From assembly GCF_036010665.1 (NCBI RefSeq), contig NZ_CP108581.1, positions 3,887,501 to 3,951,500 of the forward strand: a stretch of 64,000 bases of DNA. The letters are read 5' to 3'. Below, piece by piece: positions 1-64,000 of the stretch (within the stretch, counting starts at the first letter, position 1; each line of letters starts with the position of its first letter). The notes under the pieces are model-generated. The model did not search any database, was not told the DNA's origin, and was given only the letters and a program-made list of their open reading frames with translations. Position numbers and translations under genes: made by a program. The stretch is from Microbispora sp. NBC_01189. GTDB taxonomy: Bacteria; Actinomycetota; Actinomycetes; Streptosporangiales; Streptosporangiaceae.

Positions 1-470
1 GCCGCCCCTCCGCCCGCACCGTCCTCCTCAAGGGGTTCGACGAACGCGGGTTCGTCTTCTTCACCAACTACGAGTCTCGCAAGGGCCGCGACCTCGCCGA
101 GAACCCGCGGGCCTGTCTGCTGTTCCCCTGGCATCCCATCCGGCGGCAGGTCCGCGTGGAGGGCTCGGTCACCCGGATCTCGCGCGAGGACAGCGCGGCC
201 TACTTCCACTCCCGGCCGTACGGTTCGCGCATCGGCGCGTGGGCCTCCCGCCAGAGTGCCGTGGTGGAGTCGCGCGAGCGGCTCGACGCCCGCTACCGGG
301 AACTGGCCGAGCGCTGGCCCGAGGACCCGCCGATGCCGGACTTCTGGGGCGGCTTCCGGGTGGCGCCCGCGGAGGTCGAGTTCTGGCAGGGCCGGACCGA
401 CCGCATGCACGACCGGCTCCGCTACCGGCTGGCGCGCGGCTCCTGGGTCATGGAGCGCCTGGCCCCATGA
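1..470 (+). CDS. pdxH: Pyridoxamine 5'-phosphate oxidase, C-terminal part
   Basis: The gene enters from the left edge, so its start is missing; about 155 codons are visible, read from base 3. The product oxidises pyridoxamine or pyridoxine 5'-phosphate to pyridoxal phosphate with FMN in the cytosol. The visible part has the family signatures [13 protein letters not shown] and [14 protein letters not shown], which contact FMN and phosphate, and the C-terminal block VEFWQG..DRMHDR..Y with the final substrate-binding Arg residues and the -WVMERLAP end. About 130 bases separate it from the iron regulator on the same strand. The family call is firm from these motifs. Confidence 0.95.
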
Positions 471-604
471 CCCCGCGGCCGCCGACCGACCTCGGCAGGA
501 AGGAATCGCTGGGCTCCGATGTTTCCCATCCTGGGTCGCTTCCCCAATAGGGTCGGCTGCGAACGCGGGGGAGGTCGTAGCATCGTTGTAGTAGTGGAGG
601 AGCC

Positions 605-1309
605 TTGACCGCACACGGCCTGATCGACACGACGGAGATGTATCTCCGTACGATCTTCGAACTCGAAGAGGAAGGCATCGTGCCGCTCCGTGCCCGGATC
701 GCCGAACGCCTGCAGCAGAGCGGCCCGACGGTGAGCCAGACGGTGGCGCGGATGGAACGCGACGGCCTGGTCAAGGTGCAGGGGGACAGACACCTCAGCA
801 TGACCGACCTGGGCCGCACGCTCGCGATCCGGGTGATGCGCAAGCACCGGCTGGCGGAGTGCCTGCTGACCCAGGTGATCGGCATGCCCTGGGAGGAGGT
901 CCACATCGAGGCGTGCCGCTGGGAGCACGTGATGTCGGAGTCGGTGGAGACCCGGCTTGTCGGCCTGCTGCAGAACCCCCGGTTCTGCCCGCACGGCAAC
1001 CCGATCCCCGGTCTCGACGAGCTGGGGGTGCCCCAGCCCGGTTCGGCTGGAGATGAGATGGTGTCTCCCATGGTGACCCTCGCGGGTCCGACCGCCGTGT
1101 CCGTCGTCGTGCGGCGAATCAGCGAACAAGTGCAAAGCGATCCGGCTGTGATGCTTAAACTCAAGCAAGTTGGGATACAACCCGGACGCGAGGTCACGCT
1201 CGCGGCGAGCGACAACGGTGTACGGGTGACAGGTGATGGTGAGGTGGGCAGCGCGACCGCGGAGCTTCCGCGCGATGTGGCCTCTCACGTTTTCGTCACC
1301 AGACGATGA
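605..1309 (+). CDS. ideR: DtxR-family iron-dependent repressor (IdeR/DmdR type)
   Basis: The product is an Fe(II)-activated DNA-binding repressor of iron uptake and storage genes. The start is TTG at 605, five bases after a GTGGAGG ribosome-binding site; the second residues VDTTEMYLRT-like (here IDTTEMYLRT) match the family N-terminus. The winged helix lies at about residues 5-70 (ARIAERLQQSGPTVSQTVAR). The dimerisation and metal domain includes EACRWEHVMS with ligands C104, E107 and H108. An SH3-like FeoA domain occupies about 155-234, so this is the long three-domain form at 234 aa. It is transcribed alone before the signalling phosphatase. Regulation by iron is known for the family; no iron box was identified here. 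Confidence 0.93.
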   Translation: MTAHGLIDTTEMYLRTIFELEEEGIVPLRARIAERLQQSGPTVSQTVARMERDGLVKVQGDRHLSMTDLGRTLAIRVMRKHRLAECLLTQVIGMPWEEVHIEACRWEHVMSESVETRLVGLLQNPRFCPHGNPIPGLDELGVPQPGSAGDEMVSPMVTLAGPTAVSVVVRRISEQVQSDPAVMLKLKQVGIQPGREVTLAASDNGVRVTGDGEVGSATAELPRDVASHVFVTRR

Positions 1310-1429
1310 CGGAAAGAGTTGTGCCTGGTTGAATCCCGTAGGGAGTCCCTTCATTTCTCGCGACCCAGCCTTCGCAGGAGCGCCAGTGCCCGGCATAGCG
1401 AACCCGCCCGTTCAAGGGAAGGTCGTGGC

Positions 1430-3655
1430 ATGAGGCGCTGGGGAGACCTGTCACAGGACGCGGACGACCGCCTCACCGCCGGTTCCGTCCTGGACCACGC
1501 GGAGATGGCCGTGGTCGTGACCGACCGGTTCAGCAACGTCCTCTACTGGAACCCCTTCGCCGAGCGGTTGTTCGGCCGGGTGGGGGCGAATCCGGGCCGG
1601 GAGTCGCTGCGTACGCTCGGCATCTCCGAGCACGACCACCCGCTCGCGGCCGACCTCGCCAAGCAGGTGCTGCGGGGTGGCGTGTGGGAGGGCACCTTCG
1701 ACGTGGTCCGCGGCGACGGCACGCTGATCTACGTTCGGGCCCAGGCGGTGCCGCTGCGGCATCCGTCCGGCTCGATCACCGGCATCGTGATCACCGCACG
1801 CGAGGCGATGCGCAGCAACGAGCGCGAGAAGGACCGCTTCGGCCTGCTGGAGCGGATCGGCGAACGGCTGGCCGGCTCCCTCTACGTCGAGGAGACGCTC
1901 AACCGGGTCGCGGAGTCGCTCGTCCCGCAGTTCGCCGATCACTGCTTCATCGAGCTGGCCGAGGGCGACCGCCTGGTCCGCAAGGTCTCCACCCACGTGA
2001 GCGGCTGGACGCCGCCGCCGGGCTCCTGGCCGCCGGTGGGCGCGGAGATCGCCTACCCCCTCGGGCACTACGCCGACACCGCGCTGCGCCGCCAAGAAAC
2101 GATCATGGTCGAGGACTTCTCCCAGGTCAGCTATCCGGCGCCGAGTGAGGGCGAGGCTCGCCTGTGGGGTGAGATCGGGGTGACCTCCGCCATCGTCGCC
2201 CCCCTGTGCGTGCGCGGCGAGACGCTCGGGCTGATGTACCTGATCCTGTCCAACCTCACGAACCGGCACTCGCCCCACTACGACACCTTCGACCGCGACT
2301 TCGTCGGCGCCATCGCCACCCGCGTCGCGCTCGCCGTCGACAACGCGCTGCTGTTCGAGGAGGAACGGCACACCGCCGAGTCGTTCCAGAAGCACCTGCT
2401 CCCGCGTGTGCTGCCGTCGTTCGACGGGCTGGAGATCGCCCACCGCTACTTCCCCGCCGCCCCGCTCGCCACCCACGGCCAGGGCATCCAGACCCAGGTG
2501 GGCGGCGACTGGTACGACGTGATCCCGCTGTCGGCGGGCCGGGTCGGCATCGTGATCGGCGACGTCGAGGGCCGGGGGGCCAAGGCCGCGGCGGTCATGG
2601 GCCAGCTCAGGGCCGCGTTGCGGGCCTTCGCCCAGGACGACAAGCCGCCCGCCGACATCCTCGCCCGGCTGGACGAGTGGACCCGCGTGGTCGCGTCGCC
2701 GGAGCACGACGACTTCGGCGCCGACATCACCAACCCGCCGATCGTCACCTGCCAGTACATGGTGTACGACGCCTGGTCGAGGCAGCTGTGGTTCGCCAAC
2801 GCCGGGCACGCGCCGCCGCTGCTGCTCGTGGACGGCGAGGTCAGGGACCTGGAGATCACCGAGGTCGGCCAGCCGCTCGGGGTGCGGGCCAAGGGCATGC
2901 ACGCCGACCTGGTCTACAAGGAGGAGACCAGGATCCTGCCGGCCGGCGCGACCCTGCTGCTCTACACCGACGGCCTGGTCGACCGCAGGCCGCCGCGCGA
3001 CGCGGCCGCGGGTGTGTACGACGACGACGAGACGATGACGGTGCTCCGCGAGAAACTGGCCAAGTCCTCGGCGGAGTCCGTCGAGCGCATCGCCGACCTC
3101 GCGACCGGGGCCGTCCCGGGCGAGATCGACGACGACATGGCCATCCTCGTCGTCCGCGCCGCCGGCACAGAGCTGCAGTCGCAGGAGCGGACGTTCCCGG
3201 CGCAACCGATCATGGTGAGCGAGGCCCGGCGGATGGCGTCCGAGGCGTTCGAGGCGTGGCAGGTGCCCGAGGAGCGCGCGGAGCTGGCCTGCCTGCTCGT
3301 CTCCGAGGTCGTGACCAACGTGGTCCTGCACGCCGCGAGCGCCGGCGTGCCCCGCCGCGAGCTGGTGCTCGACGGCCCGCCGCTGCCGTTCGACGAGTCG
3401 TGGGACGTGCCGGGCTTCGAGGAGGAGATGGCCGGCGACAAGGAGTTCACCCTCCGGCTGCGCCGGGGCGGGGAGTCCGTCTGGGTGGAGGTCTTCGACC
3501 AGGACCTGCGCCTGCCACGCATCCGCAGCGCGGGGGAGAACGACGAGGGGGGCCGGGGCCTCTACCTCGTCGACCAGCTCGCCCGGCGCTGGGGTTCCCG
3601 TCCGACCCGTGAAGGCAAGGCGGTCTGGTTCGAGATCCCCATCGGCGGCCGGTAG
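1430..3655 (+). CDS. PAS-GAF-PP2C (SpoIIE-type) phosphatase with C-terminal HATPase domain
   Basis: This 741-aa protein looks like an anti-sigma-factor-antagonist phosphatase fused to a serine-kinase-like ATPase, typical of actinobacterial stress partner-switching. The order is PAS (about 20-125), GAF (about 150-310), PP2C/SpoIIE (about 330-570) and RsbW-like HATPase_c (about 590-735). PP2C metal motifs are visible: GGDWYDV near 358, GDVEGRG near 376, YTDGLVD near 510 and DDDMAI near 568. The HATPase N box is SEVVTNVVLHA near 625 and the G box is GGRGLYLVDQ near 707. I chose ATG 1430 because GGGAAGG lies just upstream; a longer GTG start at 1319 has no such site and adds an Arg/Ser-rich tail. 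No sigma factor or STAS gene is adjacent, so its partners are unknown. Sensory ligands are also unknown. Confidence 0.88.
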   Translation: MRRWGDLSQDADDRLTAGSVLDHAEMAVVVTDRFSNVLYWNPFAERLFGRVGANPGRESLRTLGISEHDHPLAADLAKQVLRGGVWEGTFDVVRGDGTLIYVRAQAVPLRHPSGSITGIVITAREAMRSNEREKDRFGLLERIGERLAGSLYVEETLNRVAESLVPQFADHCFIELAEGDRLVRKVSTHVSGWTPPPGSWPPVGAEIAYPLGHYADTALRRQETIMVEDFSQVSYPAPSEGEARLWGEIGVTSAIVAPLCVRGETLGLMYLILSNLTNRHSPHYDTFDRDFVGAIATRVALAVDNALLFEEERHTAESFQKHLLPRVLPSFDGLEIAHRYFPAAPLATHGQGIQTQVGGDWYDVIPLSAGRVGIVIGDVEGRGAKAAAVMGQLRAALRAFAQDDKPPADILARLDEWTRVVASPEHDDFGADITNPPIVTCQYMVYDAWSRQLWFANAGHAPPLLLVDGEVRDLEITEVGQPLGVRAKGMHADLVYKEETRILPAGATLLLYTDGLVDRRPPRDAAAGVYDDDETMTVLREKLAKSSAESVERIADLATGAVPGEIDDDMAILVVRAAGTELQSQERTFPAQPIMVSEARRMASEAFEAWQVPEERAELACLLVSEVVTNVVLHAASAGVPRRELVLDGPPLPFDESWDVPGFEEEMAGDKEFTLRLRRGGESVWVEVFDQDLRLPRIRSAGENDEGGRGLYLVDQLARRWGSRPTREGKAVWFEIPIGGR

Positions 3656-3697
3656 CTTGACGCGCGCGGGCGCGGAAAGACGCGCATACTGATCGTC

Positions 3698-3859
3698 ATG
3701 GACCCCGGACTCATCCTTCTGGTCTTCCTGGCGTTCCTGTTCGCGTGGCTGCTGAACAAGGCGCGCCGGTTCTTCCGGCTGGGCACGGTGGCCTACGCGG
3801 GGGTGATGATCGTCTTCGTGCTGGTCATGCTGCTCCTGTGGGGCCAGCAGCACCGCTGA
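3698..3859 (+). CDS. Small two-helix membrane protein
   Basis: A 53-codon reading frame starts at ATG 3698 and ends with TGA at 3857-3859. It encodes two hydrophobic helices, at about residues 4-19 and 31-48, separated by a basic loop (KARRFF). The codon composition has the strong third-position G/C of real genes here. It lies 42 bases after the phosphatase gene on the same strand and overlaps the convergent TetR gene by 35 bases. No clear Shine-Dalgarno sequence is visible. No family is recognised; a cotranscribed small membrane protein is an inference. Confidence 0.55.
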   Translation: MDPGLILLVFLAFLFAWLLNKARRFFRLGTVAYAGVMIVFVLVMLLLWGQQHR

Positions 3860-4571
3860 CGCACGTCGCGGCGACTCCCTCCAGCAGGCAGGCCAGCCCG
3901 AACTCGAACCGCTCGCCGTGGGTCTGGTCCCGGGCCTCGACGACCCGGCGGGCGAACCGCGGGTAGGCGCCGCTCTCGATCACCTCGCGGATGTACGGGC
4001 CGACCCCCGCCCGCCACTGCTCCTCCGTCAGGCCGGTCCGGCGCTGCGCCTCGCGCTCGGCCACCTCGCGGGAGACGGCTCCCGCCAGGTAGTCGCCGAC
4101 GAGGGCGACGACGCCGGCCGCCAGCGTGATGTCGGAGGTCAGCTGCCCGGCGGCGGCGAGCGCGTGATCCATGTGGCGCAGGGAGTTCGGCCCGAGCGCG
4201 GGCCGGGTCGCCATCACCGCGCCGAGCCAGGGATGGCGCAGGAGCGTCTCCCGGTGCCCGCGCGCCATCGCCGCCAGGTCGGCCCGCCAGTCTCCGGTCA
4301 GCGGGGCGGGCTCCATCTCGCCCGCGATCGCGTCGACCATCAGCTCCAGCAGTTCGTCGCGCCCGGTCACGTACCGGTAGAGCGAGGTCGTGCCCGAGCC
4401 GAGCTCGGCGGCGACACGCCGCATGGAGAGCGCGTCGAGCCCCTCGGCGTCGGCCAGTGCGATCGACGCCTCGACGATCTGCCCGGCCGTCGGCGCCTGC
4501 CGCCGGGGCGTGGGCCGCTCCCGGCCCCACACCCGGCCCGGAAGTGAGCTCTCCGCACCCATGGCGTCCAT
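3825..4571 (-). CDS. TetR-family transcriptional regulator (TetR/AcrR, TetR_C type)
   Basis: This is a 248-aa regulator with an N-terminal helix-turn-helix at about 30-75 (IVEASIALADAEG, SMRRVAAELGSGTTSLYRYV) and a ligand-binding C-terminal domain rich in Ala and Leu. It is divergent from the FAD hydroxylase gene. The 65-bp gap is almost filled by a 43-bp inverted repeat, so it very probably represses both itself and the hydroxylase, released by an aromatic or antibiotic-like ligand. The start is taken at ATG 4571; ATG 4562 is an alternative three codons later. Neither has a good ribosome-binding site, as is common for short leaders. Upstream in-frame codons are rejected because they run through the operator. 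Confidence 0.88.
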   Translation of the reverse strand: MDAMGAESSLPGRVWGRERPTPRRQAPTAGQIVEASIALADAEGLDALSMRRVAAELGSGTTSLYRYVTGRDELLELMVDAIAGEMEPAPLTGDWRADLAAMARGHRETLLRHPWLGAVMATRPALGPNSLRHMDHALAAAGQLTSDITLAAGVVALVGDYLAGAVSREVAEREAQRRTGLTEEQWRAGVGPYIREVIESGAYPRFARRVVEARDQTHGERFEFGLACLLEGVAATCVSGAAGPTGAA

Positions 4572-4578
4572 CGTACCG

Positions 4579-4621
4579 GTATGGGTACAGTGTTCCCGAT
4601 AAGGGAACACTGTGCCCATAC
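4579..4621. promoter_or_regulatory. Long palindromic operator between tetR and the FAD hydroxylase
   Basis: The two 19-base arms, 4579-4597 and 4603-4621, are perfect reverse complements except one mismatch, around the spacer GATAA. The inner half-site is ACAGTGTTCCC and its complement GGGAACACTGT. The site lies 8 bases from the tetR start and 14 bases before the hydroxylase start, ideal for a TetR dimer or pair of dimers blocking both promoters. Binding by the neighbouring regulator is inferred. Confidence 0.8.
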
Positions 4622-4635
4622 AAAGAGGGGGAGCC

Positions 4636-6180
4636 ATGCGGACGACAGAGGTGCTGGTCGTGGGAGGCGGCTCGGTCGGGCTGGCCACAGCGGTCTTCCT
4701 GAGCCACCGCGGAGTGGGGACGCTGCTGGTGGAGCGCAACGAGGGCCCGCAGGAACACCCGCGCGCCACGGGGATCGGCGTCCGGACGGCGGAGGTGCTC
4801 CGCGAGGTCGGCCTGGCCGGCGCGGTGGACGCGGTCGCCCTCGACTGGTCGGCGGGAGCCCTGGGCAGGGTCCGGGCGCGGACCCTGGCCGACCTGGCGG
4901 AGACCGCCCCGCCCGCGCCCGCCGTCCCCCGGCAGGCGCCCTACAGCCCCGCCGCGTTACGCGGCCCCTGCCCGCAGAACCGGCTCGACCCCGTGCTGCT
5001 GGCCGCCGCCCGCGAGCGCGGCGCGACCGTGTCGTACGGCACCGGGCTGGTCTCGTTCACCCAGGACGAGGAGGGCGTCACGGCCGTGCTGTCCACGGGA
5101 GAGCGGGTGCGGGCCCGCTACCTGGTGGCGGCCGACGGCGTCCGCAGCGGGGTCCGGGCCGCGCTGGGCATCGGCCTGACCGGTCCGGGTGCGCTCACGG
5201 AACCGGGGCAGAACATCCTGTTCCGGGCCGACCTGCGGGAACTGGTCCGCGGACGGCGCTTCGTGGCCTGTGAGATCACCGATCCGGCCGCACCGGGCAT
5301 GCTCGTCACGATCGACGGCGAGAAGGAGTGGGTGTTCCTCACCGGGCTCGACCGGGAGCCGGCCCCCGCGCTGATCCGCGCCGCGACCGGCGTGCCGGAC
5401 CTGGAGGTGGAGATCCTCAGCACGCTGGTCTGGCGGGCGCGGGCCCAGGTCGCGGAGCGGTTCGCGCGGGGGCGGGTGTTCCTGGCCGGGGACGCCGCGC
5501 ACGCCGTGCCGCCGCTCGGCGCCTTCGGCCTCAACACGGGTGTCGCCGACGGGCACAACCTGGCCTGGAAGCTGGCCCTCGTACTCCGCGGTGAGGCCGG
5601 TCCCGCGCTGCTCGGCACCTACGACGCCGAACGCCGGCCGGTGGCGTCGCTCACCATGGAGCAGGCGCTGGTGCGGATGTCCGATCCCGCCCTGCACTGG
5701 GGCCACGGCCCCGCCGCCGCCGAGGCCAGGGCGCGGGCGGGCGCTCTCAACGCCCCGGTCGTCCACCTCGGCCAGCGGTACGTCTCCGCGGCCGTGATCG
5801 ATCCGCGGCCCGAACCGCCCTCGGCCGAGGACGTCGTCGCCTGCCTCGACGGTTCCCCCGGCTCCCGGATGCCGCACGCCTGGGTGACCGAGGGCGTGTC
5901 CACCCTCGACCTCGTACGGTCGCGGTTCACCGTCTTCACCAGGCGGCCCGTCTTCACCAGGCGGCCCGGCGGAGACCGCGACGAGGCGGGCGGCGCCGCC
6001 TGGGCGGACGCGGCGGCCCGGCTCGGCCTGGACGCCCACGCCGTCGACCTGGCCGAGATCCCGCCGGGCGGCGCCCTCTTGGTGCGCCCGGACGGGTACG
6101 TCGCCTGGCGGGCCGAAGGCGGCCCCGAACGGCTCGGCGGCGTGCTCGACCGCCTGCTGGCCCGGGGACGGGACGGCTAG
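4636..6180 (+). CDS. FAD-dependent monooxygenase, aromatic hydroxylase (PheA/TfdB family)
   Basis: A 514-aa class A flavin hydroxylase that uses NAD(P)H and O2 to hydroxylate an aromatic ring, in phenolic catabolism, polyketide tailoring or antibiotic inactivation (Rox-like). The dinucleotide motif is VVGGGSVGLATA at the N-terminus, the DG motif is AADGVRSGVRA near 165, and the FAD-ribityl GD motif is FLAGDAAHAVPPLGAFG near 281. A thioredoxin-like C-terminal domain follows after about 420. The start is ATG 4636 with GAGGGGGAG just upstream; GTG 4612 would lie inside the operator. Its stop overlaps the convergent dehydrogenase stop by two bases. An exact 18-bp tandem duplication at 5932-5967 adds an FTRRPV repeat in the C-terminal domain. 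The substrate cannot be read from sequence. Confidence 0.88.
   Translation: MRTTEVLVVGGGSVGLATAVFLSHRGVGTLLVERNEGPQEHPRATGIGVRTAEVLREVGLAGAVDAVALDWSAGALGRVRARTLADLAETAPPAPAVPRQAPYSPAALRGPCPQNRLDPVLLAAARERGATVSYGTGLVSFTQDEEGVTAVLSTGERVRARYLVAADGVRSGVRAALGIGLTGPGALTEPGQNILFRADLRELVRGRRFVACEITDPAAPGMLVTIDGEKEWVFLTGLDREPAPALIRAATGVPDLEVEILSTLVWRARAQVAERFARGRVFLAGDAAHAVPPLGAFGLNTGVADGHNLAWKLALVLRGEAGPALLGTYDAERRPVASLTMEQALVRMSDPALHWGHGPAAAEARARAGALNAPVVHLGQRYVSAAVIDPRPEPPSAEDVVACLDGSPGSRMPHAWVTEGVSTLDLVRSRFTVFTRRPVFTRRPGGDRDEAGGAAWADAAARLGLDAHAVDLAEIPPGGALLVRPDGYVAWRAEGGPERLGGVLDRLLARGRDG
5932..5967 (+). repeat. Exact 18-bp tandem duplication inside the FAD hydroxylase gene
   Basis: Two identical 18-bp units (5932-5949 and 5950-5967), each starting GTCTTCACC and ending GGCGGCCC, preserve the frame and give two copies of VFTRRP. 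It lies in a variable linker of the C-terminal domain. Confidence 0.95.
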
Positions 6181-7322
6181 AAGCCGAACGACCTGCCGAT
6201 GATCTCCTTCATGATCTCGGTGGTGCCGCCGTAGATCGTCTGGACGCGGCTGTCCAGCCACGCCTTCGCGACCGGATACTCCAGCATGTAGCCGTAGCCG
6301 CCGTGCAGCTGGACGCACCGGTCGACGACCCTGTTCTGCAGTTCGGTCGTCCACCACTTGGCCTTGGCCGCGTCCACCGCCGTGAGCTCCCCGGCGTTGA
6401 GCGCGCGTACGCACTTGTCCACGTAGTGGCGGGCGATCTCGACCTCGGTGGCGAGCTCGGCCAGCAGGAACCGGGTGTTCTGGAACTTGCCGAGGTTCCG
6501 GCCGAAGGCCGTACGGTCGCGGCAGTACTCGATCGTCTCCTCCAGGACGGTCTCCGCCGCCGCCACGGCCGCGACCGCGATCGACAACCGCTCCTGCGGC
6601 AGATTGTTCATCAGCTGGAAGAACCCCTGGCCCTCCTCGTCGCCGAGGAGGTTGGCCACCGGCACCTGGACGTTCTGGAAGAACAGCTCGGCCGTGTCCT
6701 GGGCGTGCATGCCGACCTTCTCCAGGTTGCGGCCGCGGGTGAAGCCCTCCATGCCGCGCTCCAGCATCAGCAGCGACGTGCCGCGGGCGCCCGCCGAGGG
6801 GTCGGTCTTGACGACGACCACGACGAGATCGGAGTTGATGCCATTGGTGATGAAGGTCTTCTGCCCGTTCACCACGTAGTGGTCGCCCTCGCGGACGGCG
6901 GTGGTGCGGATGCCCTGCAGGTCGCTGCCGGCTCCCGGCTCGGTCATCCCGATGGCCGTGATCAGCTCGCCGGACGCGAAGCCCGGCAGCCACCGCTGCT
7001 TCTGCTCGTCGTTCGTGAGATCGACCAGGTACGGCGCCATGATGTCGTTGTGCAGGCCGAAGCCCAGGCCCGACGCGCCGACGCGGATGATCTCCTCCAC
7101 GATCACCGTGTTGTAGCGGAAGTCGGAGATGCCCGAGCCGCCGTACTCCTCTGGTATCGAGAAGCCGAACATGCCCAGCTCTCCCGCCTTCTTCCACACC
7201 TCGCGGGGGACGATGCCGTCCTTCTCCCACTGCGCGTGGTGAGGGACGACCTCGCGGGCCAGGAACTCACGGACGGTCTCACGGAAGAGGTCGTGCTCCT
7301 CGTCGAAGAGGTCTCGCCGCAT
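6177..7322 (-). CDS. Acyl-CoA dehydrogenase, long-chain (LCAD-like) type
   Basis: A 381-aa flavoenzyme that oxidises acyl-CoA to trans-2-enoyl-CoA, passing electrons to ETF. It has the FAD-binding IGMTEPGAGSDLQG, the DLVVVVVKTDP region, and a C-terminal helix with RVQTIYGGTTEIMKEI. In short- and medium-chain enzymes the catalytic Glu sits in IYEGT; here it is Gly. As in LCAD and isovaleryl-CoA dehydrogenase, the base is probably the Glu of NLPQERLSIA. I prefer ATG 7322 (MRRDLFDEEHDLF) over 7358 because a 19-bp palindrome overlaps the upstream ATG. It is convergent with the hydroxylase and divergent from the surface-protein locus. Confidence 0.9.
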   Translation of the reverse strand: MRRDLFDEEHDLFRETVREFLAREVVPHHAQWEKDGIVPREVWKKAGELGMFGFSIPEEYGGSGISDFRYNTVIVEEIIRVGASGLGFGLHNDIMAPYLVDLTNDEQKQRWLPGFASGELITAIGMTEPGAGSDLQGIRTTAVREGDHYVVNGQKTFITNGINSDLVVVVVKTDPSAGARGTSLLMLERGMEGFTRGRNLEKVGMHAQDTAELFFQNVQVPVANLLGDEEGQGFFQLMNNLPQERLSIAVAAVAAAETVLEETIEYCRDRTAFGRNLGKFQNTRFLLAELATEVEIARHYVDKCVRALNAGELTAVDAAKAKWWTTELQNRVVDRCVQLHGGYGYMLEYPVAKAWLDSRVQTIYGGTTEIMKEIIGRSFGF

Positions 7323-7356
7323 CAGGTACGCCTCCGGGGCAGGAACGGTCTGCGGC

Positions 7357-7375
7357 ACCAGAATACAATTCTGGT
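7357..7375. promoter_or_regulatory. Palindromic putative operator of the acyl-CoA dehydrogenase
   Basis: The arms ACCAGAAT and ATTCTGGT are exact reverse complements around ACA. The site lies 35 bases upstream of the dehydrogenase start chosen here, where a TetR- or FadR-type fatty-acid regulator would sit. The regulator is unknown. Confidence 0.5.
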
Positions 7376-7525
7376 CGGGCCCCGGTCGATCGGCTCCTCC
7401 TTCAACGGCGGGTCACAACTCCGACACCATCGCCATAACGACCCCTTTTGACCACTTCCGTACCTCTAAGATCTAGCTCGCGTTTGCTGTAGGCCCGCCA
7501 GGGCGCGGACCTGTGATCGGAGTAT

Positions 7526-8965
7526 GTGGTGAAACGGTGGAGAGCGGGTCTCCCTAGGACCATGGCCGCCTTGGCCCTCGGCCTGGCCGGAACTGCGGCG
7601 GTGGTCGTGCCGGCGATGACGGCCACGGCCAGTACCGCCGACCTCGTCGTCGACTACGCCTGCAACCAGGGCATCGCGTCCTCCGGGTCCGGCACGGTCT
7701 ATCTACGGACGAAGCTCACCGTCCCGACGACGCTCAACGTGGGCGATCCCCTCAACGTCGGCTGGAACCTGGCCTACCGGGACGCGACCCGCTTCGGGGC
7801 GCCCGCCCTGCTGCCCAACGGCGGCAGGATCTACGCGACCGGAGAGGTCAACCTCAGCGACGGCTGGAAGGGACAGCTCCAGCCGGTGGGGAACGTCGAC
7901 CAGGCTGGGGCGATGAAGAAGGGGACCCCCCTCACTCTGCCGACCACGATCTCGGACTTCGCGTACACGACGAGGGCCGGCACGGTGACGGTCAAGCCGG
8001 GGAACCTCTACGTGGACTTCCGGCCCCCCGCCTCGGAGGTCATGGTCAACGACGACGATCTCTCGATCACCTACAGCGCGGGTGACTGGACGGACGTCAA
8101 CGACCGGCCGAGCGGAGACAACGACTACCACCTCGACTACCACCGGACGAACAAGGCCGGTGCGTGGGCGGCGCTCACCTTCACCGGCACCGGGATCGAG
8201 TACGTCGCACAGCGGGACCGGCATGCGGGGCCGGTCGAGATCTGGGTCGACAACCAGCTGGGAACTCCGCCGCGGGTGGAGCCCAACAAGAAGGACGACG
8301 GCACGCTGGTCAACGACTCGAACGTCGGCGGCCAGACCCTGTGGAGCTTCACGGAACTGGAGTACGGCGAGCACACGATCTCCATCAAGAGCGCCGAGGA
8401 CAAGCGGACGCTGCTGGACGCCTTCCGCGTGATCACCGGTGAGCTGCCCGGCCCGCCGCCGCAGTACCGCGCAACATGCACGCTCATCAGTGCTCCGGTA
8501 GCCGTGCAGGTGACGATCGCCGGCGGCAACACGCCGACCAGTCCGTCGACGTCGCCTGACACGTCTCCGCCGGCTTCCCCCGACACGTCGGGCAGCCCTT
8601 CGAGCACGCCGGACGGCAACAGCCCGCCGCCGGACGGGAACTCGCCGTCTCCGTCGGTGTCGCCGAGCACGACGCCGAGTCCGACTCCGCCGGTGGCGGC
8701 GACGCAGAGCTATCTGACCAGTGTGGTCGTCAAGGGCAGCCCGTCGCCGACGGCGACGCGCACCGTGACGCTGACCGCGACACCGACGGTGGCCCAGGTG
8801 GCGGTCACTCCGAAGGATGGCGCGCAGACCGGTGAGGCTCCGGAGCGGATGGCCGCCTCGGGTCCGCTCCTGCTCGGCTCGGGCGGCGCGCTACTGACAA
8901 TCGGCGTGCTCAGCGGTGTGGCACTGCTGCGGCGCAGGGCGGCGCACGCGGGCGAGCGGGCCTGA
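7526..8965 (+). CDS. Secreted surface protein A with CBM-like domain, Thr/Pro linker and GAQTG sorting signal
   Basis: A 479-aa exported protein. A signal peptide covers about residues 1-35 (KRWR, then a hydrophobic core ending near TATA). A Cys-bracketed beta domain starts at LVVDYACNQG and closes near YRATCTLI. Inserted at about 170-305 is a domain of the type VNDDDLSITYSAGDW...FTGTGIEY...TLLDAFRV, which resembles galactose-binding-fold carbohydrate-binding modules. A Ser/Pro/Thr-rich wall-spanning linker (about 330-390) follows. At the C-terminus GAQTG (432-436) precedes a hydrophobic segment and RRRAAHAGERA, the layout of a sortase signal without LPXTG. The start is GTG 7526. A sortase gene follows within about 10 bases. 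Cell-wall anchoring is inferred. Confidence 0.8.
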   Translation: MVKRWRAGLPRTMAALALGLAGTAAVVVPAMTATASTADLVVDYACNQGIASSGSGTVYLRTKLTVPTTLNVGDPLNVGWNLAYRDATRFGAPALLPNGGRIYATGEVNLSDGWKGQLQPVGNVDQAGAMKKGTPLTLPTTISDFAYTTRAGTVTVKPGNLYVDFRPPASEVMVNDDDLSITYSAGDWTDVNDRPSGDNDYHLDYHRTNKAGAWAALTFTGTGIEYVAQRDRHAGPVEIWVDNQLGTPPRVEPNKKDDGTLVNDSNVGGQTLWSFTELEYGEHTISIKSAEDKRTLLDAFRVITGELPGPPPQYRATCTLISAPVAVQVTIAGGNTPTSPSTSPDTSPPASPDTSGSPSSTPDGNSPPPDGNSPSPSVSPSTTPSPTPPVAATQSYLTSVVVKGSPSPTATRTVTLTATPTVAQVAVTPKDGAQTGEAPERMAASGPLLLGSGGALLTIGVLSGVALLRRRAAHAGERA

Positions 8966-8976
8966 GGAGGATGACG

Positions 8977-10032
8977 ATGAACCCGACTCCCGAGGGCGGC
9001 ACCCCCGCCAAGGACACACAAAACGGCGAAGCCGTCCAGAAGGCGACGAGCGGCGAAGCCGTCCAGGACGCGCAGAGCGGCGAAGCCGCGCAGAGTGCCC
9101 AGAGTGTGCCGAGCGTGCCGAACGCGCAGGGCGCGCAGAGCGTGCCGAACGCGCAGAGTCCGCAGAGCGGCCAGGGGGATGCGGCGGGGAAGCGGAAGGG
9201 CCTGCCGCAGCCGGTTCTCGCGACGCTGCTCGTGGCCGGGTCGTTCGGCGGCATCGCCGCCGTGATGGCGGGCATGCTCGCCGTGCTGTCGCCCGGTGAC
9301 TCCCAGGACGCCGCTCAAGTGCCGGGCGTTCAGTTGAACGTGCAGGACGTCGGCAGCGAGGCGTACCTGCCTCCGACCGTCGGCCCGGGCGGGCCGGGCG
9401 TGCCGCTCACGGCAGCGAACCCGACCGCGCCGCCGCCGCTGCCCGCCATCCAGCCGATCGGCCCGCTGGCCCTCACCACCACCACGGCCTCGTCGTCCTC
9501 CTCGCCGGTGTCCTCGTCCTCGAACACGGCGTCTACGAACAAGGCGAAGACCAGCACGGCGGCGAAGGTCACCGGCAGGCCGCTGAAGCTCAGCATTCCC
9601 TCGATCGGGGTGAAGGCCCGCGTCGGCTCCGTGGGGGTGCAGAAGTCGGGCGTCATCCAGGCGCCGCCGCTGAACAGGCCGAGCCTCACCGGCTGGTACC
9701 GCTTCGGGCCCGCCCCCGGCGACCAGGGGCCGGCGATCATCCTCGGGCACGTCAACACCCGTAAGGGCGCGGCCGTGTTCAGCCGCCTGCGCGAGCTCAA
9801 GCGCGGCAACAAGATCGCCGTACTGCGCGCGGACGGCAAGACGGCGATCTTCACGGTGGACGGGATCGAGCAGGTCAGCAAGTCGGCGTTCCCGACCAAG
9901 CGGGTCTACGGCAACACGATCACGTCGTCGCTGCGGCTGATCACCTGCGGCGGCGTCTTCAACGCCAAGGAGCACAGCTACACCGACAACATCGTCGTCT
10001 ACGCGACGCTGACGGCGACCAAGGGCAAGTGA
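8977..10032 (+). CDS. Class F sortase 1, membrane-bound with repetitive cytosolic tail
   Basis: A 351-aa actinobacterial class F sortase, a transpeptidase joining surface proteins to the cell wall. The cytosolic N-terminus (about 1-65) is a low-complexity run of SGEAVQ and VPNAQ-like repeats. One transmembrane helix (about 73-97) and a linker with Ser/Thr follow, then the sortase barrel from KLSIPSIGVKA. The catalytic His is H258 in ILGHVN and the Cys is C324 in LITCGG. No Arg follows the Cys; the usual place reads SYTDNIVVYA. ATG 8977 is chosen since GAGGAGG ends six bases upstream; ATG 8971 abuts that site. It directly follows surface protein A, its likely substrate. Confidence 0.85.
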   Translation: MNPTPEGGTPAKDTQNGEAVQKATSGEAVQDAQSGEAAQSAQSVPSVPNAQGAQSVPNAQSPQSGQGDAAGKRKGLPQPVLATLLVAGSFGGIAAVMAGMLAVLSPGDSQDAAQVPGVQLNVQDVGSEAYLPPTVGPGGPGVPLTAANPTAPPPLPAIQPIGPLALTTTTASSSSSPVSSSSNTASTNKAKTSTAAKVTGRPLKLSIPSIGVKARVGSVGVQKSGVIQAPPLNRPSLTGWYRFGPAPGDQGPAIILGHVNTRKGAAVFSRLRELKRGNKIAVLRADGKTAIFTVDGIEQVSKSAFPTKRVYGNTITSSLRLITCGGVFNAKEHSYTDNIVVYATLTATKGK

Positions 10033-10045
10033 TCCCCGCTCGCCC

Positions 10046-10071
10046 GTGAGGGGCGCCGTCGCGCCCCTCAC
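10046..10071. terminator. Hairpin terminator between converging genes
   Basis: The perfect 11-bp stem GTGAGGGGCGC/GCGCCCCTCAC closes a CGTC loop in the 51-bp gap between the sortase and the opposing secreted-protein gene. It can serve both strands; there is no long T run. Confidence 0.7.
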
Positions 10072-10083
10072 CCCGGCGGGTGG

Positions 10084-10929
10084 TCAGCCCAGTCCGATCA
10101 CCTCCTCGCCCTCCCGCGCCTCGCGCTCGGGCGGGTCGTACGGCTCGCGGCGTCCCGCCGCACGAGCGGCCCGGACCGCGCGCTGCACCAGCAGCGTTCC
10201 GGCCACCGCCGCGAGCGCCACCACGATCAGCGCGTACGGCTGCCGCCAGGGCGAGGAGCCATCGGCGCTCGCGGCCGTGACTCCGTCCAGCCGCTTCGCC
10301 TGTGCGGGCTGCGGGGACGGCGGCGCGAACCCTGTCTGCCCGGCCCCCTGCCCGGCTGTCTGCCCGGCCCCCTGCCCTGCCCCCTGCTCGGGCGGGGCGC
10401 CCGGCGGGGTGGCGAACCGCGCTCGGGCGGGGATCACGGTCGCCGCCTTCCAGGGGAACCCCGGCGGCTTCACCTGGCCCCAATAGTCCGTGATCTCCGA
10501 TCCGGCCTGCATCGCGTACTGCGGCGGGGCCGGCTTCAGCGTTCCGGGCACGGTGAGCGTCCCGACCTCGTACGGCGCGAACTTGCCCTGCACGCCCTGC
10601 ACCCGCCACCGCCCGGCGGGCACCGTGATCGTCGTCGCGTAGTGGGCGGGATCCGGCAACGGCGTCCCACCGAAACTCAGGGTCGTGCCGTCCTCTCCCG
10701 TCAGCAGCAGGCCGGTCGGCCCGAGCGCGTCGTAGTCGTCGTACGGATGCGTGCCGTGTTGCAGCACCCAGTAGCCGACCGTGTAGGACACATCGGGCCG
10801 CAGCGTCGCGGGGAGCGGGTCGAGTTCGGTGACGGCCCAGAACCCCGCCCGGGCGTGTGCGGGCGGCGCCGTCACCAGGACCGCCGCCAGTGCGGCGAGA
10901 GCCAGGATCAGTCGTCTCATCTCAGTCAC
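10084..10929 (-). CDS. Secreted, C-terminally membrane-anchored protein of unknown function
   Basis: A 281-aa product with a clear signal peptide (RRLILALAALAAVLVTAPPAHA), then a beta-rich extracellular domain (VSYTVGYWVLQHGTHPY, TITVPAGRWRVQGVQG). A Gly/Gln repeat stretch (GAGQ repeated, about 178-196) is followed by a transmembrane helix (about 227-248) and a charged cytosolic tail ending EEVIGLG. No sorting signal is seen. It lies opposite the two sortase/surface-protein units and diverges from surface protein B across 140 bp. No family is recognised. Start may be ATG 10929 or 10920. A role in the same envelope locus is inference from position. Confidence 0.7.
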   Translation of the reverse strand: MTEMRRLILALAALAAVLVTAPPAHARAGFWAVTELDPLPATLRPDVSYTVGYWVLQHGTHPYDDYDALGPTGLLLTGEDGTTLSFGGTPLPDPAHYATTITVPAGRWRVQGVQGKFAPYEVGTLTVPGTLKPAPPQYAMQAGSEITDYWGQVKPPGFPWKAATVIPARARFATPPGAPPEQGAGQGAGQTAGQGAGQTGFAPPSPQPAQAKRLDGVTAASADGSSPWRQPYALIVVALAAVAGTLLVQRAVRAARAAGRREPYDPPEREAREGEEVIGLG

Positions 10930-11069
10930 CTCCGTCCTCCTTACCGCCGGAAGTCCATGAGGGTTCCCTGAGAATTTCCTGACTTCTCAGTGCATGTGGT
11001 TATGGCGATGGTCAACTCCTGGGAGACTGAGGCCAACCTGTACGTGACTGAGGTGGCGGGAGAGACGTC

Positions 11070-12209
11070 GTGGCCGACCCCAGCGCCCGGCAGCGGACTG
11101 CCCGGCGACGAATCGCGGCGCGGGTGGCGGCGGGAGCGACGGCGGCGTTCGCACTGATGACGTGGCCGGTGCTCGCCGCGAGCGAGACCAGGACCGTCGT
11201 CTACTCCTGCACCGCGCTGGGTGGCGGCCAGGGGACCTACCCGGTGAGCGTGACCCTGCTCGGGCCCGACAACCCCACGGTGGGCGGCAACGTCCGGATC
11301 ACCTGGCGGATGGCCCCCGCCACGGCGGCTGAGGGACAGACGCCGATGCTCGCGCCGACGTCCATCGCCTCGGACGACGTCGTGGTCGCCGAGGGCGTGA
11401 TGGAGGTGACCGGCACTCCGGTGGCGAGCGGGTCCCCCTCACCATCCCCGAGCGCCAGCGCGACACCCACCCCGACTCCGACTCCGACTCCGACTCCCAG
11501 CGTGACTCCCACCCCGACTCCGCCCGACGTCGACGCGAATCCGCCGGGCGGCACCGACACGGCCCCGTCCCCGGACGAGTCGGAGCCGTCGAAGGAGTCC
11601 CTCGCCGCGGCGGGCGGCCGCACGCTGAGCCCCTCGGCGACGGTGACGGCCGGGACGCCCGTGGCGGCGCAGGCCACCCTGTCGCCGATCCCCGATCTCG
11701 TCGTCACACTGGCCCCGACGGCGGCCGGGGTCATCGGCGTGACGGCGGGAGACTTCACGCTGCGGTTGTTGCCGTCCGGGACCGGCACGGGAGCGGCGCT
11801 CTACACATGCACCCTGCCGGCCACCGCGGCCGGAGCCTCGCTCGCGCTCACTGTCGGCGCCTCGCCGTCCCCCTCCACCTCGCCGAGCCCGTCGGACACC
11901 GGTGACGCGGACGACATGACCCCGACGCCCACCCCGACCGAGACCACGACGGCGACCGAGACCGCGACGGCGACGGCCACGGTCACCCACACCGCCACGG
12001 CCAGGGCGACTACGACCGTCTCCCACACGGTGACCGCGCAGGTCAGCAGGACCCCGATCGGCGGCGCGCAGACGGGCGCGGGCGGCGACGCGGGCCCGGA
12101 CGCCCGGGTCGTCGTGCTGACCGGCCTGCTGCTGATGGCCGCCTCCGCGGCCGGAGGGCTGCTGCTCCGCCGGTTCGGCCCGCGCCCGCGCCCGTACGGT
12201 GGGCGGTAG
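11070..12209 (+). CDS. Secreted surface protein B with Thr/Pro repeats and GGAQTG sorting signal
   Basis: A 379-aa exported protein starting at GTG 11070 after a GGGAGAG site. A signal peptide (RRRIAARVAAGATAAFALMTWPVLAAS) is followed by a Cys-bracketed domain (RTVVYSCTALGG ... ALYTCTLPAT) interrupted by a long Thr-Pro tract near 128-155. A second Thr/Ala-rich stalk (about 285-325) leads to PIGGAQTGAGGDAGPDAR, with GAQTG at 332-336, a hydrophobic helix and RRFGPRPRPYGGR. Shared ends with surface protein C (GGAxTG then GGDAGPDAR) show the two are paralogues. It is followed 157 bp later by protein C. Anchoring by a nearby class F sortase is inferred. Confidence 0.78.
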   Translation: MADPSARQRTARRRIAARVAAGATAAFALMTWPVLAASETRTVVYSCTALGGGQGTYPVSVTLLGPDNPTVGGNVRITWRMAPATAAEGQTPMLAPTSIASDDVVVAEGVMEVTGTPVASGSPSPSPSASATPTPTPTPTPTPSVTPTPTPPDVDANPPGGTDTAPSPDESEPSKESLAAAGGRTLSPSATVTAGTPVAAQATLSPIPDLVVTLAPTAAGVIGVTAGDFTLRLLPSGTGTGAALYTCTLPATAAGASLALTVGASPSPSTSPSPSDTGDADDMTPTPTPTETTTATETATATATVTHTATARATTTVSHTVTAQVSRTPIGGAQTGAGGDAGPDARVVVLTGLLLMAASAAGGLLLRRFGPRPRPYGGR

Positions 12210-12366
12210 CGTGGTGTGATGCGAAGATAACGAAAACATGACCAGTTTTGGGGAATCGGCGGCAATGTTGGGGCTTTTGTCCGTAAACTCTCTACCCTGT
12301 CGTGACCGTACTCTGGAATGCTGGTACGTCTGTTCATCCTGAGGCACAAGTAGGGGAGAGAAGTCA

Positions 12367-13299
12367 GTGCTGAAGTTCAAGGCGCGGGGCCGTGTCGCCG
12401 GGAGAGCCGCCGCGGCCGGCGTAGTCAGCGCGGGCGTCCTCCTCGGCCTGACCGCGCTCGACGCGCAGGCCGACTCGAAGACCGTGAGCTACAACTGTTC
12501 AACCGGGACCAGCCCTTCCACCGAAGTCGCCCATGACTTCACCGTGTCACTCACGGAGATCCCCAGGCAGGCGGGGACCGGCACGCAGTACACCGCGACC
12601 CTGACCATCGTGCCGGTCACCTCGGCGGAGTCGCCCTTCCCGGCGCCGGTGGCGATCGAGAGCGGCGCGTCGCTCCAGTTGCTGCCCAGTGTGGCGGCCA
12701 CGGTGCTGCCCGCCACCGCGACCGCGGGCGTCTCCACGCCCTCGCCGACCAGCGCGGTGGCCGCGAACGTGACCGCCCAGGGGACGATGCCCCCGCTGCC
12801 GGCGGCGACGCTGACCATCACCCCCTCCGCCGGGGCGACGTCCGTCGCTCTCACGGCGAAGGACTTCAAGATCAACATGTACGCGCCCGCCGGGACGGGC
12901 ACCGTCACGACGACGCCCACCCTGCTCTACACGTGTCAGCTCGCGACGTCGGGCACCAGCACGACGCCCGCCTCGGTGACGATCGCGGTCACGGCCTCGC
13001 CGAGCACGACTCCCACCCCCACCCCCACCCCCACCCCGACGCCGACGCCGAGCGCGACGCCCACCCCGCGCGGCACCCGCACCGTGTATGAGACGGTCAC
13101 CGCGAAGCCCGCGACCGACAAGGCGACGACCGGTTCGGAGCAGGTTCCCCACACGCCCGCGGGCGGCGCCGCCACCGGCGGCGGAGGGGACGCCGGCCCC
13201 GACGCGCGCCTGTTCGTGCTCACCGGTGCCGCGCTGATGCTGGCGGCGGGGGGCGGCGGGCTCGTGCTCCGGGCCCGGCGCAGGCCGGCGAGGCAGTAG
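12367..13299 (+). CDS. Secreted surface protein C with GGAATG sorting signal
   Basis: A 310-aa exported protein; GTG 12367 follows AGGGGAGAG at 12352-12360. After the signal peptide (about 1-35, ending DAQA) comes SKTVSYNCST and, much later, LLYTCQLATS, giving the same Cys-bracketed beta domain as protein B. A Thr-Pro stalk (about 215-235) and THR/Val tract precede PAGGAATGGGGDAGPDAR (GAATG 267-271), a hydrophobic helix and RARRRPARQ. Nine bases separate it from sortase 2, so the pair is probably cotranscribed. Function beyond wall display is unknown. Confidence 0.78.
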   Translation: MLKFKARGRVAGRAAAAGVVSAGVLLGLTALDAQADSKTVSYNCSTGTSPSTEVAHDFTVSLTEIPRQAGTGTQYTATLTIVPVTSAESPFPAPVAIESGASLQLLPSVAATVLPATATAGVSTPSPTSAVAANVTAQGTMPPLPAATLTITPSAGATSVALTAKDFKINMYAPAGTGTVTTTPTLLYTCQLATSGTSTTPASVTIAVTASPSTTPTPTPTPTPTPTPSATPTPRGTRTVYETVTAKPATDKATTGSEQVPHTPAGGAATGGGGDAGPDARLFVLTGAALMLAAGGGGLVLRARRRPARQ

Positions 13300-13308
13300 G
13301 ACGGTGCC

Positions 13309-14223
13309 ATGACGACCCCGCCACCTGGACAGTACCCGCCGGGCCAGCCGTACGGCATGCCTCCCGGGGCGGGCGGGCAGGGGTACCCGCAGCCGGTCTA
13401 CGGCCAGCCCGTCTTCCAGCCGGTCATGCTGCCTCCTCAGATGCAGCCGGCGCAGCAGCAGCCACAGCCGCGGCAGGAGCCGCCTCCGGGCGGCGCCGCG
13501 CTCACGGCCCGCCGCGTGCTGATCACGGCGGCCATCGTGGGGCTGGTCACCGTGCTCGTGGGTGTGGTGATCATGGTGAACCACCCGGACGAGTACGCTC
13601 CGTCGAGCCGTACGTCGCTGAAGATGGTGGTTCCGCCGAACGGGCTGGCTCAGTCGGTGGGTCCGGGCGGAGTGGGGCAGCCCCTCACGCAGGCGGTCGC
13701 CAATGCCCCGGCGCCGTTGCCGAAGATCCCGGCCGCCCCGGCCCTGCAGCCGTCCACGCCCAAGCGCCTGATCATCCGCAAGATCGGGGTGAATGCGCCG
13801 ATCGCCTCGGTCGGTCTCGACCGCGCCGGCGCGATCCAGACCCCGCCGATCAACAACCACAACCTCGTCGGCTGGTACCGGGGCGGCCCGACGGTGGGAG
13901 AGGCCGGTCCGGCCGTCATGCTCGGCCACAAGGACACCGTCTCGCGCAGCGCCGTCTTCAGCCGCCTGCACGAGCTCGCGTACGGCGACACGATCGAGGT
14001 CACCCGCATGGACGGGACGATCGCGGTCTTCACCGTGGGCGGCATCGAGCAGGCCGACAAGCAGACGTTCCCCACCAGCCGGGTGTACGGCCAGGCCGCG
14101 GACGCCGAGCTCAGGCTGATCACCTGCGGCGGCTCCTACAACCACACGACCGGTCACTACACCGACAACGTCATCGTCTACGCCCTGATGACCGGCACCC
14201 GCCTGGCGAAACCGAAGTCCTGA
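13309..14223 (+). CDS. Class F sortase 2, with Pro/Gln-rich cytosolic tail
   Basis: A 304-aa paralogue of sortase 1. The first 60 residues are a Pro/Gln/Gly-rich cytosolic tail (PPGQYPPGQPYGMPPG), then one transmembrane helix (about 65-87). The sortase core begins KRLIIRKIGVNAPI and has the class F GWYRGGPTVGEAGPAVMLGHKD with H207, and RLITCGGSY with C273. The segment after Cys reads HYTDNVIVYA and lacks the Arg expected near there; the only later Arg is in the C-terminal tail. It follows surface protein C by nine bases, with no strong Shine-Dalgarno, suggesting translational coupling. The substrate assignment to B and C is inferred. Confidence 0.85.
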   Translation: MTTPPPGQYPPGQPYGMPPGAGGQGYPQPVYGQPVFQPVMLPPQMQPAQQQPQPRQEPPPGGAALTARRVLITAAIVGLVTVLVGVVIMVNHPDEYAPSSRTSLKMVVPPNGLAQSVGPGGVGQPLTQAVANAPAPLPKIPAAPALQPSTPKRLIIRKIGVNAPIASVGLDRAGAIQTPPINNHNLVGWYRGGPTVGEAGPAVMLGHKDTVSRSAVFSRLHELAYGDTIEVTRMDGTIAVFTVGGIEQADKQTFPTSRVYGQAADAELRLITCGGSYNHTTGHYTDNVIVYALMTGTRLAKPKS

Positions 14224-14304
14224 ACCGGGCGGCCCGCCGGAAAGGGTCGTGGAGAACGCCCCTGTAGGACTATCGTCTCTTCGACCGATCATGAGGAGGG
14301 CCTT

Positions 14305-15387
14305 GTGGGCTGGTTGTCGAATCTTCTGCTCCCCGGCCGGCTGCGCACGGGCCCCACGGCGCTGCTGCCGGCCCGGCCGGACCCGAAGACACTGCTGGCG
14401 ATAGCGCAGCTCGCCGATCCCGAGGCGAGGCCGGACGGGGACGACGTCGTCGCGGGCGGCTCGCGCGTACAGCCGCCGATCGAGCTCGGCCCGGACCTCC
14501 TGGCCAAGCTCGGCGTCCCCGGCGAGGAACCGCTCTGGGCGTGCCGGATCGCCGCCGACGGGCCGCTGCCGGTGGACTTCTTCGACAAGAGCCTGGCCGA
14601 GGGCATCGCGTACCGGCTGGGCGGCTGGTCGGTGTGCCAGGGCGATCCGGTCGACCCCGCCGAGGAGACGGGTGGCGATCCGGTGATCTACCTGCCGGCC
14701 GTACCGGAGCCCGAGGAGGTCCTGCCCGTCCTGGCGGGGCTGCTCCACACGGACGCCGTGGACACCGGCAGGTGGCCGGAGGGCGAGCTCGTCGACGGTG
14801 TCGTCCACGTCCTCGTGCGCCGGGGCAGGGTGGCCGACGTGTACGCGGACGACGAACTGGTGGTCACGATCGAGGAGGGCCACCGCGTCCCGCCCGTCGC
14901 CCGGGCCCGCTGGCCGTACCTCACGGAGATCGCCGTCGCCGTCGTCTCTCCGGCCGGCCGTACGGAGGAGACGCGGCCCGTCGCCGAGGCGACCGGAGGC
15001 GCGGCAGACACGGTGGACACCGAGGACGCCAAGGACGCCGAGGACGCTGAAGGCGTGGCCGCTGTCGCGCCGGGCGAGGAGGTTCCCGTCGTAGCGGGCG
15101 AGGAGGCCGTGCGATCCGAGGACCTGGGCGATCCGGACGCCGTGGAGACCGGTGTCGTGGAGACCGGTGCGGAGACCGGGGAGGCGGAAGGCGGTGGCGC
15201 GTCCGACGACGACGCGTCCGACGACGACGCGGTCGCCGTCGCGCGGGACGCGCTGGTGCGGAGGGCGGCAGTGGCGCTGGAGATCGCGCAGCGGCTGCAG
15301 GGGATCGCCGCCGACAGCCGGGGCTTCCAGCTGGCCGAGCCCGCCGACGTGCTGCCCGGGGGATACGCCGGGCCTACGCCCACCTGA
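14305..15387 (+). CDS. Acidic hypothetical protein
   Basis: A 360-aa cytosolic protein starting at GTG 14305 after GAGGAGGG. The first 210 residues look folded, with GWSVCQGDP, VIYLPAVPEPEEVLPVLAGLL and VHVLVRRGRVADVYADDELV. From about 215 to 320 it is a highly acidic, repetitive linker (TEDAKDAEDAEG, ETGVVETGAETGEAEG, ASDDDASDDDA). A final helix (ARDALVRRAAVALEIAQRLQG) closes it. There is no signal peptide or membrane helix and I recognise no family. It stands alone between the sortase locus and the thiolase. The codon bias supports a real gene. Confidence 0.65.
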   Translation: MGWLSNLLLPGRLRTGPTALLPARPDPKTLLAIAQLADPEARPDGDDVVAGGSRVQPPIELGPDLLAKLGVPGEEPLWACRIAADGPLPVDFFDKSLAEGIAYRLGGWSVCQGDPVDPAEETGGDPVIYLPAVPEPEEVLPVLAGLLHTDAVDTGRWPEGELVDGVVHVLVRRGRVADVYADDELVVTIEEGHRVPPVARARWPYLTEIAVAVVSPAGRTEETRPVAEATGGAADTVDTEDAKDAEDAEGVAAVAPGEEVPVVAGEEAVRSEDLGDPDAVETGVVETGAETGEAEGGGASDDDASDDDAVAVARDALVRRAAVALEIAQRLQGIAADSRGFQLAEPADVLPGGYAGPTPT

Positions 15388-15441
15388 ACCCGCTCGTTGA
15401 CCCGAACCCGTTCACCCGAACCCGTTCACCTGAACCCGCCC
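15382..15441 (+). repeat. 14-bp direct repeats after the acidic-protein gene
   Basis: Four copies of ACCYGAACCCGYTC-like units lie at 15382, 15400, 15414 and 15428; the last three are contiguous. The first overlaps the stop codon of the upstream gene. Unequal slippage of a short GC-rich unit is the simplest explanation. Confidence 0.85.
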
Positions 15442-15512
15442 GCTTGAGCCGGCTCACCTGAAGCTGGCCCTTACCGCCCGCCCCGACGAAAGCTCTGGTG
15501 TAACCTCTCACT

Positions 15513-15531
15513 AACCGAACATTGCTCGGTT
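15513..15531. promoter_or_regulatory. Putative operator of the thiolase gene
   Basis: AACCGA and TCGGTT are inverted around seven bases, 16 bases upstream of the thiolase start. The adjacent sequence also holds TTGCTCGG, a second partial half-site. A TetR-type lipid regulator could bind here; none is adjacent. Confidence 0.4.
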
Positions 15532-15547
15532 TTGCTCGGGAGGCACT

Positions 15548-16693
15548 GTGGCAGAGGCGTACATCGTCGGGGCGGTCCGCACTCCGGTCGGCAGGAAGAA
15601 GGGCGGGCTCTCCACCGTCCATCCGGTCGACCTGGCCGCGCACACGCTCTCCGCGCTGGTCGAGCGCACCGGGGTCGACCCCGGTGCCGTGGACGACGTG
15701 ATCATGGGTTGCGTGATGCAGTTCGGCCCGCAGTCCATGGACATCGCGCGCAACGCCTGGCTGAGCGCGGGCCTCCCGGAGACCGTGGCCGGCGTCACGA
15801 TCGACCGGCAGTGCGGGTCGTCGCAGCAGGCCGTCCACTTCGCCGCGCAGGGGGTGCTGTCGGGCACCCAGGACCTGGTCGTGGCGGCCGGTGTGGAGTC
15901 GATGTCGATCGTCCCGATGGGGTCGAGCATCACAGCCGCCCTGGAGAAGGGCATGCCGTTCCCGTTCGGTGACAAGTGGGTCGAGCGGTACGGCACGCAG
16001 GAGATCTCCCAGTTCCGCGGGGCCGAGCTGATGTGCGAGAAGTGGGGCTTCACGCGGGAGGACCTTGAGGTCTACGCCTACGAGAGCCACCAGCGGGCGG
16101 CCAAGGCGATCGCGGGCGGTCTCTTCAGGGAGCAGATCACCCCGGTCGGCGGCGTGACCGACGACGAGGGACCCCGGCCCGACACGACGCTGGAGAAGAT
16201 GGCCGGGCTCAAGACGCTGCGCGAGGGCGGCCGGATCACCGCGGCCACCTCCTCGCAGATCTCCGACGGGTCCGGCGCGCTGCTGATCGCGTCCGAGCGG
16301 GCGGTGCGCGAGCACGGACTCGTCCCGCGCGCCCGGATCGTCACGCTGGCGCTGGCCGGAGACGACCCCGTCTACATGCTGACGGCCCCGATCCCGGCCA
16401 CCCGCAAGGCACTGGACAGGACCGGGCTCTCGATCCGCGACATGGACGTCATCGAGATCAACGAGGCCTTCGCCCCGGTGCCCCTGGCCTGGCTCAGGGA
16501 GATCGACGCCGACCCGGCCAGGACCAACCCCAACGGCGGCGCGATCGCCCTGGGGCACCCACTCGGCGGCACCGGCGCGATCCTCATGACCAAGCTCCTG
16601 CACGAACTGGAGCGCACCGGCGGCCGGTACGGCCTGCAGACCATGTGCGAGGGCGGCGGCCAGGCCAACGTCACCATCATCGAGCGGCTCTGA
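15548..16693 (+). CDS. Acetyl-CoA acetyltransferase / 3-ketoacyl-CoA thiolase
   Basis: A 381-aa thiolase that cleaves 3-ketoacyl-CoA or condenses acetyl-CoA. The start is GTG 15548 after GGGAGG. The nucleophilic Cys is in TIDRQCGSSQQAVHFAAQG, the His is in GGAIALGHPLGGTGA, and the second Cys is in QTMCEGGGQAN, so all three catalytic residues are present. The NEAFA motif is INEAFAPVPLAW. Its length is usual for the family. With two acyl-CoA dehydrogenases in the window it could serve beta-oxidation, but it is not in an operon with them. Degradative versus biosynthetic preference cannot be decided by eye. Confidence 0.93.
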   Translation: MAEAYIVGAVRTPVGRKKGGLSTVHPVDLAAHTLSALVERTGVDPGAVDDVIMGCVMQFGPQSMDIARNAWLSAGLPETVAGVTIDRQCGSSQQAVHFAAQGVLSGTQDLVVAAGVESMSIVPMGSSITAALEKGMPFPFGDKWVERYGTQEISQFRGAELMCEKWGFTREDLEVYAYESHQRAAKAIAGGLFREQITPVGGVTDDEGPRPDTTLEKMAGLKTLREGGRITAATSSQISDGSGALLIASERAVREHGLVPRARIVTLALAGDDPVYMLTAPIPATRKALDRTGLSIRDMDVIEINEAFAPVPLAWLREIDADPARTNPNGGAIALGHPLGGTGAILMTKLLHELERTGGRYGLQTMCEGGGQANVTIIERL

Positions 16694-16800
16694 CCCCACC
16701 GGCCCGGCCCCGCACCCCACCGCGCCGAGCGGCGGTCCTCCCGGCTTCCGCTGGGTTACGCTGAGTCGTGACGATGGGAGTCCGGGGCGAAGGAGGTGGC

Positions 16801-17400
16801 ATGAGCGTCGCTTATGATGACCGTGAGCACTCCTATCACCACGGACCGTATACGATTGCCGATCTCGATCGGATGCCCAGGGATGCTCGGTACGAGCTCG
16901 TCAACGGATGGATCGTCATGTCCCCCTGGCCCAGCATTCGTCACGATCACGCGGTCCGGAACCTGCGGAGGCAGCTGGAAGGCGCGATCACACGGTCTGG
17001 TGCCGATCTGTACGTGAACGGTCCTGTCGACGTGTTCACGTCCACCGGGATACGGGTGCCCGATGTCGCGGTCGTCGACGGTGGGGCGGCCCGGCGGGCG
17101 GTCGAACGGGACGAGCGGGCCTACCAGGGAGTGGACCTTCTTCTGGTGATCGAGGTCGTCTCGCGGGAGAGCGGCAGCGAGCGCACCGACAGGTACGAGA
17201 AGCCTGGTGAGTACGCCAAGGCGGGGATCGGTCAGTACTGGGTGGTGGACCTGCTGCCCAAGCCCAACATCACGGTCTGGGCGTTGGTCCCCGGTCATGG
17301 CGCCTATCGGCGGGTCGAGCGGGTCTTCGCCGGGGATCTGCTGGAGATCCGCACACCGGTGGAGCTCACCATCGATCCCGCGGTGCTCGTCTCGGTCTGA
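16801..17400 (+). CDS. Uma2-family (DUF820) PD-(D/E)XK nuclease-fold protein
   Basis: A 199-aa protein with the restriction-endonuclease-like Uma2 fold common in actinobacteria and cyanobacteria. The start is ATG 16801 after GAAGGAGG; upstream in-frame starts lack a site. The features are the YELVNGWIVMSPWPS strand-turn, the putative catalytic Asp in RVPDVAVVD, Glu in LVIEVVSRES, Lys in RYEKPGEYAKAGI, and the closing QYWVVDL. The codon use is slightly more AT-tolerant than neighbours, in keeping with mobile Uma2 genes. Its biological role is not established. It converges on the 51-aa gene with a shared terminator between. Confidence 0.88.
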   Translation: MSVAYDDREHSYHHGPYTIADLDRMPRDARYELVNGWIVMSPWPSIRHDHAVRNLRRQLEGAITRSGADLYVNGPVDVFTSTGIRVPDVAVVDGGAARRAVERDERAYQGVDLLLVIEVVSRESGSERTDRYEKPGEYAKAGIGQYWVVDLLPKPNITVWALVPGHGAYRRVERVFAGDLLEIRTPVELTIDPAVLVSV

Positions 17401-17425
17401 GGGAGCCCGCCGACCGGCGAAAAGA

Positions 17426-17454
17426 GGGGCACTCCGGGCCGGCCGGAGTGCCCC
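17426..17454. terminator. Bidirectional hairpin terminator
   Basis: A perfect 12-bp stem GGGGCACTCCGG/CCGGAGTGCCCC closes a five-base loop between the Uma2 gene and the convergent small gene. Flanking AAAAG and TTCCTC give weak U tracts on both strands. Confidence 0.85.
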
Positions 17455-17473
17455 TTCCTCATTACGGACGGGC

Positions 17474-17629
17474 CTACTTGGCCTTCGGCAGCCGCCGGGG
17501 CTGCCGTACGGGCCGCATGGGCGGCGCCGGGATCTGACGCGGTGGGGGCGGGAAGGAACGCCGGGGCTGCGGGGCGGGCGGGTTCTGCTTGCCGCCGTCG
17601 CCGCTTCTGCCGGAAATGCGAGTACGCAT
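17474..17629 (-). CDS. 51-aa basic, proline-rich small protein
   Basis: A 51-codon frame starts at ATG 17629 with an AGGAG site six to seven bases upstream and ends at TAG 17474. The product is about one-third Pro and one-fifth Arg/Lys (RRSFPPPPRQIPAPPMRP, ending RLPKAK) with no hydrophobic segment. It ends just before the bidirectional terminator, giving a complete monocistronic unit. I recognise no family. A disordered nucleic-acid-binding or ribosome-associated peptide is possible but unproven. Confidence 0.6.
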   Translation of the reverse strand: MRTRISGRSGDGGKQNPPAPQPRRSFPPPPRQIPAPPMRPVRQPRRLPKAK

Positions 17630-17936
17630 AAAGGATCTCCTGGTACGTCGAGACGCGGCACCAAGGTGCCGTCACTCAGCCGCCGCGTCGGATGGACAGG
17701 GCCGGAAAGCTGAGCGGATCAGCGTGGGCTGATCAGCGGTCGCCGTAGAGAATCCACATGCCGGTGACACTAACAAGGCGCCACAACCGGGCACAAAGGC
17801 TTTTTCGCGCGCCTGGACATCCAACTAAGCGACCGTCGGAGTACAAGCGGAGTCCAAGTCGGCTCCCAGATCATCCCAAGTCGCCTCGTGTCTACTCGTA
17901 ACTGTCAGAGAGACACACGCACCAGGAGTGATACCA
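17630..17936. other. Divergent intergenic region with two short palindromes
   Basis: These 307 bp separate the divergent 51-aa and 52-aa genes. They contain the 14-bp palindrome GGCACCAAGGTGCC at 17657-17670 and the inverted repeat GATCAGC-GTGG-GCTGATC at 17717-17734. The 17740-17930 part is visibly less GC-rich than its surroundings. Promoters are expected here in both directions but no consensus pair is convincing. Confidence 0.6.
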
Positions 17937-18095
17937 GTGAAGTCCATCAAGCGCGCCGCCGCCGTCCTCGCCACCACCGCCGTGGCCGTCACCACCTTCG
18001 GCGTCCTGTCCGCCCCGGCGCAGGCGATGCAGCCGGAGGGCTGGTACCGCTGCTACATCTCGGGTTACGGCTGGATGTACTGCTACGACGTGTGA
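17937..18095 (+). CDS. 52-aa secreted Tyr/Trp/Cys-rich peptide precursor
   Basis: GTG 17937 is eight bases after AGGAG and opens a 52-codon frame. The first 30 residues are a textbook Sec signal peptide (MKSIKRAAAVLATTAVAVTT then FGVLSAPAQA, with the AQA cleavage box). The predicted mature peptide is about 22 residues with four Tyr, two Trp and two Cys (C39 and C49) in the pattern WYRCYISGYGWMYCYDV. A disulfide loop of nine residues would form. A strong terminator follows, so it is a monocistronic gene with its own promoter. It could be a signalling, toxin-like or envelope peptide; nothing adjacent suggests modification enzymes. Confidence 0.72.
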   Translation: MKSIKRAAAVLATTAVAVTTFGVLSAPAQAMQPEGWYRCYISGYGWMYCYDV

Positions 18096-18139
18096 GCCCT
18101 GTCGGCCCGGCCCTCCACGGCCGGCTCCCACGGCCCCGG

Positions 18140-18181
18140 CCCCGTCCCGCAGCGTCGCGGGGCGGGGCCCGTTCCGTTTTT
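18140..18181 (+). terminator. Intrinsic terminator of the secreted-peptide gene
   Basis: The 13-bp stem GGCCCCGTCCCGC/GCGGGGCGGGGCC (one G-T pair) with a six-base loop is followed by CGTTCCGTTTTT. This is the best T tract among the terminators of the first half. Confidence 0.85.
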
Positions 18182-18223
18182 CCGGGCGAATTCTGGGCGA
18201 GTCGTCCAGACAGGCCGAGTGGC

Positions 18224-20101
18224 TCAGCCGATGCGGCGGTGGACGTCGTCGAACGTGGCCGGCCCGGTGCGCTGCGAGGCGATCCACGGCCCCTCCAGGG
18301 ACGGGTCCACGATCCCCTCCTCCATGAACGTGTACCGCCCGTCGAGCACCCGCCGGGCCAGCCGTACGTCCTCCGCGTCGGTGTTCTCCCACAGCCGGTC
18401 GAACAGCGCCTCTGCCCGTGCCCGGGCCTGGTGACAGAAGGTGTCGGCCAGTTCGTACGGCTTGAGCCCGAACTCGGCGGAGTCCTCCTGCGCGCGCACG
18501 CAGACCGCGGTGATCGCGAGCAGTTCCGCGCCGATGTCCACGATCCGCGCCAGGAACCCCTGCCGGTGCTCCAGCCGTCCCTGCCACCGGGACATCCCGT
18601 AGAACGTCGACCTCGCCAGCTTGCGACTGGTCCGCTCGACGTACCGCAGGTGCCGGGCCAGCGGGCCGAACTCCGCGTACGACGTGGGCATCTGGCCCGG
18701 ACCGGTCACGAGCCCCGGCAGCCACTTGGCGTAGAAGGCGCCGGCCCGGGTGGCCGCCCGGCCCTTGGCCCGCAGGTCGGCCTTCGGGTCGATGAGTTCG
18801 CCCGCGACCGACAGGTGGGTGTCCACCGCCTCCCGGGCGATGAGCAGATGCATGATCTCCGTCGAGCCCTCGAAGATGCGGTTGATTCGCAGGTCGCGCA
18901 GCATCTGCTCGACCGGCACGCCGCGCTCGCCGCGGGCGTGCAGCGACTCGGCGGTCTCGTAGCCGCGCCCGCCCCGCATCTGCACCAGCTCGTCCATGAC
19001 CTGCCAGCCCATCTCCGAGCCGTACAGCTTGGCCAGGGCGGCCTCGATGCGGATGTCGTTGTGCTCGTCGTCGGCCAGCCGGCCGACCAGGTCCACCACC
19101 GACTCCATCGCGTACGCGGTGGCGGAGATGAAGGCGACCTTCCGGGCGACGGCCTCGTGCTCGCCGACCGGGCGCCCCCACTGGACCCGCGCCCGGCCCC
19201 ACTCGCGGGCGATCTTGGTGGCCCACTTCGCCGCGCCGACGCAGGTGGCGGGCAGTGACAGCCGCCCGGTGTTCAGCGTCGTGAGGGCGATCTTCAGGCC
19301 CTGCCCCTCGCGGCCGACCAGGTTCTCGGCCGGCACGCGCACCTGGTGGAAGCGGGTCACGCCGTTCTCGATGCCGCGCAGGCCCATGAACGCGTTGCGG
19401 TGCTCGACGGTGATGCCGGGGGCGTCGGCCTCGACCACGAAGGCGGAGATCTTGGCGCCGGTGCGCGCCATCACGACCAGCAGGTCGGCCACGACGCCGT
19501 TTGTCGTCCACAGTTTGACGCCGTTGATCACGTAGTCGTCGCCGTCCCGTACGGCGGTCGTCGACAGGCGGGCGGGGTCGGAGCCGACGTCCGGCTCGGT
19601 CAGCAGGAACGCCGAGATCTCCCCGCGCGCGCACCTCGGCAGGAAGCGCTGCTTCTGCTCCTCGGTGCCGAACAGCCGCACCGGCTGCGGCACCCCGATG
19701 GACTGGTGCGCCGACAGCAGCGCGCTCAGCGCGGGGGAGCACGAGGTCACGAGAGCCAGCGCCCGGCAGTAGTACAGATGGCTCAGCCCCAGCCCGCCGT
19801 ACTCCTCCTCGATGGTCATGCCGAACGCGCCGATGGCCGCGAGGCCCTTGATCACCTCGTCCGGGATCACGGCGGTGCGCTCGATGAGCGCGGGATCGAC
19901 CTTCTCCTGCAGGAACGTCCGCAGGACGCGCAGGAAGTGGTCTCCCTTCTTGACCTGCTCCTCGCTCAGGCGGGGCGCGGGGTGCACCAGGTCCAGCCGG
20001 AAGTCCCCGAGAAAGAGCTGCCTGCCGAAGCTCGGGCGGGTCCACTCCGTCTCGCGCGCCTGCTCGGCCACCTCCCTGGCCCTGGCGTAATCGGTCGTCA
20101 T
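18224..20101 (-). CDS. Acyl-CoA dehydrogenase, VLCAD-like with C-terminal extension (FadE)
   Basis: A 625-aa enzyme, about 230 residues longer than simple ACADs, like mitochondrial VLCAD and ACAD9. ATG 20101 follows GAGGAGG. The ACAD core has FGMTIEEEYGGLGLS, FLLTEPDVGSDPARL and TTNGVVADLLVVMART; the catalytic Glu is in NRIFEGSTEIMHLL. The additional C-terminal helical domain (about 440-625) is the part that binds membranes in VLCAD, and ends TFDDVHRRIG. The likely substrate is long-chain acyl-CoA. It ends about 40 bases from the peptide-gene terminator and is transcribed with no adjacent beta-oxidation partner. Confidence 0.9.
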   Translation of the reverse strand: MTTDYARAREVAEQARETEWTRPSFGRQLFLGDFRLDLVHPAPRLSEEQVKKGDHFLRVLRTFLQEKVDPALIERTAVIPDEVIKGLAAIGAFGMTIEEEYGGLGLSHLYYCRALALVTSCSPALSALLSAHQSIGVPQPVRLFGTEEQKQRFLPRCARGEISAFLLTEPDVGSDPARLSTTAVRDGDDYVINGVKLWTTNGVVADLLVVMARTGAKISAFVVEADAPGITVEHRNAFMGLRGIENGVTRFHQVRVPAENLVGREGQGLKIALTTLNTGRLSLPATCVGAAKWATKIAREWGRARVQWGRPVGEHEAVARKVAFISATAYAMESVVDLVGRLADDEHNDIRIEAALAKLYGSEMGWQVMDELVQMRGGRGYETAESLHARGERGVPVEQMLRDLRINRIFEGSTEIMHLLIAREAVDTHLSVAGELIDPKADLRAKGRAATRAGAFYAKWLPGLVTGPGQMPTSYAEFGPLARHLRYVERTSRKLARSTFYGMSRWQGRLEHRQGFLARIVDIGAELLAITAVCVRAQEDSAEFGLKPYELADTFCHQARARAEALFDRLWENTDAEDVRLARRVLDGRYTFMEEGIVDPSLEGPWIASQRTGPATFDDVHRRIG

Positions 20102-20122
20102 CGTCGGCCTCCTCGGCGGTGA

Positions 20123-20139
20123 AGCGAGCTGTGCTCGTT
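20123..20139. promoter_or_regulatory. Imperfect palindrome upstream of fadE
   Basis: AGCGAGC-TGT-GCTCGTT is an inverted repeat with one mismatch, 22 bases upstream of the large acyl-CoA dehydrogenase start and just after the kinase stop. It may be an operator; the 40-bp gap leaves room for little else. Confidence 0.35.
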
Positions 20140-20141
20140 AC

Positions 20142-21527
20142 CTACCCGCCAGTAGCCTTTTGCACCGCAGGGAGCCCGATATGTACGGCCGTGCCTCCGC
20201 CGGGGGAGGAGATGATCCGGCACCGGCCGCCGTGCGCCTCAACGATGGCCTTCACGATCGACAGGCCGAGCCCCGCACCGCCCGACAGATGGTCCTCCCC
20301 CCGCTGGAACCGGTCGAAGGCGCGCTCGGCCTGCTCCAGGCTCATGCCGGGGCCGGTGTCCGACACCTGGATCGTCACCGCGCCGGGGGCGCGCAGGATC
20401 CGTACGATGGCCTTGGTCTCCTCGGGGGTGTGCGCCCGTACGTTGCCGAGCAGGTTGACCAGCACCTGGCGGATCCTGGCCTCGTCCACCACCGCGACCA
20501 GCGAGGACGGAGCGTCCACGGTCACCGGGTACGCCGGGTCGAGGGCCGCCGAGTCGGCCGCGACCTCCCGGGCCAGCTGCGCCAGGTCGGTCTCGGCGAG
20601 CGCCAGGGCCGTGCCCCGGTCGAGCCGCGCGAGCTCCAGCATCTCGCCCACGAGGCGGCCCATCCGGTTGGCCTCGGCCTCGATCCTCCCCATGATCTTC
20701 GGAAGGTCGTCGGACGGGATCGCGCCCGCCCGGTACAGCTCGGCGTACCCCGAGATGGTCGAGAGCGGGGTGCGCAGCTCGTGGGAGGCGTCGGTGGCGA
20801 AGCGGCGCACCCGGTCCTCCGACGCCTGGCGGTCCCGGAAGGCGTCCGCGATCCGGTCGAGCATGAGGTTGATCGCGGCGCCGAGCCTGCCCACCTCCGA
20901 CGGCCCCTCGGGCATGCGGGCCGACAGATCCCCTCCCTCGGCCACCAGGTGGGCGGTCCGCGCCATCTTGCCCAGGGGAGCCAGCCCACCGGCGATCAGC
21001 AGCCGTCCGCCGGCGGCCAGCAGCAGGATCAGCACCCCGCCGGTCGCCAGTTCGCTGACGAGAAGGTGGCGCACCGGGTCGTCGACCGCGTCCAGGGGCA
21101 CCGCGACGACCATCAGCCTCAGGCCGCTCCGGGACAACGCGGCCGCCGCGATCATCTCGTTCTCCCCGCCGGGATCGAGGTCGAAGGTGTCGCCCTGCGC
21201 CGCGTACGCCAGCAGCCGGTTCCTGCCCAGCGCCTCGGTCAGCCCGGGGACCACCGCGGCGTTGTCGGCGTCACCGCTGACCAGATGGGCCGTCCCGGTG
21301 GCCATGTCGTAGGCGGCGACGGCGTAGGTGGAGCCGGTCAGCGCCTGCGCCAGCGGGTCGTCCTGGACCACCCGCCGCGCCGCCGTGACCGTCGCCGCCT
21401 GCACCTGCCCTTCCAGGCGCGTACGCAGGTGCCCGCGCAGGACGAGGACACCGGCGAGGGAGAGCACGACGAGCAGGACGGCGCTCACGCCGAGCAGCCC
21501 GGCGAGCAGCCGCGTCCGCAGCGACAT
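20142..21527 (-). CDS. OmpR-type sensor histidine kinase
   Basis: A 461-aa membrane kinase. TM1 is at about 8-30 (LLAGLLGVSAVLLVVLSLAG), an extracytoplasmic sensor of about 120 residues follows, then TM2 (about 160-180) and a HAMP linker. The phosphoacceptor is H249 in DASHELRTPLSTISGYAELY. HATPase motifs are NLLGNVRAHTPE (N box), SDTGPGMSLEQAERAFDRFQRG and GGAGLGLSIVKAIVEAHGG (G boxes). Its start overlaps the regulator stop by one base (TGATG), so the two are translationally coupled. The signal is unknown. The pair resembles mycobacterial TcrYX/TrcSR kinases. Confidence 0.92.
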   Translation of the reverse strand: MSLRTRLLAGLLGVSAVLLVVLSLAGVLVLRGHLRTRLEGQVQAATVTAARRVVQDDPLAQALTGSTYAVAAYDMATGTAHLVSGDADNAAVVPGLTEALGRNRLLAYAAQGDTFDLDPGGENEMIAAAALSRSGLRLMVVAVPLDAVDDPVRHLLVSELATGGVLILLLAAGGRLLIAGGLAPLGKMARTAHLVAEGGDLSARMPEGPSEVGRLGAAINLMLDRIADAFRDRQASEDRVRRFATDASHELRTPLSTISGYAELYRAGAIPSDDLPKIMGRIEAEANRMGRLVGEMLELARLDRGTALALAETDLAQLAREVAADSAALDPAYPVTVDAPSSLVAVVDEARIRQVLVNLLGNVRAHTPEETKAIVRILRAPGAVTIQVSDTGPGMSLEQAERAFDRFQRGEDHLSGGAGLGLSIVKAIVEAHGGRCRIISSPGGGTAVHIGLPAVQKATGG

Positions 21528-22225
21528 CAGGAACCCTGGGGCGGGCGCAGCGCGTACCCGATGCCGCGCTGGGTGTGGATCAGCGGCGGCCCGAGTGGGT
21601 CGAGCTTGCGCCGCAGGTAGGAGATGTACGTTTCGAGCACCTGGGAGCTCCCGCCGTAGCCCCAGACCTCCTCCAGCAGGCGCCTCTTGGTGAGCACCAG
21701 CCCGGCGTTGGACATCAGGAACGCCAGCAGGCGGAACTCGGTCGGTGACAGGTCCACCGGCACGCCGCCGCGGCGCACCTCCCACCGCGCCTCGTCGAGC
21801 TCGAGGTCGGCCACCCGGAGGGTCGGCCCCTGGCCCCGCTCGGCCGCGGCGGGCACGGTCGTACGGCGCAGCACCGCACGGATCCGGGCGACCAGCGCCT
21901 CGACGGAGAAGGGCTTGGTCACGTAGTCGTCCCCGCCGAGGCCCAGCCCGCGCACGGTGTCGGCGACCGCGTCGCGGGCGGTGAGGAAGATCACCGGGGG
22001 ATGGACGCCGTCCACGCGGATCCGCCGGCACACCTCGAAGCCGTCGATGTCGGGCAGCATGACGTCGAGGACGACCAGGTCGGGCTGATCCCTGCCGACC
22101 TCGTCGATCGCCGCCGCCCCGGTGCCGACGGCCGTCACTGTGAAACCGTGGAACCGCAGGGCGACTTCCACGATGTCTCTGATGTTCGGCTCGTCCTCCA
22201 CGACGAGGATTCTGGTTTCACTCAT
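21527..22225 (-). CDS. OmpR/PhoB-family response regulator
   Basis: A 232-aa DNA-binding regulator. The receiver has the acidic pocket VEDE at 10-12, phosphorylatable D54 in VVLDVMLPD, and Lys in DDYVTKPFSVEAL. The winged-helix effector (about 135-230) shows LSPTEFRLLAFLMSNAG, LLEEVWGYG and YISYLRRKLD, ending IHTQRGIGYALR. It is the first gene of a two-gene operon with the kinase that follows. Targets are unknown. Confidence 0.94.
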   Translation of the reverse strand: MSETRILVVEDEPNIRDIVEVALRFHGFTVTAVGTGAAAIDEVGRDQPDLVVLDVMLPDIDGFEVCRRIRVDGVHPPVIFLTARDAVADTVRGLGLGGDDYVTKPFSVEALVARIRAVLRRTTVPAAAERGQGPTLRVADLELDEARWEVRRGGVPVDLSPTEFRLLAFLMSNAGLVLTKRRLLEEVWGYGGSSQVLETYISYLRRKLDPLGPPLIHTQRGIGYALRPPQGS

Positions 22226-22296
22226 CGGGGACCCATTGTGCAGGTCTACGTCCTTGGTCGCATTTCGCCGTCGATTCCGGGACGCGAGCGACCCGC

Positions 22297-22359
22297 CTCG
22301 GGACGTGCGGGCCTTACCTCGGAACGTGCGGGCCTTACCTCGGAACGTGTGGGACTTAT
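22297..22359. repeat. Three tandem 21-bp repeats
   Basis: Three head-to-tail 21-bp units (22297, 22318, 22339) of the form CTCGGRACGTGYGGGMCTTAY fill the gap between the regulator start and the methyltransferase stop; the last unit overlaps that stop codon (22356-22358). Units one and two differ at one base. Confidence 0.92.
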
Positions 22360-23087
22360 CGCGGGACGCGGGCGACGCAGAACACGGTCTGGCCGAACGG
22401 CGGGGTGACGAACCGCTCGATGAACCGGGTCGCCGGCACCACGGTCCGGTCGTAGATCTTGACGAGCCGGGGGTCGGGGTAGCCCACGCCGCCGCGCCGC
22501 ACGGCCGCCCACCAGGCGATGCCGCCGAGGAAGTTGATCGGCTTGAGCACCTCGACGCCGAGACCGGCGTCGGTGACCGTCTTGCGGAGCGTGGCCGGGG
22601 TGTAGCGGGTGACGTGTCCCACCTTGCGGTCGAAGTCCCCGTAAAGCTGCATGTAGCCCGGCACCCAGATGATGATCCGGCCGCCGGGGGCGGTCACCCT
22701 GGCCAGGGACCGCAGCGCCTCGGCGTCCTCCTCGATGTGCTCCAGGACGTTCATCATCACGACCGTGTCGACCGGGTCGTCCAGCGGAATCCGCGTCGGC
22801 AGGCCGAACTGCAGCACCGACACGTCGTCGCGGTCGGTGAACCGCTTCCGCAGCTGCTCCACGCAGTAGGGATCGAAATCGCTCACCACGAGCCGGTCCA
22901 GACGCGGCAGGAACTGCTCCGCGAAGTGCCCGAGCCCCGAGCCGATCTCCAGCAGCGACCGCCCGACGTGCGGCGCGACCATGTCGAACTCGTACTGCCG
23001 GTAGTTCTTGGCCTCGTCGCCGCCGAGGTGGTTCTCCAGAGCCTCGTCACCGGCGGCTGGCTGGACTACTCGGTCATACCCAGACAT
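22356..23087 (-). CDS. SAM-dependent class I methyltransferase
   Basis: A 243-aa methyltransferase with the Rossmann SAM motif LLEIGSGLGHFAEQFL, the acidic ribose-binding strand VVSDFDPYCVEQL, and motif VVMMNVLEHIEEDAEALRSL. A post-core segment (YMQLYGDFDRKVGHVTRYT) resembles lipid or glycan-linked methyltransferases found beside glycosyltransferases. I start at ATG 23087 (MSGYDRVV), preceded by a weak GAGGA; an upstream ATG at 23141 adds an Arg/Ser-rich tail. It is divergent from the ECF sigma gene. The substrate is unknown. Confidence 0.85.
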   Translation of the reverse strand: MSGYDRVVQPAAGDEALENHLGGDEAKNYRQYEFDMVAPHVGRSLLEIGSGLGHFAEQFLPRLDRLVVSDFDPYCVEQLRKRFTDRDDVSVLQFGLPTRIPLDDPVDTVVMMNVLEHIEEDAEALRSLARVTAPGGRIIIWVPGYMQLYGDFDRKVGHVTRYTPATLRKTVTDAGLGVEVLKPINFLGGIAWWAAVRRGGVGYPDPRLVKIYDRTVVPATRFIERFVTPPFGQTVFCVARVPR

Positions 23088-23218
23088 AGAATCCTCGTTT
23101 GCACGCGCTGACGATCGTGGAAAGTGTAGTGCCCGTCCCATCGGCCGTTATCCGCTTCGCCGCGGGGGTGGGCTGGGACACGCTTCGGGGTTCTCGACGA
23201 TCTTTTCCCCGTAGTTCG

Positions 23219-23247
23219 TGGACGGATCATCCGTCCCCCCATAGTCT
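23219..23247 (+). promoter_or_regulatory. Promoter of the first ECF sigma gene
   Basis: The -35 element TGGACG and -10 element TAGTCT are separated by 17 bp. Transcription would start about 23254, only a few bases before ATG 23259, so the mRNA is probably almost leaderless. Confidence 0.5.
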
Positions 23248-23258
23248 TCACCTTTCCG

Positions 23259-23825
23259 ATGCCCCCCGAGCGACATTTCCCCCCGATGGACGACGACGAG
23301 GCTGTCACCCGCGCGCTGGCCGGTGATCTCGGCGCCTACGAGGCGCTGGTCACCCGCTACAGCACGATCGCCCACCGTACGGCGAGCCTGCTCGGCGCGG
23401 GCGACGAGGCCGAGGACGTCGTCCAGGAGGCGTTCGTCAGGGCGTTCCGTCACTTGCGGAGCTTCCGCAGGGACGCGTCGTTCCGCCCGTGGTTCCTGCG
23501 GATCGTGGCCAACGTGACCCACGACCTCACCCGGTCGCGTGGCCGCCGCTCCGACCTCGCCGTACGGCTGGGCCGGGAGCGGGACCCGGACGGGCCGGAC
23601 GACCCGGAGAGCGCGGCTGTGGGCGCCGACGGCAGGAGCCGCCTGTACGAGGCGGTGCGGCGGCTGCCGGACGGGGAACGCGAAGCGGTGGTGTGCCGGT
23701 ATTTCCTGCAGTTGTCCGAGGCGGAGACGGCCGAGGTTCTCGGCGTACGGCTCGGCACGGTGAAGTCGCGGACGTTCCGGGCACTGCGACGCCTGCGGGA
23801 GGAGGTGGGCCGTGAGCATCTCTGA
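23259..23825 (+). CDS. ECF-type RNA polymerase sigma factor
   Basis: A 188-aa group 4 sigma factor. Region 2 (about 15-85) has LVTRYSTIAHRTAS, DEAEDVVQEAFVRAFRHL and WFLRIVANVTHD; region 4 (about 125-180) has LPDGEREAVVCRYF and AEVLGVRLGTVKSRTFRALRRL. The ATG at 23259 is five bases after the predicted transcription start. ATG 23286 (MDDDEAVTRAL) is an in-frame alternative, and neither has a Shine-Dalgarno sequence. It overlaps the next gene by 14 bases, which encodes its probable membrane partner. Confidence 0.88.
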   Translation: MPPERHFPPMDDDEAVTRALAGDLGAYEALVTRYSTIAHRTASLLGAGDEAEDVVQEAFVRAFRHLRSFRRDASFRPWFLRIVANVTHDLTRSRGRRSDLAVRLGRERDPDGPDDPESAAVGADGRSRLYEAVRRLPDGEREAVVCRYFLQLSEAETAEVLGVRLGTVKSRTFRALRRLREEVGREHL

Positions 23826-24645
23826 CGACGGCCGCTCCGGCGACCCGGACACCCCTGAGACGCCGCAGCCGGCGGAGACGGAGGCGCTGGAGGCGCGGCT
23901 GCGGGCGCTCGGCGAGCGCCTGGGCGCTTCCGGGCCGCCTCCCGCCGAGATGGCGCGCGCCGTCCGGGCCCGGCTGGAGAACGAGGACGTGCAGATCCTT
24001 CCCGCTCGCCGGATCGGCCGGGGGCCCGACTGGAGGCCCGACTGGAGGCAGGGGTGGCGGCCCAGGTGGCGGCTCGGGCGGCCGTCGCCGCGCCTCGCGG
24101 CGGCCCTGGTGGCGGTGCTGGTGGCGGCGCTGTTCGGCGCGACCCCGCAGGGACGGGCCGCGGTGGTGTCGGTGCTCCGGTTCGCCGGGGTGGAAATCCA
24201 CGTCGGCGGCGCGGGGCCGCTGCCGACGGGCCTGCCCGGCCCGCTCCCGGGAGAGCGCCGGGTCACGCTCCCCGAGGCGCGGCGGGCCGTGCGGTTCCCC
24301 GTCGTCGTGCCGTCCGCGCTGGGCGAGCCGGCGGACGTCCGCGTGGCCGACGGCGGCCGGGTCGTGACGCTGCTGTGGCCGGGAGTCCGGCTCGACGAGT
24401 ACGACGGGACGCTGACCGTCGTCTGGCACAAGGAACTGGGAGAGCCGTGGCCGGAGCAGGTGAGCGCGGTCGGCGGCTGGTGGATCTCCCGCAACCACGG
24501 CGTGTCGTACGTGTCGGCGCAGGGCCGGGCACGGGAGGAGCGGGTGGCCGGGCCCACGCTCATCTGGCAGCACGGCCTGGTCGGGCTGCGCCTTGAGGGT
24601 CCCGGCCGCGACGAGGCCCTGCGGATCGCCTCCTCCGTCCGCTGA
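23812..24645 (+). CDS. Single-pass membrane protein, probable anti-sigma partner
   Basis: A 277-aa protein beginning at GTG 23812 inside the sigma gene. A cytosolic N-terminal part (about 1-90) with a Pro/Glu-rich start and a Trp/Arg-rich run (DWRPDWRQGWRPRWRLG) precedes a membrane helix (LAAALVAVLVAALFGA, about 97-112). A roughly 160-residue extracellular domain follows (ARRAVRFPVVVPSALGEPADV, WWISRNHGVSYV). There is no zinc-binding anti-sigma HxxxCxxC motif, so the call rests on overlap with the sigma gene and topology. The imperfect tandem Asp/Gly-Trp-Arg-Pro repeats are unusual. Confidence 0.65.
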   Translation: MSISDDGRSGDPDTPETPQPAETEALEARLRALGERLGASGPPPAEMARAVRARLENEDVQILPARRIGRGPDWRPDWRQGWRPRWRLGRPSPRLAAALVAVLVAALFGATPQGRAAVVSVLRFAGVEIHVGGAGPLPTGLPGPLPGERRVTLPEARRAVRFPVVVPSALGEPADVRVADGGRVVTLLWPGVRLDEYDGTLTVVWHKELGEPWPEQVSAVGGWWISRNHGVSYVSAQGRAREERVAGPTLIWQHGLVGLRLEGPGRDEALRIASSVR

Positions 24646-24660
24646 GGCGGAAGCACGTGG

Positions 24661-24691
24661 GGGAGCCGTCCCGGCACGTGCCTCGGCTCCG
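24661..24691. terminator. Possible hairpin between converging genes
   Basis: GGAGCCG at 24662 and CGGCTCC at 24684 can pair around a loop that itself contains the palindrome-rich GGCACGTGCC. It sits in the 73-bp gap before adenosine deaminase. No T tract is present. Confidence 0.35.
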
Positions 24692-24718
24692 CCGACGTCG
24701 CGGTCCGGACGGGAGAGA

Positions 24719-25738
24719 TCAGGCGGGAGCGGCGAGCCAGGCGTCGATCTCGGCCAGGAGCTCCTTCCTGACCGGTTCGGGGGCGGTCGACGACCGGATG
24801 GACTGCCGGGCGAGCTCGGCGATCTCCGCGTCGGCGAAGCCGTACACCTCTCTGGCGAGCTCGTACTGCGGCAGCAGCCGGGCGCCGAACAGCAGCGGGT
24901 CGTCGGCGCCGAGCGCGATCGGCACCCCCGCCTCGAACAGCCGTCGCAGCGGCACGTCCTCCGGCCGCTCGACGACCCCCAGCCCGACGTTCGACAGCGG
25001 GCACACCTCGCAGGTGACCTGCCGGTCGGCCAGCCGTTCCATCAGCCGGGGCGACTCGGCCGCGCGCACCCCGTGCCCGATCCGGTCGGCGGACAGCTCG
25101 TCGAGGCACTCGGCGACGCTCGCCGCTCCCAGCAGTTCGCCTCCGTGCGGCACGGCGAGCAGGCCCGCGCGCCTCGCGATGCGGAAGGCGTGCTCGAAGT
25201 CCCTGGCCCGGCCCCGCCGCTCGTCGTTGGACAGCCCGAAGCCCACCACGCCCCGGCCCTCGTACCGCACCGCGAGCCGGGCCAGCGTCCTGGCGTCGAG
25301 CGTGTGCCGGGTGCGGTTGGCGGCCACGGTCACCGCCATCCCGATCCCCGCCGCCCGCGCCGCCTTCTCCGTCGCGTCGAGCATCAGCTCAAGGGTCTCG
25401 GTCAGTCCGCCGAAACGCTGCGCGTACCCGGACGGGTCGACCTGGATCTCCAGCCAGCGCGAGCCTTCCCTGGCCTCGTCCTCGGCGGCCTCGCGCAGCA
25501 GCCGGTAGACGTCCTCCGGGCGGCGCAGCACCGACCGCGCGATGTCGTACAGCCGCTGGAACCGGAACCAGCCCCGCTCGTCGGTCGCCCGCAGTTTCGG
25601 CGGCCAGTCCTGCACCAGCGCGTCGGGCAGATGGACGCCCTGATCCCTTGCGAGCTCGATGAGCGTCGAGTGCCGCATGGAACCGGTGAAGTGCAGGTGC
25701 AGGTGTGCCTTGGGGAGCGTGTCGAGTGGGCGTGCCAT
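24719..25738 (-). CDS. add: Adenosine deaminase
   Basis: A 339-aa zinc amidohydrolase that converts adenosine to inosine. Metal and catalytic motifs are present in order: KAHLHLHFTGS (HxH), VPHGGE (His and Glu), RIGHGVR, the CPLSN block and GADDP (Asp pair). The start is MARPLDTLPKAHLH at 25738; ATG 25744 is two codons earlier. Position 18-20 has HFTGS where most have HLDGS, a mild variant. In streptomycetes this gene lies near the aminotransferase and secE, as I remember it; here about 3 kb of other genes intervene. Confidence 0.9.
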   Translation of the reverse strand: MARPLDTLPKAHLHLHFTGSMRHSTLIELARDQGVHLPDALVQDWPPKLRATDERGWFRFQRLYDIARSVLRRPEDVYRLLREAAEDEAREGSRWLEIQVDPSGYAQRFGGLTETLELMLDATEKAARAAGIGMAVTVAANRTRHTLDARTLARLAVRYEGRGVVGFGLSNDERRGRARDFEHAFRIARRAGLLAVPHGGELLGAASVAECLDELSADRIGHGVRAAESPRLMERLADRQVTCEVCPLSNVGLGVVERPEDVPLRRLFEAGVPIALGADDPLLFGARLLPQYELAREVYGFADAEIAELARQSIRSSTAPEPVRKELLAEIDAWLAAPA

Positions 25739-25812
25739 CTCCATATCCTGCCGTATCCCGCTCTCAACCCGCCGCCGGGCTCGCGCGTTGTGGACGGGCG
25801 AAAGGGGGGGTC

Positions 25813-26313
25813 ATGACCGATGAAGACGAGGCGGCCTTCGACGAGTTCCTGGCCGCGCGCAGCACCGCCCTCCTGCGCACCGCGATCCTCGTCTGCGGCG
25901 CCTCCGCCGCCGACGCCGAGGACATGGTCCAGAGCGCGCTGGAGAAGGTCTACCGCCACTGGCCGCGCATCCGCCACGACAACCCGGAGGCGTACGCGCG
26001 GCGGGTCGTGGTGAACGGCGCGATCAGCAAGGCCAGGCGGCGCAGGGTGATCCGGGAGATCGCCTTCGCCCAGCCGCCGGAGACGCCGGTGGAGTCGCCC
26101 GACCTCGGGCTGCGGGAGGTGCTGGTCGCCGAACTCAGGAAACTGCCGGCCCGCATGCGGGCCGTGCTGGTCCTCCGCTACTGGGAGGACCTGTCGGAGG
26201 CCGAGACCGCCGCGCTGCTCGGCTGCTCGGTCGGCACCGTCAAGAGCCAGGCCGCGCGCGGCCTCGCCCGCGTACGCGCACGCATGGAGAACCTGGAAGG
26301 AGCGTCGGCATGA
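25813..26313 (+). CDS. SigE-family ECF RNA polymerase sigma factor
   Basis: A 166-aa sigma factor of the actinobacterial SigE (TIGR02983-like) type: FDEFLAARSTALLRTAILVCG at the start, AEDMVQSALEKVYRHWPRI and YARRVVVNGAISKARRRRV in region 2. Region 4 has LPARMRAVLVLRYWEDLSEA and LGCSVGTVKSQAARGLARVR. ATG 25813 follows a G-rich AGGGGGGG site. Its TGA overlaps the ATG of the PASTA protein gene (ATGA), which makes cotranslation likely. The stimulus is unknown, but the partner suggests cell-wall sensing. Confidence 0.9.
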   Translation: MTDEDEAAFDEFLAARSTALLRTAILVCGASAADAEDMVQSALEKVYRHWPRIRHDNPEAYARRVVVNGAISKARRRRVIREIAFAQPPETPVESPDLGLREVLVAELRKLPARMRAVLVLRYWEDLSEAETAALLGCSVGTVKSQAARGLARVRARMENLEGASA

Positions 26314-27326
26314 ACGTCGAGGAGGCGCTGAGGGACGCGATGGCCGCGCAGGTCGCCGGTGTGCACGCGCCGCCGTCCCTGGGCCAGTCGGTGCGGCGGC
26401 GCAGCCGCCGCACCACCGTCCGGTTTCGTACGGCGGGAGCCGCCGTGCTCACCGCGGCGGTCGCGGTGGGGGTGCCCGTGGCGCTGACCGCCCGGCCCGG
26501 CGCCGACCCGATCGTCGGCGGCCTCGCCGGACCGGGAACCGGGGCCGGTGCCGGCGTCACCACTCCGGTGCCGGCGACCCCGTCCGAGACCGGCTCCGGT
26601 GACACGGTCGCCGTACCCGTGGGCGTCGTCCCCGACGTGGTCGGCAAGAGCGCCGGGGACGTCATGACCCTCCTGGACAATGCCGGATTCACGGTGCGGA
26701 TCGTGAAGGTCGTCACCGGCGACGCCCCGGAGGGGACGGTCATCGCGCAGATGCCGGCTCCCGGCACGACCGCGCCCGCCGGGGCGGCGGTCATGATCAC
26801 GGTCGCGACGGCGGTCGTTTCGACGTCCGACACCACGCCGGACGCGCAGACCTCGTGGACGCCGCAGGACCTCGGCGACCTCGGGAACGGCCGGACGCTC
26901 GGCGGCGTCCACGTCGGTTACCTGCCCAGGGAACTCGAATGGGGCAAGTGGTCCGGCAAGGACGGGTTCGGCACCGAGAGCTACACCACGAGCTGGGTGG
27001 AGCCGGGGCTGGAGCCCGGCGTGTACAGCATCCAGCTGATCGTCTACCGGAAGGAGGCGGCGAGTCTGCTCGCGAAGCGGCTGAGAGGCTACGCCGCGCA
27101 GGGCGCCAAGCCGGTCGACGTCGACGGCAGGAGGGCGTACCTGGTCAGCCTGTCGGAGGGCGGCGACCGGATCACGGATGGGGGCACCCGCACGATCACG
27201 TGGACGCTCGCTTCCGGCGTCGGGATCGAGGTGATGATGAGCCCCGACTACGAGGCGAAGCTCGGCCGGGCCGCGGCCGACCGGGAACTGCGGAAGATCG
27301 CCGCCGGAGTCGCCCTCGACCGCTGA
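26310..27326 (+). CDS. PASTA-domain membrane protein, sigma-factor partner
   Basis: A 338-aa protein. The short cytosolic part (1-40) ends in RRRSRRTTVRFR, then one transmembrane helix (about 42-60). A Gly/Thr-rich linker and a PASTA domain (about 108-170) follow: VPDVVGKSAGDVMTLLDNAGF, APEGTVIAQMPAPGTTAPAG. The rest (about 185-338) is an extracellular domain with LPRELEWGKWSGKDGFG and LVSLSEGGDRI. PASTA domains bind peptidoglycan fragments in PknB and PBPs. The ATGA overlap with the sigma gene suggests a wall-sensing anti-sigma factor; that function is inferred, as no classical anti-sigma motif is visible. Confidence 0.75.
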   Translation: MNVEEALRDAMAAQVAGVHAPPSLGQSVRRRSRRTTVRFRTAGAAVLTAAVAVGVPVALTARPGADPIVGGLAGPGTGAGAGVTTPVPATPSETGSGDTVAVPVGVVPDVVGKSAGDVMTLLDNAGFTVRIVKVVTGDAPEGTVIAQMPAPGTTAPAGAAVMITVATAVVSTSDTTPDAQTSWTPQDLGDLGNGRTLGGVHVGYLPRELEWGKWSGKDGFGTESYTTSWVEPGLEPGVYSIQLIVYRKEAASLLAKRLRGYAAQGAKPVDVDGRRAYLVSLSEGGDRITDGGTRTITWTLASGVGIEVMMSPDYEAKLGRAAADRELRKIAAGVALDR

Positions 27327-27412
27327 CACTCCACCCCGTCCTCACCACGCCTCCGGCCCCCCAAGCCGGAGGCGTCGCCCACCTCCGGATGGGTCATCGT
27401 CGCACTCTGACG

Positions 27413-27484
27413 TGGGTCAAAGTTGTACTGGTGACTGGGGGAAAATGGTACTGAGGACTGGGTCAAATTGGTAATGTGCCTGGG
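27413..27484 (+). repeat. Imperfect 26-27-bp direct repeats before the DUF4143 gene
   Basis: Units at 27413-27439 and 27459-27484 both begin TGGGTCAAA and end with CTGGG; about 19 positions agree. They lie in a 157-bp AT-richer gap and the second reaches the start codon of the ATPase. Confidence 0.6.
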
Positions 27485-28725
27485 TGAGCCGTGATTCCTA
27501 CATCCCGCGCATGGTGGATCCGATCATCGACGGCCTCTTTCGGACGCTACCCGCGATCATGCTGGTCGGCCCACGAGCCACGGGCAAAACCACCACGGCC
27601 GTCCGGCACGTCGAGACCGTGGTGCGGCTTGACCGGGACAGGGAGAACGCCGCCTTCCTCGCCGATCCGGATGCAGCCCTGGGCCGGCTCCCGGAGCCGG
27701 TCCTGCTGGACGAGTGGCAGATCGTGCCCGATGTGCTCGGAGCGGTGAAGCGGGCGGTGGACAGCGACCACCGCCCCGGCCGATTCATCCTCACCGGCTC
27801 CGTATGGTCCGACTTCGGCGGCCGGACTTGGCCCGGCACGGGACGGGTGGTCCGCATCGACATGATGGGGCTCGCGGTCAAGGAACTTGAGCGCAATACG
27901 AGGAGACCTGCTTTCGCCGATCTGCTCGCGCAGGGACGGATTCAGGAACTCGCCACACCGGCACAGCCGCCCGATCTGGCCGACTATGTGGATCGGGCGT
28001 TGCGCAGTGGCTTCCCCGAGGCTCAGTGGATGCCGCCTTCGGTGCGGGCGCGATGGCTGGACAGCTATGTCGAGCAGACCTTGACGCGGGACATCGAGAC
28101 ACTCGACGGACGGCGCGACCCTGTGCGCCTCCGGGCTTACATGGAGGCGCTGGCCCTGAATACCGCCGGTGTGGTCACGGACAAGACGCTCTACGACGCG
28201 GCGGCCGTGAACGCCCGTACGGGAGAGGCCTACGAGCGCCTCCTCCGCGATCTCCTTGTCGCCGACAAGGTCCCCGCCTGGTTCAGTAACCGCTTGAAGC
28301 GGTTGACTCGCGGGTCCAAGCGCTATCTCGTCGACCCTGCACTGGTCGCGGCCCTGCTGCGGGTGGACGAACGAGCGGTCCTCCGCGACGGCGATCTGCT
28401 CGGCCGGTTGCTCGACACTTTCGTGGTTCAGCAGCTACGCGCGGAGGCGCCGGTGTGCGACAGCCGGCCCCGCATCTACCACCTGCGGCAGGACCAGGGA
28501 CGGCACGAGGTCGACATTATTCTGGAGCTCGGCATGGGACGAGTTATCGGGATTGAGGTCAAGGCCGCCGCCACCCCACGCCACGACGACGCGAAGCACT
28601 TGCGGTGGTTGCGGGACGAACTGGGCGATCGCTTCGTGGCCGGTGTCGTGCTGCACACCGGTCCGCGCGTCATCGAAATGGACGAGAAAATCGTCGCAGC
28701 GCCGATCTGCGTCCTCTGGTCCTGA
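27484..28725 (+). CDS. AAA ATPase with DUF4143 domain
   Basis: A 413-aa protein starting at GTG 27484. The P-loop is MLVGPRATGKTTTAVRHV, Walker B is PVLLDEWQIVPD, and sensor-1-like FILTGSVWSD follows. The helical linker and DUF4143 C-terminal domain include KRYLVDPALVAALLRVDERAVL, LLDTFVVQQLRAEAP and YHLRQDQGRHEVDIILELG with IGIEVKAAATPRHDD, a nuclease-fold-like end. Such orphan ATPases are frequently horizontally spread and have no settled function. Codon use and base composition are less GC-biased than the neighbours. Upstream lie imperfect direct repeats and downstream lie gene fragments. Confidence 0.88.
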   Translation: MSRDSYIPRMVDPIIDGLFRTLPAIMLVGPRATGKTTTAVRHVETVVRLDRDRENAAFLADPDAALGRLPEPVLLDEWQIVPDVLGAVKRAVDSDHRPGRFILTGSVWSDFGGRTWPGTGRVVRIDMMGLAVKELERNTRRPAFADLLAQGRIQELATPAQPPDLADYVDRALRSGFPEAQWMPPSVRARWLDSYVEQTLTRDIETLDGRRDPVRLRAYMEALALNTAGVVTDKTLYDAAAVNARTGEAYERLLRDLLVADKVPAWFSNRLKRLTRGSKRYLVDPALVAALLRVDERAVLRDGDLLGRLLDTFVVQQLRAEAPVCDSRPRIYHLRQDQGRHEVDIILELGMGRVIGIEVKAAATPRHDDAKHLRWLRDELGDRFVAGVVLHTGPRVIEMDEKIVAAPICVLWS

Positions 28726-28941
28726 ACGCGTCCACGGTGGCTCGGCCGCAAGCCGTCGTCGCCCAGGGCGTAGGAGAGGCGGAAGTAGCCCGGGGTGCCC
28801 AGGGAGGTGCCGGCGTGGGCCGGCAGCCACGCCACACGCGCGAAGCGCCGCCCGAAGATCCATCTGACCGACACCGGAATGGCGAGTCACCTCCTGGGCG
28901 GCTCACGTCGGTGCCGATCTCCTATCTCTGGGAGGCGGGGT
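28720..28941. pseudogene. Gene remnants: aminotransferase 3' fragment and DUF4143 fragment
   Basis: The minus strand carries the aminotransferase fragment described above, without start or catalytic part. On the plus strand, about 28839-28941, the frame KRRPKIHLTDTGMASHLLGG matches the typical opening of DUF4143 domains (PK-x-H-L-x-D-T-G). It then runs on for a short distance without recognisable domain. The intact DUF4143 gene immediately upstream is not the obvious source because that segment reads KRYLVDPALVAALL there. This looks like debris of at least two rearrangements. Confidence 0.7.
28755..28799. repeat. 45-bp exact copy of the aminotransferase 3' region
   Basis: These bases are identical to 29112-29156 inside the aminotransferase gene near its 3' end, in the same orientation. 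In the minus frame they give [15 protein letters not shown], as in the real gene. Outside the 45 bp the similarity stops. Confidence 0.95.
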
Positions 28942-28963
28942 GAATCCGCCTGTCCGGGCATGG

Positions 28964-29001
28964 CGAAGGCCCGGTCCCGCGTGGCGGGGGCCGGGCCTTC
29001 G
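28964..29001. terminator. Hairpin downstream of the aminotransferase gene
   Basis: CGAAGGCCCGG and CCGGGCCTTCG pair perfectly (11 bp) around a GC-rich loop, 57 bases after the aminotransferase stop on the minus strand. There is no T tract. It may also stop transcripts from the DUF4143 side. Confidence 0.7.
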
Positions 29002-29057
29002 TGCCGAGTGAGCCCAGGTGAGCGGGGTCCTGGTGCGCTCGTCGTGGTGCGCTCGTC

Positions 29058-30263
29058 CTAGTGCGCCTCGGCCAGGAGCTTGGCCAGCCGGCTGACGCCC
29101 TCGGCGAGGTCGTCGTCGCCCAGGGCGTAGGAGAGGCGGAAGTAGCCCGGGGTGCCGAAGGCCTCACCGGGCACCAGCGCGACCTCGGCCTCCTCCAGGA
29201 TGAGCTCGGCCAGCTCGGCCGACGACGCCGGGCGCCGGCCGCGGATCTCCTTGCCGAGCAGCGCCTTCACCGACGGGTACGCGTAGAACGCGCCGAACGG
29301 CTCGGGGCAGACCACGCCGGGGATCTCGTTGAGCATCCGGACCATGGTCTGGCGGCGCCGGTCGAAGGCCGTGCGCATCTCGGCGACGGCGGACAGGTCG
29401 CCGGAGACCGCGGCGAGCGCGGCGGCCTGCGCGACGTTGGAGACGTTCGAGGTGGCATGGGACTGCAGATTGGTGGCCGCCTTGACCACGTCGGACGGGC
29501 CGATCAGCCAGCCCACCCGCCAGCCGGTCATCGCGTACGTCTTGGCCACGCCGTTCAGCACGACGACCCGGTCGCGCAGCTCGGGCACGGCGGTGGCGAT
29601 GCTGGAGAACTCCGTCTCACCGTAGACCAGGTGCTCGTAGATCTCGTCGGTGACGACCCACAGGCCCTTGTCCAGCGCCCAGCGGCCGATCTCCTCGACC
29701 TGGGCGGGGGAGTAGACGGCACCCGTCGGGTTGGACGGCGACACGAACAGCAGCGCCTTCGTGCGGTCGGTCAGCTTCTCCTCCAGCTGCTCGACCGAGG
29801 CGAGGTAACCCGTCGTCTCGTCGGTGACCACGTCGACCTGGACGCCGCCCGCGAGCTTGATCGCCTCCGGATACGTCGTCCAGTACGGCGCCACGACCAG
29901 CACCTCGTCACCGGGGTCCAGCAGCGTGGCGAACGCCTCGTAGACCGCCTGCTTGCCACCGTTCGTCACCAGGACCTGAGCGGCCTCGACCCGGAACCCG
30001 CTGTCGCGCAGCGTCTTTTCGGCGATCGCCTGCCGGAGCTCGGGCAGTCCTCCGGCGGGCGTGTACTTGTGGAACCTGGGGTTCCGGCACGCCTCGACGG
30101 CCGCCTCGACGATGTAGCCGGGCGTCGGGAAGTCGGGCTCGCCGGCGCCGAAGCCGATGACCGGCCGACCGGCCGCCTTCATCGCCTTGGCCTTGGCGTC
30201 CACGGCCAGAGTCGCGGACTCGGAGATCGCGGAAATACGTGCGGAGATGCGAGGTCGGGTCAT
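29058..30263 (-). CDS. aspC: Aspartate-type aminotransferase, class I PLP-dependent
   Basis: A 401-aa fold-type I aminotransferase; aspartate aminotransferase (group Igamma) is the closest fit. The substrate-side motif is [15 protein letters not shown], the PLP-pocket turn [15 protein letters not shown], then [21 protein letters not shown] and the PLP-Lys in [16 protein letters not shown]. The final Arg that binds the alpha-carboxylate is in [13 protein letters not shown] start at ATG 30263 ([10 protein letters not shown]), with GGAGG unusually close (one base). A start at 30422 would cross the upstream gap. It diverges from the tRNA-Trp and secE unit. Confidence 0.92.
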
Positions 30264-30393
30264 GCCTCCATCGTTCCAGACGCGCCGCGCGGTTTCGCAT
30301 CCATATCCGGCCCGCGGGCGGGTCCGCACGGTAGCTTTGAGCCCGGATCGGAACGGTGCCGGGCGGTCTCCGGACGGCAGGCGAGCGGTCCGG

Positions 30394-30423
30394 TTCGACG
30401 GAGTGGTGATTGCCGCGTACACT
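30394..30423 (+). promoter_or_regulatory. Candidate promoter of tRNA-Trp/secE
   Basis: TTCGAC and TACACT are separated by 18 bp, about 75 bases before the tRNA. The -10 matches the rpoB promoter exactly; the -35 is weak. Confidence 0.4.
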
Positions 30424-30497
30424 TCACCGACTAGTGGGCCACGTGAGCGACGGACGGATGCGTCAACGCGTTTCTCGGGTATCGTGGTGCACGGCCT

Positions 30498-30570
30498 AGG
30501 GCACTAGCGCAATTGGTAGCGCACCGGTCTCCAAAACCGGCGGTTGGGGGTTCGAGTCCCTCGTGCCCTG
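30498..30570 (+). tRNA. tRNA-Trp (anticodon CCA)
   Basis: A 73-nt cloverleaf: acceptor AGGGCAC/GTGCCCT with discriminator G, D stem GCGC/GCGC around AATTGGTA, anticodon stem CCGGT/ACCGG with loop CTCCAAA (anticodon CCA at 30531-30533), and T arm with TTCGAGT loop. The 3' CCA is not encoded. A tRNA-Trp directly before secE-nusG is the usual actinobacterial order. Confidence 0.97.
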
Positions 30571-30646
30571 CGGAGTGCGGTCCGCGCAACAATGGCGTGA
30601 AAGCGCGCCGCAAACTGCGACGGACACGACGGATCAGGTGAGGACT

Positions 30647-30904
30647 GTGGCGATCGACACCCGCGGCGAGACCGCTGGAAAGCCCGGTAAGCCAACCGGC
30701 GAGAAGAAGGCAAGGCGTACCTCGCCCGCTCTGTTCTACCGGCAGGTCGTCGCCGAGCTGCGTAAGGTCATCTGGCCGAGGCGCACTGAGCTGATCTCAT
30801 ACACGGTGGTCGTCCTGGTCTTCGTCGTAATCATGGTTGCGCTCGTTTTCGGGATCGACACCGTGCTGGGTAAGGCTGTGCTGTGGGTCTTCGGCGGATC
30901 CTGA
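30647..30904 (+). CDS. secE: Preprotein translocase subunit SecE
   Basis: An 85-aa single-span subunit of the SecYEG channel that clamps SecY. The cytosolic basic N-terminus (GKPGKPTGEKKARRTS) leads to the conserved amphipathic helix FYRQVVAELRKVIWPRRTEL and a C-terminal membrane helix (YTVVVLVFVVIMVALVFGID). GTG 30647 follows GGTGAGG; upstream in-frame codons run into the tRNA. It is followed by nusG after 56 bases. Confidence 0.96.
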   Translation: MAIDTRGETAGKPGKPTGEKKARRTSPALFYRQVVAELRKVIWPRRTELISYTVVVLVFVVIMVALVFGIDTVLGKAVLWVFGGS

Positions 30905-30960
30905 TCCGGCCCGAGACGTCTTAGCACGTCCACGACACCAAGCGAAGAAGGAAGAGTCCC

Positions 30961-31779
30961 GTGTCCGAGTCCCCGATGCCGGCCGACCGCTCCCATGACG
31001 AGCATGACGAGTGGGGCACCGAGCAGGACGAGGCCGTAGAAGAGGTCGAGGAGACCACGGCCGCCGACTCTGACGGCGGTGACGGCGGCGAAGACTCGGC
31101 CGAGGCCGCCGAACAGGCCGACACCGCGCAGGCCGACGCCGAAGAGGCCGACGCCGCGCGGGTCGACGAGGACGGCGACGTCCTCCCCGACGTCGACCCG
31201 GTCGAGGAGTTCAAGCGTCAGCTTCGCGGTCAGTTCGGTGAGTGGTACGTCATCCACTCCTACGCCGGTTACGAGAACCGCGTGAAGCAGAACATCGAAA
31301 GCCGCATCGGAAACCTCAACATGGAGGACTTCATCTTCCAGGTCGAGGTGCCGACCCACACGGTCACCGAGTTCAAGGGCGGCAAGAAGACGCCGATCAA
31401 GGAGCGGGTGCTTCCCGGCTACGTGCTGGTCCGGATGGAGCTGTCCGACGAGTCCTGGGCCGCCGTGCGCAACACGCCCGGTGTGACCGGCTTCGTCGGG
31501 CTGTCCAACAAGCCGAGCCCGCTGAACCTCGACGAGGTCGCCAAGCTGCTCGCCCCGGAGCCGTCCGAGGAAGTCAAGAAGGCCGCGGCCAAGACGGCCA
31601 CCGCGACCGTCGACTTCGAGGTCGGCGAGTCGGTCACCGTCATGGACGGGCCGTTCGCCACGCTGCCGGCCACGGTGAGCGAGATCAGTGCCGAGTCGCA
31701 GAAGCTCAAGGTCCTCGTCTCGATCTTCGGCCGGGAGACCCCGGTCGAGCTGTCGTTCAACCAGGTCTCGAAGATCTGA
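30961..31779 (+). CDS. nusG: Transcription termination/antitermination factor NusG
   Basis: A 272-aa NusG, longer than the 180-aa enterobacterial form because of an acidic N-terminal tail (about 1-80: [20 protein letters not shown] and Asp/Ala repeats). The NGN domain begins at [19 protein letters not shown] and has [17 protein letters not shown]. The KOW domain has [19 protein letters not shown] and ends in LSFNQVSKI. NusG binds RNA polymerase and, through KOW, Rho or S10. GTG 30961 follows GAAGGAAGAG. The acidic tail is typical of actinobacteria. Confidence 0.96.
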
Positions 31780-31789
31780 CCGGCTCGCG

Positions 31790-31872
31790 TAGACTCGATA
31801 GCCGTCCTCACGCACGCCGTGTTCCGGCGTGCCGTGAGGCTTTTGTAGGACCAAGGACCCGGAGAAGGACTA
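31790..31872 (+). promoter_or_regulatory. rplK leader with hairpin and candidate -10
   Basis: TAGACT at 31790 is a plausible -10 element. An imperfect stem follows: CCTCACGCACGCCG (31806-31819) pairs with CGGCGTGCCGTGAGG (31825-31839) with one bulged G, followed by CTTTTG. This is an intrinsic terminator or attenuator between nusG and rplK, so the L11/L1 unit can be transcribed separately. Confidence 0.65.
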
Positions 31873-32304
31873 ATGCCTCCAAAGAAGAAAGTCGCGGCCC
31901 TGGTGAAGGTCCAGCTTCCCGCTGGCCAGGCCACCCCCGCGCCGCCGGTCGGTACCGCGCTCGGTCCGCACGGCGTCAACATCATGGACTTCGTCAAGCA
32001 GTACAACGCGGCGACGGAGGCCCAGCGGGGCAACATCATCCCCGTCGAGATCACCATCTTCGAAGACCGCAGCTTCACCTTCATCACGAAGACGCCGCCG
32101 GCGCCTGAGCTGATCAAGAAGGCCGCCGGTCTGCAGAAGGGCAGCGCGAACCCGCACAAGGACAAGGTGGGCAAGCTGACCCGCGAGCAGCTTCGCCAGA
32201 TCGCCGAGACCAAGATGCAGGACCTCAACGCCAACGACGTCGAGGCCGCCGAGAAGATCATCGCCGGCACCGCCCGCTCCATGGGCATCACCATCGCCGA
32301 CTGA
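31873..32304 (+). CDS. rplK: 50S ribosomal protein L11
   Basis: A 143-aa GTPase-associated-centre protein. It has the Pro-rich N-domain hinge [20 protein letters not shown] and the C-terminal rRNA-binding domain ending [13 protein letters not shown] 31873 follows GGAGAAGG. These features cover the thiostrepton-binding Pro residues. It is followed by rplA after 74 bases. Confidence 0.98.
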
Positions 32305-32378
32305 CTCTCACCGGCGAATTCGAACGCTGTGGGAGGGCCGAGGCGCGGCCCGGACCACGATCTCCTTAGGAGTACGAA

Positions 32379-33092
32379 GTGAAGCGCAGCAAGAGCTGGA
32401 AGAGCGCGGCGGCCGAGGTCGACCGCGCGGCCCTGTACGCCCCGCTGGACGGCGTGCGGCTGGCCAAGAAGACGGCGACCACGAAGTTCGACGCCACCGT
32501 CGAGGTGGCCCTGCGGCTGGGCGTCGACCCGCGCAAGGCCGACCAGATGGTCCGCGGCACCGTCAACCTCCCGCACGGCACCGGCAAGACCGCCCGGGTC
32601 CTGGTCTTCGCGACCGGTGACCGTGCCGAGGAGGCCCGCGCGGCGGGCGCCGACATCGTCGGTTCCGACGAGCTGATCGACGAGGTGTCGAAGGGCCGTC
32701 TGGACTTCGACGCGGTCGTCGCGACGCCGGACATGATGGGCAAGGTCGGCCGCCTGGGCCGCGTGCTCGGCCCCCGTGGCCTCATGCCGAACCCCAAGAC
32801 CGGCACCGTGACGCCCGCCGTGGCCAAGGCCGTGACCGACATCAAGGGCGGCAAGATCGAGTTCCGGGTCGACCGGCACGCGAACCTGCACTTCATCATC
32901 GGCAAGGCGTCCTTCGACGAGCGCCAGCTGGTGGAGAACTACGCCGCCGCGCTCGACGAGGTGCTTCGTCTCAAGCCGTCGGCCGCCAAGGGCCGCTACC
33001 TCAAGAAGGTCACCTTCACCACGTCCATGGGCCCCGGCATCCCGGTCGACCCGAACGTGACGCGGGCGCTGACCACCGAGATCGACGCCTGA
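32379..33092 (+). CDS. rplA: 50S ribosomal protein L1
   Basis: A 237-aa L1-stalk protein with the signature [22 protein letters not shown] and the [11 protein letters not shown]-terminus. GTG 32379 follows TTAGGAG. L1 usually binds its own mRNA leader near rplK to autoregulate; a strong terminator closes this L11-L1 unit. Confidence 0.98.
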
Positions 33093-33126
33093 CCGTTCCA
33101 CGACGGCCGGACAGGCCGCCGAGCCT

Positions 33127-33168
33127 GACAGGAGCCCCCGCCCGGGACATCGGGCGGGGGCTCCTGTC
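33127..33168 (+). terminator. Strong terminator of rplKA
   Basis: An 18-bp perfect stem (33127-33144 with 33151-33168, beginning GACAGGAGCCCCCG) closes a GGACAT loop. It is followed by TGTCC rather than a long T run. It is the longest perfect stem in the window. Confidence 0.9.
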
Positions 33169-33287
33169 TGTCCATGTGTAGGTTTTGTGCATATGTCATG
33201 AGGGTTGCGACAGGGACGACGCACGTAGGGCGTTAGGCGAATAGGGTCAAGGGCAGGTAAAGGGGGAACCCAGAAAGGGATGGAAAA

Positions 33288-34127
33288 ATGCGACGACTAC
33301 TAGTGGCCGCGGGGGCGGTGGCCGCGATCACGGTCGCGGGATGCGGGACGACCGCGACTCCGTCTCTCGAGAAGATCACGCTCTCGGCGTCCGAGGTCCT
33401 GCAGCAGAGCGCGCAGAAGGCCGGCGACGTCAACACCTACGCCGCGGATCTCGTGGTCAACGTCACCGACGCCAAGGGTGCCCAGGCGGGGCTTGTGCAG
33501 GGCACGATGCTCTACCAGAAGAGCCCGCAGGTCGCCACGGACATCAACCTGAGCCAGGTGTCGTTCAACGGCCAGAATCTGCCCGGCGGCGTACGGGTCA
33601 TCGTCGACGGCGAAGTGGCCTACGTGAAGGTCGACATGCTCAAGAACCTGCTCGGCGCCACCAAGCCGTGGATCAGGCTCGACCTGAAGCAGCTCGGCTC
33701 GCAGGCGGGCGTGGACGTCGACCAGTACCTCGCCCAGGCCCGGCAGTTCGACCTGAAGACCAGCACCGCCCTGCTCACGGCGTCCAAGGACGTCAAGTCG
33801 GTGGGCAGCGAGCAGGTCGGCGGGGTGGACACGACCCACTACTCGGGCACGTTCCCGGTGGACGAGGCGGTCAAGCAGCTGTCCGACGACCAGCGCTCAC
33901 AGCTGCGCGGTGAGCTGGCCGGCGCCAAGGACGTCAAGTTCGACGCGTGGATCGACGCCCAGGGCCTGCCGCGGAAGGTCGAGCTGAACGGCGGCAAGCC
34001 GGACGCGGGCGCCTTCAAGGCCACGGCGATGTTCAAGTCGTTCAACGAGCCGGTCTCCATCACGGCGCCGGCGGCCGACCAGGTGGGCGAGCTGCCGCAG
34101 CGCGCCACCGCCGATTTGCCGTCCTGA
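33288..34127 (+). CDS. LppX/LprAFG-like lipoprotein
   Basis: A 279-aa lipoprotein. The signal peptide ends in the lipobox VAGC with lipidated C19, after a short hydrophobic core (LLVAAGAVAAITVAG). The mature part is a LolA/LppX-like curved beta-sheet protein (TYAADLVVNVTDAKG, VIVDGEVAYVKVDMLKNL, HYSGTFPVDEAVKQLS). Such proteins carry lipids across the envelope in mycobacteria. ATG 33288 follows AAAGGGA. It sits between rplA and rplJ; streptomycetes carry a lipoprotein gene at this place too, as I recall. Confidence 0.8.
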   Translation: MRRLLVAAGAVAAITVAGCGTTATPSLEKITLSASEVLQQSAQKAGDVNTYAADLVVNVTDAKGAQAGLVQGTMLYQKSPQVATDINLSQVSFNGQNLPGGVRVIVDGEVAYVKVDMLKNLLGATKPWIRLDLKQLGSQAGVDVDQYLAQARQFDLKTSTALLTASKDVKSVGSEQVGGVDTTHYSGTFPVDEAVKQLSDDQRSQLRGELAGAKDVKFDAWIDAQGLPRKVELNGGKPDAGAFKATAMFKSFNEPVSITAPAADQVGELPQRATADLPS

Positions 34128-34145
34128 CGGTTGACAACGTAGTCT
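34116..34145 (+). promoter_or_regulatory. Candidate rplJ promoter
   Basis: TTGCCG and TAGTCT are spaced 18 bp, overlapping the end of the lipoprotein gene. TTGACA at 34131 is closer to consensus but lacks a -10 at the proper distance. Confidence 0.4.
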
Positions 34146-34149
34146 GTCT

Positions 34150-34298
34150 CCTGCCGAAGACCGCCGGTCGTCACCGGGCGTGCAGCCCGATGACTGAAGG
34201 ATCCACGTGAGTGGACGGCCCGCGTAGGTGTGGAGACGCTTGAGGACGTGTGACGTCCGCCCAAGCCCCGTGCGCCTGCGCCGGGGCTTGTCTGTTTT
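34150..34298 (+). ncRNA. L10 leader (rplJ autoregulatory mRNA) with attenuator hairpin
   Basis: The 190-base 5' leader of rplJL carries elements I recognise from actinobacterial L10 leaders (Rfam L10_leader type): GACCGCCGGTCGTCACCGGG, AAGGATCC and CCCGCGTAGGTGTGGAGACG. It ends in a terminator-like hairpin, AAGCCCCG-T-GCGC/GCGC-CGGGGCTT (34263-34289), followed by GTCTGTTTT. L10/L7-L12 binding would favour termination. The recognition is by eye, without covariance scoring. Confidence 0.7.
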
Positions 34299-34338
34299 CC
34301 GAGGGCCTTCCGCCGGCGGCACATCTGGAAGGAGGCCC

Positions 34339-34863
34339 ATGGCGAAGTCGGAGAAGAGCGTCGCGATCGCCGAGCTCAAGAATGAGTTCGAGGGATCCAG
34401 CGCCGCCGTTCTGACCGAATACCGCGGTCTCACCGTCGCGCAGCTCAAGCAGCTGCGTGTTTCTCTCGGTGGGAATGCGAAGTTCGCCGTGGCGAAGAAC
34501 ACGCTGACCAAGATCGCGGCGAACAACGCCGGGATCACCACTCTGGACGACCTGTTCCAGGGCCCGACCGCCATCGCGTTCGTCAAGGGCGACGTGGTGG
34601 AGGCGGCCAAGGGGCTGCGTGACTTCGCCAAGGCCAACCCCCTCCTGGTGATCAAGGGCGGCGTCGTCGACGGCAAGTCGATGACCCCCGACGAGATCAC
34701 CAAGCTTGCCGACCTCGAGTCCCGTGAGGTGCTCCTCGCGAAGCTGGCCGGTGCGCTGAAGGCCAAGCAGTCCCAGGCTGCCGCCACCTTCGCCGCGCTG
34801 CCCACCACCATGGCTCGACTGGCCGAGGCTCTGCGCGCCAAGCGCGAAGAGGCCGGCGAGTAG
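34339..34863 (+). CDS. rplJ: 50S ribosomal protein L10
   Basis: A 174-aa stalk-base protein that anchors L7/L12 dimers and binds its own leader. Motifs are [17 protein letters not shown] and [13 protein letters not shown] at the N-terminal rRNA-binding part; the C-terminal helix binding L12 is [19 protein letters not shown] 34339 follows AAGGAGG. It is followed by rplL 79 bases on. Confidence 0.98.
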
Positions 34864-34942
34864 GTCCGCGCAGCGGGCGGGGGAAACGCGCACCGCGGTC
34901 CCCTTACACGTTTTCTGCTAGATCCACTGGAGGAACACCATC

Positions 34943-35335
34943 ATGGCGAAGCTCAGCACCGACGAGCTGCTCGAGACCTTCAAGGAGATGACTCTCCTTG
35001 AGCTGTCCGACTTCGTGAAGGTCTTCGAGGAGACCTTCGACGTCAAGGCCGCCGCCCCGGTCGCCGTCGCCGCGGCCCCGGCCGCCGGTGGTGGCGCCGC
35101 CGCCGAGGAGGCCGAGGAGCAGGACGAGTTCGACGTCGTCCTCGAGGCCGCCGGCGACAAGAAGATCCAGGTCATCAAGGAGATCCGGGCCCTGACGAGC
35201 CTGGGCCTCAAGGAGGCCAAGGACCTCGTGGACGGCGCTCCGAAGGCCGTCTTCGACGGCAAGGTCAACAAGGAGCAGGCCGAGAAGGCGAAGGCCGCCC
35301 TGGAGGGCGCCGGCGCGACCGTCACGGTCAAGTAG
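34943..35335 (+). CDS. rplL: 50S ribosomal protein L7/L12
   Basis: A 130-aa stalk protein, present in several copies per ribosome and recruiting translational GTPases. The N-terminal dimerisation domain ([20 protein letters not shown]), an Ala/Pro/Gly hinge (about 37-60) and the C-terminal factor-binding domain ([20 protein letters not shown]) are all visible. ATG 34943 follows TGGAGG. Confidence 0.98.
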
Positions 35336-35351
35336 TCTCCACGCTTCACCG

Positions 35352-35392
35352 AAGGGGCGGGTCCATCCAGGTGCCGGATGGGACCGCCCCTT
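35352..35392 (+). terminator. rplL terminator
   Basis: AAGGGGCGGGTCCATCC pairs with GGATGGGACCGCCCCTT with one bulge, followed by TTCGCG. It closes the rplJL unit before the membrane-protein pair. Confidence 0.85.
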
Positions 35393-35523
35393 TCGCGTGT
35401 CCGGGCCCGTACGGAATCCAGACCCTATGGGCAGGGCGGGCCTGTTGATCTATGGTCGGGGCGTAGGATCCGGCGCGACGTGATCAGGCCGAGACGGTCG
35501 GGTGCTCGGGGAGGTGGACGGGG

Positions 35524-36012
35524 ATGCGGCGCGCGCTGACCGTCGGGCTCGTCCTCGTCGCGGCCGCGCTGGCCCTGGTGGTCCAGCGCCTCGCCGGGGC
35601 CCGCACGGAGGCCGAGGCGGCCGTCCAGGACCGCCAGATGGCCGTCCGGGCCGCCATGGCGCACGCCGTGAGCCTCATGACGATCGACCACCACCGCATA
35701 GACGACGACATCAAACGCGCGCTGGCCACCTCCACCGGCCCGGAGAAGGCGCGTTACGCCGCGAACCAGGCGGCACTGAGGGCCGCCACGCTGAAGAACA
35801 AGGCCGTCCAGACGGGTGTCCTGCGGGCCTCCGCGCTCGCCTCCATCGCGGGAGACCGGCGCACGGCGCAGGTCCTGGTCGTCGCCGACGCGGTGATCCA
35901 CTGGGAGGACGGCAGGAAGGCCGCGCCGGAGGAGCGCTTCTTCCGCTGGCGGATGGACGTGACCAAGGCGTCGGGCCTGTGGCTGGTCTCCCGGGCGGAG
36001 CTGGTGCAGTGA
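35524..36012 (+). CDS. Mce-associated-like membrane protein 1
   Basis: A 162-aa protein with one N-terminal membrane helix (about 4-22, LTVGLVLVAAALALVVQRL) and an extracytoplasmic alpha/beta region with Arg- and Ala-rich helices ending WRMDVTKASGLWLVSRAEL. This layout fits the Mce-associated membrane proteins of actinobacteria, which assist lipid transporters. ATG 35524 is 11 bases after GGGGAGG. Its stop overlaps the next start (GTGA), so the two are coupled. No mce operon is present here. Confidence 0.6.
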   Translation: MRRALTVGLVLVAAALALVVQRLAGARTEAEAAVQDRQMAVRAAMAHAVSLMTIDHHRIDDDIKRALATSTGPEKARYAANQAALRAATLKNKAVQTGVLRASALASIAGDRRTAQVLVVADAVIHWEDGRKAAPEERFFRWRMDVTKASGLWLVSRAELVQ

Positions 36013-36515
36013 GGCGGCTGCTTCGGGCGCTGCCGGCGCTCGCCGCCGTGGGGCTGGCCGTCGCCGCCGTATGGCTGCTGCTCGACCTGCGCCGTCTCCA
36101 GGCCGCCGACACGGCCTCCCGCGAGGCCCTCGCGGCGGCCCGGTCGTACGCGCCCGACATGCTGTCGTACGACTACCGTACGATCGACCGCGACATGGCC
36201 CGGGCGGGCGGCCACGCCACCGGGGAGCTGGCCGAGCGCTACCGCACGCTGGCGGCGACGCTGGGCCCGGAGGCGCGGGAGCGGCGGACGGTCCAGCAGA
36301 CCGTCGTGGCGGCCGCGGGCGTGGAGTCGGCGACGCCCGAGGAGGTCCGCGTGCTGCTGTTCGTGAACATGGTCACGACACGGTCGGGCGGGGGCGAGGA
36401 AGAGCCCAAACAGCAGGTCAGTCAGGGCAGGGCACGTCTGGTGATGGTGACGCAGGGCGACGGCTGGCGGGCCTCCCGGCTGTCCACCCTTCTGGGGGAC
36501 ACGCCCGCCCCGTAA
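36009..36515 (+). CDS. Mce-associated-like membrane protein 2
   Basis: A 168-aa paralogue-like protein starting at GTG 36009, overlapping the stop of gene 1. A membrane helix (LPALAAVGLAVAAVWLLL, about 8-25) is followed by DLRRLQAADTASREALAAAR and YDYRTIDRDMARAGGHATGEL, then a beta-rich end LVMVTQGDGWRASRLSTLL. The D-Y-R-T-I-D segment is the region typical of the family. Its length is usual. The function is not known. Confidence 0.65.
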   Translation: MRRLLRALPALAAVGLAVAAVWLLLDLRRLQAADTASREALAAARSYAPDMLSYDYRTIDRDMARAGGHATGELAERYRTLAATLGPEARERRTVQQTVVAAAGVESATPEEVRVLLFVNMVTTRSGGGEEEPKQQVSQGRARLVMVTQGDGWRASRLSTLLGDTPAP

Positions 36516-36937
36516 GCGCGTGGCTAAATTGTTAGCAAAGAACACGTTTGAACCGTGGTTGCGGATGGGTATTCAAGGGCACGGCAGCGTCGACCCACGG
36601 TCAGCGTTGGGCCGTTCGTGTGACTGAGCGTTACCCGTCTCCGGTCCCGGGTAGGGACTGGATCCCCGGCGTTCGCTAAGGTCCCGAGGGCGGGAAAACC
36701 CAGCGTGACCCCTGTCGGTTAGGCGAAATGTCGGCTCTCGGGGTTGACGTTTTGGCGCGGACGGGTGATGCTGCCAGCAACGTGGAGCGCAGAGCGAGAG
36801 CGGAGTGGACAGGTGTATGCCGATCGGCTACACTGCCCCTTTGCGCTGCCCTTTGACGACCGCTTCTCTGAGTAACCTCTGATCTTGGTCGTCTGGCGTG
36901 CGTGTAGTCAGTCCGCGAGCCCTCGGAAGGACATCTG
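36516..36937 (+). other. rpoB upstream region
   Basis: A 422-bp gap contains two possible promoters and no gene. The stronger candidate is listed separately (36806-36834). A weaker one is TTGACG at 36743 with a GATGCT about 17 bp on. The stretch CCCCTTTGCGCTGCCCTTTGACG after the main -10 is of the kind found at actinobacterial rpoB starts. Confidence 0.6.
36806..36834 (+). promoter_or_regulatory. Main candidate rpoBC promoter
   Basis: TGGACA and TACACT are separated by 17 bp; initiation would fall near 36841, about 97 bases before rpoB. Confidence 0.6.
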
Positions 36938-40411
<3,474 letters not shown>

Positions 40412-40430
40412 TTCAAAAGGGGATTATCTA

Positions 40431-43400
40431 GTGCTCGACGTCAACTTCTTCGACGAGCTGCGCATCGGCCTCGCGACCGCCGACGACATCAGGCAGTGGT
40501 CGCACGGCGAGGTGAAAAAGCCGGAGACCATCAACTACCGGACCCTCAAGCCGGAGAAGGACGGGCTCTTCTGCGAGAAGATCTTCGGTCCGACCCGGGA
40601 CTGGGAGTGCTACTGCGGTAAGTACAAGCGCGTCCGCTTCAAGGGCATCATCTGTGAGCGCTGTGGCGTCGAGGTCACGCGCGCCAAGGTGCGCCGTGAG
40701 CGGATGGGCCACATCGAGCTGGCCGCCCCGGTCACGCACATCTGGTACTTCAAGGGCGTCCCGTCACGCCTCGGTTATCTGCTCGACCTGGCCCCGAAGG
40801 ACCTGGAGAAGGTCATCTACTTCGCGGCCTACATGATCACGCATGTCGACAAGGAAATGCGTGACCGCGACCTGCCGTCGCTGGAGGCGAAGATCTCCGT
40901 CGAGCGGCAGCACGTCGAGCAGCGCCGTGACGCCGACATCGAGGCCCGCCAGAAGAAGCTCGAGGCCGACCTGGCCGAGCTGGAGGCCTCCGGCGCCAAG
41001 GGCGACGCCCGCCGCAAGGTGCGCGAGGGCGCCGACCGTGAGATGCGCCAGCTCCGCGACCGGGCCCAGCGCGAGCTGGACCGGCTGGAGGAGGTCTGGA
41101 GCCGCTTCAAGAACCTCAAGGTCCAGGACCTGGAGGGCGACGAGCTGCTCTACCGCGAGATGCGCGACCGGTTCGGCCGCTACTTCCGCGGCGGCATGGG
41201 CGCCCAGGCCATCCAGGAGCGGCTCGGCGGCTTCGACCTGGAGGCCGAGGCGGAGAACCTGCGGGAGACCATCCGCAGCGGCAAGGGCCAGAAGAAGGCC
41301 CGCGCGCTCAAGCGGCTCAAGGTCGTCGCGGCGTTCCTCAACACCCGCAATTCGCCGAGCGGCATGGTCCTCGACTGCATCCCGGTGATCCCGCCGGATC
41401 TGCGGCCGATGGTCCAGCTCGACGGTGGCCGCTTCGCCACCTCGGACCTGAACGACCTGTACCGCCGGGTGATCAACCGGAACAACCGGCTCAAGCGTCT
41501 GCTCGACCTCGGCGCGCCCGAGATCATCGTGAACAACGAGAAGCGGATGCTCCAGGAGGCCGTCGACGCCCTGTTCGACAACGGCCGCCGTGGCCGTCCG
41601 GTCACCGGTCCCGGCAACCGCCCGCTGAAGTCCCTCAGCGACATGCTGAAGGGCAAGCAGGGCCGTTTCCGGCAGAACCTGCTCGGCAAGCGCGTCGACT
41701 ACTCCGGCCGTTCGGTCATCGTCGTCGGCCCGCAGCTCAGGCTGCACCAGTGCGGCCTGCCCAAGCAGATGGCGCTGGAGCTGTTCAAGCCGTTCGTGAT
41801 GAAGCGCCTGGTCGATCTCAACCACGCGCAGAACATCAAGTCCGCCAAGCGGATGGTCGAGCGGTCCAAGCCGGTCGTGTGGGACGTGCTGGAAGAGGTC
41901 ATCACCGAGCACCCGGTGCTGCTCAACCGTGCGCCCACGCTGCACCGCCTGGGCATCCAGGCCTTCGAGCCGCAGCTGGTCGAGGGCAAGGCCATCCAGA
42001 TCCACCCGCTCGTCTGCACCGCGTTCAACGCGGACTTCGACGGCGACCAGATGGCGGTGCACCTGCCGCTGTCGGCCGAGGCCCAGGCCGAGGCGCGGAT
42101 CCTGATGCTGTCCACCAACAACATCCTCAAGCCGGCGGACGGCAAGCCGGTGACGATGCCCACCCAGGACATGGTCATCGGTCTGTACTGGCTGACCACC
42201 GAGAAGGAGGGCGGCCAGGGCGAGGGCCGGGTGTTCACCACCGTGTCGGAGGCCCTCATGGCCCACGACCGGCACGAGCTGGACATCCAGGCCAAGATCC
42301 AGGTGCGGCTCAAGGACGTCCCGCCGCCGCGCGGCTGGGAGGCCCCGGAGGGCTGGGAGGCCGGTGACGCGATCCGGCTGGAGACCACGCTGGGCCGGTG
42401 CCTGTTCAACCAGACGCTGCCCGCCAACTACCCCTTCGTGAACTACCAGGTCGGCAAGAAGCAGCTCTCGGCGATCGTCAACGAGCTGGCCGAGCGGTAC
42501 CCGAAGGTGGAGGTGGCCAACGCGCTCGACGCGCTGAAGGACGCCGGCTTCCACTGGGCGACCCGCGCCGGTGTCACGATCTCCATCGAGGACGTCGTGG
42601 CGCCGCCGAACAAGGCCGAGATCATGGACCGGTACGAGAAGCGTGCCGACAAGGTCCAGCGCGAGTACGACCGGGGTCTGATCACCGACGAGGAGCGCCG
42701 TCAGGAGCTCATCGAGATCTGGACCCACGCGACGGCGGACGTCGAGACCGACATGGTCAACGCGTTCCCGGCGACCAACCCGGTCTGGATGATGGTCAAC
42801 TCCGGCGCCCGAGGCAACCGCATGCAGGTGCGGCAGATCGCCGGCATCCGCGGCCTGGTGTCCAACACCAAGGGCGAGACGATCCCGCGGCCGATCAAGT
42901 CCTCCTTCCGCGAGGGCCTGTCGGTGCTGGAGTACTTCATCTCGACCCACGGTCAGCGGAAGGGTCTGGCGGACACCGCCCTGCGGACCGCCGACTCCGG
43001 CTACCTGACGCGTCGTCTCGTCGACGTCGCCCAGGACGTCATCGTCCGCGAGATCGACTGCGGCACCGACCGCGCCGTCCCGCTGCACGTGGGCGAGCGC
43101 GACTCCACCGGCGCCCTGGTCAAGGCCGAGAACGCCGAGAGCAACGTGCACGGCCGCATCCTCGCCGAGGACGTCGAAGTGGACGGCAAGCTCGTCGCCG
43201 CGGCGGGCGTCGACATCAACGACGACACCGTCACCGCGCTGGTGAACGCCGGCATCGAGACGGTCCGGACCCGCAGCACGCTGGTCTGCGAGGCCAAGAT
43301 CGGTGTCTGCGCGACCTGCTACGGCCGCTCGCTGGCCACCGGCAAGCTCGTGGACGTCGGCGAGGCCGTCGGCATCATCGCGGCCCAGTCGATCGGTGAG

Positions 43401-44306
43401 CCCGGCACCCAGCTGACCATGCGTACCTTCCACACCGGTGGTGTGGCGGGCGCGGACATCACGCATGGTCTGCCGCGTGTCCAGGAGCTGTTCGAGGCGC
43501 GCATCCCCAAGGGTGTCGCCCCGATCAGCGAGGTCGCGGGCCGCGCGCGGATCGACGAGACCGACAAGACCCGCAAGATCGTCGTCACTCCGGACGACGG
43601 CTCCGAGGAGATCGCGTACCCGGTCTCGATGCGGTCGCGGCTGCTGGTCTCCGAGGGACAGCGCGTGGACGTCGGCCAGCTGCTGATCGCCGGTGCGCGT
43701 AACCCGAACGAGGTCCTGCGAATCCTCGGCCCGCGGGCCGTCCAGCTCCACCTCGTGGACGAGGTGCAGCAGGTCTACCGTTCGCAGGGTGTGTCGATCC
43801 ACGACAAGCACATCGAGGTCATCGTCCGGCAGATGCTCAAGCGCGTGAACGTGCTCGAGTCGGGCGACACCGAGCTGCTGCCCGGCGAGCTGGTCGAGCG
43901 GCCGCGCTTCGAGGCGATGAACCGGCAGACCGTGGCGGAGGGCGGCCAGCCGGCCTCCGGCCGTCCGGTCCTGATGGGCATCACCAAGGCCTCGCTGGCC
44001 ACCGAGTCGTGGCTGTCGGCGGCGTCCTTCCAGGAGACGACGCGAGTCCTCACCGACGCGGCGATCCACGCCAAGTCCGACTCGCTGCTCGGCCTCAAGG
44101 AGAACGTCATCATCGGTAAGCTCATCCCGGCCGGTACGGGCATGCCCCAGTACCGCAACATCCGGGTGGAGCCCACCGAGGAGGCCAAGGCCGCGATGTA
44201 CACGGTCGGCGGCTACGACGGCTCCGCGGCGGACTACACCTTCGGCTCCGGCAGCGGCGAGGCCGTCCCGCTGGAGGAGTACGACTTCGGCCAGTACGGC
44301 CGCTGA
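40431..44306 (+). CDS. rpoC: DNA-directed RNA polymerase subunit beta'
   Basis: A 1291-aa beta' subunit. The N-terminal zinc site is C60, C62, C75 and C78 ([20 protein letters not shown]). The catalytic Mg-binding loop [10 protein letters not shown] is at about 533-542. The trigger-loop region is [21 protein letters not shown] lineage-specific insert, rich in Arg, Glu and Lys, lies at about 140-220. GTG 40431 is preceded by AAAGGGG. A hairpin terminator follows at 44338. Confidence 0.98.
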
Positions 44307-44337
44307 GTCCCGGACAGCAGCTGAGTCCCGAACCCCG

Positions 44338-44371
44338 AACCGCCCGGAGAGCACCCGCTCCCCGGGCGGTT
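44338..44371 (+). terminator. rpoC terminator
   Basis: AACCGCCCGG pairs with CCGGGCGGTT, extended by AGAGC-type pairing inside, followed by CTGTGTTCC. It lies 31 bases after the rpoC stop. Confidence 0.85.
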
Positions 44372-44841
44372 CTGTGTTCCCCGCTCGGCGTTCTCCTTCT
44401 GAGTGGCGTGGGGTGGGCGGAAATGGCGAGGGGAGGGGTGGCGGGCGAGTACACTCTTCCCGAGCCCTCTGGCTGTCTGCCTGCAGGCAGGCGACGGGAA
44501 CCCTGACACGGACCCGACGATCCGGCGGCGGTCGTTTTGACGACTTGCGAACCGCTGGGTAGTCTTTTCCTTCGTGCCCATGGGTTCGTGGGCTCGCATG
44601 CGTGCGCTTGACAGCCGTGCTCTCTTGTGGGAGAGCGGGCGGGGGGCGCCGCGTGAATCCTCCAGATCGACCGGGTCTGTCCGGTTGTGGCGCGCGCAGA
44701 GCGCGACACACCCGAGCGCGTGGGTCGGCGGGGATGGAAAATCCGCAGGTCATGACACCGGCAGCACCTGCAAACCCGTGAGGGGCGGCATCGCCAGGAT
44801 CGGGACGACGTATCACCGGCTAGGCACGAAACGGAGACGCG
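44372..44841 (+). other. rpsL upstream region
   Basis: This 470-bp gap has no supportable gene. It holds the 14-bp perfect palindrome CTGCCTGCAGGCAG at 44477-44490, the promoter listed below, and a hairpin GCTCTC...GAGAGC near 44620-44636. A TACACT at 44450 lacks a partner -35. Confidence 0.6.
44537..44565 (+). promoter_or_regulatory. rpsL-operon promoter
   Basis: TTGACG and TAGTCT are separated by 17 bp, the best consensus match in the window. Initiation near 44572 gives a leader of about 270 bases before rpsL. Confidence 0.65.
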
Positions 44842-45216
44842 GTGCCCACCATTCAGCAGTTGGTCCGCAAGGGCCGGCAGGACAAGGTCAGCAAGACCAA
44901 GACTCCTGCCCTCAAGGGGAGCCCGCAGCGGCGCGGCGTTTGCACCCGCGTTTACACGACCACCCCCAAGAAGCCCAACTCGGCGCTGCGCAAGGTGGCC
45001 CGTGTTCGGCTCACCAACGGCATCGAGGTCACGGCTTACATCCCTGGGGTGGGTCACAACCTCCAGGAGCACTCGATGGTGCTCGTGCGCGGTGGTCGTG
45101 TGAAGGACCTGCCGGGTGTTCGCTACAAGATCATCCGCGGTTCGCTGGACACCCAGGCCGTCCGCAACCGCAAGCAGGCCCGCAGCCGTTACGGCGCGAA
45201 GAAGGAGAAGAGCTGA
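44842..45216 (+). CDS. rpsL: 30S ribosomal protein S12
   Basis: A 124-aa decoding-centre protein. K43 (in [10 protein letters not shown]) and K88 (in [10 protein letters not shown]) are the wild-type, streptomycin-sensitive residues. The C-terminal end is [14 protein letters not shown] 44842 is preceded by GGAGACGCG. It is separated by one base from rpsG, and starts the str operon with fusA and tuf. Confidence 0.98.
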
Positions 45217-45217
45217 C

Positions 45218-45688
45218 ATGCCGCGCAAGGGTTCCCCTGGCCGCCGCCAGCTGGTCGCTGACCCGGTGCACAACTCGCCGCTGGTCACCGCGCTCATCAA
45301 CAAGGTTCTCCTGGACGGCAAGCGCTCCCTCGCGCAGTCGATCGTCTACGGCGCCCTCGAGGGCTGCAAGGACAAGACCGGCAACGACCCGGTCGTCACC
45401 CTGAAGCGGGCCCTCGACAACGTCCGCCCGACGCTCGAGGTGAAGAGCCGCCGTGTCGGTGGTGCCACCTACCAGGTGCCCGTCGAGGTGAAGGCCTCGC
45501 GTAGCACCACGCTGGCCCTGCGCTGGCTCGTCCAGTACTCCCGGGCGCGCCGCGAGAAGACCATGACCGAGCGGCTCATGAACGAGCTTCTCGACGCGAG
45601 CAACGGCCTCGGCGCCAGCGTCAAGCGGCGCGAGGACACGCACAAGATGGCCGAGTCCAACAAGGCCTTCGCCCACTACCGCTGGTAG
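45218..45688 (+). CDS. rpsG: 30S ribosomal protein S7
   Basis: A 156-aa head-assembly protein that binds 16S rRNA. It has [20 protein letters not shown] at the N-terminus, [20 protein letters not shown] and ends [15 protein letters not shown] 45218 is preceded by GAAGGAGAAG within the end of rpsL. S7 represses the str mRNA in E. coli; no target is obvious here. Confidence 0.98.
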
Positions 45689-45721
45689 TGAGCACCGACG
45701 ACGAGTTAAGGACGCGAAGAA

Positions 45722-47821
<2,100 letters not shown>

Positions 47822-47918
47822 TTCCGCTCGGTGCGCGGCGGGGGGAGTGATCCCTCCGCCGGGCACAGCCTGAGTTGCAAGACGCAAGTCAAGTCAGAAT
47901 CTCTAAGGAGACAGACCA

Positions 47919-49112
47919 GTGGCCAAGGCCAAGTTCGAGCGGAACAAGCCGCACGTGAACATCGGCACCATTGGGCACATCGACCACGGCAAGACCACTC
48001 TGACCGCGGCGATCACCAAGGTGCTTCACGACCGTTTCCCGCAGCTCAACGAGGCGACCCCGTTCGACAAGATCGACAAGGCGCCCGAGGAGAAGGCTCG
48101 CGGAATCACCATCTCCATCGCGCACGTCGAGTACCAGACCGAGAAGCGCCACTACGCCCACGTGGACTGCCCCGGTCACGCCGACTACGTGAAGAACATG
48201 ATCACCGGTGCCGCCCAGATGGACGGCGCGATCCTGGTGGTCGCGGCGACCGACGGTCCGATGCCGCAGACGAAGGAGCACGTCCTCCTGGCCCGCCAGG
48301 TCGGCGTTCCCTACATCGTCGTGGCCCTCAACAAGTCCGACATGGTCGACGACGAGGAGATCCTGGAGCTCGTCGAGCTCGAGGTCCGCGAGCTGCTGTC
48401 CGCCCAGGAGTTCCCGGGCGACGACCTGCCGGTCGTGCGCGTCTCCGCGCTCAAGGCGCTCGAGGGCGACGAGAAGTGGGGCGACTCCATCATCGAGCTC
48501 ATGAACGCCGTGGACGAGAACGTCCCCGAGCCGGTTCGTGACACGGACAAGCCGTTCCTCATGCCGATCGAGGACGTGTTCTCGATCACCGGTCGCGGCA
48601 CGGTCGTCACCGGCCGTATCGAGCGCGGTATCGTCAAGGTCAACGAGACCGTCGACATCATCGGCATCAAGGAGAAGAGCACCACGACCACCGTCACCGG
48701 TGTCGAGATGTTCCGCAAGCTCCTCGACGAGGGCCAGGCGGGTGACAACGTCGGTCTGCTCCTCCGCGGCATCAAGCGCGAGGACGTCGAGCGCGGCCAG
48801 TGTGTCATCAAGCCGGGCACCACGACCCCGCACACCGAGTTCGAGGCGCAGGTCTACATCCTGTCCAAGGACGAGGGCGGCCGCCACACGCCGTTCTTCA
48901 ACAACTACCGGCCGCAGTTCTACTTCCGTACCACGGACGTGACCGGTGTCGTGAACCTGCCGGAGGGCACCGAGATGGTCATGCCCGGTGACAACACCGA
49001 GATGACCGTCCAGCTCATCCAGCCGATCGCGATGGAGGACGGCCTCAAGTTCGCGATCCGCGAGGGTGGCCGCACCGTCGGCGCCGGCCGCGTGACGAAG
49101 ATCATCAAGTAG
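47919..49112 (+). CDS. tuf: Elongation factor Tu
   Basis: A 397-aa aminoacyl-tRNA carrier. G1 is [11 protein letters not shown], switch I has [11 protein letters not shown]3 is DCPGHADY and G4 reads NKSD where most have NKCD. The C-terminal domain ends [19 protein letters not shown] 47919 follows AAGGAG. It ends the str operon; the hairpins at 49123-49256 may end transcription. Confidence 0.98.
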
Positions 49113-49122
49113 TAGCACCGCT

Positions 49123-49256
49123 GGACGGCGGTCGGGCCCGTGAGGGCCTGGCCGCCGCACCACGGAGGGGCCGGAGACGGCCCCCCACGGACGACGAGAC
49201 CGTGATCTCGCAGTGCTTTCGGCCGCACTTCGACCGAAGCCACTGCCAGATCACGG
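49123..49256 (+). promoter_or_regulatory. Hairpin cluster between tuf and rpsJ
   Basis: Three stems lie here. The first pairs GGCGG and CCGCC regions around CCCGTGAGGG (49123-49160). The second is GGGGCCG-GAGA-CGGCCCC (49167-49184). The third is a 23-bp arm pair, 49200-49222 with 49234-49256, matching at 20 of 23 positions around an 11-base loop. They may terminate tuf transcripts or form the leader of the S10 operon. Confidence 0.7.
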
Positions 49257-49357
49257 AACACCGGACGGGCTCCGGAACGTCGGTCGCGTGGAAACGACCT
49301 GCGGCACCAGGCCGCGTGAAGCTTTATAGGACGACAGCGAAGGACACCGAGGCCATT

Positions 49358-49666
49358 ATGGCGGGACAGAAGATCCGCATCCGGCTCAAGGCGTATGACC
49401 ACGAGGTCATCGACAGCTCGGCCAAGAAGATCGTCGAGACGGTGACGCGGACCGGCGCCAAGGTCGCTGGCCCGGTGCCGCTGCCGACCGAGAAGAACGT
49501 GTACTGCGTCATCCGGTCGCCGCACAAGTACAAGGACAGCCGCGAGCACTTTGAGATGCGTACGCACAAGCGGCTGATTGACATCATCGACCCGACGCCG
49601 AAGACGGTCGACTCGCTCATGCGTCTCGACCTTCCCGCCGGTGTCGACATCTCGATCAAGCTCTAA
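49358..49666 (+). CDS. rpsJ: 30S ribosomal protein S10
   Basis: A 102-aa 30S head protein, also NusE in antitermination with NusB. The sequence from [20 protein letters not shown] to the Asp-Ile-Ser-Ile-Lys-Leu end is standard. ATG 49358 follows GAAGGACACCGAGG. It opens the S10 operon; rplC follows after 13 bases. Confidence 0.98.
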
Positions 49667-49679
49667 GGAACGCACTGAC

Positions 49680-50336
49680 ATGGCTAAGCAGATCAAGGGC
49701 GTCCTGGGCAAGAAGCTCGGCATGACCCAGGTCTTCGACGAGACGAACCGGGTGATCCCGGTCACCGTCGTCGAGGCCGGTCCGTGCGTGGTGACCCGGG
49801 TCCGCACTCCGGAGAAGGACGGCTACTCCGCCGTCCAGCTCGGCTACGGGCAGATCGACCCTCGCAAGGTCAACAAGCCCCTGGGCGACTACCTCCGCAA
49901 GCACGACATCACGCCGCGCCGTTACTTCGCCGAGGTCCGCACCGACGACGCCTCCGAGTACACCCTCGGCCAGGAGATCCTCGCCGACGCCTTCGAGGCC
50001 GGGCAGTACATCGACGTCACCGGCAAGAGCAAGGGCAAGGGTTTCGCCGGTGTCATGAAGCGCCACAACTTCCGTGGTCTCGGCGCCTCGCACGGTACGC
50101 AGCGCAAGCACCGCTCCCCGGGCTCCATCGGCGGGTGCGCCACCCCGGGCCGCGTCTTCAAGGGCCTGCGCATGGCCGGCCGGATGGGCAACGTCCGCAC
50201 GACGGTTCAGAGCCTCAAGGTGCACGCCGTGGACGCAGAGAAGGGCCTCATCCTGATCAAGGGTGCGATCCCCGGCGCCAACGGCAGCCTGGTTCTTCTT
50301 CGCACCGCCGCCAAGAAGGGGGTTGCTGCCAAGTGA
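49680..50336 (+). CDS. rplC: 50S ribosomal protein L3
   Basis: A 218-aa early-assembly protein near the peptidyl transferase centre. It has [28 protein letters not shown] (the glutamine-methylation loop region) and [20 protein letters not shown] 49680 is preceded by TAAGGAACG. It overlaps rplD by four bases. Confidence 0.98.
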
Positions 50337-50983
50337 CCACGACCATCGACGTCCTCGACGCCAGCGGCGCCAAGGCGGGGACCGTCGACCTCCCCGAGGA
50401 GGTCTTCGGCGCCAAGGTCAACGTCCCGCTGATCCACCAGGTGGTCGTCGCCCAGCTGGCCGCGCGCCGGCAGGGCACCCACGCCACCAAGACCCGCGGC
50501 AACGTCTCCGGCGGCGGCAAGAAGCCGTACCGGCAGAAGGGCACCGGCCGCGCCCGCCAGGGCTCGACCCGCGCTCCGCAGTTCGCCGGCGGTGGCGTCG
50601 TCCACGGCCCGCAGCCGCGCTCGTACGAGCAGCGGACGCCCAAGAAGATGAAGGCGGCGGCCCTGAAGGGCGCGCTGTCCGACCGCGCCGGCGGCGGCCG
50701 CGTCCACGTGGTGAGCGGTCTGGTCACGGGCGACACGCCCGGGACCCGCGCCACCCTGGAGGCGCTGCGGAAGATTACGCAGGCCCGCAGCGTCCTCGTC
50801 GTGGTCGACGAGAACGACGAGCTCACCTGGCTCAGCCTGCGCAACGCCCCCGAGGTCCACCTGCTGGACGCGGGGCAGCTCAACACCTACGACGTGCTCT
50901 GCCACGACGACGTGGTCTTCACCCGTGAGGCCTACGACCAGGTCGTGGCGCGGCTGGCGAACAGCGGGAAGGAAGAGGCCTGA
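50333..50983 (+). CDS. rplD: 50S ribosomal protein L4
   Basis: A 216-aa tunnel-lining protein. The extended loop has [20 protein letters not shown] and [20 protein letters not shown]-terminal part is globular. In E. coli L4 represses its S10 operon. GTG 50333 overlaps the rplC stop and its own stop overlaps the rplW start by one base. Confidence 0.97.
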
Positions 50984-51285
50984 TGCAGAAGATCGCCGAC
51001 CCGCGTGACATCATCCTCAAGCCGGTCGTCTCCGAGAAGAGCTACGGCCTGATCGATGAGCACAACAAGTACACGTTCCTGGTGCGCAAGGGTGCCAACA
51101 AGACGCAGGTGAAGATCGCCGTCGAGCAGATCTTCGGCGTCAGGGTGACCGGCGTGAACACGATCAACCGCCAGGGCAAGCGCAAGCGGACCAAGCATGG
51201 CTACGGCCAGCGCCCGACCACCAAGCGGGCGATCGTGAGCCTGGCCGAGGGTGAGCGGATCGACATCTTCGGTCAGATCGGCTAG
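50983..51285 (+). CDS. rplW: 50S ribosomal protein L23
   Basis: A 100-aa protein at the tunnel exit, docking site for trigger factor and SRP. It has [18 protein letters not shown] and [18 protein letters not shown], and an [12 protein letters not shown] rRNA-binding loop. ATG 50983 overlaps the rplD stop (TGATG). A 131-bp gap with hairpins separates it from rplB. Confidence 0.97.
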
Positions 51286-51310
51286 CACCTGCCGCAGCGG
51301 GGAGAGGGGC

Positions 51311-51379
51311 CCCTCGCCACCGTGCGAGGGACCGGCCCCCGAGAAAGAGAGCACCGGGGGGACCGCCGTGAGGCGGACC
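51311..51379 (+). promoter_or_regulatory. Hairpins in the rplW-rplB gap
   Basis: CCCTCG-CCACCGTG-CGAGGG (51311-51330) and GGGACCGCC-GTGA-GGCGGACCC (51358-51379, one mismatch) form two stems. They may affect mRNA processing or expression ratio within the operon. Confidence 0.5.
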
Positions 51380-51416
51380 CCGACCGGTACGAACCGACGA
51401 AGGATGAACGAAAAAG

Positions 51417-52253
51417 ATGGGCATCCGTAAGTACAAGCCGACGACTCCGGGTCGGCGCGGCGCGAGCGTCTCGGACTTCGCCGAGATCACGCGCAGCACG
51501 CCGGAGAAGTCGCTGCTTGCCCCACTGCACAGCAAGGGCGGCCGCAACGTCCACGGGCGGGTGACCGCCCGGCACCAGGGAGGCGGCCACAAGCGCGCCT
51601 ACCGGATCATCGACTTCCGCCGTCACGACAAGGACGGGATCCCGGCCAAGGTCGCGCACATCGAGTACGACCCGAACCGCACCTCCCGCATCGCCCTGCT
51701 GCACTACGCCGACGGCGAGAAGCGCTACATCCTCGCCCCGGCCGGCCTCAAGCAGGGGGACCAGATCGAGAACGGCCCCACGGCCGACATCAAGCCGGGC
51801 AACTGCCTGCCGCTGCGCAACATCCCGACCGGTACCTTCATCCACGCGGTGGAGCTTCGCCCCGGTGGCGGTGCCAAGCTCGGCCGCAGCGCCGGCGCGC
51901 AGATCCAGCTGCTCGCCAAGGAGGGCATGTACGCCACGCTGCGCATGCCGTCCGGCGAAATGCGCCAGGTCGACGTGCGGTGCCGGGCCTCGGTGGGCCA
52001 GGTGGGCAACGCCGAGCAGTCCAACATCAACATCGGCAAGGCCGGCCGGAACCGCTGGAAGGGCAAGCGCCCCACGGTCCGCGGTGTCGCCATGAACCCG
52101 GTCGACCACCCGCACGGTGGTGGTGAGGGCAAGACCTCCGGTGGTCGCCACCCGGTGAACCCGAAGGGCAAGCCCGAAGGCCGTACGCGCCAGCCGAACA
52201 AGCCAAGCGACCGGCTGATCATCCGTCGTCGGAGCAAGAGGAAGAAGCGGTAG
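51417..52253 (+). CDS. rplB: 50S ribosomal protein L2
   Basis: A 278-aa subunit-association protein. It has [20 protein letters not shown], the RNA-binding region, and the C-terminal [20 protein letters not shown] containing the conserved His of the peptidyl transferase area. ATG 51417 is preceded by GAAGGATG. It is followed by rpsS after 11 bases. Confidence 0.98.
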
Positions 52254-52264
52254 GAGCAGCCGAT

Positions 52265-52543
52265 ATGCCACGTAGCCTTAAGAAGGGTCCCTTCGTGGAC
52301 GACCACCTGCAGAAGAAGGTGGACGCCCAGAACGAGAAGGGCACCAAGAACGTCATCAAGACGTGGTCGCGGCGCTCCATGATCGTGCCCGACATGATCG
52401 GTCACACGATCGCCGTGCACGACGGCCGCAAGCACGTCCCGGTCTTCGTCACCGACTCGATGATCGGTCACAAGCTCGGCGAGTTCGCCCCCACGCGGAC
52501 GTTCCGTAGCCACGTCAAGGAAGACCGCCGCAGCCGGCGGTAA
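52265..52543 (+). CDS. rpsS: 30S ribosomal protein S19
   Basis: A 92-aa 30S head protein that forms bridge contacts. It has [39 protein letters not shown] and ends [16 protein letters not shown] 52265 lies 11 bases after rplB and follows TAGGAGC. Confidence 0.98.
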
Positions 52544-52576
52544 GCGCCTTCAAGCCAGCAGTTAGAGGAGAAAGCG

Positions 52577-52930
52577 ATGGAAGCCAGGGCACAGGCGCGG
52601 TTCGCGCGCCACACGCCCCGGAAGGCCCGCCGTGTGGTGGACCTCATTCGCGGGCTGCCCGCTTCGGAGGCGCAGGCCGTGCTGCAGTTCGCTCCCCAGT
52701 CGGCGAGCGAGACCGTCTACAAGGTGCTCTCGAGCGCGATCGCGAACGCTGAGCACAACTTCAAGCTCGACCGGGGAACGCTCTTCGTGAGCCGCGCGTG
52801 GGTCGACGAGGGGCCGACCCTCAAGCGATTCCGCCCGCGCGCCCAGGGTCGTGCCTATCGGATCAACAAGCGGACGAGCCACATCACCGTGATCGTGGAG
52901 TCCCGCGAGCCGAAGGGAAGGACCCGCTAG
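52577..52930 (+). CDS. rplV: 50S ribosomal protein L22
   Basis: A 117-aa tunnel protein whose beta-hairpin ([20 protein letters not shown]) reaches the exit-tunnel constriction and macrolide site. The N-terminus reads [23 protein letters not shown] 52577 follows GAGGAG. Its stop overlaps the rpsC start by one base. Confidence 0.98.
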
Positions 52931-53784
52931 TGGGCCAGAAGGTTAACCCGCACGGGTTCCGCCTCGGCATCACGACCGACTTCAAGAGCCGGTGGTACGC
53001 CGACAAGCTGTACAAGTCGTACGTCGCCGAGGACGTGGCGATCCGTCGCATGCTGCAGAAGGGCATGGAGCGGGCCGGCATCTCCAAGGTCGAGATCGAG
53101 CGTACGACCGACCGCGTCCAGGTCGACATCCACACCGCCCGGCCGGGCATCGTCATCGGCCGCCGCGGCGCCGAGGCCGACCGCATCCGCGGCGACCTGG
53201 AGAAGCTGACCAAGAAGCAGGTCCAGCTGAACATCCTCGAGGTGAAGAACCCCGAGATCGACGCGCAGCTCGTCGCGCAGGGCGTGGCCGAGCAGCTGTC
53301 CAGCCGCGTCTCGTTCCGCCGGGCCATGCGCAAGGCCATGCAGTCCGCCATGAAGAGCGGCGCCAAGGGCATCCGGGTGCAGTGCGCCGGCCGTCTGGGC
53401 GGCGCCGAGATGTCCCGCTCGGAGTTCTACCGCGAGGGCCGCGTGCCCCTGCACACGCTCCGCGCGGACGTCGACTACGGCTTCTACGAGGCCCGCACCA
53501 CCTTCGGCCGCATCGGCGTGAAGGTGTGGATCTACAAGGGCGAGGCTCCGACCAGCCGTTCCGAGCGGGAGGCGGCCGCGGCCGGCGCCCGTGCGGGCCA
53601 GCGTCGTGAGCGTGACGACCGTCGTGGTGGCGGCGGCGCGGGCGACCGTCCCCGTCGCGGCGGCGGCGACCGTCCCCGTCGTGGTGGTGCCGGTCGTACC
53701 GACCGCGCACCCAGGACCGAGGCGGCCGCGCAGGCCGCCCCCGAGACCGGCCCGGCGGAGCAGCCGGGTGCTGAAGGGAGCTGA
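52930..53784 (+). CDS. rpsC: 30S ribosomal protein S3, with long RG-rich C-terminal extension
   Basis: A 284-aa S3; the family core is about 210-220 aa. The KH domain is [20 protein letters not shown] and the C-domain includes [20 protein letters not shown]. The C-terminal about 70 residues are a tail of Arg/Gly repeats ([18 protein letters not shown]) then Ala/Thr/Pro-rich acidic residues. This tail is typical of many actinobacteria but here is long. GTG 52930 overlaps the rplV stop. Confidence 0.97.
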
Positions 53785-53786
53785 CC

Positions 53787-54206
53787 ATGCTGATCCCGCG
53801 CAGGGTCAAGCACCGCAAGCAGCACCGGCCCGACCGCAGCGGCGCCGCCAAGGGCGGCACCAGGGTCGTCTTCGGCGAGTTCGGCATCCAGGCGCTTGAA
53901 CACAGCTATGTGACCAACCGCCAGATCGAGGCCGCGCGTATCGCCATGACCCGGCACATCCGCCGTGGCGGCAAGGTGTGGATCAACATCTTCCCGGACC
54001 GCCCCCTCACGAAGAAGCCGGCCGAGACCCGCATGGGTTCCGGTAAGGGCTCTCCGGAGTGGTGGATCGCCAATGTCAAGCCCGGCCGTGTCATGTTCGA
54101 GCTCTCCGGCGTCGCCGAGCCAGTGGCCCGCGAGGCCATGCGGCGCGCGATGCACAAGCTCCCCATGAAGTGCCGTTTCGTCAAGCGTGAAGTGGGTGAG
54201 GCGTGA
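53787..54206 (+). CDS. rplP: 50S ribosomal protein L16
   Basis: A 139-aa protein positioning the A-site tRNA elbow. It has [20 protein letters not shown] and the signature [20 protein letters not shown] followed by [22 protein letters not shown] 53787 starts two bases after rpsC. Its stop overlaps the rpmC start by one base. Confidence 0.98.
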
Positions 54207-54442
54207 TGGCTAAGGGTCTGACCGCCGCGGAGCTGCGTGTCGAGGACCAGGAGGCTCTGGTCCAGAAGCTGAAGGAAGCCAAGGAGGAGCTGTTCAACCT
54301 CCGCTTCCAGTCGGCGACGGGGCAGTTGGAGAGCCACGGGCGGCTGCGCGCCGTCCGCCGCGAGATCGCCCGTATCTACACCGTGATGCGCGAGCGCGAG
54401 CTCGGCATCGTCACGGTCGAGAAGGAGCCGAGCGATGTCTGA
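54206..54442 (+). CDS. rpmC: 50S ribosomal protein L29
   Basis: A 78-aa tunnel-exit protein. It has [38 protein letters not shown] and [20 protein letters not shown] 54206 is chosen; a GTG three bases earlier is equally possible. It overlaps rpsQ by eight bases. Confidence 0.97.
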
Positions 54443-54740
54443 AGCAACCGAGACCCAGACCACCGACGCGAGCACCGACGCCACCGCGGCGCGGAACTAC
54501 CGCAAGACCCGTGAGGGCCTGGTCGTCAGCGACAAGATGGACAAGACCGTCGTCGTCGCCGTCGAGGACCGCGTCAAGCACCCGCTGTACGGCAAGGTCA
54601 TCCGTCGGACGACCAAGTACAAGGCCCACGACGAGCAGAACGTCTGCGGCGTCGGCGACCGTGTCCTCCTGATGGAGACCCGGCCGCTGTCCGCCACCAA
54701 GCGGTGGCGGGTCGTGGAGATCCTCGAGAAGGCCAAGTAA
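54435..54740 (+). CDS. rpsQ: 30S ribosomal protein S17
   Basis: A 101-aa protein. The core has [20 protein letters not shown] and [20 protein letters not shown]. An N-terminal Thr/Ala/Asp-rich tail of about 20 residues makes it longer than the 80-90 residue average. ATG 54435 overlaps rpmC. The gap to rplN is 187 bases and holds a hairpin. Confidence 0.97.
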
Positions 54741-54757
54741 CACACCAAGACGCGCCT

Positions 54758-54785
54758 CGTGGGGGGTGGGAGACCACCCCCCACG
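54758..54785 (+). terminator. GAGA-tetraloop hairpin after rpsQ
   Basis: CGTGGGGGGTGG pairs perfectly with CCACCCCCCACG around GAGA, 17 bases after rpsQ, with no T tract. It marks the S10/spc junction and may be a terminator or processing site. Confidence 0.65.
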
Positions 54786-54927
54786 ACGGTGTCCAAGGGG
54801 CGGGGCCGTTCATCGGCCCGGTCCGCCCGCGGCGGCGGTCACAGACTGTCGCCGGGGGAAAAAGACCACATCGGGTTCGGCCAGGCTCACCGCTGGGTGA
54901 GAACCGGCACGACACACAGGAGTAGAC

Positions 54928-55296
54928 GTGATCCAGCAGGAGTCGCGGCTCAAGGTCGCCGACAACACGGGTGCCAAGGAGATTCTCTGCATCCGCGTTC
55001 TCGGCGGCTCGGGTCGGCGCTACGCGGGAATCGGCGACATCATCGTGGGCACGGTGAAGGACGCCATTCCCGGCGGAGGCGTTAAGAAAGGCGACGTTGT
55101 CAAGGCTGTCGTGGTGCGCACCGTGAAGGAGCGCCGCCGCCCCGACGGCTCCTACATCCGCTTCGACGAGAACGCCGCGGTCATCATCAAGGACAGCGGC
55201 GACCCGCGGGGCACCCGCATCTTCGGCCCGGTGGGCCGTGAACTGCGCGACAAGAAGTTCATGCGCATCATCTCGCTCGCGCCGGAGGTGCTGTGA
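54928..55296 (+). CDS. rplN: 50S ribosomal protein L14
   Basis: A 122-aa protein at the subunit interface. It has [39 protein letters not shown] and [22 protein letters not shown] 54928 follows CAGGAG. It opens the spc operon and overlaps rplX by one base. Confidence 0.98.
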
Positions 55297-55610
55297 TGCC
55301 GAAGCTGCACGTGAAGAAGGGTGACCTCGTCCAGGTCATCGCCGGCAAGGACAAGGGCGCCAAGGGCCGGATCATCGCCGCCTACCCCGACAGGGAGCGC
55401 GTGGTGGTCGAGGGCGTCAACATGATCAAGAAGCACTCCAAGGTCACCAACCAGGGACCGCGCGGCGCCAAGGAAGGCGGCGTGCAGACCATGGAGGCTC
55501 CCATCCACGTGAGCAACGTCAAGAAGCTCAAGGATGATGAGAAGAAGCCCGAGAAGAAGGCCGCCGCGAAGGGCGACGCCGAGACGACGAGTGAGGGTGA
55601 GGACAGCTGA
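55296..55610 (+). CDS. rplX: 50S ribosomal protein L24
   Basis: A 104-aa assembly initiator. The KOW motif is [20 protein letters not shown]; the C-terminal tail is Lys/Glu/Asp-rich ([20 protein letters not shown]). ATG 55296 is preceded by GAGGTGCTG within rplN. It overlaps rplE by one base. Confidence 0.98.
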
Positions 55611-56194
55611 TGACTGCGACCACCACTGCGTCTACTGAGACCGGGCGCACCCTTCCGCGCCTCAAGCAGCGCTACCGCGAGGAGATCATCGCGAAGCTGC
55701 GCGAGGAGTTCGGCATCGAGAACATCATGCTGGTGCCCACGATCACCAAGATCAAGGTGAACATGGGCGTCGGCGAGGCCGCTCGCGACTCGAAGCTCAT
55801 CGAGGGCGCCGTGCGCGATCTGACCGCGATCACCGGCCAGAAGCCGGCCGTCGCCCGCGCCCGCAAGTCCATCGCGCAGTTCAAGCTGCGCGAGGGCATG
55901 CCGATCGGCGCGCACGTCACGCTGCGCGGCGACCGTATGTGGGAGTTCCTCGACCGCCTGCTGTCCCTGGCGCTGCCGCGTATCCGGGACTTCCGGGGCC
56001 TGTCGCCGAAGCAGTTCGACGGCAACGGCAACTACACCTTCGGCCTCACCGAGCAGGTCATGTTCCACGAGGTCGACCAGGACAAGGTGGACCGGCAGCG
56101 GGGCATGGACATCACGGTCGTGACCACCGCGAAGAACGACGAGCAGGGCCGGGCGCTGCTGAAGCTCCTCGGTTTCCCCTTCAAGGAGGCCTGA
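55610..56194 (+). CDS. rplE: 50S ribosomal protein L5
   Basis: A 194-aa 5S rRNA-binding protein in the central protuberance. It has [40 protein letters not shown] and [23 protein letters not shown] 55610 is preceded by GGTGAGGAC. Two bases separate it from rpsN. Confidence 0.98.
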
Positions 56195-56196
56195 TC

Positions 56197-56382
56197 ATGG
56201 CGAAGACGTCGCTGAAGGTCAAGGCAGCGCGCAAGCAGAAGTTCGAGGTCCGGGCGTACACTCGTTGTTCGCGCTGCGGTCGTCCCCGCGCGGTCTACCG
56301 CAAGTTCGGGCTCTGCCGCGTGTGCTTCCGCGAGATGGCGCACCGGGGCGAGCTGCCCGGCATCACCAAGTCGAGCTGGTGA
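56197..56382 (+). CDS. rpsN: 30S ribosomal protein S14 type Z
   Basis: A 61-aa, zinc-binding form. It has [20 protein letters not shown] followed by CF, giving two CxxC pairs, and ends GITKSSW. It is the C-plus version; a zinc-independent copy, common in streptomycetes, is not seen here. ATG 56197 follows AAGGAGG. Three hairpins follow. Confidence 0.97.
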
Positions 56383-56466
56383 CATCCCGGTAGGGATGTC
56401 ATTCCTTGAGGGCATCGCACCCGCTGCGATGCTCTCGGGGTGTGCGGGGGGCCTGCCCCCCCGCAC
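56381..56466 (+). promoter_or_regulatory. Three hairpins in the rpsN-rpsH gap
   Basis: GACATCCC-GGTA-GGGATGTC (56381-56400) overlaps the rpsN stop. GCATCGCA-CCCGC-TGCGATGC is at 56412-56432. GTGCGGGGGG-CCTGC-CCCCCCGCAC is at 56442-56466. None has a clear T tract. They may act in processing or attenuation, or separate rpsN from rpsH. Confidence 0.65.
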
Positions 56467-56554
56467 GAAGTCTTATCAACCGGGCGCTGCCCACAGCGCC
56501 CACGACCGCACCGAAGGTCCCATCGGGAAACCGCGGTGAGGAAGGCCACCGGCC

Positions 56555-56953
56555 ATGACGATGACCGACCCGATCGCAGACATGCTGACGCGTCTGCGGA
56601 ACGCGAACTCGGCCTATCACGACACCGTGAGCATGCCTTACTCGAAGATCAAGGCACACATCGCGGAGATCCTCCAGCAGGAGGGCTACATCCAGGGCTG
56701 GAGCGTCGAGGACGCGAAGGTTGGCAAGAACCTCGTGATGGAGCTGAAGTTCGGCCCCACCCGCGAGCGCTCCATCGCGGGCCTGCGCCGGGTGTCGAAG
56801 CCCGGTCTGCGGGTCTATGCAAAGAAGGACAACCTGCCCCGCGTTCTGGGCGGCCTGGGCGTCGCGATCATCTCGACGTCCGGCGGTCTGATGACGGACC
56901 GGCAGGCGAGCAAGCGTGGAGTGGGCGGGGAAGTCCTCGCCTACGTCTGGTAA
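56555..56953 (+). CDS. rpsH: 30S ribosomal protein S8
   Basis: A 132-aa central-domain 16S rRNA-binding protein, which represses the spc operon in E. coli. It has [40 protein letters not shown] and the C-terminal [23 protein letters not shown] 56555 follows GAGGAAGG. rplF starts 18 bases on. Confidence 0.98.
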
Positions 56954-56971
56954 CGAGGGGAGGAACCCAGC

Positions 56972-57514
56972 ATGTCGCGAATCGGACGGCTGCCCATCCC
57001 CGTACCGACGGGTGTCGACATCACGATCGACGGCCGGGCGGTCCAGGTCAAGGGACCCAAGGGCACGCTCACGCACACGGTCGCCGAGCCCATCGAGGTC
57101 TCGCGCGGTGAGGACGGCACCATCGCCGTCTCCCGCCCGAACGACGAGAACCGGGTCAGGGCGCTGCACGGCCTGTCTCGCACGCTCATCGCCAACATGG
57201 TGTCGGGCGTCACACAGGGCTACACGAAGACGCTGGAGATCGTCGGCGTCGGTTACCGCGTCGCGGCCAAGGGCCCGACGCAGCTGGAGTTCTCGTTGGG
57301 CTTCAGCCACCCGGTGATCATCGACGCTCCCGAGGGCGTCACCTTCCGCGTCGATAAGCCGACCCTGTTCCACGTGGACGGCATCGACAAGCAGAAGGTC
57401 GGCGAGGTCGCCGCGAACATCAGGAAGCTGCGCAAGCCCGACCCGTACAAGGGCAAGGGTGTGCGCTACCAGGGCGAGGTTGTCCGCCGCAAGGTCGGAA
57501 AGGCTGGTAAGTAG
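56972..57514 (+). CDS. rplF: 50S ribosomal protein L6
   Basis: A 180-aa protein near the factor-binding site. It has [40 protein letters not shown] and the C-terminal [23 protein letters not shown] 56972 follows GAGGGGAGG. Two bases separate it from rplR. Confidence 0.98.
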
Positions 57515-57516
57515 GC

Positions 57517-57900
57517 ATGGCTGGAAAGACTGCGTTCGGCAAGCACACGGCCGCCCGCACGGTCTCCCGGGCCCGCCGTCACAACCGCGTCCGCAAGAAC
57601 GTGTTCGGCAGCACCGAGCGTCCGCGTCTGGTCGTCAATCGGTCCACGCGTCACCTGTTCGTGCAGATCGTCGACGACACCCAGGGCCACACGCTGGTGA
57701 GCGCCTCCACCATGGACGCCTCGCTGCGCGGGTCCGAGGGTGACAAGACCGAGAAGGCGAAGAAGGTCGGCGAGCTTCTCGCTCAGCGGGCCAAGAGCGC
57801 CGGGATCACCGCCGTCGTGTTCGACCGCGGTGGCAACCGCTACGCGGGGCGTATCGCCGCCCTCGCGGACAGCGCCCGTGAAGGCGGGCTGGAGTTCTGA
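57517..57900 (+). CDS. rplR: 50S ribosomal protein L18
   Basis: A 127-aa 5S rRNA-binding protein. The N-terminus is basic ([20 protein letters not shown]), then [20 protein letters not shown], and the end is [18 protein letters not shown] 57517 follows AAAGGCTGG. rpsE follows after 64 bases. Confidence 0.98.
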
Positions 57901-57964
57901 TGGCTCCGGTCCGGAGGCCGCGACCGGCGGCCCGTCCCAAGAGCAACGAGAAGAGGAACCACTG

Positions 57965-58597
57965 ATGGCTGCAGCTCCGCGTCGCGGTGCCGGCGGCGGT
58001 GGCGAGCGGCGTGACCGTCGTGATGACCGCCGCGGTGGCGCCGCAGACAAGGGCGTCTCGTACATCGAGCGCGTCGTAAAGATCAACCGTGTGGCCAAGG
58101 TCGTCCAGGGCGGCCGGCGCTTCAGCTTCACCGCGCTGGTCATCGTCGGCGACGGCAACGGCCTCGTCGGGGTCGGCTACGGCAAGGCCAAGGAGGTGCC
58201 CGCGGCGATCGCCAAGGGCGTCGAGGAGGCCAAGAAGCACTTCTTCAAGGTCCCGCGGATCCAGGGCACCATCCCGCACCCGGTGCAGGGCGAGGAAGCC
58301 GCCGGCGTCGTCCTCCTGCGTCCGGCCTCGCCCGGTACGGGTGTCATCGCGGGTGGCCCGGTGCGCGCGGTCCTGGAGTGCGCCGGGATCCACGACGTGC
58401 TGTCCAAGTCGCTCGGCTCGGACAACCCGATCAACATCGTGCACGCCACCGTGGCGGCTCTGAAGGGCCTCAGCAGGCCCGAGGAGATCGCCGCCCGCCG
58501 TGGCCTGCCGATCGAGGACGTCGCTCCCAAGGCGATGCTCAAGGCCCGCGCGGAGGGCCTCGCCGAGGCCGCGGCGGCCGCCAAGGTGGTGAGCTGA
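57965..58597 (+). CDS. rpsE: 30S ribosomal protein S5
   Basis: A 210-aa decoding-fidelity protein. A Gly/Arg-rich tail ([20 protein letters not shown]) precedes the dsRBD-like domain with [20 protein letters not shown] and [20 protein letters not shown]. The end has a C-terminal Ala-rich helix. ATG 57965 is used, with GAAGAGG upstream. rpmD follows after two bases. Confidence 0.97.
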
Positions 58598-58599
58598 CG

Positions 58600-58782
58600 A
58601 TGGCACGGCTGAGGATCACTCAGACCCGGTCCAAGATCGGTGGTCAGCAGAACCAGCGTGACTCGCTGCGTTCGCTGGGCCTGAAGCGAATCGGCGACGT
58701 CGTCGTCAAGGAGGACCGCCCGGAGATCCGGGGCATGGTCGCCAAGGTGTCGCACCTCGTCGAGGTTGAGGAGGTCGACTAG
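58600..58782 (+). CDS. rpmD: 50S ribosomal protein L30
   Basis: A 60-aa protein. It has [20 protein letters not shown] and [20 protein letters not shown], complete without truncation. ATG 58600 lies two bases after rpsE with GGTGGTGAG upstream. Confidence 0.98.
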
Positions 58783-58784
58783 TC

Positions 58785-59240
58785 ATGACCGAGAACGCTC
58801 CGCTCAAGATCCATGACCTCCGTCCTGCCCCCGGCGCCAACAAGGCCAAGACCCGCAAGGGCCGCGGCGAGGCGTCCAAGGGCAAGACGGCCGGGCGTGG
58901 CACCAAGGGCACCAGGGCCCGCAACACCGTGATGCCGGGCTTCGAGGGTGGCCAGGTCCCGCTCCAGCGGCGGCTGCCGAAGCTGAAGGGCTTCTCCAAC
59001 GCCCTGTTCAAGACGACCTACCAGGTCGTCAACCTGGACAGGCTCGGGGAGCTCTTCCCCCAGGGCGGCGACGTCACGCTCGACGACCTGGTGGCCAAGG
59101 GCGCGGTTCGCAAGAACCAGCCCGTCAAGGTGCTGGGCACCGGCGACATCTCCGTGGCGGTGAACGTGCAGGCGCACGCCTTCTCCGCCAGCGCGAAGGA
59201 GAAGATCGCCGCGGCCGGTGGCTCGGTTTCCGAGCTGTAG
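58785..59240 (+). CDS. rplO: 50S ribosomal protein L15
   Basis: A 151-aa late-assembly protein. It has [20 protein letters not shown], then a Gly/Lys-rich loop, [20 protein letters not shown] and a C-terminal [23 protein letters not shown] 58785 follows GAGGAGG within rpmD. A 181-bp gap leads to secY. Confidence 0.98.
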
Positions 59241-59256
59241 GCATGAGGCAGCACGA

Positions 59257-59287
59257 GGCGCGGAGGTTCGTTATGAGCCTCCGCGCC
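59257..59287 (+). terminator. Hairpin between rplO and secY
   Basis: GGCGCGGAGG pairs perfectly with CCTCCGCGCC around an 11-base loop, 16 bases after rplO. No T tract follows. Partial termination would lower secY and adk relative to the ribosomal genes; this is an inference. Confidence 0.65.
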
Positions 59288-59421
59288 CGTAGTGCGTTAG
59301 AGTTCGCCTGGCACACGGCGCAGACCGTGGCCGAACAAGCTCTTTGGCAAGAAGTTTCGTCGATGGACGCCTCGCGGGCCATCGCCGACCGTTACCGCGT
59401 CACAGGCGCGCAGGAGGGACC

Positions 59422-60729
59422 GTGCTGACCGCGATTACCCGGGCTTTCCGGACGCCGGACCTGCGCAACAAGTTGCTCTTCACCTTGGGCATCATCGCGC
59501 TGTTCCGGCTGGGCTCGGTGCTTCCCACTCCGGGCGTCAACGCCCAGAACGTCGCCCTGTGTCTCGACCAGGCCCAGGCAGGGGACGCCGGCAACATCTA
59601 CGGGATGGTGCAGCTGTTCAGCGGCGGAGCCCTGCTGAAACTTTCAGTCTTCGCTCTGGGCATCATGCCCTACATCACCGCCAGCATCATCCTGCAACTG
59701 CTGACCGTGGTCATTCCGCGGCTCGAGGCCCTGAAGAAGGAGGGCCAGGCGGGCACCGCGAAGATCACACAGTACACGCGGTACCTGACCATCGGGCTCG
59801 CGGTGCTGCAGTCGACCGCGTTCATCGCGCTGGCCCGCAGCGGGCAGCTCTTCCCGAGCTGCAAGGAGCAGGTCCTGCTGAGCCAGGAGATCTTCCCGCT
59901 CGTGACCATGGTCATCACGATGACCGCCGGCACCGCGGTGATCATGTGGCTGGGCGAGCTCGTGACCGACCGGGGCGTCGGCAACGGCATGTCGATCCTG
60001 ATCTTCACTCAGGTCATCGCCGTCTTCCCGTCCGAGCTGATCAACATCTACCGGCTCAGCCCGTTCAAGTTCGTCGTGGTGATGGTCGTCGGCATCGTGA
60101 TGATCGGCGTCGTCGTCTTCATCGAGCAGGCGCAGCGCCGCATCCCGGTGCAGTACGCCAAGCGGATGGTCGGCCGCAGGATGTACGGCGGCACCTCGAC
60201 CTACATCCCGCTCAAGGTGAACCAGGCCGGCATCATCCCGGTCATCTTCGCCTCGTCGTTGCTGTACCTCCCGCAGCTCCTGGTGACGCTGTTCGGCAAC
60301 AGCAGCCAGCCGAACGCCGTGATCGAGTGGCTGGCCCAGAACATGGTGCGGGGCGACCACCCGATCTACATGGCCGTGTTCTTCCTGCTGATCATCTTCT
60401 TCACCTACTTCTACGTGTCCATCACTTTCAACCCCCCGGAAGTGGCTGACAACATGAAGAAGTACGGTGGGTTCATCCCGGGCATCCGTCCGGGCCGCCC
60501 GACCGCCGAGTACCTCAACTACGTGCTCACGCGGCTCACGGCAGCGGGCGCTCCGTATCTGGGTGTCATCTCGCTCATCCCGATCATCGCGCTGGCGGTG
60601 GCCGGAGCGAGCCAGAACTTCCCGTTCGGAGGGACCAGCATTCTGATCATGGTTGGTGTGGGTCTGGACACGGTCAAGCAGATCGAGAGCCAGCTCCAGC
60701 AGCGCAACTACGAGGGCTTCCTGAGATAG
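59422..60729 (+). CDS. secY: Preprotein translocase subunit SecY
   Basis: A 435-aa channel-forming membrane protein with ten hydrophobic helices. Signatures are [20 protein letters not shown] (TM1), [20 protein letters not shown] and the cytosolic loop [20 protein letters not shown]. The plug region and lateral-gate helices are intact. GTG 59422 follows AGGAGGG. It overlaps adk by one base (TAGTG). Confidence 0.97.
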
Positions 60730-61382
60730 TGCGCGTCGTCCTGGTGGGGCCCCCCGGAGCGGGTAAGGGGACGCAGGCCCAGTTCATCGCATCGCACCTG
60801 TCGATCCCGAAAATCTCGACAGGCGACATCTTCCGTGCCAACGTCTCCGGCGGCACGGAGCTCGGCAGGCTCGCCAAGGAGTACATGGACCGCGGCGACC
60901 TCGTCCCCGACGAGGTGACGGTCGCCATGGTCCGTGACCGGCTCTCGGAGGACGACGCCAAGGAGGGCTTCCTTCTCGACGGCTTCCCCCGCAACGTGCC
61001 CCAGGCCGAGGTCCTCAAGAAGATGCTGGCCGAGTTCGGCACCTCGCTGGACGTCGTCCTCAACCTGGTCGTCGAGGACGACGAGGTCGTACGGCGCCTC
61101 GCGGGGCGCCGCACCTGCCGCTCCTGCGGGAAGGTGTGGCACCTGGTGTTCGACCCGCCCGCCACGGAGGGCGTCTGCGACGCCTGCGGTGGCGAGCTCT
61201 TCCAGCGGGACGACGACCGAGAGGAGACCATTAGGCGGCGCCTGGAGGTCTACCAGGAGCAGACGGCACCGCTGATCTCCTTCTACGCCGACGAGGGCAT
61301 CCTGCAGGGCGTCGACGCGACCGGCCCGGTCGAGGAGATCACTCAGCGGGCGATGTCGGCGCTGCGGCGGTTCGCCGACTGA
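60729..61382 (+). CDS. adk: Adenylate kinase with zinc-type LID
   Basis: A 217-aa nucleotide kinase (ATP + AMP to 2 ADP). The P-loop is [17 protein letters not shown], the NMP-binding DGFPRN is in [16 protein letters not shown], and the LID has [14 protein letters not shown] and [15 protein letters not shown], with four Cys (CxxC twice) forming a zinc site. GTG 60729 overlaps the secY stop. A strong hairpin follows. Confidence 0.97.
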
Positions 61383-61399
61383 GTCGTTACCACGGCCGG

Positions 61400-61430
61400 G
61401 AACGCCACCCCACATCGTGGGGTGGCGTTC
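61400..61430 (+). terminator. adk terminator
   Basis: A 14-bp perfect stem GAACGCCACCCCAC/GTGGGGTGGCGTTC with an ATC loop lies 17 bases after adk. TTATAT follows. It separates the spc-secY-adk unit from map. Confidence 0.88.
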
Positions 61431-61468
61431 AGGCTTATATGGGACAATTTCGAGAGGGGGTGCGTTAC

Positions 61469-62311
61469 GTGTTCAAGAAGAACAGACACGGCATTCAGCT
61501 CAAGAGCGCCGCGCAGGTGGAGAAGATGCGAGCGGCCGGCCTGGTGGTCGCCCGTACGCTTGAGCTGCTGCGGACGACCGTGCGGCCCGGCATGACGCCG
61601 CTGGATCTCGACGTCGTCGCCGAGGAGGCCATCCGGAACGAGGGCGCGATCCCCTCGTTCAAGGGCTACCAGGGCTTCCCCGCCACGATCTGCGCCTCCG
61701 TGAACGACGAGGTCGTCCATGGCATCCCCACCGACAGCCGCAAGCTTCGCGAGGGCGACATCATCTCCATCGACTGCGGCGCGATCCTCGACGGGTGGCA
61801 CGGCGACTCCGCGATCACCGTGGGGATCGGAGTGGTCGACCCGGCGCTGACCGAGCTCATGCGGGTGACCGAGGAGGCCATGTGGCGCGGTATCGCCGCC
61901 CTGCGGGTCGGCGGGCACCTGTCCGACATCGGCTTCCAGGTCGAGCGGTACGTGCGGTCTCAGGGCCGCTACGGCATCCCCCAGGAGTACGGCGGGCACG
62001 GGATCGGCACGGAGATGCACATGGACCCCTGGGTGGCCAACCACGGCCGTCCCGGGCGCGGCCCCAAGTTCGAGGCGGGCATGTGCTTCGCGATCGAGCC
62101 GATGGTGAACCTCGGCACCGACAGGACCCGCGTGCTCGACGACGACTGGACGGTCGTCACCATGGACGGCCGGCCCTCCGCCCACTTCGAGCACAGTGTC
62201 GCGGTGACGGAGGACGGGCCGCTCGTGCTCACCGCGCTGGACGGCGGCGCCTCCCGATTCCCCCGGGCCGGGGCAGGGGTGACCCCAGAGACCGGAGAGA
62301 CCGGTCTCTGA
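61469..62311 (+). CDS. map: Methionine aminopeptidase type I
   Basis: A 280-aa metalloprotease removing N-terminal Met. The five metal ligands are visible: Asp in ISIDCGAIL, Asp in [11 protein letters not shown], His in [11 protein letters not shown], Glu in FAIEPMV, and Glu in VAVTEDGP. I chose GTG 61469 ([12 protein letters not shown]), nine bases after GAGAGGGGG; ATG 61439 would start right after the adk terminator and the TATAT stretch. It follows adk as in other actinobacteria. A DUF1707 gene is next. Confidence 0.94.
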
Positions 62312-62375
62312 TCGCTCGCCCGGACGAGGCGTGAACCATAATGGAGCGTAACGTTCCGATGACCGGGAGATGGTG

Positions 62376-62819
62376 ATGGCGGCTACGCCCGACATGCGGG
62401 CCTCGGACGGCGACCGGGACCGGGTCGCCGCGGCTCTGCGGGAGCACGTGGCCGAGGGCAGGCTCAGCGTCGAGGAGTTCAACGAGCGGCTGGAGCAGCT
62501 CTACCGGAGCCGCACGTACGGCGAGCTGGCCACGCTGACCGCCGACCTGCCCGAGATGGACCTGCACCGCCTGCCCGCCGCGGCGAAAGGCGACGCGCCC
62601 CCGCCGGCCCGGCGCAACAAGGCGCGGACCGCGGTGAAGGTGGCGTGGGCCACCTGGGCCAGTGCCGTCGCCGTGAACTGGGTGGTCTGGCTGATCATCG
62701 GACTCACCGGCGGGCACTTCGTCTACCCCTGGCCGCTCTGGGTCATGGGCCCCTGGGGCACCGTCCTCCTCGTCGGCACCGTGTTCGGCACCATCGGCCA
62801 GCCCCGGCCGCGTCGCTGA
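62376..62819 (+). CDS. DUF1707-domain membrane protein
   Basis: A 147-aa protein with an N-terminal DUF1707 domain (ASDGDRDRVAAALREHVAEG, LSVEEFNERLEQLYRSRTYG, ELATLTADLP) and two C-terminal membrane helices (about 88-107 and 117-138). ATG 62376 lies six bases after GGGAG; ATG 62370 is two codons earlier. DUF1707 is a short actinobacterial domain of unknown function. It is likely cotranscribed with or after map. Confidence 0.88.
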   Translation: MAATPDMRASDGDRDRVAAALREHVAEGRLSVEEFNERLEQLYRSRTYGELATLTADLPEMDLHRLPAAAKGDAPPPARRNKARTAVKVAWATWASAVAVNWVVWLIIGLTGGHFVYPWPLWVMGPWGTVLLVGTVFGTIGQPRPRR

Positions 62820-63070
62820 TCCGGGCCCGCCGTCCCGGCGGGCACTGGCCGTACGCCCTCCCTGGGGGGTACTCTGTCATCTGGTTGTGTCGCGACCCCT
62901 GCCGTCGTTTCGCATTTCGGCCCGGGTTGTCGTACACTCCTTTGTCGGTTCACTATGACCTTTCGCGCTCAGGCGACCTGGCTGGTCGCCGCTCTCTGGA
63001 AGCGCCCGAAGGTCGCGGCTGCTTAGTGTTCCGAAGCCTCTGACGATCCGATCAGCGAAACGCGAGGGCC
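62820..63070 (+). promoter_or_regulatory. infA upstream region with candidate -10 TACACT
   Basis: A 251-bp gap. TACACT at 62933-62938 is a good -10 and recalls the rpoB promoter; no clear -35 is 17 bp upstream (CGCATT). Another TACTCT at about 62869 has the weak -35 TGGCCG. Confidence 0.4.
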
Positions 63071-63292
63071 ATGGCCAAGAAAGACGGCGCCATCGAGATT
63101 GAGGGCACTGTTATTGAGTCGCTTCCGAACGCCATGTTCCGGGTGCAACTCGACAACGGTCACAAGGTCCTGGCCCACATCAGCGGGCGGATGCGGATGC
63201 ACTACATCCGGATCCTTCCCGATGACCGGGTGGTCGTGGAACTGAGCCCTTACGACCTCAGCCGTGGGCGGATCGTCTACCGGTACAAGTAG
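63071..63292 (+). CDS. infA: Translation initiation factor IF-1
   Basis: A 73-aa S1-domain (OB-fold) protein blocking the A site during initiation. It reads [20 protein letters not shown], then [16 protein letters not shown]-like [20 protein letters not shown] and [13 protein letters not shown] 63071 follows GCGAGGGCC. It starts the infA-rpmJ-rpsM unit. Confidence 0.98.
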
Positions 63293-63337
63293 CCCTTCCG
63301 TCGTCGGACGGGCCCGTATGCGGAACGAATAAGGACT

Positions 63338-63451
63338 ATGAAGGTCAAGCCGAGCGTCAAGAAGATCTGCGACAAGTGCAAGGTGATCCGCCGGCACGGT
63401 CGTGTCATGGTGATCTGCGACAACCTGCGCCACAAGCAGCGCCAGGGCTGA
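63338..63451 (+). CDS. rpmJ: 50S ribosomal protein L36
   Basis: A 37-aa zinc-binding protein. The zinc ligands are C11, C14, C27 and H32 ([20 protein letters not shown]). It is the C-plus form. ATG 63338 follows AATAAGGAC, ending TGA 63449-63451. It is 45 bases after infA. Confidence 0.97.
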
Positions 63452-63672
63452 GTCTCTCAGACACGTCGCCACCAGGCCCGCAGGTGAGTCCGTCCAGGTG
63501 ACGGGCTCGGCCCGCGTGAGGGCCGAACACTGTAGTCGCGTCTCGCACCCGCGCAGGCGGCGAAAGCCGTACCACGCGGGAGACCCCCGGTCGGAGGCCG
63601 GGGCCCTCGCCCGGGCATGGGAGGGGAAGCGAGGCGTAAGACCTCCGCCACATCGAAGGAGAATGCCCGACC
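63452..63672 (+). other. Intergenic region before rpsM
   Basis: These 221 bases show no gene. CCCCCGGTCGGAGGCCGGGG near 63584 is a short inverted repeat, and GAAGGAG just precedes rpsM. No promoter pair is convincing. Confidence 0.5.
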
Positions 63673-64000
63673 ATGGCTCGCCTGGTTGGCGTCGACCTCC
63701 CCCGCGACAAGCGGCTGGAGATCGCTCTCACCTACATTTTCGGAATCGGCCGCACCCGCGCCCAGGAGATCCTGGACGCGACCGGCATCAGCCCCGATCT
63801 GCGCGTCCACCAGCTCACGGACGCCGAGATCATCCCGATGCGTGACTTCATCGAGGCGAACTACAAGATCGAGGGTGACCTCCGGCGCGAGGTCCAGGCC
63901 GACATCCGGCGCAAGATCGAGATCGGCTGTTACCAGGGCATCCGGCACCGCAAGGGCCTGCCCGTCCACGGTCAGCGGACGCAGACGAACGCGCGCACCC
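63673..64000 (+). CDS. rpsM: 30S ribosomal protein S13, N-terminal part
   Basis: A head-domain protein contacting the P-site tRNA and the B1 bridge. 109 codons are visible; the window ends in RTQTNAR, so about 15 residues are missing. It has [20 protein letters not shown] and [20 protein letters not shown], and [23 protein letters not shown] 63673 follows GAAGGAG. Confidence 0.97.

Follow-up and report, generated by a model that had tools for sequence, protein, structure and literature searches.

An extended signal distinct from LPXTG lies beside class F sortases in Microbispora and other actinomycetes

In a 64,000-nucleotide stretch of the Microbispora sp. NBC_01189 genome (the window), we found three secreted proteins, A, B and C, and two class F sortases, which probably represent two sortase-substrate pairs derived by duplication of one, plus an extra substrate, B, with an extended sorting signal other than LPXTG. 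A signal of the form P-x-G-[G/A]-[V/A/P]-x-[T/A/G]-G-x-G occurs beside class F sortases across the actinomycetes, is conserved within the genus, is linked to class F at the scale of whole genomes, and has variants that track sister clades of the enzymes.

The Microbispora locus

The first-pass annotation had described A, B and C as ending in GAQTG, GAQTG and GAATG, each followed by a helix and an Arg-rich tail, with neither LPXTG nor LAXTG; this description holds, and its coordinates proved correct (Table 1). By a hydropathy rule and direct reading, all three have the layout of a sorting signal, namely the motif, a hydrophobic helix and a basic, Arg-rich tail, and a whole-protein pattern search found no L[PA]xTG anywhere in A, B or C. 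Each has a single copy of the motif within its last 90 residues, and domain profile searches recovered no pilin domain in any of them at E 0.1. The secretion signals were assigned from hydropathy and by eye, not by a predictor. Two further observations of that annotation were likewise borne out: B and C share GGAxTG followed, after one variable residue, by GGDAGPDAR, and class F sortases lie directly after A and C, the sortase genes beginning 5 and 9 bases past the respective ends and their products passing the 166-bit cut-off of the class F model NF033748. The same genome encodes a third class F sortase, accompanied by a partner of its own, about 41 kb outside the window (locus L002).

Table 1. 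Features of the sortase region in the window
Feature	Positions	Strand	Description
Protein A	7526-8965	+	Secreted surface protein, 479 aa; Pro/Ser/Thr-rich stalk, C-terminal helix, RRR tail
A-type sorting signal PKDGAQTGEAPERM	8810-8851	+	GAQTG at 8819-8833
Class F sortase SrtF-A	8971-10032	+	Catalytic domain ~9556-10017; NF033748 195.3 bits; PF04203 match
Protein D	10084-10929	-	Secreted; C-terminal membrane helix, long tail; without sorting motif
Protein B	11070-12209	+	Secreted surface protein, 379 aa; sortase not directly behind; C-type GPDAR flank
Sorting signal of B PIGGAQTGAGGDAGPDARVV	12054-12113	+	GAQTG at 12063-12077
Protein C	12367-13299	+	Secreted surface protein, 310 aa
C-type sorting signal PAGGAATGGGGDAGPDAR	13156-13209	+	GAATG at 13165-13179
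Class F sortase SrtF-C	13309-14223	+	Catalytic domain 13735-14196; NF033748 201.2 bits

The motif is no chance occurrence: the window and 13 of the 14 other genomes of the genus that we examined (loci L112-L124) each encode a single A, a single B and a single C that carry it, the fourteenth (G014) being represented by a 3.7-kb contig only. Across the genus the motif forms part of a longer conserved stretch, Q-[V/I]-x-x-T-P-x-G-G-A-x-T-G, with rare exceptions, which the earlier annotation had overlooked. When proteins chosen by a motif regular expression were compared at the codon level, most motif codons of B and C varied synonymously; the five codons for A-Q-T-G-E in A are invariant and are therefore uninformative. 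Protein D was considered as a member of the module and rejected, as it is without the motif and a homologue was recovered in 10 of the 13 same-genus loci, with none found in L114, L117 and L119; it is probably not an essential part.

The signal beside class F sortases across actinomycetes

A tailed neighbour on the same strand lies just upstream of 220 of the 259 class F sortases examined and is absent from the other 39; the counts of class F sortases cover part of the profile matches and are lower bounds, and with open reading frames called mechanically some neighbours are spurious. Homologues with LPXTG at the sorting site had been named beforehand as the observation that would count against a distinct signal, and in this redundant set of upstream neighbours 0/220 have LPXTG or LAXTG before the helix. 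Hence the earlier proposal that the class F signal differs from LPXTG stands, and its GAxTG form proved too narrow, the wider pattern being P-x-G-[GA]-[VAP]-x-[TAG]-G. In this pattern the position of the LPXTG leucine is occupied by Gly or Ala and that of the threonine often by Ala: in 147 non-redundant signals, from which a labelled row lacking Gly just past the cleavage residue had been dropped, Thr holds the fourth place 96 times, Ala 43 times, Gly 5 times and Ser 3 times. To find Ala or Gly instead of Thr at the acyl position is uncommon.

When 82 non-redundant upstream neighbours were searched for motifs without supervision, this signal emerged with its fixed P and G positions, at a log-likelihood of 519 as against 131-149 in four shuffled sets. 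With a motif model trained on a set of relatives, the first neighbour reached 8 bits or more in 73 of the 92 sortases from named genomes; 8 of these 92 are almost identical to a sortase used in training, and 23 are at least 80% alike. Once sortases at least 80% identical to a training one were dropped, the proportion was 53/69. As a control, 26 of 515 other tailed open reading frames in the loci scored, and the 15 best all resemble real signals, nine of them being B proteins. A scored motif lies alongside 148 of 189 intact sortases (a figure from which three labelled rows were dropped for an odd residue) versus 0/6 of those without the catalytic His or Cys, although these six represent about three lineages, four being without a candidate neighbour and one fitting a looser pattern. 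The other 41 intact sortases have no neighbour reaching 5 bits: 11 are without any tailed neighbour and about 18 match only the looser pattern. Among distant class F sortases, only 2 of 20 first neighbours reach 8 bits, and many visibly carry xGVxAGxGG. The looser patterns, like the A and C labels used below, were defined after viewing the sequences. The cargo of the partners varies, and the C-terminal tail is what they have in common. Some partners of the Streptomyces/Kitasatospora type have internal copies of the motif in their ectodomains.

Linkage to class F at the genome scale

Among the matches listed, the NCBIfam model NF058571 (GVDTG_CTERM) exceeds its cut-off in 63 of the 140 genomes that encode a class F sortase and in 0 of the 106 that lack one (Fisher p 2.6e-19). 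A class F sortase is found no more than 1.6 kb from 77 of the 83 places over the cut-off, the median gap being 306 bases. The remaining 77 class F genomes contain no listed match over the cut-off; in 7 of the 106 genomes lacking class F, weak matches occur below it (E 0.001 or better). Against the cut-off of 29 bits, B scores 23.4 and C 18.5 in a protein scan in which A has no match, and the genome scan gives 28.3 and 23.1. Weak NF058571 matches elsewhere in the Microbispora genome were not accepted on a scripted look, one of them resembling a CopC-type protein. Our own signal profile returned four strong matches in this genome (E 7.3e-8 or better), namely A, B, C and the protein beside the third class F sortase, the last of which had itself contributed a row to the profile; an LPFTG protein follows at 3.6e-4. 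A DNA-level pattern search of the genome gave no signal, with 96 places versus 143 in the reversed control. Two LPFTG proteins were seen in this genome, both away from the class F genes and one adjoining a class E sortase; thus, two sorting codes coexist in it.

Catalytic residues and sister clades of the sortases

The catalytic His and Cys are present in both SrtF-A and SrtF-C, and in 189 and 192, respectively, of 195 non-redundant rows. At the position of the catalytic Arg both enzymes have Asn, as do 190 of the 195 rows, this register being judged from sequence since the class E profile alignment has a gap there; in SrtF-C the alignment places the codons at 13927 (His), 14125 (Cys) and 14167 (Asn). 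An Arg four residues before the Cys was rejected as a replacement for the lost one, being found only in 167/195 rows. A single-sequence search retrieved no solved structure matching SrtF-C at E 0.01. A 2019 analysis by Malik and Kim reportedly dealt with this Asn. As the Arg-to-Asn change in actinobacterial class F is reported already in PMC6998099, whose authors cite previous work of their own on it, we dropped it as a novelty.

The A-type (TG[EVQ]..) and C-type (TGxGGxxGPD[AG]R) signals track two sister clades of sortases, with one change as against a mean of 12.1 upon shuffling: one clade is C-type in 17/17 rows, and its sister is A-type in 18 of 22, with one other and three unlabelled; row L070, among the 36 that bear an A or C label, is an outsider labelled wrongly. 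Since the signals follow the sister clades, the SrtF-A/SrtF-C twins look like a duplicated enzyme-substrate pair. The suggestion of the first-pass annotation that each sortase serves its own partner is thereby supported at the level of co-inheritance, which would also be expected without selectivity because the sortase and partner genes are linked. No sortase residues whose variation follows that of the cleavage position (Thr as opposed to Ala/Gly/Ser) emerged among the results listed, which comprise seven independent pairs, too few for this purpose.

Proposed mechanism and alternatives

We propose that A, B and C are secreted and would be kept in the membrane by the C-terminal helix; the neighbouring class F sortase, reading the extended signal rather than LPXTG, would then cut after its fourth residue, between Thr and Gly of G-A-x-T-G, and the cut proteins would be joined to a cell-wall acceptor. 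A would be the substrate of SrtF-A and C that of SrtF-C, with B a candidate second substrate of SrtF-C; the twin pairs would stem from duplication of one enzyme-substrate pair, to which B is an addition. A bolder extension, which we hold only tentatively, is that the Asn-type class F enzymes constitute a private actinobacterial code, each encoded with one or two substrates of its own, a Leu-free, proline-led and glycine-rich signal, an acyl bond on Thr, Ala or Gly, and mutually selective twins. If so, the drifted signals of the twins (TGE-A-P versus TG-G-G-G-x-x-GPDAR) would define orthogonal anchoring pathways in one cell.

The partners might instead be plain tail-anchored membrane proteins with a Gly-rich linker, the sortases acting on LPXTG or LAXTG proteins elsewhere. 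The motif is indeed short and glycine-rich, the helix and Arg tail are enough for membrane anchoring, the internal copies in some ectodomains are as a repeat element might show, and at E 0.001 the signal profile finds weak matches, mostly to the tail alone, in 7 of 20 class-F-free genomes. Nevertheless, we regard this as unlikely: the P and G positions are fixed and the motif stands far above the shuffles, the same profile at E 1e-5 finds 0/20 class-F-free versus 19/20 class F genomes (the positives being partly in its training set), and both LPFTG proteins seen in the Microbispora genome are distant from the class F genes, with a class E sortase beside one. Even less plausible is that any cellular sortase, including class E, processes the GAxTG signals, class F showing no discrimination. 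While some signals approach LPXTG-like forms (GAPETG, GSPQTG), NF058571 is over its cut-off in none of the genomes without class F among the matches listed, and at least one of the class-F-free genomes (G030) has a clear class E sortase. That the class F sortases here are polymerases, or proteases releasing their partners, instead of wall anchors seems to us very improbable: the internal copies in Streptomyces/Kitasatospora-type partners would permit chaining, whereas A, B and C have one C-terminal copy each and gave no pilin-domain match at the threshold used.

Comparison with known sortase systems

The signal is not entirely new, as an NCBIfam GVDTG model exists and the class F Arg-to-Asn change is published; we found no paper pairing "sortase" with "GVDTG" in the open-licence literature, where the papers found leave class F substrates open. 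Class F sortases are abundant in certain actinomycetes, numbering five in Streptomyces coelicolor (PMC5148588) and four in Actinoplanes missouriensis (PMC13251363); the latter source, a 2026 paper, calls their physiological roles unknown. A concrete signal allows substrates to be listed genome by genome and offers a short-peptide target for cleavage, and new sortase specificities are useful as orthogonal protein-joining tools.

Cutibacterium acnes SrtF, according to what Di Girolamo reportedly described in 2019, uses LPXTG. The first-pass annotation said the same of Cutibacterium SrtF, in agreement with PMC7913060 and PMC13257024; that enzyme is called class F like those studied here, but differs in its signal. 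PDB 5UUS, presented as a class F structure in PMC8361268, is far in sequence from the enzymes here and seems to carry Arg at their Asn position. Because its score is only 18.7 bits with the profile built from these enzymes, versus 95.3 bits against the class E sortase of the Microbispora genome, the comparison with the Cutibacterium enzyme may mix two lineages. S. coelicolor SrtE1 is a class E sortase with LAXTG (PMC5148588), likewise an actinobacterial sortase whose signal deviates from LPXTG; however, the class E signal retains Leu, whereas 0/147 of our signals have Leu at that place and the enzymes are class F.

In A. missouriensis, SrtF1 and SrtF4 adjoin AMIS_11010 and AMIS_36440, secreted proteins with a helix and basic tail, which the authors suggested might be the substrates; their search of these proteins for known pentapeptides found none, and deletion of all four class F sortases left the sporangia normal and caused no phenotypic change (PMC13251363). 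This arrangement, in which a secreted, tailed protein adjoins a class F sortase, resembles the one seen here. The GVDTG sorting domain of NF058571 likewise shares with our partners a C-terminal GxxTG, a helix and a basic tail; its matches over the cut-off are mostly beside class F sortases, and at E 0.01 it recognises 30 of 45 diverse partners. B and C lie under the cut-off and A is unmatched, and the name of the model describes a single version of the wider signal.

The locus and its proteins

The genome holding the window is complete (7.37 Mb), and rechecking on the window sequence bore out the coordinates and residues that the first-pass annotation had given for proteins A, B and C. The two sortases score 195.3 and 201.2 bits, above the class F cut-off of 166 bits, and the nearest named relative of SrtF-C among the matches listed in one scan is from Microbispora amethystogenes (98% identity over 154 residues), which makes Microbispora the very likely genus. 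Pfam gives no match above cut-off for protein A. In 13 of 14 other same-genus genomes examined the layout is the same, with the A, B and C signals occurring once each; the fourteenth has just a 3.7-kb contig at this locus. Across these genomes the signal residues are almost invariant; most codons of the B and C signals show synonymous variation, and the A-Q-T-G-E codons of protein A show none. Homologues of protein D, encoded between the two proposed substrate-sortase pairs, were found in 10 of 13 same-genus loci and not in L114, L117 and L119.

Features of the twin sortase locus (window positions)
Feature	Position	Description
Protein A	7526-8965	Secreted; Pro/Ser/Thr-rich stalk; signal TPKDGAQTGEAPER; then hydrophobic helix and Arg-rich tail
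SrtF-A	8971-10032 (+)	Class F sortase directly behind A
Protein D	10084-10929 (-)	Secreted; C-terminal helix; without sorting motif
Protein B	11070-12209	Secreted; Pro/Ser/Thr-rich stalk; signal TPIGGAQTGAGGDAGPDAR; then hydrophobic helix and Arg-rich tail
Protein C	12367-13299	Secreted; Pro/Ser/Thr-rich stalk; signal TPAGGAATGGGGDAGPDAR; then hydrophobic helix and Arg-rich tail
SrtF-C	13309-14223 (+)	Class F sortase directly behind C

A distinct sorting signal linked to class F sortases

Class F sortases were gathered using the NCBIfam model NF033748, which among the matches listed hit, at E 0.001, 38 of the 41 relatives and 179 of the 246 class-level genomes; 31 and 106 of these, respectively, exceeded its cut-off. 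Loci were taken from part of the matches: 120 in a first set, 79 in a named set (from the best 80 listed) and 20 around weak matches. The first 120 loci, the window and L002 (which holds a third class F sortase of the same genome) contain 147 such enzymes; 121 have, upstream on the same strand, a neighbor whose C-terminus carries a helix and basic tail, 15 have only a divergent one and 11 have none. The full set of 259 class F sortases includes 220 with a tailed neighbor upstream on the same strand, and LPXTG or LAXTG precedes the helix in none of these 220; other loose patterns occur in two, one a spurious-looking ORF and the other GSPQTG, the class F signal itself.

From 82 non-redundant regions preceding the helix, motif discovery yielded P-x-G-[GA]-[VAP]-x-[TA]-G-x-G, with a log-likelihood of 519 vs 131-149 for four shuffles. 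The first-pass annotation had proposed a GAxTG motif beside class F sortases: its observation was right and its idea right in kind, the motif being wider than stated; binding, cleavage and anchoring are proposed. Of 147 non-redundant signals selected by score (at least 5 bits) and having Gly behind the cleavage residue, 142 begin with Pro. Where LPXTG has Leu, the 147 have Gly (94), Ala (28), Pro (11), His (7), Ser (5) or Arg (2) and never Leu; where it has Thr, they have Thr (96), Ala (43), Gly (5) or Ser (3).

Under the trained model, the first neighbor reached at least 8 bits for 116 of 147 sortases in the training set and 73 of 92 in the named genomes (53 of 69 once those at least 80% identical to a training sortase were removed), vs 26 of 515 other tailed ORFs used as a control; the top 15 of these 26 all resemble genuine signals, nine being B proteins. 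In the weak set only 2 of 20 did so, its signals having mostly shorter spacing (e.g., PDGVNSGTGG) and scoring poorly under this model.

The linkage is also seen with NF058571, an NCBI model built independently of our data. Among the matches listed, 63 of the 246 genomes have one above its cut-off; every one of the 63 belongs to the 140 that contain a class F hit at E 1e-15, and none of the 106 outside that set has one (Fisher p 2.6e-19, from a hand tally), seven of them having weak, sub-cut-off matches. Of its 83 passing places, 77 have a listed class F sortase no more than 1.6 kb away, at a median gap of 306 bases, that in genome G239 adjoins a class F sortase absent from the sortase list used, and five are without shown adjacency. 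A5, our profile of the signal, matched 19 of 20 class F genomes, partly its own training genomes, vs 0 of 20 class-F-free ones at E 1e-5; at E 0.001, weak and mainly tail-only matches appear in 7 of the latter 20. Separately, a further class F sortase in same-genus genomes (L045-L052) has a motif-bearing candidate, PIGGVAAGFGG, which in most of the loci shown is divergent and about 1.1 kb off rather than directly upstream.

Could these signals be degenerate LPXTG motifs used for want of another? A5 matches A, B, C and the neighbor of the third class F sortase, whose own tail was a row of A5, at E 5.0e-10 to 7.3e-8; the next match in this genome (E 3.6e-4) is an LPFTG protein, and the gene of a second LPFTG protein adjoins a class E sortase. 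With LPFTG proteins in the same genome, the class F-linked signals do not stand in for a missing LPXTG, and two sorting codes coexist there.

Divergence of the twins and degenerate enzymes

In the FastTree phylogeny built from 195 non-redundant class F domains, the SrtF-C clade (17 rows, local support 99) has the C-type signal, TGxGGxxGPD[AG]R, in 17 of 17, and its sister, the SrtF-A clade (22 rows, support 96), has the A-type signal, TG[EVQ], in 18, another in one and three unlabelled; the two join with support 98. Signal type changes once across 36 labelled rows, which include one mislabelled outsider, vs 12.1 on average (minimum 6) after shuffling, and the residue preceding the cleavage Gly changes 26 times across 148 rows vs 45.8 on average (minimum 37). 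This pattern is consistent with an enzyme-substrate pair having been duplicated and both partners then diverging together, though matched clades are no proof of selectivity since neighbors are co-inherited. The B and C ectodomains are weakly similar (56 residues, E 2e-5), and A and B reach E 0.05. Since B has a C-type flank and is not immediately followed by a sortase, it is most likely served by SrtF-C.

Catalytic His and Cys are retained in 189 and 192 of the 195 rows. The position of the catalytic Arg of other classes holds Asn (190), Ser (3) or Thr (2), in a register read from sequence, the profile alignment with class E having a gap there; the Arg-to-Asn change in class F has been published (available part of PMC6998099). 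The class F homologues of L084 and L276 have His replaced by Arg and Cys by Ser, and L274 is a close copy; an apparently inactive sortase is retained in three genomes, next to a tailed protein that has no scored motif. His is also lost in one copy at L242 and, as His to Tyr, in three tandem class F copies of L130 and L131 (two same-order genomes), one of which lacks Cys as well; no candidate partner was found for the tandem copies. The scored motif lies beside 0 of 6 non-redundant degenerate sortases vs 148 of 189 intact ones (p 1.5e-4), but as the six represent some three lineages, four of them lack any candidate neighbor and one matched a looser pattern, the difference is suggestive only.

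Cargo of the partner proteins

When 45 chosen partners were aligned over their whole length, near-invariant positions were confined to the initial Met, one Pro and parts of the signal and tail. BLAST single-linkage clustering placed 149 ectodomains in 49 groups, the largest two with 35 and 32 members; the cargo is thus varied, yet two families are frequent. Pfam domains in the 45 comprise DUF4397 (3), CHRD (2), and MG2, PT, DMFA2_C and an ice-binding domain (one each), the last an ice-binding-like match at E 4.2e-61 in L132:3102-4259. Three partners (L224:1697-3016, L259:1571-3145 and L267:2484-3083) carry 3-5 motif copies, PHGG[VM]H[TA]GGG and near forms, all except the last inside the ectodomain and evenly spaced in part of L259; these could provide multiple sites for cleavage or joining, or represent a repeat element.

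Relationship to known sortase systems

According to the available part of PMC13251363, class F roles are still unknown, deleting four class F genes together in Actinoplanes missouriensis caused no phenotypic change, and two proteins adjoining class F genes have a signal peptide, helix and basic tail with no known pentapeptide, and nonetheless may be substrates. PMC5148588, in the part available, assigns signals to individual sortase classes only for A to E, and the Cutibacterium acnes class F enzyme SrtF takes LPXTG, according to passages of PMC7913060 and PMC13257024. As the NCBIfam GVDTG model indicates that curators had seen part of the signal, what is new here is its breadth, its substitution pattern, its pairing with class F sortases and the divergence of the twins.
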